Source: Lentilactobacillus hilgardii DSM 20176 = ATCC 8290
Lineage (GTDB): Bacteria; Bacillota; Bacilli; Lactobacillales; Lactobacillaceae
DNA: 64,000 bases
Reading direction: 5' to 3'
NCBI RefSeq assembly: GCF_000159315.1
Contig: NZ_GG669993.1
Coordinates: 140,242-204,241 of the forward strand
Every line of letters starts with the position of its first letter. Position 1 is the first letter of the stretch. Position numbers and translations under genes: made by a program. Shown here piece by piece: positions 1 through 64,000 of the stretch. A model generated the notes under the pieces. That model had not been told where the DNA came from. It did no database searches and worked only from the letters and a program-made list of their open reading frames with translations.

Positions 1-666
1 ATTTTAGGTAAACAGTTTACAGTGAACAACTTGGGAATGATTGATTGGGAACAACACTTTTCTTTTAAGTCTGATCATGACGAGTTTAATGACCTTTCAA
101 CCGGGTTGATTGGTGACTATCAAACTGATAATGCAGCACTAGCCATTCAGGCCTATCTGAATTATTGCCAACTAAGCAGCAGACCAGTTAATCATAACAG
201 TGTTATTGCAGGTATTAAGCAAACGAAGTGGGGCGGTCGTTTTGAAAGAATTAACGATCATCCTACAATTGTCATTGATGGTGCTCACAACATTTCAGCC
301 GTAGATGAAATTGTAGATCTATTGGAATCAAATTTTTCTAAAGGAAAAATATATGTGTTAATGGGCATTTTAGCTGATAAGCAAGCCGAAAAAATGGTTG
401 AAAAGATGGCAACGGTTAAAAATGTTTCAATCATTTTGACAAGCTTTAATGGACCAGGTAAGCGTAACGCGGCCGATCCGCAAGTACTTGAAGAGCAAGT
501 GGATTCAAAAGAAAGAAAGAAAACCGTAACGGATGTTATTGATGATTGGCAAACAGCGATTGATACGATTCAAAAAAAACTTATGACAGATGATATGCTG
601 TTAATTACCGGATCACTGTATTTTATTTCGGATGTTCGCAAGTATTTATTGGCGTCTTTGAACTAA
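1..666 (+). CDS. folC: Folylpolyglutamate synthase, C-terminal half (partial)
   Basis: The reading frame is open from the first base of the window, so the N-terminal half with the ATP-binding loop lies outside it. The remaining 221 residues match the C-terminal part of the FolC/MurC-like ligase family, which adds glutamates to folates in the cytoplasm. Visible signatures are the TDNAALAIQAY segment, the GGRFERI stretch and the DGAHN motif that begins the C-terminal domain. The gene ends in TAA and is followed after about 155 bases by mreB. In many relatives radC sits between folC and mreB; here it does not. Identity is quite secure from the DGAHN motif and the neighbourhood. Confidence 0.9.
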   Translation: MLGKQFTVNNLGMIDWEQHFSFKSDHDEFNDLSTGLIGDYQTDNAALAIQAYLNYCQLSSRPVNHNSVIAGIKQTKWGGRFERINDHPTIVIDGAHNISAVDEIVDLLESNFSKGKIYVLMGILADKQAEKMVEKMATVKNVSIILTSFNGPGKRNAADPQVLEEQVDSKERKKTVTDVIDDWQTAIDTIQKKLMTDDMLLITGSLYFISDVRKYLLASLN

Positions 667-711
667 ATTTCAAATAATATCTTAAATCATTCTTTCATTC
701 CTTGGATTTAG

Positions 712-739
712 TTCATTTTTACGTCTGTTATGATATACT
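712..739 (+). promoter_or_regulatory. Probable mreB promoter (extended -10)
   Basis: TATACT at 734-739 is preceded by TG one base upstream (TGA-TATACT), giving an extended -10. A weak -35 (TTCATT, 712-717) lies 16 bases away. It is the only good promoter-like sequence in the folC-mreB gap. Confidence 0.5.
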
Positions 740-820
740 TATTTCGTTAAACAATAATTAATTTATAAAATAACATCAAAAGCGAAATCAACATGATAAA
801 GCGATGAAGGGATGGATAAC

Positions 821-1828
821 GTGTTCGGACTTGGGGAAAAAAACATAGGAATTGACCTTGGAACAGCTAACACAATTGTTTACGTTGAAGGAAAAGGTAT
901 TGTCCTTCGTGAACCGTCGGTTGTTGCCAAGAGTACTAAAAACGGTGATATTATTGCCGTGGGAGAAGAAGCCCGTGCCATGATTGGCCGGACCCCTGCC
1001 AGCATTAATGCTGTCAGACCAATGAAGGACGGCGTAATTGCAGACTATGATACAACTGTTGCAATGATGAAGTATTTCATTGAAAAAGCATTGGGACATT
1101 CATCGGGTAAACCATATGTTATGGTTTGCGTTCCAACGGGAATTACCGCTGTTGAAAAGCGTGCAGTAATCGATGCAACCCGTGTTGCGGGTGCTCGTGA
1201 CGCTTACGTTATAGAGGAACCATTCGCTGCTGCGATTGGAGCCGGTTTACCGGTTATGGATCCAACGGGGAGTATGGTTGTTGACATTGGTGGTGGTACT
1301 ACTGATGTTGCAACAATCTCACTTGGTGGTATTGTTTCAAGCCGTTCTGTCAGAATGGCCGGTGATAAGCTCAACGAATCAATCGCTCAGTATGTCCGTC
1401 AAAAATATAACTTATTGATTGGTGAAAGAACTGCTGAACAACTAAAGATTGACATTGGATCAGCTTCTCCGAAAGCTGCTAAGGATATTGAGGCTGTTCC
1501 TGTTCGAGGGCGTGATCTTGTTACAGGCCTGCCAACAACGGTTCAAGTGACTGGGTCTGATGTTAACGAAGCTATTAATGAATCCGTTGCTGAGATCATT
1601 GCGACAATTAAAGAAACATTGGAAGAAACATCTCCTGAAATTGCTGCCGATGTCATTGATCATGGAATTGTACTCACAGGTGGCGGTGCGTTACTTCGAA
1701 ACATTACAGATGTGATTGCTGAAGCCACTCAGGTGCCGGTTTCAATTGCCGCCGATCCACTTGACTGTGTGGCAATTGGTACAGGAGAATCACTGAAAAG
1801 TATCAATGTTATGAAGAAAAAACAATAA
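821..1828 (+). CDS. mreB: Rod shape-determining protein MreB
   Basis: MreB is a bacterial actin that forms short membrane-associated filaments and guides lateral cell-wall synthesis. The 335-residue protein has the actin-fold ATP-binding signatures: GIDLGTANT near the N-terminus, [10 protein letters not shown] at about 153-162 and LTGGGALL near 286. I chose GTG at 821 rather than ATG at 812 because the Shine-Dalgarno GAAGGG (806-811) touches the ATG but is 9 bases from the GTG, and the resulting MFGLG start resembles other MreB N-termini. It is followed by mreC and mreD in the usual order. The family is certain; only the start is debatable. Confidence 0.95.
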
Positions 1829-1894
1829 ACAATTAACAATTTTACCTGAATCACTTAAAGATTTAGGTAATTTATGAAACGGATGGAGGCAATT

Positions 1895-2743
1895 ATGCAA
1901 AAATTTTTCTCCAGTCGAAAACTTGTCATTGTTATTGTATGTTTGATCATTAGCTTTGGCTTAATGTCAGTTTCAGTTGCATTTAGAAACAATCGAAATA
2001 CACCACCGCTTGTTCAACAGTTCGGCAACGACATTGTTGGATTTGCCGACCGGGTTGTTGCCGTTCCAATGAATGGTATCCACCATGGATTTATTTCGAT
2101 TAATAATCTTTTGAATACGTATCAGGAAAATCAAAAGCTTAAGTCAAAGGTTGATCAGCTTGCACAAACACAGGTTAAAGATCAAGTTTTAGAGCGAGAA
2201 AACAAACAACTGAAGCGTCAGCTTAATGTTGGAAGCACATTAACAGGTTACGAAAAAATCAATGCGGCTGTTATTACTAGGACACCCTCATCTTGGGCAA
2301 GCCAAATTATTATTAATAAAGGTCAAGCTGCCGGTGTTAAGAAAAACATGCCGGTTATTGCCGGACCTGGTTTAATTGGAACTGTTGCTGAGGTTAATAA
2401 GACCAACAGTAAAGTTGTCTTAATTTCTAATACCGCAGAAAATTCGAACCGGTTTGCTATCCAGATTGTTGGCGAAGCGTCAAAGATAGTTAATGGTATT
2501 ATCACTTCATATGATTCTCAAAGTAATCGTATCATCATGGGTAACATCACCTCGAAAGCCAAACTTTCCAAAGGTGGCCGAGTCACAACCAGTGGGCTGG
2601 GCGGCATCATTCCTAAGGGTATTTATGTTGGAACCGTGTCAAAAATTGCAGAAGATGACTATGGATTGGCCAAAAAAGTTTACATCAAGCCGGCAGCTAA
2701 CTTGAACGACATCGAAGTCGTTTCGGTTGCTGTTCGAAATTGA
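1895..2743 (+). CDS. mreC: Rod shape-determining protein MreC
   Basis: MreC is a bitopic membrane protein that links MreB filaments to the extracellular wall-synthesis machinery. The product starts with a short basic stretch and a hydrophobic signal-anchor (about residues 8-27). A predicted coiled coil rich in K, Q and E (about 70-110) follows, then the beta-rich MreC domain with the AGVKKNMPV and GPGLIGTV segments. ATG at 1895 is preferred because TGGAGG (1884-1889) lies 5 bases upstream; an in-frame ATG at 1874 has no ribosome binding site. Length of 282 residues is normal for the family. It lies between mreB and mreD and is probably co-transcribed. Confidence 0.95.
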   Translation: MQKFFSSRKLVIVIVCLIISFGLMSVSVAFRNNRNTPPLVQQFGNDIVGFADRVVAVPMNGIHHGFISINNLLNTYQENQKLKSKVDQLAQTQVKDQVLERENKQLKRQLNVGSTLTGYEKINAAVITRTPSSWASQIIINKGQAAGVKKNMPVIAGPGLIGTVAEVNKTNSKVVLISNTAENSNRFAIQIVGEASKIVNGIITSYDSQSNRIIMGNITSKAKLSKGGRVTTSGLGGIIPKGIYVGTVSKIAEDDYGLAKKVYIKPAANLNDIEVVSVAVRN

Positions 2744-2758
2744 TAGGGGGTTGTTCTG

Positions 2759-3283
2759 TTGAGACGAAGAATTCCTATCACAGTTATTTTTGTTGTCGGT
2801 CAATTTATTGCTTTCTTCCTAGATGGGTCAATAAGTCAAATCTTGTCGGGAACGTTATATAGGTATCCTAATTCTTTAGTTCCTGCATTGACATTGCTAT
2901 GGTTAGTACTAGCAGTCTTCTTTGGTGATCGTAAGAAACTGCATTTAGGGATCTGGGCTGCTGTAATCGGCTTTATCTTTGATATGTACTACACAGGTTT
3001 ATTAGGAGTCTATGTATTCATTTTTCCACTGGTAATTTATCTTTGCCAAAGTGTTTACCAAATGTTACCGCCAAACTTTATGAGCGGTTTTTTGGTTTAT
3101 TTTTTGGGGATTACAGTATGGACCACTCTTGGGTTTATTGCGAATGCGTTTATCGGGCAGACATCTTCATCTCTCGCCCAATACTTGGTCAACACGTTAG
3201 CACCGACTCTGGCAATTAACCTTGTATTCATGGCACTAGCCTATTTTCCAGTGGCCTCATTGTATAGGAGTCATAGGCGGTAA
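2759..3283 (+). CDS. mreD: Rod shape-determining protein MreD
   Basis: A 174-residue, very hydrophobic protein with about five membrane-spanning segments, placed directly after mreC, as expected for MreD of the elongasome. MreD sequences are poorly conserved; the call rests on size, hydrophobic profile and position. TTG at 2759 is the likely start, with AGGGGG (2745-2750) eight bases upstream. Only 15 bases separate it from the mreC stop and 15 from the minC start, so mre and min genes probably form one transcript. Confidence 0.88.
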   Translation: MRRRIPITVIFVVGQFIAFFLDGSISQILSGTLYRYPNSLVPALTLLWLVLAVFFGDRKKLHLGIWAAVIGFIFDMYYTGLLGVYVFIFPLVIYLCQSVYQMLPPNFMSGFLVYFLGITVWTTLGFIANAFIGQTSSSLAQYLVNTLAPTLAINLVFMALAYFPVASLYRSHRR

Positions 3284-3298
3284 AAAGGGGAGTCGTAT

Positions 3299-3982
3299 AT
3301 GCAAGATGCAGCTGTATTGAAAGGTACAAATGATGGTTACGAGATAATTTTAGATGATGAGGCTGATTTGGGTGATATTTATACGTCACTAAGAAGTTTG
3401 CTTGAGAAGCTTAGAACTCAGACTGCTTCTACTCATCCTCAACCAATTTCCTTTGATATCCAAACTGGTCTGAGACTTTTGTCAGCCGGTAATCGTTCAG
3501 AAATTGAAAAGATTTTTTCTGACTTTCAGCTTTTCTCAGTCCACAAAATTACGTCAGATGTGATGACTAAAGAAGAGTCAAATCGAATTCTAGATCAGGA
3601 AACGGTTCACGTGGTTGATCGCATCATTCGAAACGGACAAGAGGTTCACGTTCAGGGAGATGTGGTGTTTCTCGGCATTATTCATGAGGGCGGTAAGCTT
3701 TTTGTAGGCGGAAATATTTACGTTCTTGGCGATGTTCATGGCGTCATTCAAGCGGGATTCCCTGATTTGGAAGATAAAATGATTATTGGGGATGTACATA
3801 ACGCGCAACAAGTCCGGATTGGTGAACAATACGAGATTCTTGACGATACCAACCAGAAGATTACAGAAAACTCGGTTGTATATGTGAATGATTTGCACGT
3901 CTTAGACTATGGAAAAGTTGAAGATCTTAAACAAATTAACCCAAAGTTCTTTAATCAGATAGGAGGAGTCATCAATGGGTAA
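3299..3982 (+). CDS. minC: Septum site-determining protein MinC
   Basis: MinC inhibits FtsZ polymerisation at the poles, together with membrane-bound MinD. The 227-residue product has an N-terminal FtsZ-interacting domain (about 1-100) and a C-terminal domain (about 105-215) with the glycine-rich triangular beta-helix pattern, visible as VQGDVVFLG, GGNIYVLGDVHG and AGFPD. ATG 3299 has AAAGGGGAG upstream. The end overlaps the minD start by 8 bases, indicating translational coupling. No MinE or DivIVA gene is visible nearby. Confidence 0.92.
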   Translation: MQDAAVLKGTNDGYEIILDDEADLGDIYTSLRSLLEKLRTQTASTHPQPISFDIQTGLRLLSAGNRSEIEKIFSDFQLFSVHKITSDVMTKEESNRILDQETVHVVDRIIRNGQEVHVQGDVVFLGIIHEGGKLFVGGNIYVLGDVHGVIQAGFPDLEDKMIIGDVHNAQQVRIGEQYEILDDTNQKITENSVVYVNDLHVLDYGKVEDLKQINPKFFNQIGGVING

Positions 3983-4781
3983 AGCATACGTCATTACTTC
4001 AGGAAAAGGTGGAGTTGGAAAAACGACTTCTTCAGCTAATATTGGTACTGCCCTCGCCATGCTTGGAAAAAAAGTTTGCTTGATGGATTTAGATATTGGT
4101 CTACGAAATTTGGATGTTGTTCTTGGACTGGATAATCGAATTATGTATGATATTGTTGATGTTGCATCAGGAAGGGCCAGTCTTGGGCAAGCACTAGTTA
4201 AGGACAAACGGTTTGATGATTTATTATACCTTCTTCCTGCTGCCCAGAATACTGATAAGACGGCGTTAACTCAAGATCAGGTTGTTCAGATTGTTAACGA
4301 GATAAAGCCGGATTTTGATTATGTTCTGATTGATTGTCCTGCTGGCATCGAACAGGGATTTATGAACGCCATTGCGGGCGCTGATAGTGCCATTATTGTC
4401 ACAACTCCCGAAATTTCTGCAGTAAGGGATGCTGATCGAGTGGTTGGATTGCTTGAGCAACATCCGCTTCAAGAAGAACCACACTTGATTATTAATCGAA
4501 TTAGGACTCATATGATGAAAGACGGTTCTGTGATGGACGTTGATGAGATTACCCATCATTTAGGCGTAGAATTACTAGGCATTGTATTTGATGATGATGC
4601 TGTTATTACAACGTCAAATCAAGGTGAACCAGTGGTTCTTCAGGCTGATAATCCGGCTGGTCAAGGGTATCGGGATATTGCCAGACGTCTTGAAGGTGAA
4701 TCGGTTCCCCTAATGCAGATGACAGATGAAGTTCATCCCTCATTTTGGAAAAAAATTGGTAATTGGTTCAAAAAGGGGTAA
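3975..4781 (+). CDS. minD: Septum site-determining ATPase MinD
   Basis: MinD is a ParA/MinD-type ATPase that recruits MinC to the membrane and so keeps division away from the poles. The sequence shows the deviant Walker A GKGGVGKTT near residues 9-17, the MDLDIGLRNLD switch segment, and DCPAG (Walker B region). It ends in a short amphipathic tail (WKKIGNWFKKG), the expected membrane-targeting helix. ATG 3975 follows AGGAGGAG and overlaps minC. Length of 268 residues is typical. A strong promoter for the next, unrelated operon begins eight bases after the stop, with no terminator visible between them. Confidence 0.96.
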   Translation: MGKAYVITSGKGGVGKTTSSANIGTALAMLGKKVCLMDLDIGLRNLDVVLGLDNRIMYDIVDVASGRASLGQALVKDKRFDDLLYLLPAAQNTDKTALTQDQVVQIVNEIKPDFDYVLIDCPAGIEQGFMNAIAGADSAIIVTTPEISAVRDADRVVGLLEQHPLQEEPHLIINRIRTHMMKDGSVMDVDEITHHLGVELLGIVFDDDAVITTSNQGEPVVLQADNPAGQGYRDIARRLEGESVPLMQMTDEVHPSFWKKIGNWFKKG

Positions 4782-4788
4782 ATACTGC

Positions 4789-4817
4789 TTGACGGATGAC
4801 GATTTTCCGATTATCAT
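4789..4817 (+). promoter_or_regulatory. Promoter of the T-box-controlled transporter operon
   Basis: TTGACG (4789-4794) and TATCAT (4812-4817) are separated by exactly 17 bases. This is a near-consensus housekeeping promoter placed immediately before the T-box leader. Transcription would begin near 4824. Confidence 0.8.
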
Positions 4818-4841
4818 TGTTACCATAAATTAAGGAAATAT

Positions 4842-5098
4842 AAAAGACTATGATCAGAATAGTAAACCATGTTAAATTTCAGAAAGCTCATGATGATGGG
4901 AAATGGGTATTTGAATGGTTTGCGTCACATCTGGGAGTCATTTTCCTGAATGAAGTAGGGAAAAGCGGTGAGCACGTTATTGCTGAAGTTTAGTTTTCTA
5001 AACTCGTTGAGACTTTTCATATGAATGGAAAGTGAAGCTGAGGTGGAACCGCGATTAATAATCGTCCTCTTAAGTCATTAGACTTAAGAGGCTTTTTT
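4842..5098 (+). promoter_or_regulatory. T-box leader, predicted histidine-specific, with first terminator
   Basis: A T-box RNA senses uncharged tRNA and lets transcription proceed. Stem I can be drawn by hand. AAAAGACT (4842-4849) pairs with 4936-4944 (one bulge), CAGA (4855-4858) with TCTG (4930-4933), and AAACCAT (4864-4870) with ATGGTTT (4915-4921). The AGTA loop motif at 4861-4864 faces the specifier loop. The codon in the specifier position, just before a purine and the lower helix, is CAC (4926-4928), histidine. A hairpin at 4987-5004 and stem III (5012-5033) follow. The T-box AGGTGGAACCGCG is at 5041-5053, and an 11-bp terminator (5066-5091) precedes a T run at 5093-5098. The specifier assignment is my inference; the T-box itself is certain. 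Confidence 0.88.
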
Positions 5099-5122
5099 GT
5101 ATAGAAAATTAAACTTCATGAG

Positions 5123-5212
5123 GTAGTAAATGTGAATTTACTACAAATTGGGGTGGAACCGCGAAAACTATCGTCCTCTTGAGTCTATTAATAACTCAAG
5201 GGGATTTTTTTT
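5123..5212 (+). promoter_or_regulatory. Second T-box antiterminator/terminator module without its own Stem I
   Basis: Only 24 bases after the first terminator there is another hairpin resembling stem III (GTAGTAAA 5123-5130 with TTTACTAC 5137-5144). It is followed by a second T-box, GGGTGGAACCGCG (5151-5163), and a second terminator (CCTCTTGAGT 5175-5184 with 5194-5203, T run 5205-5212). There is no room for a second specifier stem. The permease Shine-Dalgarno follows at 5215-5220. Confidence 0.85.
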
Positions 5213-5228
5213 ATGGAGGGATGTCAAA

Positions 5229-5873
5229 ATGATTCAATATATCGAGCAAATTTTACCGGCACTGTTGTCAGGAACAAAAATGACCTTGTCAATTTTCTTT
5301 TGGACGTTAATTTGTTCAATTCCGTTAGGAGCGGTTTTAGCCTTAGGATTAGTCAGTAAATTTAAGCCATTAGTTTGGTTGTTAAATCTGTATGATTGGT
5401 TAATGCGAGGCACACCACTGCTACTACAATTAATTTTTGTGTTTTATGGATTACCTGTTATTGGTATTATATTTGAACGTTATGACGCGGCCTTATTTGC
5501 ATTCATTTTAAACTATACAGCATATTTTGCAGAGATTTTTAGAGGGGGATTTCAATCAGTACCGCGAGGGCAATTTGAAAGTGCCTGTGTGTTACGGTTA
5601 TCCTATGGTCAAACGATCCGAAAAATTATTATTCCTCAAGTGTTTAAAATCGTTTTACCGTCAATTGGCAATGAGGTCATTAATTTGGTTAAGGATTCAT
5701 CATTGGTTTACGTTATCGGGTTGGGAGATCTTTTAAGAGCCGGAAACGTAGCAACAGCCAGAGATGTTACATTGCTGCCACTTGTACTTGTTGGCATTAT
5801 TTATCTGGCATTAACCGCTATTTGTACGATCGTGCTAAAGGTGATTGAAAAACGTTCAAGTGTTTGGAGATAA
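5229..5873 (+). CDS. Amino-acid ABC transporter permease (probably histidine)
   Basis: A 214-residue inner-membrane permease of the polar amino-acid uptake family (HisM/GlnP type), with about five hydrophobic segments and the cytoplasmic coupling region that contacts the ATPase. It would form the translocation channel for the substrate delivered by the lipoprotein encoded two genes downstream. ATG 5229 is chosen because GGAGGG (5215-5220) lies eight bases upstream. The frame stays open further upstream, but that part is the second T-box read as protein. The operon is permease-ATPase-binding protein under a T-box with a CAC specifier, so histidine is the best guess for substrate. Confidence 0.88.
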   Translation: MIQYIEQILPALLSGTKMTLSIFFWTLICSIPLGAVLALGLVSKFKPLVWLLNLYDWLMRGTPLLLQLIFVFYGLPVIGIIFERYDAALFAFILNYTAYFAEIFRGGFQSVPRGQFESACVLRLSYGQTIRKIIIPQVFKIVLPSIGNEVINLVKDSSLVYVIGLGDLLRAGNVATARDVTLLPLVLVGIIYLALTAICTIVLKVIEKRSSVWR

Positions 5874-5885
5874 GGGGGTATTGAC

Positions 5886-6521
5886 ATGTTGGAGATAAGG
5901 AACCTAACGAAAAAATTTGGTAGTAAAACAGTTATCAATAACCTGTCTATGACGGTTAACGATAACGAAATTATGGCGATTGTCGGCCCCTCTGGTGCTG
6001 GGAAGACAACTTTGCTTAGATGTATTACGGGCCTTGAAAGAGTTAATAGTGGTGCTTTTTATTGGGATGGTAAACAATTTGATCCTACAAATCCGGATAA
6101 AGGTGACACGATTATCGGTGTTGTTTTTCAAGATTATCAATTGTTTCCAAATTTAACGGTGATGGGAAATATTACATTAGCACCAACAATGGTTAAAAAA
6201 GAATCAAAGAGTCAAGTAACTGAAAATGCAATGACACTTTTAAAGCGTTTGGGTTTGGAAGGAAAAGAGACATTATATCCGTATCAACTTTCTGGTGGAC
6301 AAAAGCAACGAGTTGCTATTGTCCGTGCACTTGCAATGAATCCAAAAATTCTTTGTTATGATGAACCGACTTCGGCCCTTGACCCGGCACTTCGAGATGA
6401 AGTGGCTCAGATTATTTTGGATCTAAAAAAACAAGAAATGACACAAATAGTGGTTACTCATGATATGGAATTTGCGAAGCATGTAGCAGATGATATTAAG
6501 CGAGTCGAACAAATCCAATAG
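5886..6521 (+). CDS. Amino-acid ABC transporter ATP-binding protein (short form)
   Basis: ATPase that powers the adjacent permease. All nucleotide-binding motifs are present: Walker A GPSGAGKTT near residue 34, Q-loop VFQDYQLF, signature LSGGQKQR, Walker B ILCYDEPTS and the switch histidine VTHD. The protein stops at 211 residues, soon after the H-loop, whereas relatives of the HisP/GlnQ type usually run to about 240 with an extra C-terminal segment. I see no frameshift; the next gene follows after 14 bases with its own ribosome binding site, so the short form is probably natural. ATG 5886 has AAGGGGG upstream. Confidence 0.88.
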   Translation: MLEIRNLTKKFGSKTVINNLSMTVNDNEIMAIVGPSGAGKTTLLRCITGLERVNSGAFYWDGKQFDPTNPDKGDTIIGVVFQDYQLFPNLTVMGNITLAPTMVKKESKSQVTENAMTLLKRLGLEGKETLYPYQLSGGQKQRVAIVRALAMNPKILCYDEPTSALDPALRDEVAQIILDLKKQEMTQIVVTHDMEFAKHVADDIKRVEQIQ

Positions 6522-6535
6522 AGAGAAGGATTAAC

Positions 6536-7387
6536 ATGCAAAAAGTTGTAAAAAAATGCCCGTTAGTCATCGTTACCCTTCTGCTAATGTTTGTATTATC
6601 CGGCTGTCGCTTTGAATCAAGGCAAAAAATGGAAACAAATCCAGATACCTGGTCAATTGTTTCCAAACAAAAGAAAATTGTTATCGGTTTAGACGATGGT
6701 TTTGTTCCAATGGGTTTTGAAACTAAAAGTGGCAAAATCGTTGGTTACGATGTTGATTTGGCTAAGGCGGTTTTTAAGCAATACGGCATTAAAGTAAATT
6801 TCCAACCAATTGATTGGTCAATGAATGTGACTGAACTGCGGAATGGAACAATTGATTTAATTTGGAATGGGTTTTCTATGAATCCTCAAAGGGCAAAGAA
6901 GGTCACCTTCAGCGAACCCTATTTGGTTAATAAACAGGTATTGATTTCTAAGGAAAAAAATCATATTAATAGTTTTGCGGATATGAAAAATAGAGTTGCC
7001 GGTGTTCAAGCTGGATCTGCCGGGGCAATGGATATTGATTCACAGCCAAAGCTATTAAAGGATCGAATTAAAAATCACACTCCTATTCTTTATGATTCAT
7101 TTACAGAAGCATTTATTGACTTAAATTCAGATCGAATTCAAGGATTATTAATCGATAGTATTTATGCGGGGTACTATATTGGGCACCAAAAAGATCGGGC
7201 AACATATCAAAGCGTTCCAAGTCAATTTCCTAAAGAGTATTATGGTGTTGGAATGAGAAAGGGAGATACTAAACTTAAGCAGAAAATTGATGCTGGTTTA
7301 AATCGACTGGCTAAAGATGGTCAACTTGCAAAGATTAATAAGAAATGGTTTGGAACCAATGCTTACAGTCCCTTGATGAAAAAATAA
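6536..7387 (+). CDS. Amino-acid-binding lipoprotein of the ABC transporter
   Basis: A 283-residue extracellular solute-binding protein of family 3 (polar amino acids). It begins with a lipoprotein signal: basic start, hydrophobic core and lipobox LSGC with the lipidated cysteine at residue 24. The mature part has the family hallmarks GYDVDLAKAVF, LRNGTIDLIWNGF and RAKKVTFSEPY. It captures the amino acid outside the membrane and delivers it to the permease encoded at the start of the operon. ATG 6536 is preceded by AGAAGGA. A strong terminator follows, closing the operon. Confidence 0.9.
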   Translation: MQKVVKKCPLVIVTLLLMFVLSGCRFESRQKMETNPDTWSIVSKQKKIVIGLDDGFVPMGFETKSGKIVGYDVDLAKAVFKQYGIKVNFQPIDWSMNVTELRNGTIDLIWNGFSMNPQRAKKVTFSEPYLVNKQVLISKEKNHINSFADMKNRVAGVQAGSAGAMDIDSQPKLLKDRIKNHTPILYDSFTEAFIDLNSDRIQGLLIDSIYAGYYIGHQKDRATYQSVPSQFPKEYYGVGMRKGDTKLKQKIDAGLNRLAKDGQLAKINKKWFGTNAYSPLMKK

Positions 7388-7407
7388 TGACAGCAATGGC
7401 TATTTTT

Positions 7408-7443
7408 GAGTTTGAACAATCGGAATTTGTTCAAACTCTTTTT
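7408..7443 (+). terminator. Rho-independent terminator of the ABC transporter operon
   Basis: A 12-bp perfect stem (7408-7419 with 7427-7438, reading GAGTTTGAACAA on the left arm) with a short loop is followed by TTTTT. Confidence 0.9.
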
Positions 7444-7512
7444 AGTTATATATTGAGATTTCGATGATTTTACATTAAGATGAAAATTGTGACTAATTGA
7501 GGAGGAAAACTA

Positions 7513-8793
7513 TTGAATATTCAGATTGCACAAGGTGTCGATTTAAAAATAATTCAGACTAGTCAGTTTAAAAATAATACGATCGTATTTAATTTTAGCA
7601 TACCATCCAATTATAAAAATTTTGCTAAATTAGCATTGTTAGCGGATCTTTTAGAAAATGCATCGTTAAAATTTCCCAGTGAGATGCTCGTTTCACGTAA
7701 ATTATCTGAGATGTTTGGCGCTAGTTATGGCGTTACGGTTCTTCGTTATGGAAATCAGCATACGCTAAGAATTAGGTTAACTTTCCCCAATAACCATTAT
7801 TTACCTCACAAGGAGGATTTACTAAATGACGCGATGGCTTTTCTTCGGGAAATGATTGAACGGCCCTTTGCAAAAAACGATCAATTTGACGCCCATTATT
7901 TTAAAATACATCAAACAAATTTAATGAGCTATCTGGACTCGATTTCAGATAACAAGGAATTCTATTCAACTCTTCAACTTCAAAAATTGTATTATGCAAA
8001 TGACCTTAATCAAGGGACCTATTTACTCGGCAATATTGACAGCATTCGAGAGCTTAATGCAAGTGATCTATACAACTTCTATCGGGCGTTTATTCAGCAG
8101 GCTACTGTTACTGTTATTGTGGCCGGGCAGATAGATCAGGCACAGGTGGTCTCTCGATTAAAATCCTTTTCAACATTAAGTGATCGAAATGATTTAGGAC
8201 TTAAGCTGTTTATTGAACCTGAGCTTCCAAAAGTTCCTCGTGAAAAAACGACTGTCTTTCCGGGATCCCAATCCCTGCTCAACATTGGTTATCGCTTGCC
8301 TATCTACTTTGGCGATGATTCATATTTTGCTGCGAACGTATTCAACCAGATCTTTGGAGCGTCAACCAGATCCTTGCTATTTACAAATGTCCGTGAGAAG
8401 GCTAGTTTAGCCTATGATATTCATAGTAGTTATAATTCGTTTTCAGGAATGCTGAGCGTTCAGGCTGGAATTGAATTTAAAAATCTTAGCCAAGTCATTC
8501 AAACAACGGATGAGCAATTGACTGCAACTGCAGATATGGCTTATCCTGAAAGTCTGCTGGTTGGTGTCAAAAAATCAATGATCAATCAACATCGATCTCA
8601 GTCGGATTATTTATCAACTTTGGCTGAGCGACAATATGTGCGTCAAATCTCAGGCGTAGCGTTTGGTGATAGCCAATGGGAACAATTAGTCAATGACGTT
8701 ACAAAGAAGGATGTTGCCGAGGTTGCAAAACGGGTCCAGTATCAGGCACGATATATTCTTCAAAGCCAGGGGGACAATGATGAAAACAATTGA
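7513..8793 (+). CDS. ymfF: M16 family peptidase-like protein YmfF (inactive subunit)
   Basis: A 426-residue member of the insulinase/M16 family. The zinc-binding HXXEH motif expected near the N-terminus is absent; the corresponding region reads LSEMFGASYG. This fits YmfF, the non-catalytic partner usually encoded beside an intact M16 peptidase. The C-terminal M16 domain with the NQIFGAS and NVREKASLAYD segments is well preserved. TTG 7513 is the start, with GGAGG seven bases upstream. The end overlaps ymfH by 14 bases, so the two are translationally coupled. The substrate is not evident from the sequence. Confidence 0.85.
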   Translation: MNIQIAQGVDLKIIQTSQFKNNTIVFNFSIPSNYKNFAKLALLADLLENASLKFPSEMLVSRKLSEMFGASYGVTVLRYGNQHTLRIRLTFPNNHYLPHKEDLLNDAMAFLREMIERPFAKNDQFDAHYFKIHQTNLMSYLDSISDNKEFYSTLQLQKLYYANDLNQGTYLLGNIDSIRELNASDLYNFYRAFIQQATVTVIVAGQIDQAQVVSRLKSFSTLSDRNDLGLKLFIEPELPKVPREKTTVFPGSQSLLNIGYRLPIYFGDDSYFAANVFNQIFGASTRSLLFTNVREKASLAYDIHSSYNSFSGMLSVQAGIEFKNLSQVIQTTDEQLTATADMAYPESLLVGVKKSMINQHRSQSDYLSTLAERQYVRQISGVAFGDSQWEQLVNDVTKKDVAEVAKRVQYQARYILQSQGDNDENN

Positions 8794-10060
8794 TTATGCT
8801 TCGTTTAATGAACAACTTTTTGTTGAAAAACTGGAGAATGGACTAACGGTTTATTTACAACCAAAAAAAGGATTTGAAAAATCAATTGCCATATTGGGTG
8901 TCAATTATGGATCAGTTGATACGGATTTTAGTATTAACGGGACACCGGTCAGTCAACCTGCCGGTATTGCACATTTTATCGAGCACAAAATGTTTGATAA
9001 AAAGGATTATGATGTTTTTGAATTATTCAATAAGACCGGTGCTTCTGCCAACGCTTATACAAGTTTTACGAAGACAAACTATTTGTTCTCAACTACTGAA
9101 GACTTAAGGGATAATTTGCTTATCCTGCTTGATTTTGTTCAAAAGCCATATTTTACGACTGAGAAAATTGAGCGTGAAAAGGGCATTATTGATCAAGAAA
9201 TTAATATGTATTTAAATGATCCTGATAATCGAATCTATTTCCAGACAATTCAAGATCTTTATCCTCAATCACCATTATCCGAAGACATTGCCGGGACAGT
9301 TGATAGCGTTTCTAAAATTACTTTGGCTGATGTCCAAAGGGCATATGAAACGTTTTATCGTCCGGATAATATGTCATTGTTTATCACCGGTAGGGTTAAT
9401 CCTGAAGAGACGCTTTCATGGATCAAAGAGAATCAACGTCAAAAGTCGTGGTCGGTTCCAGCAGTCATTGAGCGGAACCTTGTTTTTCCAACGGTTGCTA
9501 ATGATAAGATAAATAAATATCAAATGGCGATCTCTCGACCCAAAGCGTCCATTGGCATTAGAGGGAATGATTCGGTTCCCCGCGGTCGAGAGGGATTGGC
9601 ATATGAAATTGCCATTTCCCTAGTATTAGATTTATTTTTTAGTGAAACTGCCGAAGATTATACGCAACTGTATCAGGACGGTGTTCTTGACGATTCATTT
9701 TCTTGGGAATTTGAAAATGAGCGTGGCTTTCACTTTGCCATTCTGAATGGTGATACAAATAAACCACAAGATTTTATAGATAAATTGTTAAAAATCATTC
9801 GACAAATCCCAAAGAAATTGTCTGGTATGTCGAGTGAATTTGAACTACAAAAAAAGGAATTGTTGGGAAATTATATTGAAATGATGGATTCAGAAGAGGC
9901 AATCAGTGGGCAATTTGATGGATTTTTAAGTGAACCACTGACAATTTATGATGAGGTTGGTATTTTGGATTCCTTAACGCTGGAACAGACGGTTGCGTTT
10001 GCCGAGCAATATTTTGATTCGGCATCTATTCAATCTGAAATTATTCAAGCAAACGACTAA
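8780..10060 (+). CDS. ymfH: M16 family zinc peptidase YmfH
   Basis: Catalytic partner of the preceding gene. The zinc-binding, catalytic motif HFIEH (HXXEH) is present at about residue 63, followed downstream by a glutamate in EREKGIIDQEI, as in active M16 peptidases. Two adjacent ATG codons occur (8777, 8780); 8780 is better spaced from AGGGGGA (8769-8774). The protein, 426 residues, equals its partner in length, consistent with a two-lobed heterodimer. Position before rodZ and pgsA is the usual one in Firmicutes. Confidence 0.88.
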   Translation: MKTIDYASFNEQLFVEKLENGLTVYLQPKKGFEKSIAILGVNYGSVDTDFSINGTPVSQPAGIAHFIEHKMFDKKDYDVFELFNKTGASANAYTSFTKTNYLFSTTEDLRDNLLILLDFVQKPYFTTEKIEREKGIIDQEINMYLNDPDNRIYFQTIQDLYPQSPLSEDIAGTVDSVSKITLADVQRAYETFYRPDNMSLFITGRVNPEETLSWIKENQRQKSWSVPAVIERNLVFPTVANDKINKYQMAISRPKASIGIRGNDSVPRGREGLAYEIAISLVLDLFFSETAEDYTQLYQDGVLDDSFSWEFENERGFHFAILNGDTNKPQDFIDKLLKIIRQIPKKLSGMSSEFELQKKELLGNYIEMMDSEEAISGQFDGFLSEPLTIYDEVGILDSLTLEQTVAFAEQYFDSASIQSEIIQAND

Positions 10061-10096
10061 CTTATACTTTCTTTAAAATAACTTGGCTGATTCATA

Positions 10097-10105
10097 TGAT
10101 ATACT
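10097..10105 (+). promoter_or_regulatory. Probable extended -10 of rodZ
   Basis: TGA-TATACT is an extended -10 with no convincing -35. It is almost the same arrangement as before mreB. Confidence 0.4.
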
Positions 10106-10144
10106 GAAAACAGATGATCAATTAATTTTAATGGAGAAATGAGA

Positions 10145-11209
10145 ATGAACGACGAAAAAGATAATTTAACGATTGGTAAGAAGTTACATGATGCCCGAGT
10201 TGCAAAGGGCTATACACTAGATGATCTACAAAAAAATACGAAAATTCAGAAACGTTATCTGATTGCGATCGAAGATAATGACTTTGATTCGCTTCCCGGT
10301 GAATTTTATGTCCGTGCATTTGTTAAACAGTATGCGGATTCTGTTGGGTTGAATGGCAATGAACTATTGTCTCAATTTGATACTAAATTACCAGACACAG
10401 AAGATCCGGAATATGTGAACCGAGTTAACAGTGATAATCCCAAAACTCGATCGGCACAACGTCAGGTAGATCAACGGAATGAAAAAATCAGAAGATATAT
10501 TCCGGTGGCTTCAGTGTCAGTGGTGGTTCTGGTAATTTTAATTGCAATTTGGGTCGCTGCTGCTCACAGTACACGAGATACATCTAAAACTCAGATTGAG
10601 ACAAGTAAAGTTTCCGTATCAGGAAACAAGAGCTCAAAAGCCAGTTCTTCCAGTTCAAGTTCAGCAGCAAAAAAGAATACTAAGAAAAAGGCCGCAACAA
10701 AGAAGTTAGTATTCAAAAAGCTGACTGAATCCGGCAGCAACGTTACTTATCAAGTAACCGGGGCTTCAAGTAAACCCAAAATAAAAATTGCGACAACCGG
10801 GTCCGGTAGCGCTTGGACTTCCGTTAGTGCTAATGGGTCAACGCTTTGGCAAGCAGCTCAAGCCGGTGGGAAGTCGCACACTGTTACGTTACCAAGCAGT
10901 GTTTCAACAGCAACCATTAATACTGGTAACGCACCTCAAACTGTTATTTATGTTTCAGGAAAACGGCTTAAGCTTTCCGATCCAAGTGATGGCAGCTCAA
11001 ATCAAGTGCGTGTTGTGACTCTTCAATTTGGAAAATCAGGTTCGACCACCAGTACATCAAGTTCTTCAACAACTGATAGCAGCACAACTGGTACAACCGG
11101 TTCGTCAACTACCGGTTCCACAGAAGGGACATCGTCAACTACAGGAACTAATGGTACGACTGGTAATACAACTACCGGTACAACAACGGGGTCAACTACT
11201 GGCTACTAG
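10145..11209 (+). CDS. rodZ: RodZ-type cytoskeleton/HTH membrane protein with Ser/Thr/Gly-rich tail
   Basis: A 354-residue protein of the RodZ/YmfM family, which couples the MreB cytoskeleton to the membrane. Domains in order are an Xre-like helix-turn-helix (about 8-70), a charged linker, and one transmembrane helix (about 116-139). A serine/lysine-rich extracytoplasmic linker follows, then a beta-rich RodZ C-terminal domain (about 190-300). The last 55 or so residues are a low-complexity Ser/Thr/Gly tail with repeated TTG/STTG units, not typical of YmfM. ATG 10145 is chosen because GGAG (10133-10136) is 8 bases away; ATG 10139 is too close. It precedes pgsA by 24 bases. Confidence 0.85.
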   Translation: MNDEKDNLTIGKKLHDARVAKGYTLDDLQKNTKIQKRYLIAIEDNDFDSLPGEFYVRAFVKQYADSVGLNGNELLSQFDTKLPDTEDPEYVNRVNSDNPKTRSAQRQVDQRNEKIRRYIPVASVSVVVLVILIAIWVAAAHSTRDTSKTQIETSKVSVSGNKSSKASSSSSSSAAKKNTKKKAATKKLVFKKLTESGSNVTYQVTGASSKPKIKIATTGSGSAWTSVSANGSTLWQAAQAGGKSHTVTLPSSVSTATINTGNAPQTVIYVSGKRLKLSDPSDGSSNQVRVVTLQFGKSGSTTSTSSSSTTDSSTTGTTGSSTTGSTEGTSSTTGTNGTTGNTTTGTTTGSTTGY

Positions 11210-11233
11210 TTTTAATCTGTTGGAGGGAATTTG

Positions 11234-11815
11234 ATGAATTTACCTAATAAACTTACGATTTTTCGAATTATTTTAATTCCGTTTTTTATTTTAATATTGG
11301 CTGTTCCAATTCTTTCAGGGAGTACGGTTGTTGCTGGCACGGTTATCAGCTATACACGCTGGTTGGCAGCATTAATTTTTATTGTTGCTTCTGCAACAGA
11401 TTTTCTTGATGGTCAAATAGCTCGAAGACGGCATTTGGTCACTAATTTTGGAAAATTTGCCGATCCGATGGCTGATAAAATGTTAGTGATGACAGCATTT
11501 ATCTTTTTGGTTGAATTGAACGAAGCACCGGCATGGGTTATTACAATAATTGTTTGCCGTGAATTGGCAGTTACGGGACTAAGATTAATCATTGTTGAGA
11601 ATGATGGTAAGGTTGTTGCAGCTGCATGGCCGGGGAAAATTAAAACGACTACTCAAATGCTGGCAATTATTTTTTTGCTGTTGAATAATATTTTCTTTGA
11701 TGCAATTAATTTTCCGTTTGCACAAGTCATGCTGTACATTTGCCTGTTCTTTACAATTTATTCAGGGATTGACTATTTTGTTCAAAATCGGTCGGTGTTT
11801 GCAGATTCATTTTAA
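11234..11815 (+). CDS. pgsA: CDP-diacylglycerol-glycerol-3-phosphate 3-phosphatidyltransferase
   Basis: PgsA makes phosphatidylglycerol phosphate from CDP-diacylglycerol and glycerol-3-phosphate, the committed step to phosphatidylglycerol. The 193-residue membrane protein shows the CDP-alcohol phosphotransferase motif as DFLDGQIARRR followed by GKFADPMADK (D-x2-D-G-x2-A-R-x8-G-x3-D-x3-D). Several hydrophobic segments are evident. ATG 11234 has GGAGGG (11222-11227) six bases upstream; a TTG at 11231 is less well spaced. A terminator follows. Confidence 0.95.
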   Translation: MNLPNKLTIFRIILIPFFILILAVPILSGSTVVAGTVISYTRWLAALIFIVASATDFLDGQIARRRHLVTNFGKFADPMADKMLVMTAFIFLVELNEAPAWVITIIVCRELAVTGLRLIIVENDGKVVAAAWPGKIKTTTQMLAIIFLLLNNIFFDAINFPFAQVMLYICLFFTIYSGIDYFVQNRSVFADSF

Positions 11816-11830
11816 AAATGTCAAAATAAA

Positions 11831-11872
11831 GGGGTTGGGACAAAAAGCTTATTTTTGCCCAACCTCTCTTTT
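11831..11872 (+). terminator. Terminator after pgsA (GGTTGGGACAAAA type)
   Basis: GGTTGGG and CAAAAA pair with TTTTTG and CCCAACC (one bulged A), followed by a T-rich stretch. The sequence resembles other terminators in this window. The following 190 bases up to cinA hold no gene, only AT-rich sequence and possible promoter elements (TATAAT at 12043-12048 without a well-spaced -35). Confidence 0.85.
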
Positions 11873-12069
11873 ACGATGGTTTTAACTTTGACTTAAAATC
11901 TGTATTAGTTGGTCGTCCATGATTATTTAATTAAATTAACCAATTACTCACACTAAATCGACCAAATAACCTGACTTAGTCGTCATTACTCTTTTTGTAC
12001 TAATAATCAATAATGTTGAAATAAGATCATTTGTTTTTCGTATATAATTATTGAAAGGGGTAGGTAAAA

Positions 12070-12546
12070 TTGTCACTTGAACAAAAACTGGTTGAGCAAT
12101 TATTGAAGAAGCATATTACAATTACTGCTGCAGAAAGTCTAACTGCTGGGCTGTTTCAGAGCACATTGGGGAATGTTTCCGGTGTTTCAAAGGTTTTTGA
12201 AGGGGGATTTGTCACGTATTCTGATAAAGTTAAGGAACAGTTGCTACATGTTCCTCACGATGTTATTGCTGAAAACAGTGTTGTTAGTGAACCAACGGCT
12301 ATCTGGATGGCAGATCAAGCAAGACGAATCATGGATAAAGACTTAGCGGTTTCCTTCACGGGGGTTGCCGGTCCAGATGCCTTGGAAGGCAATCCTGTCG
12401 GAACGGTTTGGATCGGAATTGCTTTTGGGGCACAAATTAGTTATGCTAAAAAATTCCAGTTTGAAGGATTACGTAATCAAATTCGTGAAGCTGCCGTTGA
12501 GGCTGGATTAAAAATGGCATTATCCGCTATTACGAGTGACAAATAA
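12070..12546 (+). CDS. CinA C-terminal domain protein (nicotinamide-nucleotide amidase, PncC-like)
   Basis: A 158-residue stand-alone amidase domain that in other bacteria hydrolyses nicotinamide mononucleotide to nicotinate mononucleotide. Family signatures are TAAESLTAG near the N-terminus, the GGFVTYSDKVK segment, and VAGPD with NPVGTVWIG. Most Firmicutes carry a roughly 410-residue CinA with an additional N-terminal COG1058 domain at this locus; that domain is missing here, and the upstream 190 bases show no remnant. TTG 12070 follows GAAAGGGG. The gene lies before recA, the normal cinA position. The competence link of the name is historical and cannot be assumed. Confidence 0.85.
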   Translation: MSLEQKLVEQLLKKHITITAAESLTAGLFQSTLGNVSGVSKVFEGGFVTYSDKVKEQLLHVPHDVIAENSVVSEPTAIWMADQARRIMDKDLAVSFTGVAGPDALEGNPVGTVWIGIAFGAQISYAKKFQFEGLRNQIREAAVEAGLKMALSAITSDK

Positions 12547-12549
12547 GTT

Positions 12550-12563
12550 AGAACTTTTGTTCG
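12550..12563 (+). promoter_or_regulatory. LexA box upstream of recA (strong)
   Basis: AGAAC-TTTT-GTTCG matches 9 of the 10 defined positions of the Firmicute LexA operator CGAACNNNNGTTCG. It lies 8 bases upstream of the recA -35 and directly after the cinA stop. Confidence 0.8.
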
Positions 12564-12571
12564 CTTTTTTG

Positions 12572-12600
12572 TTGCTTTTTCGACCAAATGTTTGTATAGT
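12572..12600 (+). promoter_or_regulatory. recA promoter
   Basis: TTGCTT (12572-12577) and TATAGT (12595-12600) are spaced by 17 bases. The spacer contains the second LexA-like box, so bound LexA would block RNA polymerase. Confidence 0.75.
12581..12594 (+). promoter_or_regulatory. Second, weaker LexA-like box within the recA promoter
   Basis: CGACC-AAAT-GTTTG matches 8 of the 10 defined positions of CGAACNNNNGTTCG and fills the spacer between -35 and -10 of recA. Confidence 0.55.
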
Positions 12601-12642
12601 AAGTGAGTAATCTTTTCAATTTAGAAAAGTGGGAGGAATTTC

Positions 12643-13785
12643 ATGGCTGACCAAAGAAAAGTTGCCTTGGATAAGGCGCTAAAAAGTATTGAAAAAGAAT
12701 TCGGTAAGGGTTCAATTATGCGTATGGGTGATAAGGCCGATACACAAATTTCAACAATTCCAACTGGTTCCCTGGCTTTGGATGAAGCACTTGGGGTTGG
12801 TGGCTATCCGCGTGGCCGAATCGTTGAGGTTTACGGCCCGGAAAGTTCGGGTAAAACAACCGTTGCTTTACACGCGGTTGCGGAAGTTCAAAAGCGTGGT
12901 GGAACGGCCGCTTATATTGATGCCGAAAATGCACTTGATCCAGTTTATGCAACTCATCTTGGTGTTAATATTGATGATCTGTTATTATCACAACCGGATA
13001 CTGGCGAACAGGGTCTCCAAATTACCGATACCTTGGTCACCAGTGGTGCAATTGATATTGTTGTAATTGATTCAGTTGCTGCGTTGGTTCCACGTGCGGA
13101 AATCGAAGGTGAAATGGGCGATACCCACGTTGGCCTTCAAGCTCGTTTGATGTCCCAAGCGTTAAGAAAATTGTCGGGTACGATTAGTAAAACAAAGACA
13201 ATCGCAATTTTTATTAATCAGATTCGTGAAAAAGTCGGTGTCATGTTTGGAAATCCCGAAACAACACCTGGCGGTCGTGCGCTAAAATTTTACGCGACAA
13301 TTAGGCTCGAAATTCGACGAGCTGAACAAATTAAAAATGGCACTAATATTATTGGTAATCGTGTTCGGATTAAAGTTGTCAAGAACAAGGTTGCACCGCC
13401 ATTTAAACGTGCAGAAGTCGATATCATGTATGGTAAAGGTATTTCCCAGTCCGGTGAGTTGGTTGATATGGCTGTTGATAAAGATATTATTGATAAGTCC
13501 GGCTCTTGGTATTCATATGGTGAGGAACGAATTGGCCAGGGGCGTGAAAATGCTAAGGGCTATTTGGAAGAACACCAAGATATGTACAAAGAGGTCGAGA
13601 GAAAAGTCCGTGATGCTTATGGCATACCAGACGATGCGGATACTGGCAACTCGACTAAAGATAGTTCAAATGATGATAAGGGTACAAATAAAAAAACAAG
13701 CGACAAAAAGACTGAAAAACCTGTCAAAACTGCCGATTCCAACTCAAAATCAGTCGATAATATTGATTTAAATATTGGAAAATAA
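12643..13785 (+). CDS. recA: Recombinase RecA
   Basis: RecA forms nucleoprotein filaments on single-stranded DNA, drives strand exchange and stimulates LexA self-cleavage. The 380-residue protein has Walker A GPESSGKT (65-72), the [11 protein letters not shown] Walker B region, the L2 loop region and the FINQIREK segment. The last 50 or so residues form a low-complexity acidic/lysine tail, longer than in many RecA proteins but common in lactobacilli. ATG 12643 has GGGAGG upstream. Two LexA-type boxes in and before the promoter indicate SOS control; lexA itself is at 59.3-60.0 kb. Confidence 0.98.
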
Positions 13786-13803
13786 AATTATAAACAATTT
13801 TTT

Positions 13804-13853
13804 GAAGATTGGATTCCTTCCCTGCAAGAGAAGCGTACCCAATCTTCTTTTTT
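13804..13853 (+). terminator. Terminator after recA
   Basis: GAAGATTGG (13804-13812) pairs with CCAATCTTC (13839-13847), followed by TTTTTT. Confidence 0.88.
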
Positions 13854-13973
13854 CTTAAACCGTTGGTAATACAGGCATTATTACGACTCATGTATTTGAT
13901 TTAACCGCTTTGGTTATTCTAATTAATCGGTTAATAATTTGTTGTATATAGCAATCAATTATTAGCCTGCAAT

Positions 13974-14040
13974 AAGATGATTGACACTGCCCTCAACAAA
14001 CATTAAAATTAAGGTTGTGTCAATAATCAAATAACATCTT
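13974..14040. repeat. Interrupted inverted repeat upstream of rny
   Basis: AAGATGATTGACAC (13974-13987) has its complement split as GTGTCAAT (14017-14024) and CATCTT (14035-14040). An inner CAAC/GTTG pair (13993-13996 with 14014-14017) adds to the symmetry. The right arm overlaps the probable -35 and touches the -10 of rny. The remainder of the 305-base gap between recA and rny holds the recA terminator and otherwise featureless AT-rich sequence. Confidence 0.5.
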
Positions 14041-14045
14041 ATAAT
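14017..14045 (+). promoter_or_regulatory. Probable rny promoter
   Basis: GTGTCA (14017-14022) and consensus TATAAT (14040-14045) are 17 bases apart. It is embedded in the inverted repeat described at 13974-14040. Confidence 0.55.
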
Positions 14046-14090
14046 TGGTTTAGAAAAAAATCATTTTTATGATGATTTGGAGGTGAAGCC

Positions 14091-15674
14091 ATGAGTATGG
14101 CTGGAATAATCCTCGCAATCATCGCTATTATTGTTGTTGGTTTTGTTGGTATTCTAAGTTTTCTAATCGGGAAGTCTGCACAGAAAAAGATCCAAAAAGC
14201 AAAGCTGGAGGATGCAAAGGGCTCTGTTAAATCAATTTTGGCTGATGCAAATAAGCAAGCTGAAACTGTTATTAAGGAAGCTACTTTGTCTGCTCAGGAA
14301 AAGAATCACCGCTACCGTTCAAAGATCGAAAAAGAATTAAAGCAACGGCGTGCGGAAATTCAAAAGCAAGAGGATCGGCTGCTGCAACGAGAGGAAGCTC
14401 TTGATCGAAAGGATAGCACTTTCGAGCGACGCGAAAATAGTCTAAATCGCAAAGAGCAGAAGATTAACCATGAACAACAGAATTTAGTTACACAACAAGA
14501 AAAAGCAAACTCACTTATTGAAGCACGTCAGACAGAAGTTGAACGGGTTGCGGGGCTTACTCAAGATGAGGCTCGCAATGTCATCTTAAAGGAAACCAGT
14601 GATCAATTGGCTGAAGAAAAAGCCAGAATGGTCAAGGAGAGTTATTATCAAGCTCAATCGGAAGCTGATAAAAACGCAAAGGACTTAATTGTTGAAGCAA
14701 TTCAGCAAAGTTCTGCTGATGTCGTTTCTGAAACGACAGTTTCGGTCGTCAGTCTTCCAAACGAAGACATGAAAGGTCGAATTATCGGACGGGAAGGTCG
14801 AAATATCCGCACATTTGAGACGCTTACAGGAATTGATCTAATCATTGATGATACACCTGAAGCTGTTGTATTAAGCGGTTTCGATCCGATTCGTCGCGAA
14901 GTCGCCAAGATGACGCTTGAAAAATTAATCAAGGATGGCCGAATTCATCCAGCTCGCATTGAAGAGATGGTTGATAAGAGTCGAAAGGAACTTGATGAAC
15001 GTATTCACGAAATCGGCGAAGAAACGCTTTTTGATCTGGGCATTCATTCAATGAGTCCCGAAATGATTAAAATGGTCGGCAGAATGAACTTTAAGATCTA
15101 TCAAGGTCAGAACCTACTGGCCCATTCAACAGAAGTTGCAAAGCTTTCTGGGGCGTTTGCTTCAGAATTAGGTGAGGATGTTACTTTAGCTAAACGCGCA
15201 GGATTATTACACGATATCGGAAAGGCTGTTAATAATGGTGTTGTTCAAGGCTCGCACGTTCAAGTGGGCGTTGACCTCGCTAAAAAGTATCATGAAAGTC
15301 CAGTTGTAATTGACACAATTCAAGGTTATGAAGATGAGCATCAGCCGAAATACATTATTTCGGAATTGGTAGCAGTTGCTGAAAAAATTGCGATTTCTCG
15401 TCCTGGTGCACATAGCGAATCACTTGAGAGCTTTGTTCACCGTTTGGATAGTCTTGAAAAAATTACGGACGGCTTTGACGATGTACAAAAGAGTTACGCA
15501 ATTCAAGCAGGAAGAGAAATCCGTGTCATTGCCAAACCCGACAATATCACTGACACGCAGGCGATAGTGCTTGCTAGAAGGATTAAACAAAAGATTGAAA
15601 CTGAGATGAAATACCCTGGTCACATTAAAGTGACAGTTATCAGAGAAATTCGTTCAGTCGAATATGCAAAGTAA
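14091..15674 (+). CDS. rny: Ribonuclease Y
   Basis: RNase Y is a membrane-anchored endoribonuclease that starts mRNA decay in Firmicutes. The 527-residue product has an N-terminal transmembrane helix (about 5-27), a long charged coiled coil (about 30-200), and a KH domain around the GRIIGREGRNIRTFE segment (about 225-240). An HD domain with the metal motif HDIGKAVN near residue 375 follows. ATG 14091 follows GGAGGTGA. It lies between recA and ymdB, the usual order. Length and all domains are intact. Confidence 0.96.
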   Translation: MSMAGIILAIIAIIVVGFVGILSFLIGKSAQKKIQKAKLEDAKGSVKSILADANKQAETVIKEATLSAQEKNHRYRSKIEKELKQRRAEIQKQEDRLLQREEALDRKDSTFERRENSLNRKEQKINHEQQNLVTQQEKANSLIEARQTEVERVAGLTQDEARNVILKETSDQLAEEKARMVKESYYQAQSEADKNAKDLIVEAIQQSSADVVSETTVSVVSLPNEDMKGRIIGREGRNIRTFETLTGIDLIIDDTPEAVVLSGFDPIRREVAKMTLEKLIKDGRIHPARIEEMVDKSRKELDERIHEIGEETLFDLGIHSMSPEMIKMVGRMNFKIYQGQNLLAHSTEVAKLSGAFASELGEDVTLAKRAGLLHDIGKAVNNGVVQGSHVQVGVDLAKKYHESPVVIDTIQGYEDEHQPKYIISELVAVAEKIAISRPGAHSESLESFVHRLDSLEKITDGFDDVQKSYAIQAGREIRVIAKPDNITDTQAIVLARRIKQKIETEMKYPGHIKVTVIREIRSVEYAK

Positions 15675-15703
15675 AAGATCAGGCTATCTGGTCTTTTTTC
15701 TTT
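15675..15703 (+). terminator. Terminator after rny
   Basis: AAGATCAG (15675-15682) pairs with CTGGTCTT (15688-15695, one G-U) over a 5-base loop, followed by a T run. Confidence 0.75.
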
Positions 15704-15762
15704 TATAATAGATAATGTTAGAATTGTTTAAATACAAATATTAGAAAGTGTAGGATGATCTA

Positions 15763-16563
15763 ATGCGAGTTCTTTTTATTGGGGATGTAGTTGGGGACAA
15801 AGGCGTTTCGATGATTGAAACCTATTTGCCTAAAATTAAGCAAGATGTAAAACCACAAGTAACGGTTGTGAATGGAGAAAATGCAACGCCTGTCGGCCGT
15901 GGCATTAGTCAAAGTATTTATAAACGTTTAATGAGTTACGGTGTTGACGTTGTGACGTTAGGCAACCATGCCTGGAGTAATAGTGAAATCCTAGACTTTA
16001 TTGACGATACAAATCGGTTAATCAGACCGTATAATTTCCCGAAGAATGTTACACCCGGAAAGGGATATACATTGATTAACGTAAATGGCAAACAACTAGC
16101 CGTTCTAAACTTTCAAGGTCGCGTTTTTATGGATAATTTGGACGATCCTTTTTCCTTAGCAAACGATTTAGTAAACAAACTTAATAAAACAACAAATTGT
16201 ATTTTTATGGATTTTCATGCTGAAGCTACTAGTGAAAAATTGGCAATGGCTAGATATCTTGATGGAAAAGTGTCGGCTGTTGTCGGCACTCATACACATG
16301 TTCAAACGAATGATGCTCGAATTTTGCCACAAAAAACAGCATTTTTAACAGATGTAGGTATGACTGGACCGGCCGATGGCATGCTGGGCATGCAACCGGA
16401 TAGTGTCATTTCAAGATTTTTAAATCAACGTCCAGCCAGATTTCAAGTATTGGAAACAGGCCGTGGCATTCTTTCCGGTTGTGTGATTGATATTGATGAT
16501 AAAAGTGGTCACGCAACGTCAATCAAAACGATTCTTTATACGGATGATCAGGTGATTGACTAA
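15763..16563 (+). CDS. ymdB: YmdB-type metallophosphoesterase (2',3'-cyclic nucleotide phosphodiesterase)
   Basis: A 266-residue member of the TIGR00282 family; the Bacillus subtilis homologue hydrolyses 2',3'-cyclic nucleotides and affects biofilm and RNase Y-dependent expression. Metal-binding motifs are visible: FIGDVVGDKG at the N-terminus, NGENAT near 38-43, GNHAW near 66-70, DFHAE near 150 and GTHTHVQT near 175. ATG 15763 is preceded by AGGATGAT. Its location after rny fits the functional link between the two proteins. A terminator separates them, so it may have its own promoter. Confidence 0.9.
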   Translation: MRVLFIGDVVGDKGVSMIETYLPKIKQDVKPQVTVVNGENATPVGRGISQSIYKRLMSYGVDVVTLGNHAWSNSEILDFIDDTNRLIRPYNFPKNVTPGKGYTLINVNGKQLAVLNFQGRVFMDNLDDPFSLANDLVNKLNKTTNCIFMDFHAEATSEKLAMARYLDGKVSAVVGTHTHVQTNDARILPQKTAFLTDVGMTGPADGMLGMQPDSVISRFLNQRPARFQVLETGRGILSGCVIDIDDKSGHATSIKTILYTDDQVID

Positions 16564-16641
16564 AGAAGCTGCTTTTATTAGCGAATAAACAAAACATAGT
16601 ATAAAATGAATTTATTTCATGGTCTTTAAGGGGCGTTACAA

Positions 16642-19257
16642 TTGGCAAAAACACAAACAACACCAATGATGGTGCAATATCAAAAAATTAAAGATCAATA
16701 TCCTGATGCATTCTTATTTTATCGATTAGGAGATTTTTATGAACTGTTTAATGATGATGCAATCAAGGGATCACAGTTATTGGAATTGACATTGACTAAT
16801 CGTTCTCGGAATGCTGAAAATCCGGTTCCAATGTGTGGCGTTCCACATAAAGCAGCTCAAAACTATATTGATATTTTGGTGGATCAGGGATATAAAGTTG
16901 CTATTTGCGAACAGATGGAAGATCCAAGGTTAACCAAAGGAATGGTCAAGCGAGCGGTTATCCAGCTTGTGACGCCTGGAACGCAGGTTGATGTCGGCAG
17001 TCAAAATGCAAAGAGTAATAATTATTTAACGGCGGTCACTTATGATCAAGATAATCGAGCGTTTGGCTTTTCTTATGCAGATCTTTCAACAGGTGAGCTG
17101 AAAGTTGCTAAATTGGATACACAGGCTGAATTGATTAATGAGCTCGTGTCACTTCAAACTAAGGAAACGGTTGTTGGTAGCCGTTTTCCAAAAACAATTC
17201 TTGAAACTATTCAAAAATTAGGAATTTTGATTTCTCACCAAGAAGCGTTACCGATCAATGCGTCTGTCAGTTACCTAAGTCAAGACGTTGATAAGGAGCC
17301 TCTGAAGCAAGTTGTTAAGATGCTGCTGGATTATATTCAAACAACTCAGAAACGCAGCCTACAGCATTTAAAACGTGCTGTCGTGTACGAGCCGTCGGAC
17401 TTCCTTGAACTGGACCACAACTCACAATATAATTTGGAATTGACACGAAATATCAGGACCGGCAAAAAGGGCGGTACACTTCTTTGGCTGCTTGATCAAA
17501 CTAAAACGGCAATGGGCGGTAGAAAGTTAAAGCAATGGATAGAAAGACCATTGGTAAACAAATCAAAAATTTCCGAACGACAGGATGCGGTTGGCGTTTT
17601 ACTTGACCATTATTATGAACGCAGTCAGCTTCAAGATGAATTAATTAAGGTTTATGATCTGGAACGGTTAGCTGGACGAATTGCATTTGGCAGTGTTAAT
17701 GGCCGCGACTTAATTCAATTAAAAACGTCACTTCAGCAAGTTCCAAAAATTAAATACATTCTTGAACAGATTGCTGATAATAGTTTTAAAGATATGCTGA
17801 AAGACTTGATACCACTGGATGATATTGTAGATGAAATCTCTCGATCAATTATTGAACAACCTCCAATATCAGTGACCGATGGCGGTGTTATTAAAGATGG
17901 ATTCGATGATCAGCTTGATAAGTATCGTGATGCTTCAAACAATGGTCAAAAATGGCTTGCAGAGCTTGAGGCAAAAGAACGTCAAGTTACGGGCATTAAT
18001 AATTTAAAAGTTGGTTTTAACCATGTCTTCGGATATTATATCGAGGTAACGAAGGTCAATTTAAATAAGATGCCTGAAAATCGTTACCAACGTAAACAAA
18101 CGTTGGCGAATGCCGAACGGTTTTCAACTCCCGAGTTAAAGGAAAAAGAAGCATTAATTCTTGAGGCTCAAGAGCAAAGCAAGACGTTGGAATATAAACT
18201 ATTTGTCCGGATTCGTGATGATATCAAAAAATCGATTAAACGAATTCAAGCATTGGCCGATGCTGTTGCTTCAATTGATGTTCTTCAAAGTTTTGCCAAC
18301 GTTAGTGAAGAATACCGGTTTATCAGGCCAACATTGACTAATGATCATCGGGTTAAAGTAATTGATGGTCGGCATCCAGTCGTTGAAAAGGTGCTTGGTC
18401 ATCAACAATACGTACCTAATAATGTTGACATGGGAGAAGACACCAGTGTGTTACTTATCACCGGTCCAAACATGTCTGGGAAGAGTACGTATATGCGTCA
18501 GATGGCGCTTTGTGTCATTATGAATCAAATGGGGTGCTTTGTACCTGCCAAAAAGGCGACCCTACCGGTTTTTGATAAAATATTTACACGAATTGGTGCG
18601 GCTGATGATCTTATTTCCGGTCAAAGCACGTTCATGGTTGAGATGAAAGAAGCCAATGATGCTATTGAAAATGCCACACCAAACAGTTTGATTTTATTCG
18701 ACGAAATTGGTCGAGGAACAGCTACTTATGACGGAATGGCACTTGCCCAGGCAATTATTGAGTATGTTCATAATAATATCGGTGCCAAAACGCTATTTTC
18801 AACTCATTATCATGAACTAACCAGTTTGGATGAATCTTTAAAACAACTTCAGAACGTACATGTTGGTGCAACTGAATCAAATGGGGAACTTGTCTTTCTC
18901 CATAAAATTCAACCGGGACCAGCGGATAAATCATATGGTATTCATGTTGCCAAGTTGGCCGGCTTACCAAATGGATTATTAAAACGTGCCAATCACATTT
19001 TAACTGACTTGGAAAAGAAAGATGACCAACCCGATAAGATCAATGCAACACCATCTAAGCAAAACCATGACGAACGTGTTAAAACTAAACAAGCGGGAGA
19101 AGAAGAGCAGCAGATCTCATTATTTCCTATGGAGCAGATAGATGATAACCAGGAAGAGGTTGTTGCCCAACTCAAGAACCTGGATTTAATGTCAAAAACA
19201 CCAATGCAAATAATGAATCAGGTTTATAAATGGCAGCAGAAGATAAACAGAGAGTAA
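16642..19257 (+). CDS. mutS: DNA mismatch repair protein MutS
   Basis: MutS recognises mismatches and small loops and recruits MutL. The 871-residue product carries the N-terminal mismatch-recognition domain (motif DFYELF near 33, the F-x-E element), connector and lever domains, and the C-terminal ATPase. In the ATPase, Walker A reads GPNMSGKST near 608 and [12 protein letters not shown] is near 687. The final 90 residues form a charged, variable linker and tail. TTG 16642 follows AAGGGGC by eight bases. mutL begins directly after the stop, so the pair is co-expressed. Confidence 0.97.
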
Positions 19258-19267
19258 GGTGGTCGAT

Positions 19268-21214
19268 TTGAAACGAATTCATGAATTACCAGCCATACTT
19301 GCAAACCAAATTTCGGCAGGAGAAGTGGTCGAACGGCCAGCTTCCGTTGTTAAGGAATTAGTTGAAAATGCGATTGACGCTCACAGTACCGAAATAGATA
19401 TAACAGTTGAGGATTCCGGACTAAAGGTCATTAAGGTTGTGGATGATGGTGATGGGATTGATAGTTCTCAGGTTCAAACTGCTTTTTTGCGTCATGCAAC
19501 CAGCAAAATTACAGAACAGCGGGATCTTTTTCGAGTACGGACACTTGGATTCCGTGGTGAGGCACTGCCCAGCATTAGTTCGGTATCGAATGTTGAGCTG
19601 AAAACGTCAACCGGGTCTGTTGGAACAGAAGTTGTCTTCAAGGGTGGCAAATTTATTTCACAGCAGGCTTCTGAATCAAGAAAAGGGACTACTGTGATTG
19701 TCAGTTCTTTGTTCTATAACACACCCGCCAGGCTAAAATATTTAAGTTCTCCCAATACAGAGCTTTCCAAAATTTCTGATATTGTGAATCGACTGGCTTT
19801 AAGCCATCCCGAAGTTTCGTTTTCATTTATCAGTAATGGCCGTGAACTTCTTCGAACATCCGGCAGGGGAGACCTGCTTCAGGTTTTAGGCGCGATTTAT
19901 GGCGTAAAAACCGTTTCGAAAATGCAGCCCATTAAATCAAAGACCCCTGATATTTCGATTGATGGTTATGTCAGTTTACCGGAGTTGACCCGTTCAAGTC
20001 GAAATTACATTTCATTGATTTTAAACGGTCGCTATGTTCGAAATTTTCCACTGACTAAGTCTGTTATCAACGGATATGGATCCAAACTGATGATTGGGCG
20101 TTTTCCAATTGCGGTTGTTAATATTAGTGCAGATCCTGCATTAATAGACGTAAATGTTCATCCAACCAAGCAGGAGGTTCGAATTAGTGAAGAACCAAAA
20201 ATAGGCGGTATGCTTTCCAATGCTATTAGGGAAATGCTGGCAGATAAACAATTGATTCCTGATGCAACAAGAGATTTCAAAAAGTCATTTGCACCCAGTG
20301 ATCAGTCGATCAACTATTCGAAATCAGTCATTCAATCGATACCGGAAGAACAACCTTTGTTTGCTGTGAATTCAAAACCTGTTGTTTCAACAAAGCAGCA
20401 AAATGAAGTTGATCCAATTGTGATCAAGAACCGCGACGATTTGCAAAGCCCAAGGGTAGCTAAATTGGATTCATTGTTGTCCTCTGAAGCTTCATCGGTA
20501 CCAGTGTTTGATGAGAGCGGCTTTGGGGTAACTGCTAAAGTCCAACCAAAGAACCCTGTTCAGGTAACCAAACCGGAACAGGAGGAACTGGTGGTTGAAA
20601 CCGGTTTTCCAGATCTTCAGTATATTGGTCAGATTCACGGTACCTACTTAGTCGCTGAAACGCCTAATAATATGTATTTAATTGATCAACACGCAGCACA
20701 AGAACGAATCAATTATGAATATTATAGACAGGCAATTGGTGAGGTAGGTCGTGCGCAGCAAAAACTGTTGGTTCCGATCGTTTTGGACTATTCAACTTCT
20801 GATTTCTTATTAGTGAATGAAAAGATTCCCCTGCTTAATGAGCTCGGCATTCATCTTGAACAATTTGGGCAAAACAGTTTTATTATCCGTGAACATCCAA
20901 TGTGGTTCAAGGCCGGTCAGGAAGAATCAACCATTAAAGAAATGGTCGATTGGATCTTGTCTGATCATCGATTGTCAGTTGCAGCTTTCAGGGAAAAAAC
21001 CGCTATTATGATGAGTTGTAAACGGGCCATCAAGGCAAATCATCATCTTGACGAACGGCAGGCCAAGGCACTTCTAGCAAAGTTACCTGAATGCGAAAAC
21101 CCTTATAATTGCCCACATGGACGTCCAACGTTGGTTAAATTTACAAATGAAGATATTGAAAAAATGTTCAAACGAATTCAGGATCCTCACCATACTGATG
21201 AAGAAATATTATAA
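19268..21214 (+). CDS. mutL: DNA mismatch repair endonuclease MutL
   Basis: MutL links mismatch recognition to strand removal. The N-terminal GHKL ATPase shows ELVENAIDAHS, DDGDGID and GFRGEAL. The C-terminal domain carries the endonuclease motif DQHAAQERINYE at about 473 (DQHAX2EX4E) together with ACK/CPHGRP-type metal ligands near the end, so this is the nicking form found in bacteria without MutH. TTG 19268 is preferred: AAGGTGG (19256-19262) is five bases upstream, while the in-frame GTG at 19259 lies inside that ribosome binding site. The protein is 648 residues. Confidence 0.96.
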   Translation: MKRIHELPAILANQISAGEVVERPASVVKELVENAIDAHSTEIDITVEDSGLKVIKVVDDGDGIDSSQVQTAFLRHATSKITEQRDLFRVRTLGFRGEALPSISSVSNVELKTSTGSVGTEVVFKGGKFISQQASESRKGTTVIVSSLFYNTPARLKYLSSPNTELSKISDIVNRLALSHPEVSFSFISNGRELLRTSGRGDLLQVLGAIYGVKTVSKMQPIKSKTPDISIDGYVSLPELTRSSRNYISLILNGRYVRNFPLTKSVINGYGSKLMIGRFPIAVVNISADPALIDVNVHPTKQEVRISEEPKIGGMLSNAIREMLADKQLIPDATRDFKKSFAPSDQSINYSKSVIQSIPEEQPLFAVNSKPVVSTKQQNEVDPIVIKNRDDLQSPRVAKLDSLLSSEASSVPVFDESGFGVTAKVQPKNPVQVTKPEQEELVVETGFPDLQYIGQIHGTYLVAETPNNMYLIDQHAAQERINYEYYRQAIGEVGRAQQKLLVPIVLDYSTSDFLLVNEKIPLLNELGIHLEQFGQNSFIIREHPMWFKAGQEESTIKEMVDWILSDHRLSVAAFREKTAIMMSCKRAIKANHHLDERQAKALLAKLPECENPYNCPHGRPTLVKFTNEDIEKMFKRIQDPHHTDEEIL

Positions 21215-21257
21215 TTTAGTGTCGAGTCTGGTGCCAACTTATGATACAATTTATTAG

Positions 21258-21271
21258 CAAACATACGTTTT
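21258..21271 (+). promoter_or_regulatory. Weak LexA-like box before ruvA
   Basis: CAAAC-ATAC-GTTTT matches 7 of the 10 defined positions of the LexA operator and keeps the symmetric AAAC/GTTT core. It lies just downstream of an extended -10 (TGA-TACAAT, 21242-21250), where it could block ruvAB transcription. It is suggestive only. Confidence 0.35.
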
Positions 21272-21289
21272 AATGAAGAGGAAAAGTAA

Positions 21290-21886
21290 ATGTACGAATT
21301 TATGGATGGACAAATTGTCGATATTACGCCGGCATATATCGTGTTACTTGTAAATGGTATTGGGTATTTAATATATACTGCTGATCCGTACAGATTCAAT
21401 GTTGATCAGAATAAAACGATTCGAGTATACGTTTATCAGTCGGTTAGTGATTCAGCCATTTTGCTTTATGGCTTTTATGAAGCAGATGATAAAAAGCTTT
21501 TTGAAAAGCTGATTGCAGTTTCTGGAATTGGGCCTAAAAGTGCTTTGGCAATTTTAGCCGGCAACGACCGTAGTGGTTTAGTTTTGGCCATTAGCAATAA
21601 AGATGTCAAATTTTTAACAAAATTTCCGGGAGTCGGCAAAAAAACGGCTCAGCAAATTATTTTGGACCTTCAAGGGAAGGTTGGGGATTTATCGCAGATT
21701 GTGCAAGCACGTTCTGGTCAGAGTGCTTCAGAGCAGTCTGATGAGCTTCGGGATGCAATTTCTGCGTTGGAAGCCTTAGGGTATTCCGCCAAACAGATCG
21801 ATGCAATCAGGTTAGAACTGGGTAAGGATAAAGCACTAACGACCGATGAATATCTAAGTCTTGGACTTAAGTTATTGATGCATTAG
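21290..21886 (+). CDS. ruvA: Holliday junction DNA helicase subunit RuvA
   Basis: RuvA binds four-way junctions and loads the RuvB motor. The 198-residue product has an N-terminal OB-fold domain (about 1-65), central helix-hairpin-helix segments ([13 protein letters not shown] near 80 and [13 protein letters not shown] near 115), and a small C-terminal RuvB-binding domain ([10 protein letters not shown] near 165). ATG 21290 follows GAGGAAAAG. ruvB starts 13 bases after its stop. An extended -10 and a weak LexA-like box precede it, fitting SOS control known in other Firmicutes. Confidence 0.95.
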
Positions 21887-21899
21887 GAGGTGTAACTGG

Positions 21900-22919
21900 T
21901 TGGATAAAGATGACCGAATTGTTTCACCGGAAAATGTGAATGGCGATGAGAACAACATTGAAAAAACATTACGTCCACAAACCTTGGGTGACTATATTGG
22001 ACAAACAGATGTAAAAAATGAATTAAAAGTTTACATCAAGGCGGCTAAGCAACGCGAGGAATCATTAGACCATGTTTTGCTATACGGGCCACCCGGTCTT
22101 GGGAAAACAACGCTTGCAATGGTTATTGCGAATGAAATGGGTGTCAATATTCGGACAACGACCGGTCCAGCAATTGATAAACCGGGTGATTTATTATCAC
22201 TGTTAAATGAATTAAATCCTGGCGATGTTCTATTTATTGATGAAATTCATCGACTTCCAAAGGTAGTCGAGGAAATGCTATATTCAGCGATGGAAGATTT
22301 TTTTGTGGATATCATTGTAGGTCAAGGATCAGGTGCACATCCGGTTCACTTTCCACTGCCTCCGTTTACGCTAATTGGCGCAACAACGCAAGCAGGTATG
22401 CTTTCAGCACCGTTACGCGATCGCTTTGGAATTGTAGAGCATATGAACTATTACGAAGTGTCGGATCTGGAAGAGATTGTTCAGAGAACTGCCGGTATTT
22501 TTCAAATTCCCATTTTAAAATCGGGTGCGCATGAAATTGCACTTAGATCACGAGGGACACCTCGAGTAGCTAATCGTTTGCTAAAGCGTATTCGTGACTT
22601 TGCACAAGTTTTTGACAAAGACAATATTGATCTTGAGATTGTTCGATATGCCCTGGAAAAGTTAAAAGTTGATGATTTGGGGCTCGACGCGACTGATATT
22701 AAATTATTACGAACAATGATTGATTATTATGATGGCGGTCCGGTTGGTTTAAAAACATTGGCTGCAAACATTGGCGAAGAAACAGATACAATAGCAGAAA
22801 TGTATGAGCCCTATCTGCTTCAAATTGGTTTAATCAAACGAACAGCACGTGGTAGAAGAGTGACGCCTAAAGGCTATGAACATTTGCATTACCCAAATAA
22901 TCCTAATAACTTGGTATGA
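21900..22919 (+). CDS. ruvB: Holliday junction branch migration ATPase RuvB
   Basis: RuvB is a hexameric AAA+ motor that drives branch migration together with RuvA. Walker [14 protein letters not shown] is near residue 60-72, Walker B LFIDEIHR near 112, sensor I IGATTQAG near 160, and a winged-helix C-terminal domain ends with [20 protein letters not shown] 21900 follows AGGAGG by nine bases. Length of 339 residues is normal. The stop overlaps the first in-frame ATG upstream of queA, but queA itself probably starts further on. Confidence 0.96.
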
Positions 22920-22933
22920 AAGGAATTGGAACC

Positions 22934-25136
<2,203 letters not shown>

Positions 25137-25197
25137 CTATGGACGGTTGACTAGTTATTTGGTAAAGTATTCTTATGGAAAGTGTGGGTGAAAAATA

Positions 25198-25614
25198 TTG
25201 AACAGTTCTGTTTACTCAATCTTAATGATTGTTGTTTTATTTGCGTTGATGTATTTTTTAATGATTCGTCCGCAGAAAAAGCAGCAACAAAAGCGTCGGG
25301 ATCAATTATCAAAGATTAAACCTGGTGATCAAGTTGTGACAATTGGTCGGCTTCATGGGGTAATCGATGAGATTAATGAGGCAGATAAGACCGTTACTCT
25401 TGACTGTGATGGTATCTACCTTGTGTTTGATCTGAGTGCTATTGCCCAGGTTAAGCAACCAGCAGTTACTGCACCAGCCGCTTCAGCAACTGCGACTGAA
25501 TCAGCTAATGCCTCTGGGAACCAGTCTGACGATAAGACTAATGAATCAAATTCAGATCAAACTGATCAAAAGCCGGATAGTTCGGCTGATGATTCTAAGA
25601 CTGAAGACAAGTAA
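25198..25614 (+). CDS. yajC: Preprotein translocase subunit YajC
   Basis: YajC is a small single-span membrane protein associated with the Sec translocon. It has an N-terminal transmembrane helix (about 5-23), then MIRPQKKQQQKRR, KIKPGDQVVTIGRLHG and the small beta-rich domain. The first 85 residues are the conserved part; the remaining 50 or so are a low-complexity Ala/Thr/Ser/Asp tail that makes the protein (138 residues) longer than many homologues. TTG 25198 is the start, with GGGTGA upstream. A terminator follows. Confidence 0.9.
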   Translation: MNSSVYSILMIVVLFALMYFLMIRPQKKQQQKRRDQLSKIKPGDQVVTIGRLHGVIDEINEADKTVTLDCDGIYLVFDLSAIAQVKQPAVTAPAASATATESANASGNQSDDKTNESNSDQTDQKPDSSADDSKTEDK

Positions 25615-25622
25615 AGTAAAAG

Positions 25623-25662
25623 GGTTGGTGGCAGAACAATGTTTTGTGCCAGCCGTTTTTTT
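25623..25662 (+). terminator. Terminator after yajC
   Basis: GGTT and GGCA pair with TGCC and AGCC around an inner ACAA/TTGT helix. A run of seven T follows. Confidence 0.75.
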
Positions 25663-25672
25663 CGGAGCACTA

Positions 25673-25686
25673 AGAACATACGTTTG
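25673..25686 (+). promoter_or_regulatory. Candidate LexA box before dinB
   Basis: AGAAC-ATAC-GTTTG matches 8 of 10 defined positions of the LexA operator. It lies 27 bases before the dinB start, between the yajC terminator and the gene. No clear -35/-10 pair is visible around it. Confidence 0.4.
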
Positions 25687-25712
25687 ATGATTGTGGGGAG
25701 AAGTTTGAACCG

Positions 25713-26801
25713 GTGGGGACAATTTTTCGAAAAATTATTCATGTTGATATGGACGCTTTTTATGCGTCCATTGAAGAACACAAAGATCCTAGACTTAAAC
25801 GAAAACCCTTAATTGTTGCCAAGGATCCAAAGTTAACGGGCGGACGGGGAGTTGTATCTACTGCTAACTATGTTGCGCGGAAATATGGTGTTCATTCTGC
25901 GATGAGCGTTCAAAAAGCCCTTGAGTTATGTCCCAAGGCTGTCTTTCGTTTTTCAGGGTTCAAACTCTACAGGGCAGTTTCAGAACAGATTCACCAGATC
26001 TTTCATGAATATACGGATATGGTTGAGTACGTTGCTCTTGATGAGGCCTACCTTGATGTTACAAAAAATAAATGTCATTTAGACGATCCAATTCAAATTA
26101 GTCGAATGATCCAATCTGAAATTCTACGTCGAACAAAATTAACTTGTTCGGTTGGTATTTCTTATAATAAATTTCTTGCAAAAGAAGCTTCTGACTATGC
26201 GAAACCATTTGGACTGACAATTATTCAACACAAGGATGCCCTTGAATTTTTAAAACGGCTACCAATTGAAAAATTTCGTGGTGTCGGTAAAAAGACGATT
26301 CCTAAGATGCACCTTTTGAAAATTAACAATGGTGTTGACTTATTGTCATGGTCACAAATGGATTTAATAAATGAATTTGGCAAGTTCGGCTATGTTCTTT
26401 ACGAACGTGCACGTGGGATTGATGATCGACCAGTTGAATATCAACGGATTCGTAAATCAATCGGTAAGGAAAGGACGTTTGGCCCGGAGATTGATAACCA
26501 AAATCAAATAGATGATCATCTCATGCGAATTGCGGAATTGGTTGTTTCAGAAATGAAGAAAAAGAAAAAGCACGGGAAAACGCTGGTTCTCAAAATTAGA
26601 TATAAAGATTTTTCCACTTTTACAAAACGGGTGACCTTAGATAATTATATAAAAAACGATCCGGATGATTATTTTTCGTTAGCGAGTGATCTGTTAGCTG
26701 AAATGCCGGATATTGCAACCGGAGTACGTTTGCTGGGAATTACGCTCACCAACTTAGCAGACCTGACTTATGAAAATATTGTTTTGGATTTGTTCCACTG
26801 A
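25713..26801 (+). CDS. dinB: DNA polymerase IV (Y family)
   Basis: Error-prone translesion polymerase. Catalytic motifs are intact: [14 protein letters not shown] near the N-terminus (metal-binding aspartate and steric gate region) and [10 protein letters not shown] near residue 105 (catalytic D-E pair). [16 protein letters not shown] and the helix-hairpin-helix FRGVGKKT follow, then the little-finger domain. GTG 25713 gives a normal N-terminus, although the ribosome binding site GGGGAG is 12 bases away. 362 residues. A LexA-like box lies just upstream, so SOS induction is plausible. Confidence 0.94.
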
Positions 26802-26971
26802 GAAATGATGTTTATATGTCTAGCCATTTAGTGTATACTGAAGTGTTCGAGAAAAAAATAAGTTGATAGGATTCGACTGAGGTTAGATGCAGTTTTCAAC
26901 GACTTTTTAGCTTACTTAATTGATTTTGTCTAACATCGCTCAATCTAACTTAAATATAAGGAGTCTAAGTA

Positions 26972-27919
26972 ATGTCCGTTCAAGAACAAATATTAAATCA
27001 AATAAAGCAATATAAAACAATTATTATTCACCGTCATAAACGCCCGGATCCAGATGCAATTGGGTCACAAATGGGACTAGCAGAGATCATTCGAGCTTCT
27101 TTTCCTGATAAGCAAGTATTTTGTGCCGGTAAAAACTTTCCCGGTTTTAAATGGTTGGGAACGGCTGACGAAATTTCGGATGATCAATATAAAGACGCCT
27201 TGGTAATTGTTGTCGATACAGCCAATCAGCCTCGGGTAGATGATGATCGCTACACAAAAGGAAAGGCGTTAATTAAAATTGATCATCACCCAAATGATGA
27301 CCAGTTTGGTGATCCGATGTGGGTGGTACCGGAAGCTTCCAGTACTTCAGAGCTCATATTTGACTTCTTTTATATGTTTCGTCCGGAATTAAAACTCTCT
27401 GATGAAGGTGCTCGGCTTCTTTATGCAGGCATTGTTGGTGATACAGGACGGTTTATGTATCCCTCTACGTCGTCACACACACTTGAAGTTGCTTCAAAAT
27501 TGACGACTTATCGCTTTTCAGCAAGTGATGTTAATCAGGCAGAGGATGAAATCGATATGCCACTTGCCCGCTTATCTGCTTATGTTTATGAGAATCTGAA
27601 AATACTCAAAAGTGGTGCAGCTTACCTAATTTTATCAAATCAAGTTTTGAAACCGTTTGGACTTGGTGATGAAAGTACGTCTTCCATCGTGCCGTTGCCG
27701 GGTCGAATTAAAGAAGTCTTGTCATGGGCAATTTTTGTTCAACAAAAAGAAGGCGATTATCGAATTCGACTTCGCTCAAAGGGTCCAGAAATTAATGAGC
27801 TTGCTAAGAAATATGGTGGCGGTGGTCATCCACTTGCAAGCGGTGCAGTGGTTGATAATGATGACCAGATCAAACTTTTTATTCAAGATCTGGATGACTT
27901 GGTCAAAAACAGTAAATAG
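26972..27919 (+). CDS. nrnA: DHH-family bifunctional oligoribonuclease/pAp phosphatase NrnA
   Basis: NrnA degrades oligoribonucleotides and dephosphorylates 3'-phosphoadenosine 5'-phosphate. The 315-residue product has the DHH-domain motifs HKRPDPDAIGS (near 22), VVDTAN (near 82) and IDHHPNDD (near 107), and the C-terminal DHHA1 signature GGGGHPLASGA near 285. ATG 26972 follows AAGGAG. The 170 bases before it contain a possible extended -10 (TGTATACT) and a 7-base inverted repeat (GTTAGAT 26882-26888 with ATCTAAC 26943-26949), but no gene. Confidence 0.92.
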   Translation: MSVQEQILNQIKQYKTIIIHRHKRPDPDAIGSQMGLAEIIRASFPDKQVFCAGKNFPGFKWLGTADEISDDQYKDALVIVVDTANQPRVDDDRYTKGKALIKIDHHPNDDQFGDPMWVVPEASSTSELIFDFFYMFRPELKLSDEGARLLYAGIVGDTGRFMYPSTSSHTLEVASKLTTYRFSASDVNQAEDEIDMPLARLSAYVYENLKILKSGAAYLILSNQVLKPFGLGDESTSSIVPLPGRIKEVLSWAIFVQQKEGDYRIRLRSKGPEINELAKKYGGGGHPLASGAVVDNDDQIKLFIQDLDDLVKNSK

Positions 27920-27927
27920 GAGATCTT

Positions 27928-29289
27928 ATGACACAATTTTCAGAGTTTCATTTAAAGCCGTTTATTTTAAATGCATTAGACGACTTAAAATTCACTAAGC
28001 CTACACCTGTCCAAGAAAAACTGATTCCGGTTATTTTGCAGCATAGAGACGTTGTTGGCCAATCCGCAACCGGAAGTGGAAAGACACATGCATTTTTGTT
28101 GCCAATTTTTAATGATATTGACCGCAAAATTGATGAAGTTCAGGCGGTTATTACAACACCGAGTCGTGAATTGGCATATCAAATTCTTGATGCTGCTAAG
28201 CAACTTGCCAAGTTTAGTCCGGATCCAATTTCAATCGGCAGTTACGTTGGCGGAACTGATAAGAAACGACAAGAAGATAAATTAAAAAAAGAACAGCCGC
28301 AACTAATTGTTGGCACTCCCGGGAGGGTTTGGGATCTGATCAAAAACGGTGGACTAGATGTTCATACTGCCTCCAAACTTGTCATTGACGAAGCTGATAT
28401 GACGTTGGATATGGGCTTTTTGGACGTTGTTGATCATATTGCCGCCAGTTTTGGTAAACATGTTCAAATGATGGTTTTTTCGGCAACTATTCCTCAAAAA
28501 ATAACGGTTTTCCTGAAAAAGTATATGGATAATCCGGTTATTGAAGAAATTCCAGTTTCCTCAATTATTAGTCCAACGATTGATAATTGGTTGATTTCAA
28601 CTAAGGGACAGGATAAAAACCAGTTGATCTATCACTTATTGACAATTGGTGAGCCGTACTTGGTTTTGATCTTTGCAAATACTCGAAAACGTGTTGAAGA
28701 GTTGACGGAATATTTACGGGGACAGGGTCTAAAAGTTGCAATGGTTCATGGTGGTGTGAAGCCTCGTGAGCGAAAGCAAATTATGAAGCGAATTAAAAAT
28801 TTAGACTTTCAATTCGTTGTAGCAACCGATTTGGCTGCCAGAGGGATTGATATTGAAGGTGTTTCACAAGTGATCAATGATGATATTCCAACTGAAGATC
28901 TGGAATTTTTTATTCATCGCGTTGGTCGAACTGGACGTAATGGTATGTCTGGGACTTCAATTACCTTGTATTCTCCCGATGAAGAAAAAGAAGTTGAGGA
29001 ACTTGAAGGTATGGGCATTCATTTTAAACCCAAAGCGCTGAAAAATCATGAAATTGTTGACACTTATGATCGAAGACGTCGACAAACTCATCGCAAGAAA
29101 CGGGAAAAACTTGATCCAACAATGATTGGGTTGATTAAGAAAAAGAAGAAAAAAATAAAACCCGGTTATAAACGTCAAATTAAGATGTCAATTTCCCGAA
29201 AGGAAGAAATGGATAGACGAGTATCAAAGCGTGAGGAATCTCGGGCAAAACGTAAACAGCGTAAGCAAAGTTCCAAGCGATATAAGTAA
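27928..29289 (+). CDS. cshB: DEAD-box RNA helicase
   Basis: A 453-residue ATP-dependent RNA helicase, probably acting in cold-shock response, ribosome assembly or RNA turnover. Motifs in order are Q-motif TPVQEKLIP, Walker A SATGSGKT, TPSRELAYQ, TPGRVWDL, DEAD within LVIDEADM, SAT, ARGIDIEG and HRVGRTGRNG. The C-terminal 80 residues are strongly basic (K/R-rich), likely an RNA-binding tail. It follows nrnA by eight bases; ATG 27928 has AGGAGAT upstream. Assignment to CshB rather than another DEAD paralogue rests on the basic tail and position and is moderately sure. Confidence 0.85.
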   Translation: MTQFSEFHLKPFILNALDDLKFTKPTPVQEKLIPVILQHRDVVGQSATGSGKTHAFLLPIFNDIDRKIDEVQAVITTPSRELAYQILDAAKQLAKFSPDPISIGSYVGGTDKKRQEDKLKKEQPQLIVGTPGRVWDLIKNGGLDVHTASKLVIDEADMTLDMGFLDVVDHIAASFGKHVQMMVFSATIPQKITVFLKKYMDNPVIEEIPVSSIISPTIDNWLISTKGQDKNQLIYHLLTIGEPYLVLIFANTRKRVEELTEYLRGQGLKVAMVHGGVKPRERKQIMKRIKNLDFQFVVATDLAARGIDIEGVSQVINDDIPTEDLEFFIHRVGRTGRNGMSGTSITLYSPDEEKEVEELEGMGIHFKPKALKNHEIVDTYDRRRRQTHRKKREKLDPTMIGLIKKKKKKIKPGYKRQIKMSISRKEEMDRRVSKREESRAKRKQRKQSSKRYK

Positions 29290-29296
29290 AATTCAA

Positions 29297-29325
29297 TTGA
29301 CATCAATTTCACAAAAAAGTATACT
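29297..29325 (+). promoter_or_regulatory. alaS promoter
   Basis: TTGACA (29297-29302) and TATACT (29320-29325), 17 bases apart, form a near-perfect housekeeping promoter. Confidence 0.88.
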
Positions 29326-29334
29326 TTTAATGTC

Positions 29335-29537
29335 TTAAGAATATGCTAAGTATGATTGATTTTCAGAAACGTTTTGGTTGATGAGAAAAACGATTTGATC
29401 AATTTGGTGCTCTCTTAACTCACTTACAATTAAACACAAACTCTATTTTTTAGAGATAAAGTGGTTACGATCAAACATCGTTGCAATCAGAGTGGTACCG
29501 CGTCAATCGGCGTCTCTGTTAGCAACGGTGTTTTATT
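29335..29537 (+). promoter_or_regulatory. T-box leader of alaS (alanine specifier GCT)
   Basis: The T-box AGAGTGGTACCGCG is at 29489-29502. A compact Stem I is visible. TTAAGA (29335-29340) pairs with TCTTAA (29413-29418), and ATTGAT (29355-29360) with ATCAAT (29398-29403). AGTA at 29349-29352 faces GCT at 29409-29411, an alanine codon consistent with the downstream gene. Stem III is ACGAT...ATCGT near 29467-29481. The antiterminator pairs AGAG with CTCT across the T-box, and the terminator is a short CTGTT-AGC-AACGG stem (29516-29528) followed by TTTTATTTT. The base after the specifier is C rather than the usual purine. Confidence 0.85.
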
Positions 29538-29558
29538 TTGTTTAAAGGAGATATTGGG

Positions 29559-32201
29559 ATGAAAACCTTAAGCAGTAGTCAAATCAGACAAATGTTTTTA
29601 GACTTTTTTCAAGAAAAGGGTCACGCTATTGAACCCAGTGCATCACTAATTCCGGTTGATGATCCAACGTTACTTTGGATTAACTCCGGGGTTGCTACTA
29701 TGAAGAAGTATTTTGATGGTTCTGTTGTGCCAAAGAACCCTAGAATGACTAGTTCACAGAAAAGTATCCGAACTAATGATATTGAGAATGTCGGAAAGAC
29801 ACCACGTCATCATACATTATTTGAAATGTTGGGAAACTTTTCAGTTGGTGACTATTTTAAAAAAGAAGCAATTGCTTGGGCGTTCGAGCTTTTAACTTCA
29901 CCAAAATGGTTTGGCTGGGATAAGGATAAACTTTACATGACTGTTTATCCAAAAGATACGGATGCTAAAAAATACTGGGAAGCGGTTGGTGTTTCTCCTG
30001 ACCACATTATTGAAATCGAAGATAATTTTTGGGATATTGGCCAGGGGCCTTCCGGTCCGGATTCTGAAATCTTTTATGATCGTGGTGCTGATTTTGATGA
30101 ACTAGCTCCTGACGATCCTGAAAATTACCCTGGCGGTGAAAATGATAGGTGGCTGGAAGTTTGGAATATTGTTTTCTCCCAATTTAATCACACACCACAG
30201 GATACGTACGAACCACTTCCACGTAAGAACATTGATACCGGGATGGGGCTTGAACGTGTTGTCTCAATTTTTCAGCATGCCAGGACCAATTTTGAGACCG
30301 ATTTATTTTTGCCCATGATCAAGAAGACCGAAGCGTTTAGTGATCATAAAAAATACGGTGTTAATAAGCAAGATGATGTTGCTTTTCGAATCATTGCCGA
30401 TCATGCCAGAGCAATTACGGTTGCGATTGGTGATGGTGCATTACCTTCAAATGTTGGACGGGGGTATGTTATCCGGCGTTTGATTCGACGGGCAATTGTG
30501 AATGGACAACGTCTGGGAATTAACGCCTCTTTTCTTTACAAATTGGCACCAGTTGTTGGTGAAACCCTAAAATCATATTATCCTAAAGTTCTTGAGCAAC
30601 GTGAATACATTGAAAAGGTTATTAGATCAGAAGAAGATCGATTTAACGAAACCTTAGCAGATGGATTGAAATTACTTCATGACGTCATTGCCGATACCAA
30701 AGCTGAATCTAAAAATGAAATTGATGGCCCAACAGCTTTCAAACTTTATGACACTTATGGATTTCCATATGAATTAACCAAAGAGGAAGCTTCAGAAGTT
30801 GGCTTAGATGTCGACAGACAAGGGTTTGAAGTTGAGATGCACAAACAAAAGGAACGCGCACGTAATGCACGCAGCGGTGCCAAATCAATGGGTGTTCAGC
30901 GAGATCTATTAGTCAAGGTGAAAGAAGACAGTGAATATGTCGGTTATGACACACTTGATGTTAAAGATGCCAAATTAATCGATATCGTTGAAAATGAAAA
31001 ATTGGTTTCTGAATCAAAGGCGGATACAATTGAAGTCATTTTCGACAAGACACCGTTTTACGCTGAAATGGGCGGTCAGGTTGCTGATCGCGGCGTTATT
31101 TTAGATGAAAACGGGGATAAGGTCGCAGACGTGATTGACGTTCAACATGCACCTAATGGTCAAAATATTCATACGATCAAAACTCAAGAGTCGCTTGTAA
31201 AGGGACAACAGTATCATTTAGTGGTTGATAAGTTATTCCATAGTCGAGTTGAAAAAAATCACACAGCAACTCATTTACTGGATCAGTCATTAAGAAATGT
31301 ATTAGGTGGCCATACCCAGCAAGCTGGTTCTTTAGTTGAACCTGGGTATTTACGTTTTGATTTCAATCATTTTGGTCAGGTAACCGATGAAGACCTACAA
31401 AAAGTTGAACAAATGGTCAACAAGCAAATTTTTAAAGAAATTGACGTCAAGACAGTTGTGACTGATCCTAAAACTGGTAAAAAAATGGGTGCAATTGCAC
31501 TATTTAGTGAAAAATATGGTGATAAAGTTCGAGTTGTCAGCATTGGTGATTTTTCGGTTGAATTTTGTGGGGGCACCCACGTTAAAAATACTCGGGACAT
31601 CGGTTTATTCAAGATAGTTTCCGAATCCGGTGTTGGTGCCGGTATTCGACGAATTGAGGCTGTAACGTCAAAAGATGCATTTAAATTGTTAAACACTCAA
31701 GCTAGTGAATTAAAACAAATTTCCGATAGTTTAAAAGTGACGCAGTTAAAAGACGTACCTACTCGAGTTGAACAGTTACAAGATGAAATTAAAAACCTAA
31801 AGGCAAAGCAAGATTCTCTTGAAGCCAAACTTGCTGGACAACAGGCTGAATCAGTTTTCAACCATAAGCAAGAAGCTGGACAATCTACCATTATTACAGG
31901 TATTATCAAGGATGCAGGAATGGACCAGTTACGTCAATTGACAGACACCTGGAGATCCAAAGGGCTATCGGATGTTTTAGTACTTGGTACCGGAAGCGGT
32001 CAAAAGGCAAATCTGGTTGTTGCCGTTTCAGACAACAAGATAAAAGATGGTATTAAAGCGGGAGATTTAATCAAATCAATCGCTTCAAACATTAAGGGTG
32101 GCGGTGGTGGCCGCCCTAATATGGCGCAGGCTGGTGGAAAGGATCCATCAGGATTGGACAAGGCGATGAAGGCCGCGATCGAATGGTTGGGTAATAAGTA
32201 A
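29559..32201 (+). CDS. alaS: Alanyl-tRNA synthetase
   Basis: Charges tRNA-Ala with alanine. The 880-residue enzyme shows the class II core (ALIPVDDPTLLWINSG, then TSSQKSIRTNDIENVG). The editing domain metal site reads HTATHLL near 560 and CGGTH near 660, and the C-terminal DHHA1 domain has GGGGGRPNMAQAGG near 845. ATG 29559 has AAAGGAG (29544-29550) eight bases upstream; an upstream in-frame TTG lies within the terminator. Regulation by uncharged tRNA-Ala through the T-box leader is expected. Confidence 0.97.
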   Translation: MKTLSSSQIRQMFLDFFQEKGHAIEPSASLIPVDDPTLLWINSGVATMKKYFDGSVVPKNPRMTSSQKSIRTNDIENVGKTPRHHTLFEMLGNFSVGDYFKKEAIAWAFELLTSPKWFGWDKDKLYMTVYPKDTDAKKYWEAVGVSPDHIIEIEDNFWDIGQGPSGPDSEIFYDRGADFDELAPDDPENYPGGENDRWLEVWNIVFSQFNHTPQDTYEPLPRKNIDTGMGLERVVSIFQHARTNFETDLFLPMIKKTEAFSDHKKYGVNKQDDVAFRIIADHARAITVAIGDGALPSNVGRGYVIRRLIRRAIVNGQRLGINASFLYKLAPVVGETLKSYYPKVLEQREYIEKVIRSEEDRFNETLADGLKLLHDVIADTKAESKNEIDGPTAFKLYDTYGFPYELTKEEASEVGLDVDRQGFEVEMHKQKERARNARSGAKSMGVQRDLLVKVKEDSEYVGYDTLDVKDAKLIDIVENEKLVSESKADTIEVIFDKTPFYAEMGGQVADRGVILDENGDKVADVIDVQHAPNGQNIHTIKTQESLVKGQQYHLVVDKLFHSRVEKNHTATHLLDQSLRNVLGGHTQQAGSLVEPGYLRFDFNHFGQVTDEDLQKVEQMVNKQIFKEIDVKTVVTDPKTGKKMGAIALFSEKYGDKVRVVSIGDFSVEFCGGTHVKNTRDIGLFKIVSESGVGAGIRRIEAVTSKDAFKLLNTQASELKQISDSLKVTQLKDVPTRVEQLQDEIKNLKAKQDSLEAKLAGQQAESVFNHKQEAGQSTIITGIIKDAGMDQLRQLTDTWRSKGLSDVLVLGTGSGQKANLVVAVSDNKIKDGIKAGDLIKSIASNIKGGGGGRPNMAQAGGKDPSGLDKAMKAAIEWLGNK

Positions 32202-32309
32202 TTATTACATCAGGATTACATGTCGGTTACATTCGTTCACTTGATTGTAGTTTCATCAATAATCAGTTAAAATTAATACAAATGACCTTACGTCATAGAG
32301 GTGAATTGT

Positions 32310-32591
32310 ATGAGTTCGTTAGATAAGACCATGTTTTTTAATTTCAATGAGGATCAGCCAAAAGATGTTCGAGATACGCTCTTGACTGTTTACAAAGCGT
32401 TGGAAGAGAAAGGTTACAATCCATATAATCAAATTGTCGGGTATTTGATCTCCGGCGATCCTGCCTACATTCCACGTAACCTGGATGCTCGAAATTTGAT
32501 TAGAAGACATGAACGTGATGAGATTATTGAAGAGTTGGTTCGGTTCTATCTTGATAACCATCCAAACGATTCAAAAAAGGGTGAACAATGA
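32310..32591 (+). CDS. ireB: IreB family regulatory phosphoprotein
   Basis: A 93-residue cytosolic protein of the former DUF965 family. In Enterococcus faecalis IreB is phosphorylated by the Ser/Thr kinase IreK and affects cephalosporin resistance. Conserved stretches are [24 protein letters not shown] and [11 protein letters not shown] 32310 is preferred to GTG 32301 because AGAGGTGA (32297-32304) would serve the ATG. The stop overlaps the ruvX start (ATGA). The order ireB-ruvX-yrzB is a classic conserved triplet. Confidence 0.92.
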
Positions 32592-33022
32592 GATTAATGG
32601 GATTAGATGTTGGCTCTAAGACAGTTGGAGTTGCAGTCAGTGATTCATTGGGTTGGACTTCTCAGGGGGTTGAGATCATTCCAATTGACGAAGAAAACGG
32701 CGAATTTGGGCTAGAACGAGTTGCCCAGTTGGTTGACAAGTATGAAGTCGATGGATTTGTTGTTGGCTTACCGAAGAATATGAATAATTCTTTAGGGCCA
32801 AGGGCAGAAGCTTCCGAACAGTATGGAGACCGATTAGAAAAAAAGTTCAAACTTCCTGTAGATTTTGAAGACGAACGTTTAACAACGGTTGAGGCGCAAC
32901 GAATGCTTACCGAAGAAGCGGATATTTCACGTAGGAAGCGTAAAAAGGTCATTGATAAGTTAGCTGCAGGATTAATCCTACAGAACTATTTAGACCGCAA
33001 AGGAAAATTAACTAGAATATGA
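32588..33022 (+). CDS. ruvX: RuvX/YqgF family RNase H-like nuclease
   Basis: A 144-residue RNase H-fold protein; family members process pre-16S rRNA or resolve Holliday junctions. Signatures are [15 protein letters not shown] with the first catalytic aspartate, [16 protein letters not shown], and [14 protein letters not shown] with acidic residues. It overlaps ireB by four bases, indicating coupled translation, and has AAAGGGTGA upstream. Confidence 0.92.
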
Positions 33023-33034
33023 GGTATGCAAAAT

Positions 33035-33361
33035 ATGGCAGAAGATCCTACACAACAACAAATTACGTTAGTTGATGACAACGGCGAAGAAACACTCTAC
33101 GACGTTTTATTCACTTTCAAGTCAGAAGATTTCGATCGTTCGTACATCTTGATTTACCCAGCAGGCAAAAAAGATGATGATGAAGTTGAAATCCAGGCAT
33201 ACGCTCTACCTGCAGGTGATGATCCAAGTGATCCACAAGGTGGGGAACTTCAACCTATTTCGACTGACAAAGAATGGGATATGATCGAATCTGTTTTGAA
33301 TACTTTCTTGGGTAAAGATGGTGACGATCAAGACAGTGCCAACGATAGTGATAATCAGTAA
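33035..33361 (+). CDS. DUF1292 family protein (YrzB-like)
   Basis: A 108-residue acidic protein of unknown function belonging to the DUF1292 family, whose genes almost always follow ruvX. Conserved features are ITLVDDNGEETLYDVLFTF, then the YILIYPAG stretch and an EWDMIESVLNTF helix near the end. ATG 33035 is chosen because GAGGT (33021-33025) lies nine bases upstream; ATG 33026 abuts it. The C-terminal tail is rich in Asp, Asn and Ser. No catalytic motif is visible. Confidence 0.88.
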   Translation: MAEDPTQQQITLVDDNGEETLYDVLFTFKSEDFDRSYILIYPAGKKDDDEVEIQAYALPAGDDPSDPQGGELQPISTDKEWDMIESVLNTFLGKDGDDQDSANDSDNQ

Positions 33362-33390
33362 TTAAGTATTTGGAAATATCATTGTGATTG

Positions 33391-33427
33391 AAGGATTGAG
33401 TACAAAGATTTTGTCTCAGTCCTTTTT
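33391..33427 (+). terminator. Terminator after the ireB-ruvX-DUF1292 operon
   Basis: AAGGATTGAG (33391-33400) pairs with CTCAGTCCTT (33415-33424), followed by a T run. Confidence 0.85.
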
Positions 33428-33454
33428 AGTTGAGTATTTTTAGGATGTGATTTA

Positions 33455-33721
33455 ATGTCGAAAGACGAAAAACGACGATTTAAGACAACGATTGGCGGGA
33501 AAAATTATACTTTGGTTGGTAAGGGTTCGGATGAACATTTACAAGCCGTTTCGGATCTTTTAAATGAGCAATTGAAAAAGTTGCGTCAATTAATGCCAAA
33601 TATTTCTGATGAACAGCGATCGATACTGGTAGCATTTAACGCAATTTCCAAACAGTTCGAATTAGAAGAACAACTGACAAAAAGACAGTCCCAAAGCGCT
33701 CAATCTCAAGAATCGGAGTGA
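33455..33721 (+). CDS. zapA: Cell division protein ZapA
   Basis: ZapA cross-links FtsZ filaments at mid-cell. The 88-residue product begins with the beta-rich head (RRFKTTIGGKNYTLVG), which is followed by HLQAVSDLLNEQL and a C-terminal helical, coiled-coil part rich in Q and E. ATG 33455 with AGGATGTGAT upstream. It heads the zapA-cvpA-mutS2 group found widely in Firmicutes. cvpA begins seven bases after the stop. Confidence 0.9.
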   Translation: MSKDEKRRFKTTIGGKNYTLVGKGSDEHLQAVSDLLNEQLKKLRQLMPNISDEQRSILVAFNAISKQFELEEQLTKRQSQSAQSQESE

Positions 33722-33728
33722 TTGTTGA

Positions 33729-34247
33729 GTGATACTGAATATGATTATATTACTAATCCTAACGATTGGTTTCCTTACCGGATGGAGAAAGGGATTTGTT
33801 GTTGAGGTATTAAATCTGATTGGATTTATTGTTTCAATGACAGTCGGTGTTTTATTTACAGGACCGGTTGCGGCGTTTGTTAATCAATTCATAGATCGAT
33901 CAGGGGGCAGTAATAGCGCACATTTAATGATCAAATTATTCATTTTTGTTGTGCTATTTTCGCTCGTTTGGCAGGTGATAAGAATACTTCGACGGGTATT
34001 AACCCCAGTTACCAAGTTACCGTTAATCAATCAAGCAAATGCAATTTTAGGTGGCGGTATTAATTTGATTACAAAGTATCTGGTGATTTTTGTGATGTTG
34101 AATGTTTTGATTCTTTTACCAAGTCAGGAAATTCAAAATCAATATCAACAATCTGCCGTTTCACAATGGATTGTCAGACAAACCCCTGTTTTATCAGAAA
34201 AGTTAGCCAATTTTTGGACTTCAAATTCAAATGAGGAAGGTATATGA
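33729..34247 (+). CDS. CvpA family membrane protein
   Basis: A 172-residue integral membrane protein with about four hydrophobic segments, of the CvpA family (named for colicin V production; its role in Firmicutes is unclear). The GWRKGFVVEVLNLIGF segment near the N-terminus is typical. GTG 33729 follows GGAGTGA by seven bases. The stop overlaps the mutS2 start by four bases (ATGA), as is usual for this gene pair. Confidence 0.88.
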   Translation: MILNMIILLILTIGFLTGWRKGFVVEVLNLIGFIVSMTVGVLFTGPVAAFVNQFIDRSGGSNSAHLMIKLFIFVVLFSLVWQVIRILRRVLTPVTKLPLINQANAILGGGINLITKYLVIFVMLNVLILLPSQEIQNQYQQSAVSQWIVRQTPVLSEKLANFWTSNSNEEGI

Positions 34248-36610
34248 ACGAAAAAGTTTTAGAAACACTAGAATATAACAAAATTAAGGATCAATTGGCC
34301 AATTATTTAACGACTGATCGTGGTCGTGAAATTATTGATCAACTTCGTCCAAGTTCAAAATTTGAGGAAGTTGATCATCGCCTTAAAGAAACAGAGGATG
34401 GGGCAAATATCGTTCGTTTGCAAGGCGAAATTCCAATTCCCAAATTAACTGAAATCTCTCCTTATATGAAACGTTTAAGAATTGAAAATGCTTCTTTGAG
34501 CGGCACAGAACTGTCCCACATTACAAAGCTTTTGAGAGCTGTTAGAACCATTAACGATTTCTTTGACAATTTTCAAGATGAAGATGTTAATCTAACCGTT
34601 GTTTCTCAAATTGTGTCGCAATTGACGTTAATGCCGGAAATTACCAAACGAATGGTTCAATCTATTAATGAGGATGGCAGTATTTTGGATACAGCATCTT
34701 CGGAACTAAGAACGATTCGCCGAACAATTAATCGAACACAAAATGATATTCGGTCACGGATTGGAAAATATCTCAAGGGGTCGGATTCTAAATATTTAAC
34801 TGAATCCATTATTACAATGCGAGAAGACAGGTTTGTTTTACCAATTCGTGCAGATTATAAACAACATTTTGGCGGAATTGTTCATGATCAGAGTGCTTCT
34901 GGTCAAACGCTCTATGTTGAGCCCAGTAACGTTGTCGAGATGAATAATCAGTTAAGACGGGATCAGCTTGCCGAAAGGGCAGAGGAACGTCGAATATTAG
35001 CTGAACTAACAGATCTTATTCGGCCATATCGCTCTGAATTATTAAACAACATGAATTTGGTCGGTCAACTTGATTTTGTAAACGCAAAAGCAAAGTTTGC
35101 TCATCAAATTAGGGCAGTGCAGCCGGAAATTTCACGTGATAATGTGGTTAATTTAAGGCAGGCCAGACACCCATTAATTGCTCGAGATAAAGTGGTTGCA
35201 AATGATATTCAAATTGGTGATGAATATCGTACCATTATCATTACCGGCCCCAATACCGGCGGTAAAACAATTACACTTAAGACTGTTGGGTTGTTACAGT
35301 TAATGGGACAATCAGGATTGTTTATTACTGCTAACGAAGAGAGCCAAATTGGCGTATTTGATGACGTTTTTGCAGATATTGGTGACGATCAATCAATTGA
35401 GGCCAATCTAAGTACATTTTCTTCGCATATGGATAACATTATTTCGATTCTAAATGGCATGTCATCCCAAAGCCTGATTCTTTTAGATGAACTGGGAGCC
35501 GGCACAGATCCTAAAGAAGGAGCTGCCTTGGCAATGGCAATTATCGATGCCATTCATCAAAGCGGCTGTGAATTGATTGCAACAACCCATTATCCTGAAT
35601 TAAAGGCCTATGCATATAATCGCTCGGGAATTATCAATGCTTCGATGGAGTTTGATATTGAAACGTTACGACCAACCTATCGTTTCTTGATGGGAATTCC
35701 GGGACAAAGTAACGCACTTAACATAGCTAGTAAATTAGGGCTTTCAAAAGGAATAATTGAGAAAGCGCGGGCTTTTACAGATTCTGAAAATCAAGATATT
35801 AATAACATGATTGATGAATTGACTGCACAAACCAAGCGGGCGCATGATGAAGCTGATCAACTTGATGAGCAATTGACTGATTCAACTAAACTCCATGATG
35901 ACCTTCAAAATCAATTTACCCAATATCAGAATCAAAAGGATCATTTACTTGAACAAGCACGCGAACAAGCCAATCAAGTTGTTGAAAAGGCAAAAATCAG
36001 TGCTGATAAAATCATTGCCGATCTTCACAAAAAGCAACAGCAAGTTGGTCAAAGCGCCATTAAAGAGAATGAATTAATTGATGCCAAAGGTGCACTAAAC
36101 CGACTTGAAGTTACCCCTAACCTTAAGAAAAACAAAGTTCTTCGAAAAGAAAAAGCTAAGCATGATTTTCATCCCGGCGATGAAGTATTGGTTAAGTCAT
36201 ATGGGCAACAAGGGACATTGATTCGCCAGGAAAAAAATGGCGCTTGGGAAGTTCAACTCGGAATTTTAAAAATGCAAATTGATGAAAATGACTTGGAAAA
36301 AGCTGCACCCGAGAAAAAAGCTAAGCAAAAGTATCAAACCCAGGTTTCACGGACGCGTTCCAGTGGTATGTCGCCGACACTTGATCTAAGAGGCCATCGT
36401 TATGAGGAAGCAATGTACGAGCTTGACAGGTATATTGATTCAGCTTTGCTAGCCGGCTACCCATCTGTTACAATTATTCATGGGAAAGGCACAGGCGCGC
36501 TTAGAAAAGGTGTCACCGAGTACCTTAGAAGTAATGCCAGAATAAAAAGTTTTGGCTATTCGGCTCCTAATGCTGGGGGAGACGGTTCGACCGTTGTGAA
36601 GTTTAAATAG
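34244..36610 (+). CDS. mutS2: MutS2 endonuclease/ATPase
   Basis: A MutS paralogue without the mismatch-recognition domain; MutS2 suppresses recombination or rescues collided ribosomes depending on species. The 788-residue product has the lever/core domain, an ATPase with GPNTGGKTITLKT near 333, DELGAGTDPKEG near 415, and a long coiled coil (about 520-620). A KOW-like stretch and a C-terminal Smr domain (LDLRGHRYEEAM, HGKGTGALR) from about 710 complete it. Overlap with cvpA suggests coupled translation. Confidence 0.95.
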   Translation: MNEKVLETLEYNKIKDQLANYLTTDRGREIIDQLRPSSKFEEVDHRLKETEDGANIVRLQGEIPIPKLTEISPYMKRLRIENASLSGTELSHITKLLRAVRTINDFFDNFQDEDVNLTVVSQIVSQLTLMPEITKRMVQSINEDGSILDTASSELRTIRRTINRTQNDIRSRIGKYLKGSDSKYLTESIITMREDRFVLPIRADYKQHFGGIVHDQSASGQTLYVEPSNVVEMNNQLRRDQLAERAEERRILAELTDLIRPYRSELLNNMNLVGQLDFVNAKAKFAHQIRAVQPEISRDNVVNLRQARHPLIARDKVVANDIQIGDEYRTIIITGPNTGGKTITLKTVGLLQLMGQSGLFITANEESQIGVFDDVFADIGDDQSIEANLSTFSSHMDNIISILNGMSSQSLILLDELGAGTDPKEGAALAMAIIDAIHQSGCELIATTHYPELKAYAYNRSGIINASMEFDIETLRPTYRFLMGIPGQSNALNIASKLGLSKGIIEKARAFTDSENQDINNMIDELTAQTKRAHDEADQLDEQLTDSTKLHDDLQNQFTQYQNQKDHLLEQAREQANQVVEKAKISADKIIADLHKKQQQVGQSAIKENELIDAKGALNRLEVTPNLKKNKVLRKEKAKHDFHPGDEVLVKSYGQQGTLIRQEKNGAWEVQLGILKMQIDENDLEKAAPEKKAKQKYQTQVSRTRSSGMSPTLDLRGHRYEEAMYELDRYIDSALLAGYPSVTIIHGKGTGALRKGVTEYLRSNARIKSFGYSAPNAGGDGSTVVKFK

Positions 36611-36701
36611 TGTTAAGGATTTTTTTAAAACGACGTACAATTGGTTGCTTTTTACTATAAAATTGTTAGTATAAGACTATTGAAAGATTGGAGTGTTTGG
36701 T

Positions 36702-37013
36702 ATGGTAAAAGAAACAACAGATCAAACTTTTGAAAATGATACTGCCAAAGGTGTTACTTTGACTGACTTTTGGGCAACTTGGTGCGGTCCTTGTCGTATG
36801 CAGTCACCAGTTGTTGAAGAGCTGGCTGATGAATTGGACAACGTTACTTTTAATAAGATGGATGTTGACAAGAATCCGGATACCCCTTCTAAATTTGGGA
36901 TTATGAGTATTCCAACACTCCTTATTAAGAAGAATGGTCAGGTTGTCGACACCGTTGTTGGCTATCATCCGAAAGAACAGTTAAAGAAAGTTTTAGCTCA
37001 GTATACAGACTAA
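36702..37013 (+). CDS. trxA: Thioredoxin
   Basis: Small dithiol oxidoreductase that keeps cytoplasmic proteins reduced. The redox motif WCGPC is present with cysteines at 28 and 31, and the cis-proline segment SIPTLL lies near 73. The 103-residue length is standard. ATG 36702 is preferred to GTG 36693 because GGAG (36690-36693) is eight bases upstream of the ATG. A possible promoter (TTGCTT 36645-36650, TAGTAT 36667-36672) lies upstream. Confidence 0.95.
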   Translation: MVKETTDQTFENDTAKGVTLTDFWATWCGPCRMQSPVVEELADELDNVTFNKMDVDKNPDTPSKFGIMSIPTLLIKKNGQVVDTVVGYHPKEQLKKVLAQYTD

Positions 37014-37025
37014 TTTTATCAAAGG

Positions 37026-37105
37026 AAAAAGGCTGGACAAATTTGAGAACCCCTAAAGTAAAAAACTTTGGGTGGTCATCTCATTTTTGCTCCAACCTTT
37101 TTTGT
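37026..37105. terminator. Bidirectional terminator between trxA and yslB
   Basis: AAAAAGG-TGGA at the left pairs with TCCA-CCTTTTT at the right, with inner GAGA/TCTC and AAAGT/ACTTT pairs. The A run on one side and T run on the other can serve both convergent genes. Confidence 0.8.
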
Positions 37106-37112
37106 ATACCAA

Positions 37113-37625
37113 CTATTCATTGGATGAATCTTCAGATCCTGGGTGTTTTATTTTGAAAAGACTGTTGGTCTCTTGATCGTCAACCGGTTTGTCTTTTCCA
37201 AGAAATGTACTAATTAGCACGATTCCCTTGGAAGGATTGGGTTTTGTGATCTCTGCTTCCGCTGTCTGATCTGCAATATACTGGCAGCTTTGAGCGATAA
37301 ACCCGGTTTCCAAGTAAAAATCCGGATCGTCGAATAAATCTAGTCTTTTTTTGACAATATCACCACTTAATTGCCAGTTAAGTTGACCGCTGCTCTTCTT
37401 GAGTAAGCTTAGATCTCCCAGTTTAAATTGGTTGAAAAATGCGATCAAGTCATCGTAATTTGCTAAACGATGGCTTCGAGATAAATGTTTACCAGCCCAG
37501 TATGAAATTTCATGATTATCTGATCCTAGAATGCTTGGTAATAGGTCATCCCTAATTAATGCCTGACCCAACAAATTAACCATTTGTGGGTCCTCTACGA
37601 TTGTACTGTACGTCTCATTATCCAT
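37113..37625 (-). CDS. yslB: YslB family protein (DUF2507)
   Basis: A 170-residue protein of the DUF2507/YslB family, a small cytoplasmic domain of unknown function distantly related to V4R/TRAPP-like folds. Recognisable stretches are ISYWAGKHLSR and YLETGFIAQSCQYI. In many Firmicutes it is encoded near trxA; here it is convergent with trxA and divergent from murI. The start at 37625 has a GGAG element upstream on the minus strand. The C-terminus is acidic and serine-rich. Function cannot be told from the sequence. Confidence 0.8.
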   Translation of the reverse strand: MDNETYSTIVEDPQMVNLLGQALIRDDLLPSILGSDNHEISYWAGKHLSRSHRLANYDDLIAFFNQFKLGDLSLLKKSSGQLNWQLSGDIVKKRLDLFDDPDFYLETGFIAQSCQYIADQTAEAEITKPNPSKGIVLISTFLGKDKPVDDQETNSLFKIKHPGSEDSSNE

Positions 37626-37672
37626 TTTTTAATCTCCATCAATGCAAATTGTCATAAATTTATTATACAATA

Positions 37673-37700
37673 TATTTAGCAAATCTGTTTTGTTTGTCAA
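37673..37700 (-). promoter_or_regulatory. Probable yslB promoter
   Basis: On the minus strand, TTGACA (37695-37700) and TAAATA (37673-37678) are separated by 16 bases. The TTGACA element reads TGTCAA on the plus strand, upstream of murI. Confidence 0.5.
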
Positions 37701-37754
37701 CTATCGCAAAAAATAATTAAACTGATAATTGATAAAAGGGAAGAAGGAATTGAC

Positions 37755-38573
37755 GTGGATAATCGGCCAATTGGCGTAATGGATTCTGGGGTTGGTGGTC
37801 TAACCGTACTTAGGGAAATTGTTAAAATTCTCCCCAATGAATCATATATATTTGTTGGGGATCAAGCTAATCTGCCATATGGCCAAAAGAGTCCTGAAAC
37901 TGTCAGGAAACTGACTAAAAGAATTGCTGATTATATGTTGAAACAGAACGTGAAGATGTTTGTTATCGCCTGTAACACTTCTACTGCTGCTTCATTGGAT
38001 TATTTAAAAAGAATCTTACCGATTCCGGTCATAGGCGTTATCGCACCAGGTGCAGAGTCAGCTGTTGCGGCAACAAATAATAACAAGATCGGTGTCATTG
38101 CAACAAACGGAACGGTTAGCTCGGGCGTTTATCAAAGAATTATTAAAAGCCTTGATCCAAAGAGCGATGTTTATTCATTAGGATGTCCCGACTTTGTAAC
38201 AATGGTTGAGCATGGCGATGCCGGTAGTGAATTAGCCAGGGAAAAAGTAAGTCATCAACTAGCTTATTTTCATGATAAGTCTATTGATACACTTGTACTC
38301 GGCTGTACTCATTTTCCGGTATTGGAAGCCGAAATAAAAGGCGCTGTCAATTCAGGGATTGATTTGATAGATCCTGGTATTTCAACAGCTAAGAGTGTTG
38401 CTGACTACCTGCGGTCACATCATCAAATGAGGGATTCATCTCAATTCCCACAAATAAAATCATTTTTTACCACAGGTAATCAAAATGATTTTACAAAAAT
38501 TGCCGATCAATTGTTAGGCAAAAGAATCACAGCCGATCACCTTAGTTTGGGAAAGGAAGATGTTACTAGTTGA
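37755..38573 (+). CDS. murI: Glutamate racemase
   Basis: MurI makes D-glutamate for peptidoglycan. The 272-residue enzyme has the two catalytic cysteines, C73 in ACNTST and C184 in GCTHFPV, and the N-terminal MDSGVGGLTVLRE segment. GTG 37755 follows AAGGAAT. The stop overlaps the TTG start of the next gene. The murI-xtp-phosphodiesterase order (racE-ysnA-ysnB in Bacillus) is conserved. Confidence 0.95.
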   Translation: MDNRPIGVMDSGVGGLTVLREIVKILPNESYIFVGDQANLPYGQKSPETVRKLTKRIADYMLKQNVKMFVIACNTSTAASLDYLKRILPIPVIGVIAPGAESAVAATNNNKIGVIATNGTVSSGVYQRIIKSLDPKSDVYSLGCPDFVTMVEHGDAGSELAREKVSHQLAYFHDKSIDTLVLGCTHFPVLEAEIKGAVNSGIDLIDPGISTAKSVADYLRSHHQMRDSSQFPQIKSFFTTGNQNDFTKIADQLLGKRITADHLSLGKEDVTS

Positions 38574-39169
38574 AAAAGCCATCGATAATTGTCATTGCAT
38601 CAAAAAATGCGAATAAAGTAAAGGAATTCGACGAAGCGTTTAAGGGTACCGGCATTAAAATTGAATCTTTGAAATCTTTTAGTAATGTTCCAGATGTTGA
38701 AGAAACAGGGCAAACGTTTGAAGAAAATGCATTTTTAAAATCATCTGCAATAATGGCGTTTACAAAACTGCCGGTAATTGCAGATGATTCCGGTCTCGTT
38801 GTTCACGCTTTAAATGGTCAGCCGGGGGTTCATTCTGCACGTTATGCCGGTGATCATGATGACGATGCCAATAATGCAAAACTTCTTAAAGAAATGCAAA
38901 ATAAGACCAATCGGGATGCCTATTTTGAGTCAGTTCTGATATATTTATCACCAGAAGGAGACAAAGTTATTTCAAAGGGACGGGTGAACGGTCAAATTTT
39001 GCGAGCTCGTCGTGGGTTTAATAATTTTGGATATGATCCTTTGTTTTATGTTCCAGAACAACAGTTAACTTTAGCTGAAATGTCAACCCATGATAAGAAT
39101 GCGATTAGTCATCGGGGTCGAGCCATTCGTCAGTTAATTGGCCAATTAAATGAGCGGTGGGATAGTTGA
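38570..39169 (+). CDS. rdgB: XTP/dITP diphosphohydrolase (Ham1/RdgB family)
   Basis: Removes non-canonical purine triphosphates (XTP, ITP, dITP) from the nucleotide pool. The 199-residue product starts with the nucleotide-binding IVIASKNANKVKEF segment and contains EETGQTFEENA, the catalytic ADDSGLVV near residue 70, and the FGYDPLF motif near 155. TTG 38570 overlaps the murI stop by four bases; GGAAAGGAAG lies upstream. Coupled translation with its neighbours is likely. Confidence 0.94.
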   Translation: MKKPSIIVIASKNANKVKEFDEAFKGTGIKIESLKSFSNVPDVEETGQTFEENAFLKSSAIMAFTKLPVIADDSGLVVHALNGQPGVHSARYAGDHDDDANNAKLLKEMQNKTNRDAYFESVLIYLSPEGDKVISKGRVNGQILRARRGFNNFGYDPLFYVPEQQLTLAEMSTHDKNAISHRGRAIRQLIGQLNERWDS

Positions 39170-39675
39170 AGATACTTGTAGTCAGTGATAATCACGGTGA
39201 TCGTCAAATTATTTCCGATTTAATAACACACTACGATGGTGAAGTTGATGGCTTTTTCCATTGTGGTGATTCAGAATTTGATTTAAACAACCCCTTGGTT
39301 TCTAAAATGCACATTGTTAGAGGCAATATGGATCATGCTGTTTTTGCCGAAGATGAAATAAGTAAAATTGATGGGAAAACCATTTTGTTGACTCATGGAC
39401 ATCTACACGGTGTTAACAGTGGGCTACTGGCATTAGAACTTTTTGCTAAGAGTAAAGAGGCCAATATTGTTTTGTTTGGCCATACTCATCAGCTTGGTGT
39501 CACTCAAGATCAAGGGATTTTGTTTGTTAACCCTGGAAGTATTTCCCTGCCTCGTGGTCAATATGCTTATATAGGCGGTACTTACGCAATTATCAGTTCA
39601 AAAAACAATAAACTTGTTGTTCAATATTACGATCGAAAATTCAATGCGGTTGATGAGTTACGATTTAGCTTCTGA
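39166..39675 (+). CDS. YfcE/MJ0936-type metallophosphoesterase
   Basis: A 169-residue calcineurin-like phosphodiesterase of the YfcE/YsnB type. Metal-ligand motifs are VSDNHGDRQ at the N-terminus, HCGDSE near 37, VRGNMDH near 55, THGHLHG near 78 and GHTHQLG near 107. TTG 39166 overlaps the preceding stop by four bases. The substrate is unknown for most members. It completes the murI-rdgB-ysnB operon. Confidence 0.88.
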   Translation: MKILVVSDNHGDRQIISDLITHYDGEVDGFFHCGDSEFDLNNPLVSKMHIVRGNMDHAVFAEDEISKIDGKTILLTHGHLHGVNSGLLALELFAKSKEANIVLFGHTHQLGVTQDQGILFVNPGSISLPRGQYAYIGGTYAIISSKNNKLVVQYYDRKFNAVDELRFSF

Positions 39676-39702
39676 TCAGTTGAAAGGAAGGTCATTTTTT
39701 AG

Positions 39703-40203
39703 ATGATTGACAAGCCAATTGAAACGGTCATGCGCCAAAGCAAGCGAGATATTTTAATTCCCGCTGATCTGGTAGCGACCGTCAATGAAGATAACAATTT
39801 ACAGCATGCATTTCTTGTATTAACAAAAGTGAAATATGCAAAGATTCCAGTGCTTGATAATAATAATCATTTTAAAGGGTTGATTTCTTTATCGATGATT
39901 ACAGAGCAGATGTTATTGGATACTGGAATTACAACCCGACCTTTGGATAGCATGAAAATAAAAGAAATTATGCAAAAGGATGTTCCGACGATTTATGAAC
40001 GGGAAAATTTAGAAGTGATTTTGAGACACTTGGTTAATGAAAATTTCATTCCATACGTTGATCATGACAATAAGTTTTTAGGGATTATTACACGCCGCGA
40101 ACTGTTTAAAGAAATTAATTTCCTTGCACATAATTTCTCAAAACGTTATGTGGCATTGCCGGTTTACCATGAAAAGACTATGAGTCAGTCTGCTGCGCAG
40201 TAA
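39703..40203 (+). CDS. cbpB: CBS-domain protein CbpB (predicted cyclic-di-AMP binding)
   Basis: A 166-residue protein made of two CBS motifs (about 15-65 and 80-140). It resembles YkuL/CbpB, which in Listeria and Bacillus binds cyclic-di-AMP and modulates the Rel alarmone synthetase. Typical stretches are MRQSKRDILIPADLVA, KIPVLDN and LGIITRREL. ATG 39703 has AAAGGAAGG about 11 bases upstream. It is 27 bases after the phosphodiesterase and probably in the same transcript; a strong terminator follows. Confidence 0.8.
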   Translation: MIDKPIETVMRQSKRDILIPADLVATVNEDNNLQHAFLVLTKVKYAKIPVLDNNNHFKGLISLSMITEQMLLDTGITTRPLDSMKIKEIMQKDVPTIYERENLEVILRHLVNENFIPYVDHDNKFLGIITRRELFKEINFLAHNFSKRYVALPVYHEKTMSQSAAQ

Positions 40204-40250
40204 CGCTACGTTCGGGAGATTGATAACTAACTACGATTAACAAAATTTAA

Positions 40251-40297
40251 AAACGAGTCTGAAGCAGTGATTGATCTCTGCTCAGACTCGTTTTTAT
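40251..40297. terminator. Bidirectional terminator between cbpB and mscS
   Basis: AAACGAGTCTGA (40251-40262) pairs with TCAGACTCGTTT (40282-40293), with an inner GCAG/CTGC helix and flanking A and T runs. Confidence 0.88.
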
Positions 40298-40355
40298 ATA
40301 AGATATAGTTTTAGCCATGTTTTGAAAAGGCGTGCTGATTGATGTTCAACATGAT

Positions 40356-41231
40356 TTATTGTGGGTTATGAAGAACTACCGGGCTTGTTGGTAATTGAAC
40401 GCCTTGCTTATTAAGCTCGGATAGATATGAAGCTAAAAAGCGATGCGAAATTTCAGCTTGAGCGCCATTTTTTGTTGTAATATTTACCTGAACAACCAAC
40501 TTACCATCTGGTAGATTTATTGTACCAATGATTTTCGGGTCTCCGATAATATCTGAATATTTAGGGACTTCTTGTTGATTGACTTGATTGATGATTTCAA
40601 TGACTTTGTCAATTGGCGTTTCGGGTAATATACCAACTTGAATCATGGCAGTCATGTTATTACGGGACATATTTGCAATTGTTGTAATCGTTCTATTTGG
40701 AATAAAATTAAGTGTTCCGTCATCGCCAACAATTTGTGTTGTCCTTAATCCAACTGCAGTAATTGTGCCGCGAATAGTGTTGATCTGAACATACTCCCCA
40801 ACCTCAATTTGTTTTTCAAGAAGAATAAAGAAGCCGCTCACAATGTCTGTCACGAACCCTTGAGCACCTAGTCCAATTGCCAGGCTAAATACACCGGCAC
40901 TCGCAACTAATGTCCCTACAGGTACTCCTAAGGTGGAAAGTACGGAGTATAACCAGAAGAACCACAGAATGTAACTCAGCACGTTAATAGATAAGGTATG
41001 AAATGTTCGAATTCTTTTTTCAGTGACGGTATCTTGATATTTTTTTCGGTATCGTTTAAAAAAGTGATTAATGAGTGATTTACCGATCTTTCGAAAAATC
41101 AGCATTAAAATAGTGAAAAAAAATAAGATACCTATTTTTTCACTAATGGTGACGAGTAGTTTTTGCCAATCAATAAAATTAATATACTTTTGCCAATTAA
41201 TGGCAAGGAGCATTAGGCTTTTTAGTTGCAT
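40356..41231 (-). CDS. Small-conductance mechanosensitive channel (MscS family)
   Basis: Pressure-release channel that protects against osmotic downshock. The 291-residue protein has three hydrophobic segments: about 25-45, 75-100 and the pore helix VASAGVFSLAIGLGAQG near 105-125. The beta domain follows (LLEKQIEVGEYVQI, then IPNRTI), and a mixed C-terminal domain ends the protein. The gene is on the minus strand with GGAAAG before its ATG at 41231 and shares a 166-base divergent region with the DUF948 gene. It is a YkuT/MscS-type channel; the exact subfamily is not resolved. Confidence 0.88.
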   Translation of the reverse strand: MQLKSLMLLAINWQKYINFIDWQKLLVTISEKIGILFFFTILMLIFRKIGKSLINHFFKRYRKKYQDTVTEKRIRTFHTLSINVLSYILWFFWLYSVLSTLGVPVGTLVASAGVFSLAIGLGAQGFVTDIVSGFFILLEKQIEVGEYVQINTIRGTITAVGLRTTQIVGDDGTLNFIPNRTITTIANMSRNNMTAMIQVGILPETPIDKVIEIINQVNQQEVPKYSDIIGDPKIIGTINLPDGKLVVQVNITTKNGAQAEISHRFLASYLSELNKQGVQLPTSPVVLHNPQ

Positions 41232-41338
41232 TTCCGACTTTCCATCCTTACATTGAATCTATTTCATTCATACTATCAAAAAAACGCTGTCTAATACAAG
41301 TTTACACATAAAATGTCGTGACATAATAAACAATTTTA

Positions 41339-41367
41339 TTGTCAAAGCCCTGCTAGAATGCTATTCT
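41339..41367 (+). promoter_or_regulatory. Promoter of the DUF948-YtxH operon
   Basis: TTGTCA (41339-41344) and TATTCT (41362-41367) are 17 bases apart, with TG one base before the -10 (TGC-TATTCT). Confidence 0.75.
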
Positions 41368-41397
41368 AAAGTAAATCGTTGCACAAGGAGGAAGAAC

Positions 41398-41814
41398 ATG
41401 ACAGCTGGGCAAATCGCAGGTCTTATCGCAGCAATTGCATTCTTACTTTTAGTTATTTTTATTGGAATGTTCCTTTTAAAGGTAAGTCGGACAATTTCTG
41501 AAGTTAATTCATCGATTCGTTCAATGACAAGTAATGTAGATGTTATTGCGAAACAGACGGATAAGATAATGGCAACTTCCAATACGTTAGTAAAAGATGT
41601 TGATGAAAAGCTAAACATTGTTACGCCGGTATTTCAAGCTGCAGCTGATTTAGGTGAGAGTGTTTCTGATTTAAATAAAGCAACTCATAACCTGACATCA
41701 AAAGTTAAAGATACAGGTAAAAAGGGTGCAACTGCAGGCATTGCAGGAACGGTCGGACGGACGGCTTGGAATATGTTTGCTAAACATCGACAAGCTAAAA
41801 AGAACCGATCTTAA
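41398..41814 (+). CDS. DUF948 family membrane protein (YtxG-like)
   Basis: A 138-residue protein with an N-terminal transmembrane helix (about 5-27). A long helical, methyl-accepting-protein-like stretch rich in S, T, D and V follows (about 30-110), then a basic C-terminus. It belongs to DUF948, the family of YtxG, which in Bacillus is a general-stress gene next to ytxH. ATG 41398 follows AAGGAGGAAG. The next gene, ytxH-like, is 27 bases downstream, reproducing the ytxG-ytxH pair. Function unknown; a membrane or stress role is only inferred. Confidence 0.82.
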   Translation: MTAGQIAGLIAAIAFLLLVIFIGMFLLKVSRTISEVNSSIRSMTSNVDVIAKQTDKIMATSNTLVKDVDEKLNIVTPVFQAAADLGESVSDLNKATHNLTSKVKDTGKKGATAGIAGTVGRTAWNMFAKHRQAKKNRS

Positions 41815-41841
41815 CAATTAATTTGAAAAGGGATGTTTATT

Positions 41842-42345
41842 ATGGGGAAAAAATTAGTAGGCGGTTTATTTGCAGGATTACTTGGAGCAGGGTTGTACGC
41901 TGCTTATCAGAAAATGGATGAAACGAAAAAGAACCGTTTAAAACGTGACTTCCGCGAAAAAACAGATGAATTACGAGATCGAGCAGTTGATTATGCGTTT
42001 TATGCAAACGATGCTGTAAGTGATTTTAAAGATGCTTTTAAAGATGAATTGAACAGCACGAAGGGGAACGTAAAAGATGCTTCTTCCAGTTTTGCTGATA
42101 AAGCAAAATCGTTTAAAACTGCCAAAGATTCTGATGGGACTGATGTTTCAGCTGAGGAAAAAGCCGATCAGGATGACATTATTGTAGATGCCAGGGATGC
42201 TTTTAATGATTCTGGTTATTCAAAAGCAACCAAATCTGATACTCAAGATGATGCGAATCTAAGCGATACAGATGAAGAGAAAGACAATGAAACTGAGGAT
42301 CACTCAAATTCTCAGCCGAATCAAGATCATTCAGATAATCAATAG
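41842..42345 (+). CDS. YtxH family protein
   Basis: A 167-residue protein with an N-terminal glycine-rich hydrophobic segment (GGLFAGLLGAGLYAAY). A long charged helical region follows, then a very acidic, Asp/Ser/Asn-rich disordered tail (about 95-167). It resembles YtxH general-stress proteins. ATG 41842 is preferred to ATG 41833 because AAAAGGGA (41826-41833) is eight bases upstream. It forms an operon with the DUF948 gene, closed by the terminator that follows. Confidence 0.78.
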   Translation: MGKKLVGGLFAGLLGAGLYAAYQKMDETKKNRLKRDFREKTDELRDRAVDYAFYANDAVSDFKDAFKDELNSTKGNVKDASSSFADKAKSFKTAKDSDGTDVSAEEKADQDDIIVDARDAFNDSGYSKATKSDTQDDANLSDTDEEKDNETEDHSNSQPNQDHSDNQ

Positions 42346-42367
42346 CCTTTGAATTATCAAAGGTAAA

Positions 42368-42408
42368 GGACCACCGACGCACTTATATGTGAGCGGTGGT
42401 CCTTCTTT
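42368..42408. terminator. Terminator between ytxH-like gene and pepQ
   Basis: GGACCACCG (42368-42376) pairs perfectly with CGGTGGTCC (42394-42402), followed by a T-rich stretch. It can serve both convergent genes. Confidence 0.85.
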
Positions 42409-42419
42409 AGTTTCTGAGG

Positions 42420-43517
42420 TTAACCGAAATATTGTAATTCTTTGGTTGTGTGTGTGAACGGTTCATTGCCATTTTCCGTAATGTGGATACAATCTTCAAT
42501 ACGAACGCCTGCAACATTTGGAATATAGATCCCTGGTTCAATTGAGAAACACATACCAGGCTGCAGTACTAATTGATTTCCCTCCATGATCGAAGGAAAT
42601 TCGTGTTCACTCATGCCCATTCCATGACCCAATCTATGATTGAAATAGTCACCATAGCCGGCCTTTGTAATGATATCGCGAGCAACTTTGTCCAGTTCCT
42701 CTGCAGTTATTCCCGGTTTTGCGGCCTCTTGAGCAGTTAATTGTGCTTCTAAACAAACTTTATAGATATCCATCGATTTGTCATCTGGTTTACCGACCGC
42801 AATCGTTCTGGTTGCATCGCTAATATAACCATCCCAGACTGTACCGAGATCAAAGAGGACCAAAGCATTGTTTTCGATTTTCTTATCTGATGTAGCACCA
42901 TGAGGCTCGGCTGCGTGAGTGCCGGATTGAATAAGGGCTGGAAAGCTCAATTCCATGATACTGTTCTTCATTAGTGCATAAGACATTTCTGCGGCGACGC
43001 GTGATTCGGGCCTACCGGCTTTTACGGCCTCAAAACAGGTTTTGAATGCAAAGTCATCCCATTTTCCAGCAATTTTTAACTTCTCGATTTCATCTGGACT
43101 TTTAATCATTCTCATTTGATCCAGCATTTGATCAAGATTAACAGAAAAATCACTGGTTGGAAATTCACTCTTTGCCAGTTCAAGCCATTCTACAGACATA
43201 TTAGCCTTTTCAATTGCAAAATTTATTTCGGCTGTATTGCGGGCATGAATTTGATCTGCAATCATTTCCCAAGGCTTTTCGTGATCCAAGTAACCGTAAA
43301 CCGGATTTGACCATCCTGATTCTTTGATCGCTTGCGTTTCAAGTGCCGGTCCGAACAAGAAAGGGTCAGAATTCTTAAAGACGACCAGCAGTAAGACTCG
43401 CTCGTTTGGATCACTATAAAAACCGCTTAGATATTGAATGGTTTTAGGATCGCTGATTAAAGCAATATCTCTATTGTTGTCAGAGAGCCAACGCTGTATC
43501 TTTTCAATTTTATCCAT
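42420..43517 (-). CDS. pepQ: Xaa-Pro dipeptidase (M24 family)
   Basis: Cytoplasmic metallopeptidase that hydrolyses X-Pro dipeptides. The 365-residue enzyme has an N-terminal creatinase-like domain (about 1-130) and the pita-bread catalytic domain. Metal ligands are visible in LFDLGTVWDGYISDATRT (two aspartates), HRLGHGMGMSEHE (histidine), FSIEPGIY (glutamate) and VRIEDCI (glutamate). It is divergent from ccpA, an arrangement known from lactobacilli where a cre site in the gap links proline peptidase expression to CcpA. The AAGGAG ribosome binding site is about 13 bases from the ATG, slightly far. Confidence 0.93.
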   Translation of the reverse strand: MDKIEKIQRWLSDNNRDIALISDPKTIQYLSGFYSDPNERVLLLVVFKNSDPFLFGPALETQAIKESGWSNPVYGYLDHEKPWEMIADQIHARNTAEINFAIEKANMSVEWLELAKSEFPTSDFSVNLDQMLDQMRMIKSPDEIEKLKIAGKWDDFAFKTCFEAVKAGRPESRVAAEMSYALMKNSIMELSFPALIQSGTHAAEPHGATSDKKIENNALVLFDLGTVWDGYISDATRTIAVGKPDDKSMDIYKVCLEAQLTAQEAAKPGITAEELDKVARDIITKAGYGDYFNHRLGHGMGMSEHEFPSIMEGNQLVLQPGMCFSIEPGIYIPNVAGVRIEDCIHITENGNEPFTHTTKELQYFG

Positions 43518-43549
43518 GTGTCAGAACAACTCCTTAGTAGATTACAAAC

Positions 43550-43558
43550 AGTATAGCA
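43550..43558 (-). promoter_or_regulatory. Probable extended -10 of pepQ
   Basis: On the minus strand the sequence reads TGC-TATACT, an extended -10. No good -35 is found at 16-18 bases. Confidence 0.45.
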
Positions 43559-43632
43559 TAGATAATTTGCTCGATTTGTCATAAATCACCGTTTTCACTT
43601 GAATTTTCACAGAGGGTAGTTTATGATTTATT

Positions 43633-43646
43633 TGAAAACGTTTTCA
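43633..43646. promoter_or_regulatory. cre site (CcpA operator), perfect palindrome
   Basis: TGAAAACGTTTTCA fits the catabolite-responsive element consensus TGWAANCGNTNWCA at every position and is fully symmetric. It lies two bases upstream of the ccpA -35 and about 75 bases upstream of the pepQ -10. CcpA could act on its own gene and on pepQ. Confidence 0.88.
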
Positions 43647-43648
43647 GT

Positions 43649-43677
43649 TTGCCGTAATCGCTTTTATTTGGTATATT
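43649..43677 (+). promoter_or_regulatory. ccpA promoter
   Basis: TTGCCG (43649-43654) and TATATT (43672-43677), 17 bases apart, with TGG before the -10. The cre site abuts the -35. Confidence 0.7.
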
Positions 43678-43736
43678 GAATGATGTTTTGAAAATACATG
43701 AAAACTTATTATATCTCGATAGAAAGGGCTATTAAA

Positions 43737-44738
43737 ATGGATAAACAAACAATTACAATTTATGATGTTGCCAGAGAAGCTGATGTATCTATGGCAACGG
43801 TTTCAAGAGTTGTTAATGGAAATGCCAATGTAAAGCCGGCAACTCGAAAAAAAGTGTTAGACGTTATTGAAAAATTGGATTATCGGCCAAATGCCGTTGC
43901 CAGAGGATTGGCAAGTAAAAAAACAACCACGGTTGGTGTGATTGTGCCAGATGTAACCAACATGTATTTTTCATCGTTGGCGCGAGGAATTGATGATGTA
44001 GCTACTATGTACAAGTACAACATTATTTTAACCAACTCTGATTCAAATAGTGAAAAGGAAATTAAGGTTCTTAATACACTTTTGTCAAAACAAGTTGATG
44101 GGATTGTGTTTATGGGTAATGAAATTACTGATAAACTGCGTGAGGAATTTAAACGAACCAAGACACCGATTGTTCTTGCAGGCTCAGTTGATGAACAAAA
44201 TTTGAAGCCAAGCGTTAATATCGATTACGTGGCAGCAGTTCAAGAAGAAGTTAAAAATTTGATTGATCGCGGGAATAAGCGAGTTGCGTTTGTCTGTGGA
44301 CCACTTGAACAGGCAATTAATGGTAAATTCCGGCTGGAAGGGTATAAAAAAGCGCTTAAAAGTGCGGGAATTCCTTATGATGATAAACTGGTCTTTGAAA
44401 CGGATGATACATACAAGACCGGAACGTTGTTGCAACTAGCTTTAATGTCAGTTAACGCGACAGCTGCGATGGTAACTGATGACGAATTAGCTGCAGGAAT
44501 CATGAATGGGATGTCTGATGCCGGTGTTAAGGTACCGGATAAATTTGAAATCATTACAAGTAATGATACGAAATTAACGGAAATGGTTCGGCCAAAGATG
44601 TCGTCAATTACGCAACCTCTATATGATATTGGTGCCGTCGCTATGAGACTGCTCACAAAACTCATGAATAATGAAGATGTTAACGAGAAAAACGTCTTAC
44701 TTCCTTATGGTCTTATGAAGCGCGAATCAACAAAATAG
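43737..44738 (+). CDS. ccpA: Catabolite control protein A
   Basis: LacI/GalR-family regulator that, with HPr-Ser46-P, represses or activates carbon-metabolism genes at cre sites. The 333-residue protein has the N-terminal helix-turn-helix and hinge (ITIYDVAREADVSMATVSR). The periplasmic-binding-like effector domain follows (VGVIVPDVTNMYFSSLARG, then ITSND). ATG 43737 is chosen because AGAAAGGG (43721-43728) is eight bases upstream; an in-frame ATG at 43698 lacks one. The position beside pepQ distinguishes CcpA from other LacI regulators. A perfect cre upstream suggests autoregulation. Confidence 0.95.
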   Translation: MDKQTITIYDVAREADVSMATVSRVVNGNANVKPATRKKVLDVIEKLDYRPNAVARGLASKKTTTVGVIVPDVTNMYFSSLARGIDDVATMYKYNIILTNSDSNSEKEIKVLNTLLSKQVDGIVFMGNEITDKLREEFKRTKTPIVLAGSVDEQNLKPSVNIDYVAAVQEEVKNLIDRGNKRVAFVCGPLEQAINGKFRLEGYKKALKSAGIPYDDKLVFETDDTYKTGTLLQLALMSVNATAAMVTDDELAAGIMNGMSDAGVKVPDKFEIITSNDTKLTEMVRPKMSSITQPLYDIGAVAMRLLTKLMNNEDVNEKNVLLPYGLMKRESTK

Positions 44739-44883
44739 ATCATCGACCATACAACAGATAGGAGAGTCATGATAGTTATTAGACGGTTAGCTTTTCCATA
44801 TTAAGCAGACTCTAGATCAATTACTGCCCTTTTATTTAGGTTTTGTTATCGGTACTGTAAAGATTTGGATTCTTTGCGTTGGC

Positions 44884-44912
44884 TTGAAACCGTTCTTCGT
44901 ATCTGGTAAGAT
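44884..44912 (+). promoter_or_regulatory. yebC promoter
   Basis: TTGAAA (44884-44889) and TAAGAT (44907-44912), 17 bases apart, with TGG before the -10. The rest of the 225-base gap after ccpA shows no gene or clear terminator. Confidence 0.65.
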
Positions 44913-44963
44913 ATTGTCGTATGTTTGACACTAGCTAATAAATTTTAGAAAAGAGGAGTTATT

Positions 44964-45698
44964 ATGTCAGGACATTCAAAATGGCATAACATTCAGGGAC
45001 GTAAAAACGCTCAGGATGCTAAACGTGGAAAGATTTTCCAAAAGATATCACGTGACTTATATCAAGCCGCTAAAGCAGGTGATCCTGATCCAGAAAACAA
45101 TCCTCAATTACGGTTGGTAATGGAAAAAGCTCGCGCTGCCAATATGCCAAAAGATAACGTTCAACGTGCTATTGATAAGGCTTCGGGACTTGGCGGAGCT
45201 AAATTCGAAGAAATCACTTATGAAGGATACGGTCCTGGCGGAACAGCTATCATGGTTTCTGCTTTAACCGATAACAAGAATCGTACCGCCGCTGCTATTC
45301 GTTCAGCATTTACACATCATGGTGGTTCATTGGGTGCCAGTGGATCCGTTTCTTATATGTTTGATCGTAAGGGATATATTGAGGTCTTACGTGACGGCTT
45401 GGATAAAAGCGAAGATGATATGTTGATGGATGCATTAGACGCCGGTGCTGATGACATGAAAACAACAGATAGTGAATTTCAAATTTTTACCGATCCTTCA
45501 TCTCTAGCCGCTGTCCGTGATGAGTTGCAAAAAAGGGGTTATGATTTGGATACTGCTGAAGTACGAATGTTTCCAGAAACAACAACTGAGGTTCCTGGAG
45601 ATAAAATTTCACAATATAGCGGTTTGATCGACGAACTTGAAAATAATGATGATGTTCAAGATGTTTATGAAGCAGCTGTATTACCAGAAAATAACTAA
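44964..45698 (+). CDS. YebC/PmpR family protein
   Basis: A 244-residue protein of the YebC/TACO1 family, originally described as transcriptional regulators and more recently linked to translation of polyproline stretches. Hallmarks are [20 protein letters not shown] at the N-terminus, [13 protein letters not shown], and [14 protein letters not shown] 44964 has AAGAGGAG upstream. It is transcribed alone between its promoter and a strong terminator, just ahead of the comG operon. Confidence 0.93.
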
Positions 45699-45731
45699 AC
45701 TTAACTAAATTATTTTTAAGATATTTAGGCT

Positions 45732-45774
45732 AAAGCTAAATCAAAACAGAAATGTTTTGGTTTAGCTTTTTTTT
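45732..45774 (+). terminator. Terminator after yebC
   Basis: AAAGCTAAATCAAAAC (45732-45747) pairs with GTTTTGGTTTAGCTTT (45754-45769, one G-U), continuing into a run of eight T. Confidence 0.9.
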
Positions 45775-45823
45775 CGAAAAAATTTCTAATTGACCTCGTA
45801 TGTAATTATTGTGAGGTAAAAAA

Positions 45824-46798
45824 ATGGAAATTAATGAACAAGTTGCCACATTATATAACACGGCAATTAACTATCATGCGAGTGATATCTATTTTCTTCC
45901 AGTTAATGATCAATATGTGATAAAAATTCGAAATTCGGAATCATTGATGGATTGGAAAATAATGTCGGCAGTAAGAGCCAGGAGAATGATGAACTATTGT
46001 AAATACATGGCCGATATGGCATTAAGCGAATTACGTCGGCCACAAATTGGTTCAATGGATTGGCAGGTAGCCGATAGGCAATATTCGCTACGTTTATCGT
46101 CCGTTGGGGATTTTTCTGGTGCTGAATCGATGGTTGTCAGAATTATTTATGATCTGGAAGAAATCAAGACTGCTTTCTTTGATCTGGAAGCTTTAAAAAA
46201 GGTGAGACAAATGACAAGTCGTCGCGGTCTCGTTATTTTCTCCGGCCCAACCGGATCTGGGAAGACAACGACTATTTATAATCTGGTAAACCAGACATCA
46301 GCAGGAAAAATTGTGATGACAATTGAAGATCCGGTTGAAATTAAACAATCGAATTACTTACAACTGCAAGTTAATCGGAAAGCGGGGATGGCATATTCTG
46401 ATCTTATTAAAGTTGGGTTGAGACATCGCCCGGATATCTTTATAGTTGGTGAAATTCGGGACGAGTTAACAGCTAAAGCGGCTATAAAAGCAGCACTTAG
46501 CGGACATTTAGTCTATTCTACAATTCATGCCTAAAGTCCCCGTGGCGTGGTCGATCGATTATCGCAATTAGGTATCGACAGACCATATATCTCCTCCCAA
46601 GCATTAACGGCCGTTTGTTATCAACGGTTGATTCCAACAATAGACGGTCAACAAAAAGTTTTTTTAAAAACTCACACACTCCAGGAATTAATAAAGACGA
46701 ATACTTATGATTGGGAGGATTGGCAAAATGGTCTTGAGCAGGCAATTATTAATCAACAAATTACTAGAAAAACTGCCGAACAGTTTTGGTACGGTTAA
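45824..46798 (+). pseudogene. comGA: Competence pilus ATPase comGA interrupted by an in-frame stop
   Basis: ComGA is the cytoplasmic traffic ATPase that assembles the competence pseudopilus. The frame encodes 324 residues but contains TAA at 46532-46534, after residue 236. Before the stop are Walker A SGPTGSGKTTT, TIEDPVE, Walker B RPDIFIVGEIRDE and STIHA. Reading continues in the same frame as SPRGVVDRL and QALTAVCYQRL to a normal terminus. In homologues a lysine follows HA, so one AAA to TAA change explains the stop. The truncated product lacks the C-terminal subdomain and is probably inactive. ATG 45824 follows GTGAGG. The end overlaps comGB by 71 bases. Confidence 0.85.
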
Positions 46799-47789
46799 CC
46801 GTTGGCCAATAGCAGTTCAGGCTGATTTTTTCAGTACACTGGCTAATTTACTGAAAATTGGTTTCTCACTCACGGCGGCATTGAAATTTATTTGTGAAAC
46901 CGACCAGCATTTGAAATCAGGGACGAAACAAATTATTGATGGCTTGGAAACGGGTTCAGATTTTTCAAAATGTGTTCAACCGCTTATTAGTTCTCAGGCA
47001 TATCAGCAAATCCTAATTTCTGAAAAGCATGGTCAACTACGAGATGTTTTGAACGAATTGGCAACGTTCAATCGACTGAAACTTAAGCAAATCAAAAAAA
47101 TCAAAACCGTCATGATTTATCCTGCATTTCTTTGTATCATTTTGCTAACGTTGATCATTGTTATTCATACTTTTGTATTCCCACAAATTGAAACGTTGAT
47201 GCCAAGTGTTTCAACTGCGCAACCTGAATTGATTGATTTTCACCTTCTTGAAGTCATCGGCCTAGCTATTGGCACTATATTAATCATTTTAACGATAAGT
47301 TTTTTTAAGCAACCGGTTCTTAAAAAAGCTGAGATTGTTGTTAAAATCCCATTTTTGGGTTCCATTTTTAAACGTTACATTGTTTATTATTTAGTCAGCA
47401 ACCTGGCAACACTTTTGAGAAACGGATTAAGCGTTAAAGAAATTTATTCGGTCCTTTGTGCACAGAAAACTGATTCGATTATATATGCACTAGGTGAGAT
47501 GCTAAACACATCCCTTACAAAGGGCAATTCATTGAAAAAAATTGTTGAGACGCATCATTTTATTCCAAAAGAAATTATTAAATTCCTGAATTCAGGTGAT
47601 ACGGTTACCGAGATGGCTAATTCAATGACTGCGTATTCAAAACTGATGTTTGACGAAATTCTCCTAGCAACTGATAAATTAATTGCCTTTATTCAACCGA
47701 CGATGTTTCTCATGATTGGGGTCACGATTGTGGCAACATATTTTCAATTGTTAATTCCGATATATGATTCAGTGAAAGGACTTTATTAA
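46728..47789 (+). CDS. comGB: Competence pilus assembly membrane protein ComGB
   Basis: Polytopic platform protein of the type II/IV secretion GspF family, partner of the ComGA ATPase. The 353-residue product has two GspF domains, each with hydrophobic segments (about 140-165, 190-210, 325-350) and a conserved lead stretch (FFSTLANLLKIGFSLTAAL near 25-45; YYLVSNLATLLRNGLS near 220-235). ATG 46728 is preferred because GGGAGG (46713-46718) lies nine bases upstream. The reading frame is intact although the upstream comGA is broken. Confidence 0.9.
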   Translation: MVLSRQLLINKLLEKLPNSFGTVNRWPIAVQADFFSTLANLLKIGFSLTAALKFICETDQHLKSGTKQIIDGLETGSDFSKCVQPLISSQAYQQILISEKHGQLRDVLNELATFNRLKLKQIKKIKTVMIYPAFLCIILLTLIIVIHTFVFPQIETLMPSVSTAQPELIDFHLLEVIGLAIGTILIILTISFFKQPVLKKAEIVVKIPFLGSIFKRYIVYYLVSNLATLLRNGLSVKEIYSVLCAQKTDSIIYALGEMLNTSLTKGNSLKKIVETHHFIPKEIIKFLNSGDTVTEMANSMTAYSKLMFDEILLATDKLIAFIQPTMFLMIGVTIVATYFQLLIPIYDSVKGLY

Positions 47790-47811
47790 CCGTGAAAAAA
47801 TAACAAAAGAC

Positions 47812-48114
47812 ATGACAAACCAGACGCGATCAGGATTCACTTTAATTGAGATGACGATTGTTCTTTTTATTATCTCTCTTCTAATTATGATAGTAATTCC
47901 CAACCTATCCAATCAGCGTAAGCGCGCTCAAACAGTGCATACTTCTGCAATGCAGTCAATGGTGCAAGCACAAGTCGACGCATATCAGAGCCAACATCCT
48001 GACGACGAGCATGTTTCATATGATGACTTATCAAGAGATGGATATTTAACCAAAAAACAAGTATCACAAGCCAGACGCGAAGGTATAAAAATTTCAAAAA
48101 ATGATGACAGGTAG
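47812..48114 (+). CDS. comGC: Major competence pseudopilin ComGC
   Basis: Main subunit of the competence pseudopilus. The 100-residue prepilin has a short basic leader and the prepilin-peptidase site SG/FTLIEM, cleaved between G8 and F9, with the glutamate five residues on. A hydrophobic helix and a soluble C-terminal part follow. The Shine-Dalgarno is poor (AAAAGAC), suggesting dependence on translation from upstream. It overlaps comGD by 14 bases. The frame is intact. Confidence 0.92.
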   Translation: MTNQTRSGFTLIEMTIVLFIISLLIMIVIPNLSNQRKRAQTVHTSAMQSMVQAQVDAYQSQHPDDEHVSYDDLSRDGYLTKKQVSQARREGIKISKNDDR

Positions 48115-48541
48115 AAAGGGATTCACCGTATTGGAATTAATCATTTACCTCGGCATTGTCTCGTGTGTGCTATTGATTAACTTGGTCTTGATCTCATTCA
48201 TTAAAGGCAACCATATTGAAAATCGTTTATTCTGGCATTCGTTTCAGGAATGCTGGACACAAGCCCAACAGACAGCCAGAGTGAATCATTGCAAGTATGA
48301 GGTGATGATTGAAACTGAATCTCAACAAGTTGTTTTTAAACCATATCATCCCAAAATAAGAAAGCAGGTACTTAAGTGCCCAAATGGATTAGTCCCCCAC
48401 AATGCCCGACACTTATTTATTAATTCAAACGGATACGCTTCGCCGACAACCATTTATTGGCAATCAAAATCCGGTAAAGAAATCTATTTACAAAAAATAC
48501 AATTAGGATGGAGTGGTTTTAGAATTGAAAAGAAAAACTAA
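48101..48541 (+). CDS. comGD: Minor competence pseudopilin ComGD
   Basis: A 146-residue minor prepilin with a leader and cleavage site RKG/FTVLEL followed by a hydrophobic helix (to about residue 32), and a C-terminal domain containing the FINSNGYASPTTIYW stretch typical of ComGD. Two ATG codons (48101, 48104) are possible. It overlaps comGC at its start and the comGE start region at its end. Confidence 0.88.
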   Translation: MMTGRKGFTVLELIIYLGIVSCVLLINLVLISFIKGNHIENRLFWHSFQECWTQAQQTARVNHCKYEVMIETESQQVVFKPYHPKIRKQVLKCPNGLVPHNARHLFINSNGYASPTTIYWQSKSGKEIYLQKIQLGWSGFRIEKKN

Positions 48542-48700
48542 GGACGGGTTCACCTTAATTGATTCGTTGATTGGGCTCACAATTATTTCTCTGTTCAGCC
48601 TTTTTTATATTGGCATTACCCATCAAATGAATGATCAGATTGACCAAAGTCAGCAAACGTTGAACGAAAGCATTATGAGGATCTGCTGGGGAATGAGTAG
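48525..48700 (+). pseudogene. comGE: Minor pseudopilin comGE, probably frameshifted and now read into comGF
   Basis: The frame begins with a prepilin signature (KDG/FTLIDSLIGL) and runs about 55 residues to a point near 48660-48675. Read in this frame there is no stop before comGF, so the two proteins would be fused. In the -1 frame the sequence from 48662 reads ERKHYEDLLGNE and stops at TAG 48698-48700, overlapping the comGF start (ATG 48693) in the compact style of this operon. I infer that one base was lost near 48655-48670. The start could be TTG 48525 (GGAG 11 bases upstream) or GTG 48513. Alternatively the fusion is genuine. Confidence 0.5.
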
Positions 48701-49118
48701 AAAACATCGTAACGGCTATCTGTTAGCCGAAAGCATGATTAGTCTACTTGTATGTGTTTTTGCAATCTGGACAATTACGACTATGCTTGCTTATGTTGGA
48801 CGTGCTTCTAATAATCAGATGATTAATTTTTATTCATACATTGATTTATTGGAATCCGATCATTTTAATTTTAGGGTTGTTAAAGTATCTAACAATGATG
48901 TTATTTTATATAGTCCAAACACTAAGAAGAAGTATCACATGCAGCAATATAAAAATATGTTAAGATTCACAGGTGATCACCTGGGGCATGTTCCGACGTT
49001 AGTAAATGTGGGCAGGGTGTATTGGGATAAAGAAGAAGGGCGGTTAAGCACAGATGTTAAGTTTGAAAATGGTGAACATTATCAAGCGTATTCTAAACTA
49101 CAGAGTGATCGTCAGTAA
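48693..49118 (+). CDS. comGF: Minor competence pseudopilin ComGF
   Basis: A 141-residue protein with a prepilin-like N-terminus (RNGYLLAESMISLL followed by a hydrophobic helix) and the soluble part expected of ComGF. ATG 48693 has GGGG just upstream, and the frame is also continuous with the preceding comGE frame, so a larger fused protein is possible if translation starts upstream. The length from this ATG fits the family well. It overlaps comGG by about 65 bases. Confidence 0.72.
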   Translation: MSRKHRNGYLLAESMISLLVCVFAIWTITTMLAYVGRASNNQMINFYSYIDLLESDHFNFRVVKVSNNDVILYSPNTKKKYHMQQYKNMLRFTGDHLGHVPTLVNVGRVYWDKEEGRLSTDVKFENGEHYQAYSKLQSDRQ

Positions 49119-49323
49119 TCATCAAAATGGCTTTCTGACGGTTGTTGCGCTTGTTTTTATCAGCATGATGTTGGCGTGTCTTATTTTTCAGTGTGTTTCT
49201 TATCAAAGAAACATCAGTACAATTGAATCCATGACACAAACATATCGACAGCGTCAAAAAAGGCTTTTAAGCAGACAGAAAGAAAGTGTACCTGTCCAAC
49301 AGTTCACAATTGCTAATCATTAA
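49054..49323 (+). CDS. comGG: ComGG-like minor pseudopilin
   Basis: A small protein (up to 89 residues) in the comGG position, with a prepilin-like segment NGFLTVVALVFISMMLACLIF and a basic Q/R-rich C-terminus. ComGG is poorly conserved, so the call depends on position and the N-terminal helix. ATG 49054 lies deep inside comGF; GTG 49105 is an alternative start. Neither has a strong ribosome binding site, so translation probably depends on comGF. Confidence 0.65.
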   Translation: MLSLKMVNIIKRILNYRVIVSNHQNGFLTVVALVFISMMLACLIFQCVSYQRNISTIESMTQTYRQRQKRLLSRQKESVPVQQFTIANH

Positions 49324-49344
49324 TTAATATTCTGGTAAAGTCAC

Positions 49345-49374
49345 TTGAATTGTTAAAGCCTTTTCTGGTAGTAT
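49345..49374 (+). promoter_or_regulatory. Probable promoter of the methyltransferase-ackA operon
   Basis: TTGAAT (49345-49350) and TAGTAT (49369-49374), 18 bases apart, with TGG before the -10. Confidence 0.5.
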
Positions 49375-49415
49375 TTAGTAGTATTATAGTAATTTGTGAA
49401 AAGGAGTTGAGTGTT

Positions 49416-50420
49416 CTGACAGAAGGACAAATCGAACGCTTCTTTAGTGTACTTAACGAAACAACAGAGATTGTTCAAAAGCAAAAGGATCAATCGTATT
49501 TTGATTCGTTGATTGAAGTGCTGGATACTGTTCAAAGTAATGATGTTAATGCTCTGGACCTGACCGATGAAAATGCCAAAAAGGTTTCTCGTATTTATTC
49601 CAAATTTGATCGAGACAAGTATGATTCTGAAACCCTTCGCAAGGCAATTCAGATGGCAATACTGAAGGCAATTCGAGTAGATAGGATTCAGGCCAATTAT
49701 CAAATCACTCCGGACACAATAGCAAATATTGTTGGGTATATTATTTCCGGAATCTTTAATGGTCAAAAACGACTAAGTATGCTTGATCCAGCAATGGGAA
49801 CAGGTAACTTGTTGACAGCTATCTATAATCAACTTGATAAAAGTATTCACGTCAAACCGTCAATTTCCGGAATTGAAAATGATGATGCCATGTTTGAACT
49901 GGCGGCCGGTTCTTTTGATATTCAGCATATTCATGCCGAATTGTTCCATGAGGATGCGATCCAAAACGTACTCGCACCAGTAGTAGACATAGCTGTGAGT
50001 GATTTGCCGGTTGGGTATTATCCAATCGACGAGAATACCAAAGGATTTAACACGCGTTCAAATGATGGGCATTCATATGTTCATCATTTATTGATAGAAT
50101 TTGCCATGGATCACGTTAAAAAAGGTGGTTATGGATTTTTCCTCGTTCCAAGTCAGATTTTCAAGACGAGTGAGGCCAAGCAACTTCTTAAGTGGATGCA
50201 GGGTAATGTTTATTTACAAGCTCTTTTGAATTTACCAACCGAACTTTTTCAAAATAAAGCGTCTCAAAAAGCGATTATGATTTTGCAGAATTCAGGTGGA
50301 AATGCTAAACAGGCAAGTCCTATTATGTTGGGAGAATTTCCATCATTTAAAGATCAACCTGCATTTCAAAGGTTTTTAACTGAAATTGATGATTGGCAAA
50401 AGAAGGATCTTTTACAATAA
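49416..50420 (+). CDS. Class I SAM-dependent methyltransferase, YtxK-like
   Basis: A 334-residue protein related to N6-adenine DNA methyltransferases, of the group found between comG and ackA in many Firmicutes (YtxK in Bacillus). Motif I LDPAMGTGNLL is near residue 126. The motif IV position reads SDLPVGYYP instead of NPPY, as in other members of this group, so DNA methylation is not assured. The likely start is CTG 49416: it is nine bases after AAGGAG (49401-49406) and gives a family-like N-terminus (TEGQIERFF). The only other in-frame candidate, TTG 49407, touches the ribosome binding site. Its role is not known. Confidence 0.78.
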   Translation: MTEGQIERFFSVLNETTEIVQKQKDQSYFDSLIEVLDTVQSNDVNALDLTDENAKKVSRIYSKFDRDKYDSETLRKAIQMAILKAIRVDRIQANYQITPDTIANIVGYIISGIFNGQKRLSMLDPAMGTGNLLTAIYNQLDKSIHVKPSISGIENDDAMFELAAGSFDIQHIHAELFHEDAIQNVLAPVVDIAVSDLPVGYYPIDENTKGFNTRSNDGHSYVHHLLIEFAMDHVKKGGYGFFLVPSQIFKTSEAKQLLKWMQGNVYLQALLNLPTELFQNKASQKAIMILQNSGGNAKQASPIMLGEFPSFKDQPAFQRFLTEIDDWQKKDLLQ

Positions 50421-50442
50421 TATATAGAGGAGTAATATTACG

Positions 50443-51633
50443 ATGGGAAAATCGATTGCAATTAACGCTGGTAGTTCCACATTAAAGTACAAATTGTTCC
50501 AAATGCCTGAAGAAACGGTTTTATCAAGTGGTGCCATTGACCGAATCGGTCTTGGTTCTTCATCTGTTTCAATTAAATATGATGATGGTAAAAAGTATAA
50601 AGATACCCTTGATATTGATAATCATGAACAAGCAATTCAATTGGTTCTGGACAAATTATTAAGCTTAAATATTATTAAAGACTACAGTGAAATTACTGGT
50701 GTTGGTCACCGAATCGTTGCTGGTGGTGAAGATTTTAAGGACTCAGTGATTATTGATGATGATGTTATCAAAAAAATTGAAGGTTTAACTGAATTCGCAC
50801 CACTTCATGAACCTGCAGCTATTCTTGGCATTAAGGCGTTTAAGAAGATTTTACCAAATATTATTAGTATCGCAGTTTTTGATACTTCTTTCCATACGAC
50901 ACTGCCTGAAGTGAATTATATGTACAGCCTACCTTACGAATACTATCAAAACTATAAAGTTCGTAAGTATGGTTCTCATGGAACCAGCTACAGATACGTT
51001 TCCCAGCGTGCTGCATCTATTCTTGGCAAACCTTTGGAAGATCTCAAGCTTGTTATTTTGCATTTGGGTGCCGGAGCTTCTATTGATGCCATTAAGGATG
51101 GCAAATCTTTTGATACATCGATGGGATTTTCACCAGTTGCAGGAATTACAATGGCAACACGTTCGGGTGATGTTGATCCATCTGCACTTCAGTATGTGAT
51201 GGGCAAAGCCGGTATTAAAAATATGGATGACATGGTAGACATTTTAAATCATAAGTCCGGTTTAGTAGGTGTTTCGGGTGTTTCAGCCGATATGCGTGAA
51301 ATTGAAGGTGTCATGCATGAAAACCATCGTGCAATGTTGGCACGTGAAATCTTTAAAAATCGGATTATTCGTTATATCGGAAGTTATGTTGCTGAAATGG
51401 GTGGCATTGATGCATTAGTGTTTACTGCCGGTATTGGCGAAAACGATATTATGATTCGTCAAGAGGTCTCAGACAAGCTTGGTTACTTTGGAATCAAGGT
51501 CGATCCTAAGAAGAATGATATTCGTGGTGAAGAAAGAGATCTTTCCGCTGAAGGGTCTACCGTTAAGACACTCTTGATTCCAACTGATGAAGAGTTAATG
51601 ATTGTCCGTGATATTGAAAGATTGCGTAAGTAA
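50443..51633 (+). CDS. ackA: Acetate kinase
   Basis: Converts acetyl phosphate and ADP to acetate and ATP. The 396-residue enzyme begins with IAINAGSSTLKYKLF and contains VGHRIVAGGE, FDTSFH, HLGAGASI and the FTAGIGEND segment of the ASKHA fold. ATG 50443 follows AGAGGAG by ten bases. It follows the methyltransferase by 22 bases and probably shares its transcript. Homologues in other Firmicutes are CcpA-activated; I see no cre here. Confidence 0.96.
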   Translation: MGKSIAINAGSSTLKYKLFQMPEETVLSSGAIDRIGLGSSSVSIKYDDGKKYKDTLDIDNHEQAIQLVLDKLLSLNIIKDYSEITGVGHRIVAGGEDFKDSVIIDDDVIKKIEGLTEFAPLHEPAAILGIKAFKKILPNIISIAVFDTSFHTTLPEVNYMYSLPYEYYQNYKVRKYGSHGTSYRYVSQRAASILGKPLEDLKLVILHLGAGASIDAIKDGKSFDTSMGFSPVAGITMATRSGDVDPSALQYVMGKAGIKNMDDMVDILNHKSGLVGVSGVSADMREIEGVMHENHRAMLAREIFKNRIIRYIGSYVAEMGGIDALVFTAGIGENDIMIRQEVSDKLGYFGIKVDPKKNDIRGEERDLSAEGSTVKTLLIPTDEELMIVRDIERLRK

Positions 51634-51723
51634 TTAATTTCTATCCACGAACGTAAAAATAAATACATTTTTAGTACACTGAAAGTATTTACTCAAGTTT
51701 TGTTTAATCTAATTAATTTTGTG

Positions 51724-51764
51724 GAGGCTGAATGCAAAACAGTTTGTTTTGTTTCGGCCTCTTT
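51724..51764 (+). terminator. Terminator after ackA
   Basis: GAGGC and GAA pair with TTC and GCCTC, enclosing a CAAAAC/GTTTTG helix, followed by TTT. The 90 bases before it are AT-rich and hold no gene. Confidence 0.8.
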
Positions 51765-51819
51765 GTTTGAAGTATTTGATTGATTCTTATTTTAACTTGA
51801 AAAGAAGGAGGCGCTTTTT

Positions 51820-53196
51820 TTGGAGAGTCAAAATGACGATCATCAGTTTTCACGAGGTCTTAAAAACCGTCATGTGCAATTAATTGCTCTTGGTGGAACG
51901 ATTGGAACCGGGCTTTTTCTAGGTGCTGGTCAATCGATTCATCTTGCGGGGCCATCGATAATTCTTGCTTATTTATTAGCGGGGGTTGCGTGTTTTTTAC
52001 TAATGCGAGCGCTGGGGGAATTACTTTTATCGGATCTCAGCGGTAATTCGTTTGTATTTTTTATAAAAAAATATTTGGGAGATAAGGCGGGGTTCGTCAT
52101 TGGCTGGACGTATTGGACGTGTTGGATTTCCATAGCTATGGCGGATTTAACCGCTACGGGATTATATGTTCAGTTTTGGTTCCCGAAGATTCCAGTCTGG
52201 TTAACCGGATTGGTTGTACTAACGATCTTGTTCTTAGTAAATATCATTGCTGTTTCTGCTTTTGGAGAAACCGAATTTTGGCTTTCGATTATTAAAATCG
52301 CTGCTATTGTTGCTTTGATTATTATTGGGATTGTTTTGGTACTTGTCCATTACAAGACCCCATTCGGACATGCCGAGTTAAGTAATATTGTAAGCGGTGG
52401 GTTCTTTGCAAACGGAGCATCCGGTTTTGTCCTTTCGTTTCAAATGGTTCTGTTTGGTTTTGCCGGTATTGAAATGATTGGTATGACCGCTTCGGAAACA
52501 CAAGATCCCGAAGTAACAATTCCCAAAAGTATTAATGAAGTACCAACGCGAGTATTACTTTTTTATGTTGGATCACTATTAGCTTTAATGAGTATTTTCC
52601 CGTGGCAGCACGTTTCACCAACCTCCAGTCCGTTTGTACAGGTCTTTTCCGGAATTGGAATTCGTTCTGCAGCAACCATTATCAATTTTGTTGTGTTGAC
52701 AGCTTCCATTTCGGCATGTAATAGTTCAATCTTTACAACCGGTAGAATGATGTTTTCATTAACATACAGTGGGAAGTCCAAATTTCACAAAACAGTTGGT
52801 AAATTATCTCGACGGCAAATTCCATTTAATGCAATTCTATTTTCAACCTGCGTCATCGCATTAATTGTTGTTCTAAGTATTTTAATGCCTGGAAATGTTT
52901 TTAGTTTTATTTCGAGTGTTACAACGACTTGTTTCTTGTTCGTTTGGGGGATGATTGTTCTAGCTCATTTGCGCTACCGCAAAGTAATCAAAGCGGGAAG
53001 GCATTCAGATAAATTAACATTTAAAATGCCACTCTATCCATTTTCGGATTATTTTGTTTTAGCGTTCCTGATTTTCGTTGGCATTGTCCTACTTTTGAAG
53101 ACAGATACGCTGATTGCGTTAATTGGATCATTACTTTGGTTACTGATCTTGTTCGTTGGTAAATCAGTTACAAATAAGGTTGAATCAGAAAATTAA
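51820..53196 (+). CDS. Amino-acid permease (APC superfamily, AAT family)
   Basis: A 458-residue proton-coupled amino-acid transporter with about 12 transmembrane helices. The family signature LIALGGTIGTGLFLGAG in helix 1 is clear, as are MRALGELL (helix 2) and the FAGIEMIGMTASETQDPE region (helix 6 and following loop). The substrate cannot be read from the sequence. TTG 51820 follows AAGGAGG by eight bases. It stands alone between two terminators. Confidence 0.88.
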   Translation: MESQNDDHQFSRGLKNRHVQLIALGGTIGTGLFLGAGQSIHLAGPSIILAYLLAGVACFLLMRALGELLLSDLSGNSFVFFIKKYLGDKAGFVIGWTYWTCWISIAMADLTATGLYVQFWFPKIPVWLTGLVVLTILFLVNIIAVSAFGETEFWLSIIKIAAIVALIIIGIVLVLVHYKTPFGHAELSNIVSGGFFANGASGFVLSFQMVLFGFAGIEMIGMTASETQDPEVTIPKSINEVPTRVLLFYVGSLLALMSIFPWQHVSPTSSPFVQVFSGIGIRSAATIINFVVLTASISACNSSIFTTGRMMFSLTYSGKSKFHKTVGKLSRRQIPFNAILFSTCVIALIVVLSILMPGNVFSFISSVTTTCFLFVWGMIVLAHLRYRKVIKAGRHSDKLTFKMPLYPFSDYFVLAFLIFVGIVLLLKTDTLIALIGSLLWLLILFVGKSVTNKVESEN

Positions 53197-53210
53197 TCAT
53201 TGAATAATGA

Positions 53211-53257
53211 TGAAGGTTGGGACCAAAACGATTTTGTTCCCAGTCTTCATTATTTTC
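53211..53257 (+). terminator. Terminator after the permease (GGTTGGGACCAAAA type)
   Basis: TGAAG, TGGGA and CAAAA pair with TTTTG, TCCCA and CTTCA, followed by TTATTTT. It is similar in sequence to the pgsA terminator. Confidence 0.85.
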
Positions 53258-53265
53258 GTTATAAT
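53237..53265 (+). promoter_or_regulatory. Possible promoter overlapping the permease terminator
   Basis: TTCCCA (53237-53242) and consensus TATAAT (53260-53265) are 17 bases apart. The -35 lies in the right arm of the terminator stem. Confidence 0.45.
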
Positions 53266-53335
53266 AGCGGGAAAAGATTAAGTAGCGGTGTTATTATGGT
53301 TAAAGTAACTATCGCGTCTGAAAGAAGAATGTTAA

Positions 53336-53944
53336 ATGCAATTTTTTACGGCCGACACTCATTTTTTTCATGAAAGATTACTTGGAATTAGTGAATTTGC
53401 GCCCCGACCTTTTTTAACAGTTGAAGATATGAATGATACGATTATTGAAAATTGGAATAGGCGAGTTGGTAAAGATGATGTTGTTTACCACTTGGGAGAT
53501 ATTGCAATTCTTCATACTCGACCGGAAAAGGACGCTTATCAACGCATTTTTGAAGTTTTAAAAAAACTAAATGGCAGGCTTATTTTAATTAAAGGAAATC
53601 ATGATTCGAGAAACTTATTTAAATATCTTGAAAAACATAATTATTCAGTAGGGAACCATTTAAAATTTGAATTCCATGATGTTGGCGTCCTAATTAAAAT
53701 GAATCACCGTCAGTATTATATGACGCACTATCCTATGATGATGGGGATTGTCAAACAAATTATTAATCTTCATGGTCATATTCATCACTACTCGGTGCCA
53801 ATTAAAGAGAATATTAACGTTGGTGTAGATACACCGGAGGCTGATTATTTAAAACATAAACCCCCGTTTGGTACGCCCTTTTCACAGCAGGAAATAGAGG
53901 AAATGGTGGCGCAAAAACAAATCGATTTTGCAAAACGACAATGA
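53336..53944 (+). CDS. Calcineurin-like metallophosphoesterase
   Basis: A 202-residue protein with metallophosphoesterase motifs: FFTADTHFFH at the N-terminus (D-x-H), YHLGDIA near 52, IKGNHDS near 83, THYPM near 131 and LHGHIHHY near 146. The substrate is unknown. ATG 53336 has GAAAGAAG upstream. It is followed, after a 12-base gap, by another phosphoesterase (yunD), and the two may be co-transcribed. Confidence 0.82.
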   Translation: MQFFTADTHFFHERLLGISEFAPRPFLTVEDMNDTIIENWNRRVGKDDVVYHLGDIAILHTRPEKDAYQRIFEVLKKLNGRLILIKGNHDSRNLFKYLEKHNYSVGNHLKFEFHDVGVLIKMNHRQYYMTHYPMMMGIVKQIINLHGHIHHYSVPIKENINVGVDTPEADYLKHKPPFGTPFSQQEIEEMVAQKQIDFAKRQ

Positions 53945-53955
53945 TAGGTGGTCTC

Positions 53956-55347
53956 ATGACGGAAAAAATAACAATCTTGCATACAAATGATCTGCATTCG
54001 CATTTTGAAAATTGGCCACGAATTCGCAGATATATTTTAGAAACCAGGAATAAATTATTACTTGAAAAGAATTCATCAGTTATTACCGTAGATTTAGGCG
54101 ATGCTGTGGATCGCGTCCATCCTCTAACTGAGGTCACAAATGGACAAGCAAATGTTGAACTACTGAATCAAATTCATTACGATGCAGTCACAATTGGAAA
54201 TAACGAAGGGCTTACCAATACACACGAACAGTTGAATCAGCTTTATAATGATGCAAATTTTGACGTCATTCTTGGCAATATACTGGATATGAAAACCAAG
54301 TTAATGCCAAAATGGTCTCAACCGGCAAAAATCATCACAACTCCTAAAAAAACACGTATCTTGATTTTAGGTTTGACAGCTCCTTATTTGCTAACATACC
54401 CTATTTTAGGATGGCGCCCAATTGAACCGGAAAAGATACTTCCAAAACTTTTAAAAAGGTATGCTGGGCAATATGATATTGTCGTTCTACTCTCTCATTT
54501 AGGGCTCCCAGAGGATCAATTACTGGCAAGAAAGTTTCCCGAACTAAATGTCATTATCGGCTCTCACACGCATCATTTGTTAGTCCACGGCCAGCGTGTC
54601 AACACATCTTTATTGGCAGCTGCTGAAAAGTGGGGACATTATATTGGTCAGATAACGCTTACGGTCGATCATTCGCATCAAATTACTGACAGTGATGCAA
54701 TGGTGGTCAAAACCAGTACGCTTCCTGAGCTTCCTGAAGATCAAGAAGAGATTGAAGGTTATGAAGAGACCGGTGAAAAATTATTAGCCAGAAACAAATT
54801 AGCTAGAATTAAGGAACCAATGACGACAAGCCTGACTGGAAACTCACGATTAGTAAATGAAGGGTTACATGCAATTATGGAGAAGGCAAATACGTCAGCT
54901 GGTATTTTAAGCTCCGGACTATTTCTTCGTGATCTTCCAAAGGGAATTGTAGATAGAAATGCATTGCATCAAATGCTTCCTCATGCAATGCATGTTATGA
55001 GGGTGACTTTAGGTGGTTATGACCTTTGGAGATTAATTAAAGAAATGGAAAAGAATCGGAACTTCTTAATTAAATTTCCTCAAAAAGGCATGGGCTTTCG
55101 GGGGAAGGTATTTGGCGAGCTTCATTATAGCGGTTTGAGATATGATTCGGATACTGGTAGACTATTTTATCGTGAAGAACTGGTTTCCCCAATTAAAAAA
55201 TATCAAATTGCGATGCCCGATCATTATTTATTCATTCCATTTTTTCCAACATTAGAAATTGTGGGTCATAACGAAATTTTGTATGATGAAAATCTAAGGG
55301 ATGTCTTTGGTGATTATATGGCTAAACACTATCCTATTAACGGATGA
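53956..55347 (+). CDS. yunD: 5'-nucleotidase/2',3'-cyclic phosphodiesterase family protein YunD
   Basis: A 463-residue two-domain phosphoesterase. The N-terminal calcineurin-like domain carries ILHTNDLHSHFENW, DLGDAVDR, TIGNNEG and GSHTHHL. The C-terminal domain resembles the 5'-nucleotidase substrate-binding domain. There is no signal peptide, so it is a cytoplasmic YunD-type protein rather than a secreted nucleotidase. ATG 53956 has AGGTGG (53946-53951) upstream; ATG 53941 has none. yutD follows after 13 bases. Confidence 0.85.
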   Translation: MTEKITILHTNDLHSHFENWPRIRRYILETRNKLLLEKNSSVITVDLGDAVDRVHPLTEVTNGQANVELLNQIHYDAVTIGNNEGLTNTHEQLNQLYNDANFDVILGNILDMKTKLMPKWSQPAKIITTPKKTRILILGLTAPYLLTYPILGWRPIEPEKILPKLLKRYAGQYDIVVLLSHLGLPEDQLLARKFPELNVIIGSHTHHLLVHGQRVNTSLLAAAEKWGHYIGQITLTVDHSHQITDSDAMVVKTSTLPELPEDQEEIEGYEETGEKLLARNKLARIKEPMTTSLTGNSRLVNEGLHAIMEKANTSAGILSSGLFLRDLPKGIVDRNALHQMLPHAMHVMRVTLGGYDLWRLIKEMEKNRNFLIKFPQKGMGFRGKVFGELHYSGLRYDSDTGRLFYREELVSPIKKYQIAMPDHYLFIPFFPTLEIVGHNEILYDENLRDVFGDYMAKHYPING

Positions 55348-55360
55348 AAGGAGGACCAGT

Positions 55361-55933
55361 ATGGACCGTAAACAGCTTGATGTTTTAATTGCACAACAGG
55401 ATGAAAAACGTCATCCGCTTGCACAGATTCAGCGTGATTCGGAAACCGAGTTCAGCATTAATAATCATCAATATGAAGTGGAGTTGAATTCTCAAAATGG
55501 TTTTCAATTTGAAGAGTTTGTTCGCCGATACAATCCGGCTTTAAGCCAGTTTGATTTCATTGTTGGCGACTGGGGTTATGGCCAGCTACGTCTCAAGGGG
55601 TTTTATAATGACGACAGAGAGGTTGTCACCGGCCCGTTTATTTCTGCACTCAATGATTATTTGCTTGAAGACATTAATTTTGGTGCGGCTTATTTTGTCG
55701 TTCATAATCTTGAAGCCCGACCGATCGTCCATAAATCAAGAAGTACACGTAGTCGTCATCGCTCGAGTCGGGGACGGTCTCGTAATAATCGTCGGAATAG
55801 TCGCAACCATGCATTTGTTGAACAAAAAGTAGCACCCGTAAAGCCCCCTCTTCAGAAGAGAAAGAAATTGATTGTTAAAACTGAGGAAAAATCTCATAAA
55901 CATCACTTTATTATTCGTGAAAGTAAAAATTAA
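55361..55933 (+). CDS. yutD: YutD family protein with Arg/Ser-rich tail
   Basis: A 190-residue protein. The first 120 residues match the YutD family (FEEFVRRYNPALSQFDFIVGDWGYGQLRLKG with the D-W-G-Y-G core), whose function is unknown. The C-terminal part is strongly basic, with a run of R, S and N (about 125-150) and K-rich segments after it, suggesting nucleic-acid contact. ATG 55361 follows AAAGGAGG by six bases. The yunD-yutD-yutF group is conserved in Firmicutes. Confidence 0.82.
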   Translation: MDRKQLDVLIAQQDEKRHPLAQIQRDSETEFSINNHQYEVELNSQNGFQFEEFVRRYNPALSQFDFIVGDWGYGQLRLKGFYNDDREVVTGPFISALNDYLLEDINFGAAYFVVHNLEARPIVHKSRSTRSRHRSSRGRSRNNRRNSRNHAFVEQKVAPVKPPLQKRKKLIVKTEEKSHKHHFIIRESKN

Positions 55934-55952
55934 TTGTCGAAGGGATAAAAGA

Positions 55953-56726
55953 ATGAAACACTACAAAGGCTATTTTATCGATCTTGATGGAACGGTTTAT
56001 GCAGGAAAAAAGCGAATTCCTGCCGCCAAACGTTTTATTGAACGATTACAAGCAAAAAAAATACCATTTCTTTTTGTAACAAATAATTCGACACAATTAC
56101 CGCGAGACGTCGTTAAAAATTTAGACGAAAATCATGATATCCATGTTAAAGCGGAAAATGTTTATACATCTGGAATGGCAACTGTAGATTTTATGAATGA
56201 TGATAAGAAAATAGTTGCCCCGTCGGTTTACATTGTTGGCGAAATTGGTCTAAAGCAGGTTATTTTAGCAAATAACTTTCGCTTAGAATCTGATCATCCT
56301 GATTATGTTGTCGTTGGATTGGATTCGGATTTAACCTATGAGAAGCTGTCAGAAGCTGTTTTGGCGATTCGAAGCGGATCTAAGTTCATTGGTACCAATC
56401 CCGATACAAACATCCCTAAAGAACGCGGTATGATGCCTGGTGCAGGCTCTGTTGTAAAGTTTGTTGAATACGCGACCCAACAACGACCGATTATGATCGG
56501 AAAACCCAAAGCCAGAATTATTGAAAGTGCCTTGAAAAAAATTGGATTGAGTCAAGATGAAGTCGTGATGGTAGGGGATAACTATAATACAGACATTAAG
56601 GCTGGTATAAATGCCAACGTAGATACACTGTTGGTATATACAGGGCTCTCCACCAAGGAGCAGGTTCGTTCAGAATCAATTTTACCGACCTATCAAATCG
56701 ACAGTTTAGATGAATGGCGGCCTTAG
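55953..56726 (+). CDS. yutF: HAD-IIA family phosphatase (NagD/YutF-like)
   Basis: A 257-residue haloacid-dehalogenase phosphatase of the TIGR01457 group. Motif I is YFIDLDGTVYAG (nucleophile and acid aspartates), motif II FVTNNST, and motif IV VMVGDNYNTDIKAG. The cap is of type C2, as in NagD; the substrate is likely a sugar phosphate or nucleotide but is not certain. ATG 55953 follows GAAGGGAT. It is the last clear member of the yunD-yutD-yutF set. Confidence 0.88.
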   Translation: MKHYKGYFIDLDGTVYAGKKRIPAAKRFIERLQAKKIPFLFVTNNSTQLPRDVVKNLDENHDIHVKAENVYTSGMATVDFMNDDKKIVAPSVYIVGEIGLKQVILANNFRLESDHPDYVVVGLDSDLTYEKLSEAVLAIRSGSKFIGTNPDTNIPKERGMMPGAGSVVKFVEYATQQRPIMIGKPKARIIESALKKIGLSQDEVVMVGDNYNTDIKAGINANVDTLLVYTGLSTKEQVRSESILPTYQIDSLDEWRP

Positions 56727-56727
56727 T

Positions 56728-57393
56728 TTGAAACTAACAATGCAACAAATCGGGTACGCATTTATCATACTATTGGGATGTTTATCATTTGCGATTTTTT
56801 TGACAATTAATTCGGTTTGGCTCTTTGACCTGAACATTCATGCATTACACTTATCAGCTGCAACAGGCATGTCCGCCGAAAAGATGCACGAAGAATACTT
56901 GCGAATGATTAATTATATTCAAAACCCTTTAACTCATTCATTGAACTTTAAATATTTTATCAGCTCGCCAAATGGCCTTCAGCATTTTAAAGATGTGAAA
57001 CATTTAGTTATTTTTAATAATGTTATGGCAGTTATTTTTGTCCCGGTGTCATTTGTACTTGTACGGCGGTTAAATAAAAAATCACTAACGTGGATGCTTT
57101 TAACACCGATAAAAACGGTGGTCATCTTTTCGTTAGTGATTGTTTCAATTATGATTGTCAATTTCGAACAGGTATTTATTTATTTTCATGAGCTATTGTT
57201 TCGAAATAGTGATTGGATTTTCGACCCGGATCTGGACCCGGTTATTAATATGCTGCCGGATACATTCTTTTTTGAATGTTTTACCTTATTTTTTATTGTG
57301 TTTTTGGCATTACACTTATGGTTATATATTTTGGCCAAAAAATCACTCAGATCGGATCCTCCATTAAAATCCACAAGATCAGATAAGCAATAA
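56728..57393 (+). CDS. TIGR01906 family integral membrane protein
   Basis: A membrane protein of about 221 residues with four to five hydrophobic segments (near 5-30, 95-120, 130-155, 185-210). A conserved extracytoplasmic region contains EEYLRMINYIQNP and LQHFKDVKHL, typical of the TIGR01906/DUF1461 family often found after yutF. The start is uncertain: TTG 56728 has GGCGG upstream, while ATG 56710 overlaps the yutF end. Its 3' end overlaps the convergent pspC-like gene by 47 bases. Function unknown. Confidence 0.8.
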   Translation: MKLTMQQIGYAFIILLGCLSFAIFLTINSVWLFDLNIHALHLSAATGMSAEKMHEEYLRMINYIQNPLTHSLNFKYFISSPNGLQHFKDVKHLVIFNNVMAVIFVPVSFVLVRRLNKKSLTWMLLTPIKTVVIFSLVIVSIMIVNFEQVFIYFHELLFRNSDWIFDPDLDPVINMLPDTFFFECFTLFFIVFLALHLWLYILAKKSLRSDPPLKSTRSDKQ

Positions 57394-57535
57394 AGCCGGG
57401 GAACAGAGGAGTAAATGCGAGTAACAGAAAAATAACTCTCGCAAGTAGTGGATCCCAGTCATATTTTTCGCTTAATCCACCAATAACGCCGGCAATGACT
57501 CGATGCTCCTTGGAGCGATGGATATGAATTTTCAT
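57347..57535 (-). CDS. PspC domain protein
   Basis: A 62-residue protein consisting of one PspC domain: the HRVIAGVIGGLSEKYDWDP core followed by a hydrophobic hairpin-like membrane segment. PspC-domain proteins take part in membrane-stress responses. AAGGAGG lies seven bases before the ATG at 57535 on the minus strand. Its last 15 codons overlap the end of the convergent membrane-protein gene. Confidence 0.88.
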   Translation of the reverse strand: MKIHIHRSKEHRVIAGVIGGLSEKYDWDPLLARVIFLLLAFTPLFPGFIAYLILWILMEDPI

Positions 57536-57577
57536 CTGATAATCCTCCTTCGAGTTGATTAATAAAATCTTAACTTA

Positions 57578-57606
57578 ACCATACCTGAATAGAAAACAGA
57601 TTTCAA
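57578..57606 (-). promoter_or_regulatory. Probable promoter of the pspC-like gene
   Basis: On the minus strand TTGAAA (57601-57606) and TATGGT (57578-57583) are separated by 17 bases. Confidence 0.6.
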
Positions 57607-57653
57607 TTATGATACACTACTATGTTGGATAATCGAATAAGTGGGAGAGCTAT

Positions 57654-57905
57654 ATGTTAACTTTAAATATTAATGCAAATTTAGGAAATCAAGAAGTCGT
57701 TCTTTCGGATAATTCTTATGGGCAACTGTCAGGGATTCGAGTGTTTGGTTCTCCAACCGGTGGTTCGCAGGTTATTCAATGGACATTCACCTCAACTGGT
57801 CACAAGCACGAGGGTTTCGTATTCGCAGGCAATCTGACCGAGGGATTGGTTATTGACTCGATAACTGGGAAAGATCAGTATAAAATTCACTTTGTGATCG
57901 AATAG
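57654..57905 (+). CDS. Hypothetical 83-residue protein
   Basis: I do not recognise this protein. It starts at ATG 57654 with GGGAGAG (about 57641-57647) upstream and has a normal stop. The sequence alternates hydrophobic and polar residues with many glycines, indicating a small all-beta domain, with no signal peptide or membrane helix. A possible extended -10 (TGA-TACACT, 57610-57618) lies just upstream, back to back with the pspC promoter. It is followed by a hairpin and then mvaS. Confidence 0.65.
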   Translation: MLTLNINANLGNQEVVLSDNSYGQLSGIRVFGSPTGGSQVIQWTFTSTGHKHEGFVFAGNLTEGLVIDSITGKDQYKIHFVIE

Positions 57906-57937
57906 AATGATCGTTACAAAGATGCTGCTTGATACAT

Positions 57938-57996
57938 AATGAGACGAAGATACTCCGCTTGATGTTTGAAAAGCCGTATCTTGGTCTCATTCTTTT
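57938..57996 (+). terminator. Terminator-like hairpin immediately before mvaS
   Basis: AATGAGAC and AAGATAC (57938-57953) pair with GTATCTT and GTCTCATT (57976-57991), with a single mismatch and a 22-base loop. The trailing T run is short and interrupted. The mvaS ribosome binding site starts only three bases further on. Confidence 0.65.
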
Positions 57997-58013
57997 ATAA
58001 AGGAGTTTTTTGG

Positions 58014-59204
58014 ATGACAGTAGGGATTGATAAAATCGGTTTTTACACATCACCATATTTTATCGATATGGTTGATCTGGCCCATGCACGGAATGAAGAT
58101 CCAAAGAAATATTTAATTGGTATTGGGCAAAAAAAGCAAGCCGTTATACCGCCAACTCAAGATGTTGTGACAATGGCGGCTAATGCTGCTCAAAAGATTT
58201 TGAGTGAGGGCGATAAAGAAAAAATTGATTTGGTAATTTTCGGAACCGAGACAGGTGTTGATAATTCAAAATCTGCCGCTATTTATGTCCAGTCGTTACT
58301 TGGGATTTCTAAACAGGCGCGATCTTTTGAAATTAAACAAGCATGTTATGGTGGTACGGCTGGTGTTCAAATGGCGGTGGATCATATTCGTTTACACCCT
58401 GAAAGTAAGGCGTTGGTACTGGCTGCTGACATTGCTAGATATGGTCTGAATACGCCTGGAGAAGTTACTCAGGGTGGTGGGGCTGTTGCAATGGTGATTT
58501 CTTCGAATCCACGAATCCTAGAAGTGGAAGACAAAAGATCGTTTCACTCTGATAACATTATGGATTTTTGGCGGCCTCTTTATCGTCATGATGCTGTCGT
58601 TGATGGTCATTATTCAAATAGTATTTATGCTGATTTTTTTCAACAAACTTGGATGGATTATCGGCAAAAATACCATAGAACAATTGATGATTTTCGAGCA
58701 TTAACTTTTCATCTTCCGTATACGAAAATGGGCTTGAAGGCGCTTCGCTCAATTATTGATCAAAGTAAACATCCAGAGGCTATATTAGAACAATTTGAAG
58801 CCTCTAGAATGTATAATGCGCTTGTGGGGAATCTTTATACTGGTTCTCTATATTTAAGTTTAATTTCTTTATTGTCAAACTCGGAAGCGCTGAATCAAGA
58901 TGATTTGATTGGTCTTTTCAGTTATGGTTCAGGAGCTCAAGGAGAATTCTATAGTGGCCGATTAAGTGATCAATTTGATAGATCACAATTAAAAACTGAT
59001 ATGGATACGATACTATCTGAGCGATCTCGAATCACAATTGAGCAATATCAAGAAATGTATCAAACCTTTTTACCACTCAATGAAGAAGACAAATTGTTTG
59101 ATGTCTCTTCGGATAATAGTTGCTTTGTTCTAAAAGGACGCAAAGAGAATAGAAGAATATACCTGACCAAAAATGGATCGGGAGATGCTCAGTCCTTGGA
59201 CTAA
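58014..59204 (+). CDS. mvaS: Hydroxymethylglutaryl-CoA synthase
   Basis: Condenses acetyl-CoA with acetoacetyl-CoA to HMG-CoA, the entry to the mevalonate route to isoprenoids. The 396-residue enzyme has the catalytic cysteine C111 in QACYGGTAG, an early glutamate in GTETGVD, and the FHLPYTKMG segment with the catalytic histidine. ATG 58014 follows AAAGGAG by eight bases. HMG-CoA reductase, often adjacent in lactobacilli, is not in this window. CAGAGAAA...TTTCTCTG near 59223-59271 and the hairpin at 59282 follow the gene. Confidence 0.95.
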   Translation: MTVGIDKIGFYTSPYFIDMVDLAHARNEDPKKYLIGIGQKKQAVIPPTQDVVTMAANAAQKILSEGDKEKIDLVIFGTETGVDNSKSAAIYVQSLLGISKQARSFEIKQACYGGTAGVQMAVDHIRLHPESKALVLAADIARYGLNTPGEVTQGGGAVAMVISSNPRILEVEDKRSFHSDNIMDFWRPLYRHDAVVDGHYSNSIYADFFQQTWMDYRQKYHRTIDDFRALTFHLPYTKMGLKALRSIIDQSKHPEAILEQFEASRMYNALVGNLYTGSLYLSLISLLSNSEALNQDDLIGLFSYGSGAQGEFYSGRLSDQFDRSQLKTDMDTILSERSRITIEQYQEMYQTFLPLNEEDKLFDVSSDNSCFVLKGRKENRRIYLTKNGSGDAQSLD

Positions 59205-59281
59205 TCAAAGTGAATCAAATTCAGAGAAAAAATAAGTCAATTAGATTGAAAGATTTCTCTGGCAGTCTATGTGAGTGCTAA

Positions 59282-59318
59282 AAAAGAGTCAAGACACATT
59301 GTATCTTGAACTCTTTTG
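59282..59318. terminator. Bidirectional terminator between mvaS and lexA
   Basis: AAAAGAGT pairs with ACTCTTTT and AAGA with TCTT; A and T runs flank the stem, so it can end both convergent genes. Confidence 0.8.
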
Positions 59319-59332
59319 AAGTGACTAAACTA

Positions 59333-59962
59333 TTAGTCGATGTCATTTCTATATAGACTAACGACCTTGCCTAAGATGCTAACCTTAGTCAGAATAATAG
59401 GCGCCATTGTATCATTCTCTGGTTGAAGCCTGAAATGATCGCTTTCTTTAAAGAATCGCTTGCAGGTCGCTTCATTTTCATCAGTCATGGCAATAACAAT
59501 ATCGCCATTGTCGGCATAAGCTTGCTTACGAACCACGACATAGTCGCCATTTAGAATGCCTGCATTAATCATACTTTCGCCACGAATTTGTAACATAAAC
59601 AGGGTCTGGTCATCCTGCGCAAGTTGTGGTGGTAACGGGAAATAATCAGTTGCGTCTTCTACAGCGAGAATAGGTTCGCCAGCGGTAACAGTTCCTAAGA
59701 TTGGAATCTGTTTTTGCTTAGGTGCAATGCCCAACAGTTCCATCCCTGCAGCCGTGACTTCAAGTGCTCTTGGCTTTGAGGGGTCCTTAACAATATAACC
59801 CTTTTTTTGTAACCGATTGATATGACCATGGACTGTTGAGGTTGAAGAAAGATTAACCGCTTCGCCAATCTCTCTAACGGTTGGCGGATAACCCTTATCA
59901 TTAACTTTTTCCCAAATATAGTGTAAAATCTTGTATTGCTTACTTTCAGAATTCTTTGCCAT
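59333..59962 (-). CDS. lexA: SOS repressor LexA
   Basis: Represses DNA-damage genes until RecA filaments stimulate its self-cleavage. The 209-residue protein has a winged helix-turn-helix ([22 protein letters not shown], about 26-47), the cleavage site A94-G95 in TVTAGEP, the catalytic serine S130 in RGESM and the lysine near 168 in EATCKRF. The second ATG (59962) is preferred because GAGGTG precedes it at good spacing. Its promoter overlaps a LexA box shared with ynzC, indicating autoregulation. Confidence 0.96.
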
Positions 59963-60000
59963 TTTCCGACACCTCATAAGTTACTTTAATTGTTGTTTTA

Positions 60001-60029
60001 ATCGTATCATAAGTTTGAATAGATTTCAA
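60001..60029 (-). promoter_or_regulatory. lexA promoter
   Basis: On the minus strand TTGAAA (60024-60029) and TACGAT (60001-60006) are 17 bases apart, with TGA before the -10. The -35 overlaps the LexA box. Confidence 0.7.
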
Positions 60030-60040
60030 ACACACGTTCG
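60027..60040. promoter_or_regulatory. LexA box between lexA and ynzC
   Basis: CAAAC-ACAC-GTTCG matches 9 of 10 defined positions of CGAACNNNNGTTCG. It overlaps the -35 of lexA and the likely -35 of the divergent gene, so one operator can control both. Confidence 0.82.
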
Positions 60041-60067
60041 TGTAATTTTAACTTTTTTTGTTATAAT
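60038..60067 (+). promoter_or_regulatory. Probable promoter of the DUF896 gene
   Basis: TTCGTG (60038-60043) and consensus TATAAT (60062-60067), 18 bases apart. The -35 overlaps the LexA box. Confidence 0.55.
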
Positions 60068-60088
60068 GGTCTTATTGGAGGAATATCT

Positions 60089-60373
60089 ATGAATGAAAAA
60101 GAGAAAAAAGAGCTACAATCAAAAATCGGTGATAACGTTTTAAAGGAAATCGTTCCCCGTATTAATGAATTAGCACACAAAGCAAAGAATGAAGGATTAA
60201 CAGAAGTTGAAAAAATTGAACGGGCTGAACTACGTAAAAAGTATGTTGCTCGTTTTCGAGAAAACTTTAAGAGCCAAATTGAGTTAATGAAAGTTTATGA
60301 TAAAAGTGGCAAAGAAATCACTTCAAAAAAGGTGAAAAACATTCAACGTCATAAGGGACTTCGAGACGACTAA
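60089..60373 (+). CDS. DUF896 family protein (YnzC-like)
   Basis: A 94-residue, highly charged helical protein of the DUF896 family (YnzC), with the conserved RINELAHKAKNEGLTEVEKIE and ELRKKYVARFRENFK stretches. In Bacillus ynzC is encoded close to and divergently from lexA and belongs to the SOS group; the same layout is seen here, but without yneA or yneB in between. ATG 60089 follows GGAGG. The biochemical function is unknown. Confidence 0.88.
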   Translation: MNEKEKKELQSKIGDNVLKEIVPRINELAHKAKNEGLTEVEKIERAELRKKYVARFRENFKSQIELMKVYDKSGKEITSKKVKNIQRHKGLRDD

Positions 60374-60474
60374 CCATTAATAATGACTTTTTTAGCTCAT
60401 TTTACAATTAGGCTTTTATTTTCTTTAAGAATTGTGTAAAATTAAACAATGAGACTATATAAGGAGGCCTTGTT

Positions 60475-60699
60475 TTGGCAACTTGGATTTGGATTCTAAT
60501 TGTTATTGTGGCCTTGGTCATTGGTTTAATTGGTGGTTTTTACGGTGCTCGTAAATATATGGAAAAGTACTTGAAAGAAAATCCCCCATTTAACGAAGAT
60601 CAATTGCGTCAATTAATGTTACAGATGGGTCAAAAACCTTCTCAAAAGAAGTTGAATCAGATGATGCATACAATGCAAAGCAATATGGGTAAGAAATAG
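60475..60699 (+). CDS. YneF family membrane protein (UPF0154)
   Basis: A 74-residue protein with an N-terminal transmembrane helix (about 4-24), the [19 protein letters not shown] core and the [17 protein letters not shown] helix that identify the YneF/UPF0154 family. TTG 60475 follows AAGGAGG by seven bases. Function unknown. It lies near lexA in Bacillus as well. Confidence 0.88.
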
Positions 60700-60718
60700 C
60701 ATTATCTTAGCCAACAAT

Positions 60719-60756
60719 AAAGAGACCATTCAAAGAATTTTGACTTGGCCTCTTTT
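60719..60756. terminator. Terminator between yneF and plsC
   Basis: AAAGAG-CCA pairs with TGG-CTCTTT around a CAAA/TTTG inner helix, followed by TTTTTT. It probably serves both convergent genes. Confidence 0.75.
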
Positions 60757-60786
60757 TTGATATCATCAATGTTCATAGATGATTAA

Positions 60787-61431
60787 TTATTCAATTTTGT
60801 CGGTTGTATTTTTCTTTGAAATGTCAACGTATTTGAAATCGGGATTGACGGCGTAATCTAAAGCATCAAAAGCAGTTTGCATCTGCTGTTCAACTTCTTT
60901 TTGATAGTTGTCATCCAGCTTGTGTTTCCGGTCGATATAAATTGGTTCACCAAAAGCAATTGTGACTTTTTTTCGGCTGAATAACCGTTTAAAGCTTAAT
61001 GGTCCCTGATAAACAGTTGGAACCAGTGGTACATTTGCCAATTGTGAAATGAGTGCTGCGCCACTTTTTAATTGCTCTGAATGGCGAGTCCCGGATGGAA
61101 AAAGGATAAGCGATAAATCTGATTTTTTTAAAATTCTGACGGGCTTTTTAATTGCCGAGGGGCCGGGATGGTCCCGGTCCACTGGAAAAGCGTTGGCGTG
61201 ATCCAGAATCCATTTTAAAATCGGATTTTTGAAAAGTTCTTTTTTTGCCATAAAACTAAACTTTTTTGGACTGGCTGCTAGTGCAAAATAAATTGGATCA
61301 AACCATGTCCGGTGGGGCCCAACTAAAATATAATTCCCTTTGGGCAGGCGTTCCTTATATTGATAATGCGCATTTCCGTTAATAATAAATACAAAAATAC
61401 GCACAAGCACACGGACAAATGAATAAAACAA
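60787..61431 (-). CDS. plsC: 1-acyl-sn-glycerol-3-phosphate acyltransferase
   Basis: Membrane-associated acyltransferase that makes phosphatidic acid from lysophosphatidic acid. The 214-residue product shows the HX4D catalytic motif (GPHRTWFDP near 45), the FPVDRD region, FPSGTRH (variant of the FPEGTRS block) and VPLVPTVYQGP. TTG at 61431 is preferred: AAGGA lies about six bases before it, and MFYSFVRVL matches typical starts. The upstream in-frame ATG (61437) abuts the ribosome binding site. It is divergent from the methyltransferase gene. Confidence 0.88.
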   Translation of the reverse strand: MFYSFVRVLVRIFVFIINGNAHYQYKERLPKGNYILVGPHRTWFDPIYFALAASPKKFSFMAKKELFKNPILKWILDHANAFPVDRDHPGPSAIKKPVRILKKSDLSLILFPSGTRHSEQLKSGAALISQLANVPLVPTVYQGPLSFKRLFSRKKVTIAFGEPIYIDRKHKLDDNYQKEVEQQMQTAFDALDYAVNPDFKYVDISKKNTTDKIE

Positions 61432-61463
61432 TCCCATTCCTTCTTTCTTAATCTGATAAAATA

Positions 61464-61493
61464 ATAGTAACTTAAACGAGAAGCGTTTGGCAA
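61464..61493 (-). promoter_or_regulatory. Probable plsC promoter
   Basis: On the minus strand TTGCCA (61488-61493) and TACTAT (61464-61469) are separated by 18 bases. Confidence 0.5.
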
Positions 61494-61520
61494 ACAAATT
61501 TGTGAAAGGTTCAAAAAGTA

Positions 61521-62273
61521 ATGCGAGTGAAATTAAAAAAAAATGAACGAATTGATCAATTATATAGTAATAATGTTTCCATTATTCAAAGCAACGACGT
61601 TTTTTCGTTTTCATTAGATGCTGTTTTATTAGCAGAATTTGCACAGGTTGGAAGCAAACGGGTTAAAAATATCATTGATCTGTGTTCTGGTAATGGTGCA
61701 GTTGGCCTGTTTTTAAGCAGTGAAACATCTGCTCAAATCACCATGGTTGAAATTCAGGAAAAGCTCGCCGATATGGCAGCAAGAAGTATTCAGTTAAATC
61801 ATTTGGAGAATCAGGTACATGTTGTTAATGATGATTTAAAAAATACCACTCATTATATTTCCAAAGATTCAGTTGACGTGATTGTTTGTAACCCACCTTA
61901 CTTTGTCAATTATGAGACTAGTGAAAAGAATCCAAATCAGTATTTGGCTATTGCACGGCACGAAATTAAAACAACGATTGATGAAATCACTAAAATTTCG
62001 GCAGACTTGCTAAAAACGAACGCTAAGTTATTTGTGGTTTACCGTCCCGATAGACTCACAGATCTCCTACTGAGTTTACGGAATCATCATTTGGAGCCTA
62101 AAATATTACAATTTGTTCGGTCTAAAACGACCTCAGAAGCAAATATGGTACTGGTAGAAGCAATTAAAAGTGGCAAACCGAATGGGTTGAGAATTCAAGA
62201 AGATTTAATTACTCATGAAGGTAATGACTATTCAGGCAAAGTGAAGCGAATTTTATATGGAGAAACAAATTAA
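61521..62273 (+). CDS. TrmN6/YabB-like tRNA methyltransferase
   Basis: A 250-residue Rossmann-fold methyltransferase. Motif I IIDLCSGNGAVGL is near residue 50, and motif IV NPPYF near 122 indicates N6-adenine methylation. The closest family is TrmN6/YabB, which modifies A37 of tRNA-Val in E. coli; the exact tRNA here is not known. ATG 61521 has AAAGG 11 bases upstream. It overlaps the GIY-YIG gene by 17 bases, the same pairing as yabB-yazA in Bacillus. Confidence 0.87.
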   Translation: MRVKLKKNERIDQLYSNNVSIIQSNDVFSFSLDAVLLAEFAQVGSKRVKNIIDLCSGNGAVGLFLSSETSAQITMVEIQEKLADMAARSIQLNHLENQVHVVNDDLKNTTHYISKDSVDVIVCNPPYFVNYETSEKNPNQYLAIARHEIKTTIDEITKISADLLKTNAKLFVVYRPDRLTDLLLSLRNHHLEPKILQFVRSKTTSEANMVLVEAIKSGKPNGLRIQEDLITHEGNDYSGKVKRILYGETN

Positions 62274-62529
62274 AAAATATTATATATATGTTTTACTGTG
62301 TGAAGACCGTACTTTATATACAGGCTTTACAACGAATGTTGAAAAGCGCTTTCAAACTCACAAACTGGGAAAGGGTGCTAAATATACGCGATCACATAGA
62401 CCAATTAAAATACTATTTCAAAAGCAATTCCCAACTAAGCATGATGCTTTAAGTGCAGAATATGCGTTTAAACAATTAACAAGAAAGCAGAAATTGCAAT
62501 ACATTAATAACCCGGACTCGTTTTTATAA
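62257..62529 (+). CDS. GIY-YIG domain protein (UPF0213/YazA-like)
   Basis: A 90-residue protein made of a single GIY-YIG nuclease domain: YYIYVLLCEDRTLYTGFTTN (Y-x-Y...T-G), the arginine in VEKRFQTH and the glutamate in ALSAEYAFK. Members of UPF0213 are probably structure-specific nucleases, but their task is undefined. It starts within the end of the methyltransferase gene with no strong ribosome binding site, so its translation is likely coupled. Confidence 0.9.
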   Translation: MEKQIKKYYIYVLLCEDRTLYTGFTTNVEKRFQTHKLGKGAKYTRSHRPIKILFQKQFPTKHDALSAEYAFKQLTRKQKLQYINNPDSFL

Positions 62530-62586
62530 ATATCAGTGAAAAAATGCACAAACTTTCTGATTTTCAGCAAAAACAGCATATAAAAG

Positions 62587-62595
62587 TGTTATAAT
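62587..62595 (+). promoter_or_regulatory. Extended -10 of the D-lactate dehydrogenase gene
   Basis: TGT-TATAAT is a perfect extended -10 without a good -35. Confidence 0.6.
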
Positions 62596-62624
62596 ACAAG
62601 TAACATGTTTAGGAGGTAATATTC

Positions 62625-63623
62625 TTGAAAATTATTGCTTATGGCATTCGTGACGATGAAAAACCATATTTAGATAAGTGGAGTGAAGAAAACCCTGATG
62701 TAGAAGTTGCATCAACTGGTGAACTGTTAGACGAGTCAACAGTTGATCAAGCAAAGGGTGCCGATGGTGTGGTAACATACCAACAAAAGCCTTACACTGC
62801 TGCTGTTCTAGACAAACTAGGCGAATTTGGTATCAAGTTCCTTTCATTACGTAACGTTGGTGTTGATAATATTGATGCTGATGCTGCAAAACGCAACGGT
62901 ATTCAAGTTACCAATGTACCAGCATATTCACCAGAAGCAATCGCTGAATTTACAGTTACTCAATTAATGAGATTGTTACGTCGAACAAATACTTTCGATC
63001 GTAAACAAGCTAATGGTGACCTTCGTTGGGCACCAGACATTGCTGAAGAATTGAACCAATTAACTGTTGGTGTTTTTGCCACTGGTCGAATTGGTCGTGC
63101 TGCAATGCGTATTTATAAGGGGTTCGGTGCTAAGGTTATCGCTTATGATATCTTCCATAATCCAGAATTGGAAAAGGAAGGTGTCTATGTCGACTCACCT
63201 GACGAACTTTATGCTCAATCAGATGTCCTTTCAATTCATGCACCTGCAACTAAAGAAAATGAACATATGTTAAATGATGAAGCCTTCAGTAAGATGAAGG
63301 ACGGTGTTTATATCTTAAACCCAGCTCGTGGTGCTTTAGTTGATACTGATGCACTTATTAGAGCACTTGATTCCGGAAAAGTCGCCGGTGCTGCTCTTGA
63401 TGTATATGAAAATGAAGTTGGTATTTTCAATACCGACTTTGGTAGTTTTGATAAAATTCCTGATGAACGATTAAAGGGACTTATGAAACGAGAAAACGTT
63501 CTAGTCAGTCCCCATATTGCCTTCTATACTAAGCGTGCTGTTCGTAACATGGTTTACTTTGCGATGGATGCTAATAAGTCACTTATCTCAACAGGTAAGT
63601 CTGACAAGTTAGTTAAGCTTTAA
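62625..63623 (+). CDS. ldhD: D-lactate dehydrogenase
   Basis: NADH-dependent reduction of pyruvate to D-lactate, regenerating NAD in fermentation. The 332-residue product belongs to the D-2-hydroxyacid dehydrogenase family. The LRNVGVDNID segment, catalytic arginine near 235 (NPARGAL), the DVYENE region and the catalytic histidine near 297 (SPHIAFYT) are present. The nucleotide-binding loop reads GVFATGRIG (149-157), with alanine where G-x-G-x-x-G normally begins. TTG 62625 follows AGGAGG. Close relatives acting on other 2-hydroxyacids are possible, but length and motifs fit D-LDH best. Confidence 0.9.
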   Translation: MKIIAYGIRDDEKPYLDKWSEENPDVEVASTGELLDESTVDQAKGADGVVTYQQKPYTAAVLDKLGEFGIKFLSLRNVGVDNIDADAAKRNGIQVTNVPAYSPEAIAEFTVTQLMRLLRRTNTFDRKQANGDLRWAPDIAEELNQLTVGVFATGRIGRAAMRIYKGFGAKVIAYDIFHNPELEKEGVYVDSPDELYAQSDVLSIHAPATKENEHMLNDEAFSKMKDGVYILNPARGALVDTDALIRALDSGKVAGAALDVYENEVGIFNTDFGSFDKIPDERLKGLMKRENVLVSPHIAFYTKRAVRNMVYFAMDANKSLISTGKSDKLVKL

Positions 63624-63645
63624 AAGATCAGATGATCTGTTTAAT

Positions 63646-63686
63646 AAAAGGGATTTTCAACGGTTTATAGTTGAAAATCCCTTTTT
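63646..63686 (+). terminator. Terminator after ldhD
   Basis: A 16-bp stem (63646-63661 with 63670-63685, GGGATTTTCAAC on the left arm) is followed by a T run. Confidence 0.92.
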
Positions 63687-63722
63687 AATGCAAAAATTGT
63701 TGGAAATTAAAAAGGTAAAAAA

Positions 63723-63745
63723 CGGCTGAGGTTAAACCTCAGCCG
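63723..63745 (-). terminator. Terminator of the HAD hydrolase gene, overlapping its stop codon
   Basis: CGGCTGAGGTT pairs with AACCTCAGCCG; on the minus strand a T run follows. The stop codon of the gene lies in the loop and right arm. Confidence 0.75.
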
Positions 63746-64000
63746 CTAATTCTGATAATAATTCTTGTAGTTGTTCGCTGTTATTGACAGTTTGATCTGG
63801 AATGATATTTGGATCAATAATCGACCCATCATGATTGTTGTACCAAACGGTTTGCCAACCAGCCCTTTTAGCAGGCACAATATCGTTTAAATATGAACTA
63901 CCTACATACATCATCTCATTACCGCGAAGTTCGAATTTTCGGTTCATTAGCGTAAAAATCATTGGATCGGGTTTTTTAGCATTGGCGTCCTCGGAAGTAA
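63732..64000 (-). CDS. HAD family hydrolase, C-terminal part (partial)
   Basis: The minus-strand frame is still open at the window edge, so only the last 89 codons are seen. They contain the motif III lysine (AKKPDPMIF) and the motif IV region YVGSSYLNDIVPAKRAGW of a HAD phosphatase. Motif IV normally begins with aspartate after the glycine (GD...D); here the residue is serine, leaving one aspartate of the pair. Nucleophile motif I lies outside the window. The stop is within the terminator hairpin. Confidence 0.8.
   Translation of the reverse strand, partial: TSEDANAKKPDPMIFTLMNRKFELRGNEMMYVGSSYLNDIVPAKRAGWQTVWYNNHDGSIIDPNIIPDQTVNNSEQLQELLSELAAEV

Follow-up and report, generated by a model that had tools for sequence, protein, structure and literature searches.

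Partially tandem T-boxes, in which one Stem I is followed by at least two discriminator/terminator modules, have already been described, and the excerpted text of PMC7583486 gives their "modes of action" as unknown; the structural work summarised there treats the discriminator as the charging sensor and suggests that the pseudoknot could set the position of the purine string that precedes Stem III. For the histidine T-boxes of hisYZX genes in Lactobacillales, the excerpt of PMC9413887 reports mostly single T-boxes per region, with tandem arrangements in five Enterococcus species, and histidine-specific ABC T-boxes are also found in Table 1 of PMC2494555 (as excerpted).

The leader analysed here lies in the window (the whole stretch of 64,000 nucleotides from Lentilactobacillus hilgardii DSM 20176 = ATCC 8290, contig NZ_GG669993.1), between minD (ORF 3975–4781) on its 5' side and an amino-acid ABC operon of three genes and hisYZX type on its 3' side. 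An earlier note, made from the letters of the DNA, had read it as a partially duplicated histidine T-box with one Stem I and two modules, and this reading is borne out: window positions 4841–5212 are a histidine T-box leader with a single Stem I, the specifier CAC and two complete discriminator/terminator modules. The Rfam T-box model (RF00230) matches 4841–5072 over model positions 1–219 with 106.7 bits (E 1.4e-22), above the gathering score, whilst module 2 scores alone as a partial T-box (window 5107–5178, model positions 148–216, 33.7 bits, E 9.3e-6). The positions previously assigned to the specifier and to both T-box sequences proved correct on direct check. The features of the locus are as follows:

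4789..4817, plus strand: possible promoter TTGACG - 17 nt - TATCAT, with 10/12 consensus positions, weak alone
4841..4938, plus strand: Stem I, single and complete (Rfam RF00230 alignment)
4926..4928, plus strand: specifier CAC (His), read directly from the sequence
4941..4983, plus strand: Stem II and Stem IIA/B pseudoknot region with F-box CGTTA at 4975–4979 (Rfam alignment), the exact IIB pairing being our reading of the alignment
4984..5006, plus strand: linker hairpin of module 1, -5.8 kcal/mol
4984..5000, plus strand: shared bridge strand, i.e. 5' arm and loop of the linker hairpin (folding energy, alignment)
5008..5011, plus strand: purine string TGAG of module 1 (sequence; role as in the excerpt of PMC7583486)
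5012..5033, plus strand: Stem III of module 1, -9.3 kcal/mol, z -2.8
5041..5071, plus strand: T-box 1 (AGGTGGAACCGCG, 5041–5053) and antiterminator 1 (Rfam match)
5066..5098, plus strand: terminator 1 with T run 5093–5098, -16.6 kcal/mol, z -6.8 (also from a simple terminator scan)
5102..5118, plus strand: bridge strand of module 2, partner of 4984–5000 over 17 bp with one G.U (duplex energy, covariation, folds)
5119..5122, plus strand: purine string TGAG of module 2, immediately 3' of the bridge (sequence)
5123..5144, plus strand: Stem III of module 2, -9.3 kcal/mol, z -2.6
5151..5178, plus strand: T-box 2 (GGGTGGAACCGCG, 5151–5163) and antiterminator 2 (partial Rfam match, 33.7 bits)
5173..5212, plus strand: terminator 2 with T run 5205–5212, -16.4 kcal/mol, z -5.0
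5229..5873, plus strand: gene 1, polar amino-acid ABC permease (HEQRo_perm_3TM above cut-off; no equivalog cut-off reached)
5886..6521, plus strand: gene 2, ABC ATPase of GlnQ/HisP type (none of the 25 families shown reaches its cut-off)
6536..7387, plus strand: gene 3, amino-acid substrate-binding protein (all families below their cut-offs)

The promoter scan found 3 sites where 2.1 are expected by chance, and transcription would start at about 4824 if the promoter at 4789–4817 is real. Histidine is the presumed substrate of the importer on the strength of the CAC specifier and the excerpted PMC9413887, no histidine-specific NCBIfam cut-off being reached. The source genome holds a tRNA-His with anticodon GTG, whose C73 faces, and on our reading can pair with, the encoded G-1; the T-box base N is A in the window leader and varies among leaders. 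TBDB, according to the excerpt of PMC7778990, leaves histidine T-boxes out of its discriminator-base criterion.

With its single Stem I and two modules the window leader is a partially tandem T-box and not a fully tandem one, Rfam giving only model positions 148–216 for module 2. As the earlier note had stated, no second Stem I precedes T-box 2 and there is no room for one: the starts of the two T-boxes are 110 nt apart and terminator 1 lies between them. Folding likewise upholds the stem III-like hairpin claimed before each T-box and the intrinsic terminator claimed after it, both with the energies listed above and a T run behind each terminator. The 5' arms of the terminators (from 5066 and from 5173) overlap the 3' strand of the antiterminator in each module, making terminator and antiterminator mutually exclusive; the antiterminator regions folded alone reach -8.3 kcal/mol (z -0.8) and -7.0 kcal/mol (z 0.2) and are no stabler than shuffles. 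Terminator 2 was missed by the simple scan that did find terminator 1, because its predicted 9-nt loop is outside the 3–8 limit of that scan. An Rfam scan at the gathering threshold misses second discriminators, reporting one match in this window. At E≤0.001 the source genome (2.7 Mb) shows 46 T-box matches, 13 of them over the gathering score, and module 2 is the sole partial match among the 46.

Module 1 is suspended from the F-box pseudoknot by the small linker hairpin, which lies between F-box and purine string. The stretch 5102–5118 at the start of module 2 is complementary to 4984–5000, that is, to the 5' arm and loop of the linker hairpin and slightly more, forming 17 bp with one G.U. 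This bridge helix, which is matched by none of 200 shuffles of the window leader, is predicted at -19.8 kcal/mol versus -5.8 kcal/mol for the linker hairpin, and the two are mutually exclusive. Both helices end 0–1 nt from their respective TGAG purine strings, and hence the bridge would set discriminator 2 where discriminator 1 was: an arrangement that fits the suggestion, in the excerpt of PMC7583486, that the IIA/B pseudoknot positions the purine string. When the growing transcript is folded to minimum energy, ends 5100 and 5110 give the linker hairpin and all tested ends from 5118 give the bridge, with a mean pair probability of the bridge above 0.99 at the four ends tested, these being folds of the RNA alone that contain no tRNA, polymerase or pseudoknot.

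In order to describe how widespread the two-module form is, we used a strict pattern (two T-box cores and an intervening T run, 76–136 nt overall) as well as a sample of orthologues. The partially tandem form is not rare: 39 of 301 Lactobacillaceae genomes show the strict pattern, and a scan of genome contigs yielded at least 119 stretches that have it, with 80 loci listed. Relatives of the permease at E≤1e-50 are present in 278 of the 301 genomes, and the orthologue sample took the permease gene from 24 of 24 Lentilactobacillus genomes and from 80 genomes of 18 other genera, the latter picked among the matches listed, with weaker relatives under-represented. Two cores 80–200 nt apart were found in 82 of these 104 leaders (14 genera), a single core in 19 and none in 3; the 82 include all 24 Lentilactobacillus leaders, in one of which (L214) the second core is a variant. 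Orthologous leaders reduced to a single module plus a degenerate copy, the pattern named in the earlier note as speaking against its own claim, are therefore not the general case, and module 2, given its retention in most of the family leaders examined, is not decay; the 19 leaders scored as single do show module 2 to be dispensable in some genera. Individual scores are to be read with the following in mind: L302, scored without a core, has only 175 bases at a contig end; L292 and L294, scored as single, seem on sight to hold a further module whose core is a variant; and in L242 the distance between the two cores is 217 nt. The named loci L107 (L. otakiensis) and L134 (L. kefiri) have the linkers of L203 and L202, in keeping with the genus Lentilactobacillus. 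A stem III-like hairpin precedes T-box 2 in all 82 two-module leaders, terminator 2 was found in 76 and not found in 6, the TGGNACC of T-box 2 is intact in 71 and departs in 11, and a pattern search places the CAC specifier at its position in 81. Two further genomes, G231 (C110:88534) and G165 (C137:18012), have pattern matches on contigs other than that of the best permease match and may thus hold a second two-module leader.

The bridge was analysed in the 82 two-module leaders, which represent 78 distinct linker/module-2 pairs, with contiguous-helix and restricted tests; these replaced free duplex folding of the whole upstream region, which joined many internal loops and was too noisy. The best contiguous helix between linker and module 2 reaches p≤0.05 in 70 of the 82 leaders and p≤0.01 in 54 (300 dinucleotide shuffles), and when compared with swaps between genera it reaches p≤0.05 in 65, with a median score of 25 versus 13.5 for the swaps. 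Those cases that we inspected among the 12 leaders missing p≤0.05 show a single mismatch, contain an internal loop or have the F-box misplaced. Duplex energies give p≤0.05 in 72 of the 78 distinct leaders, and all 78 beat their own mean swap. The bridge is predicted to be stabler than the local fold in 82/82 (medians -16.9 versus -4.9), a helix of 9 bp or more that contains no more than one mismatch is present in 80/82, and in the minimum-energy folds of 79/82 at least 6 linker bases are paired with module 2. As a control, 16 single-module histidine leaders show a median of -7.2 kcal/mol between linker and post-terminator sequence (a similar, non-identical window of sequence), the comparable median for two-module leaders being -17.1 kcal/mol. 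In the set of pattern loci, which was unselected, the wide contiguous test is positive at p≤0.05 for 24/30 named Lactobacillaceae loci and for 26/30 other loci of the family.

The three leaders whose minimum-energy fold lacks the bridge are L261, L267 and L291; L261 and L267 still keep 14 and 9 complementary base pairs. In L291 (G098), module 2 has what looks like its own F-box/pseudoknot and linker hairpin, and there is no second Stem I. This leader seems to be an intermediate between partial and full tandem and may do without the first F-box and linker: it is one case, and we read the exception as consistent with the view that every discriminator needs an F-box pseudoknot to be attached to.

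Covariation was assessed in an alignment (A1) of 89 leaders, comprising 80 of the 82 (L250 and L291 were dropped for their excessive length) plus nine that the pattern scans had supplied. Over 11 bridge pairs 88.0% of cells are paired versus a shuffled mean of 76.4, and pairing falls to 32–56% when the register is slid by 1–3 columns. Changes on both sides of a pair number 98 versus 37.1 in shuffles (sd 6.0; 0/500 as high), and the covariation score is 0.238 versus 0.105: since these shuffles, like the swaps and the other controls, ignore the kinship of the sequences and leave relatedness in, the compensations are perhaps not all independent. The local linker hairpin is itself retained, with 92.6% of its cells paired in the 89 leaders. 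Taken together, comparison across the family supports the bridge helix well.

Outside the family, the strict pattern occurs in 28 of 63 Syntrophomonadales genomes (the order of L093), where the leaders inspected show a TTC (Phe-like) specifier region and one, L360, lies upstream of DAHP synthase. Linker/module-2 duplexes reach p≤0.05 in 21 of 28 and p≤0.01 in 10, but the own duplex beats the mean swap in only 18/28, since its conserved portion can pair whichever leaders are combined. In the aligned pairs 87.9% of cells are paired (2/500 shuffles as high) and 14 both-side changes compare with 6.2 in shuffles (sd 1.9), the score being reached by 1/500; further pair types show no excess over shuffles in this order (109/500). 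One leader, L350, has AAA in the linker and TTT in module 2 where most others have GGA and TCC, and its linker holds no local TTT partner. In Veillonellales (the order of L077) the strict pattern occurs in 11/61 genomes, with periplasmic binding proteins (L326, L332) and a PEP-mutase-family protein (L334) encoded downstream. The wide test is weak here, with p≤0.05 in 4 of 22 leaders, although the own duplex beats the mean swap in 20; in alignment A3 the short helix remained unaligned, and instead a test restricted to the sequence just before the purine string was used, giving 9/22, own above swap in 20/22 and a combined p of 8e-8, values that are optimistic, given the kinship of the leaders and a restriction settled on only once the wide test had been run. 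L316 (pattern not re-found) and L322–L324 (unlike the rest) were left out of these tests. Some genomes of this order, namely G322, G310, G314, G320 and G324, carry three to five partially tandem T-boxes each.

Bacillales arrays gave a different result, with a bridge in 0/5 distinct leaders after one of six loci had been dropped (a duplicate or without a found linker). These leaders (L067, L069, L120, L135 and L139) have two short discriminator modules, or three in case of L067, which precedes a gene of the sodium:neurotransmitter-symporter family; no bridge was detected in them, and their stem III arms may pair across modules. Across the non-Lactobacillaceae pattern loci the wide contiguous test was positive in only 4/50. 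A bridge in every partial duplication, a generalisation that we had considered, is ruled out by these two results; for helices of a similar kind there is support in Syntrophomonadales and weaker support in Veillonellales.

We consider it probable that the leader combines a single tRNA-reading domain with two discriminator–terminator modules worked in series by strand exchange, such that uncharged tRNA-His would be tested twice. The tRNA-reading domain would consist of Stem I, Stem II and IIA/B, and uncharged tRNA-His held on Stem I would first stabilise antiterminator 1, allowing RNA polymerase to get past terminator 1. No more than about 20 nt later the bridge strand would emerge and displace the linker hairpin, and discriminator 2 would then dock onto the unit of pseudoknot, Stem I and tRNA that had previously served discriminator 1; we infer this hand-over of the tRNA to module 2 from the topology. 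The released discriminator 1 may fold into terminator 1 (-16.6 kcal/mol versus -8.3 kcal/mol for the antiterminator 1 region alone), which would be harmless once polymerase is past and would render the step hard to reverse. To open terminator 2, the same tRNA, or a replacement, would again have to be uncharged. Full-length mRNA of the histidine importer would in this order of events, which we also infer, need two successive positive tests, with less leak as a result; the steeper response to histidine starvation that had been proposed earlier is plausible on these grounds.

The most direct alternative to such a hand-over is that the two modules are independent of each other, with discriminator 2 responding to a separate, free uncharged tRNA that has no codon anchoring. 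Both modules do possess a T-box and a stem III-like hairpin, and Bacillales offer partial duplications in which no bridge is detectable (0/5), yet with independent modules it is unexplained why a helix linking module 2 with the only Stem I–II domain should be under selection. An unanchored module 2 would, furthermore, hardly be histidine-specific: C73 can pair with G-1, and the N of UGGN varies. The CCA end is common to all tRNAs. We judge a free tRNA to be distinctly unlikely, and of the two routes to an open terminator 2 that the earlier note had offered, we favour a transfer of the same tRNA, because the co-varying helix ties module 2 to the F-box and linker of the single Stem I–II domain, whereas the unanchored tRNA is disfavoured. 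A real bridge could also act mainly as a ratchet or insulator that clears module 1 and holds module 2, with terminator 2 as a modest constitutive attenuator. The dominance of the bridge in the predicted fold even without tRNA is what such a device would show, but a stem III-like hairpin in 82/82 leaders and an intact T-box 2 in 71/82 go beyond the needs of a constitutive terminator, and we hold this explanation to be unlikely.

Two further explanations deny the second module, or the complementarity itself, a function. The complementarity might be a functionless by-product of duplication, module 2 having retained a duplicate of the linker hairpin's 3' arm, whose match to the 5' arm is simply inherited: the AAACT core is common to both strands, and part of the Syntrophomonadales helix may be such a copy of the local 3' arm. 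Against this, the helix includes part of the hairpin loop, for which a copied arm would offer no partner. Among the 353 module-2 bases that precede the shared AACT, there are 279 Watson-Crick complements of the 5' side and loop and 168 identities with the 3' side, and hence the module-2 strand is not simply a copied 3' arm. Columns 22–24 of A1, which pair with 189–187 and lie mostly in the loop, hold 46 both-side changes, and in L350 AAA/TTT stands in place of GGA/TCC, with no local TTT partner in the linker. A leftover copy is rejected for Lactobacillaceae by the covariation and by these base counts, and as a general account we regard it as very improbable. That module 2 is an evolutionary remnant or a spare terminator without regulatory role draws on the 19/104 leaders scored as single, in which the module can evidently be absent; its occurrence in 24/24 leaders of the genus and 82/104 of those examined in the family speaks so clearly to the contrary that we attach hardly any probability to it.

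The serial hand-over that we prefer for the window leader might extend to partially tandem T-boxes of several lineages, which would then be RNA proofreading devices: the bridge, on this reading shared by at least three orders with varied sequences and downstream genes, would hand a codon-bound tRNA from one discriminator to the next in the course of transcription, with an effectively irreversible step, the folding of terminator 1 once the polymerase is past, between the two tests. We put this wider reading forward tentatively, rating its chances at a little below even. If the hand-over is true, it would constitute natural serial proofreading by RNA alone and provide a rule for designing stacks of expression platforms that share one aptamer. 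The bridge helix offers a specific structural answer to the question of how partially tandem T-boxes act. A description of the linker/module-2 helix was not present in the titles and abstract openings surveyed, and an earlier mention is possible in two main comparative works (Vitreschak 2008, Gutierrez-Preciado 2009) or elsewhere; in relation to the texts surveyed the bridge helix is a new addition, the partially tandem form itself being already in print.

Compared with the partially tandem T-boxes of PMC7583486, the window leader shares the architecture and differs in the mode of action proposed here and in the bridge helix, of which the excerpted text of that work makes no mention. The hisYZX leaders of PMC9413887 agree with ours, as far as the excerpt extends, in kind of gene, specificity and bacterial order, but are reported there as mostly single, whereas we find a second discriminator in 82 of 104 Lactobacillaceae leaders. 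With the T-box family RF00230 (transcriptional, with long Stem I, Stem II and IIA/B) the leader has in common Stem I, specifier, F-box, Stem III, T-box and the antiterminator/terminator pair, and departs from it in having two discriminators per Stem I and a linker hairpin able to exchange strands. Strand-exchange riboswitches, finally, rely on mutually exclusive helices that compete for one strand during transcription, as do linker hairpin and bridge in this leader; in our case, by contrast, strand exchange would serve to re-dock another expression platform on a single tRNA-binding domain.
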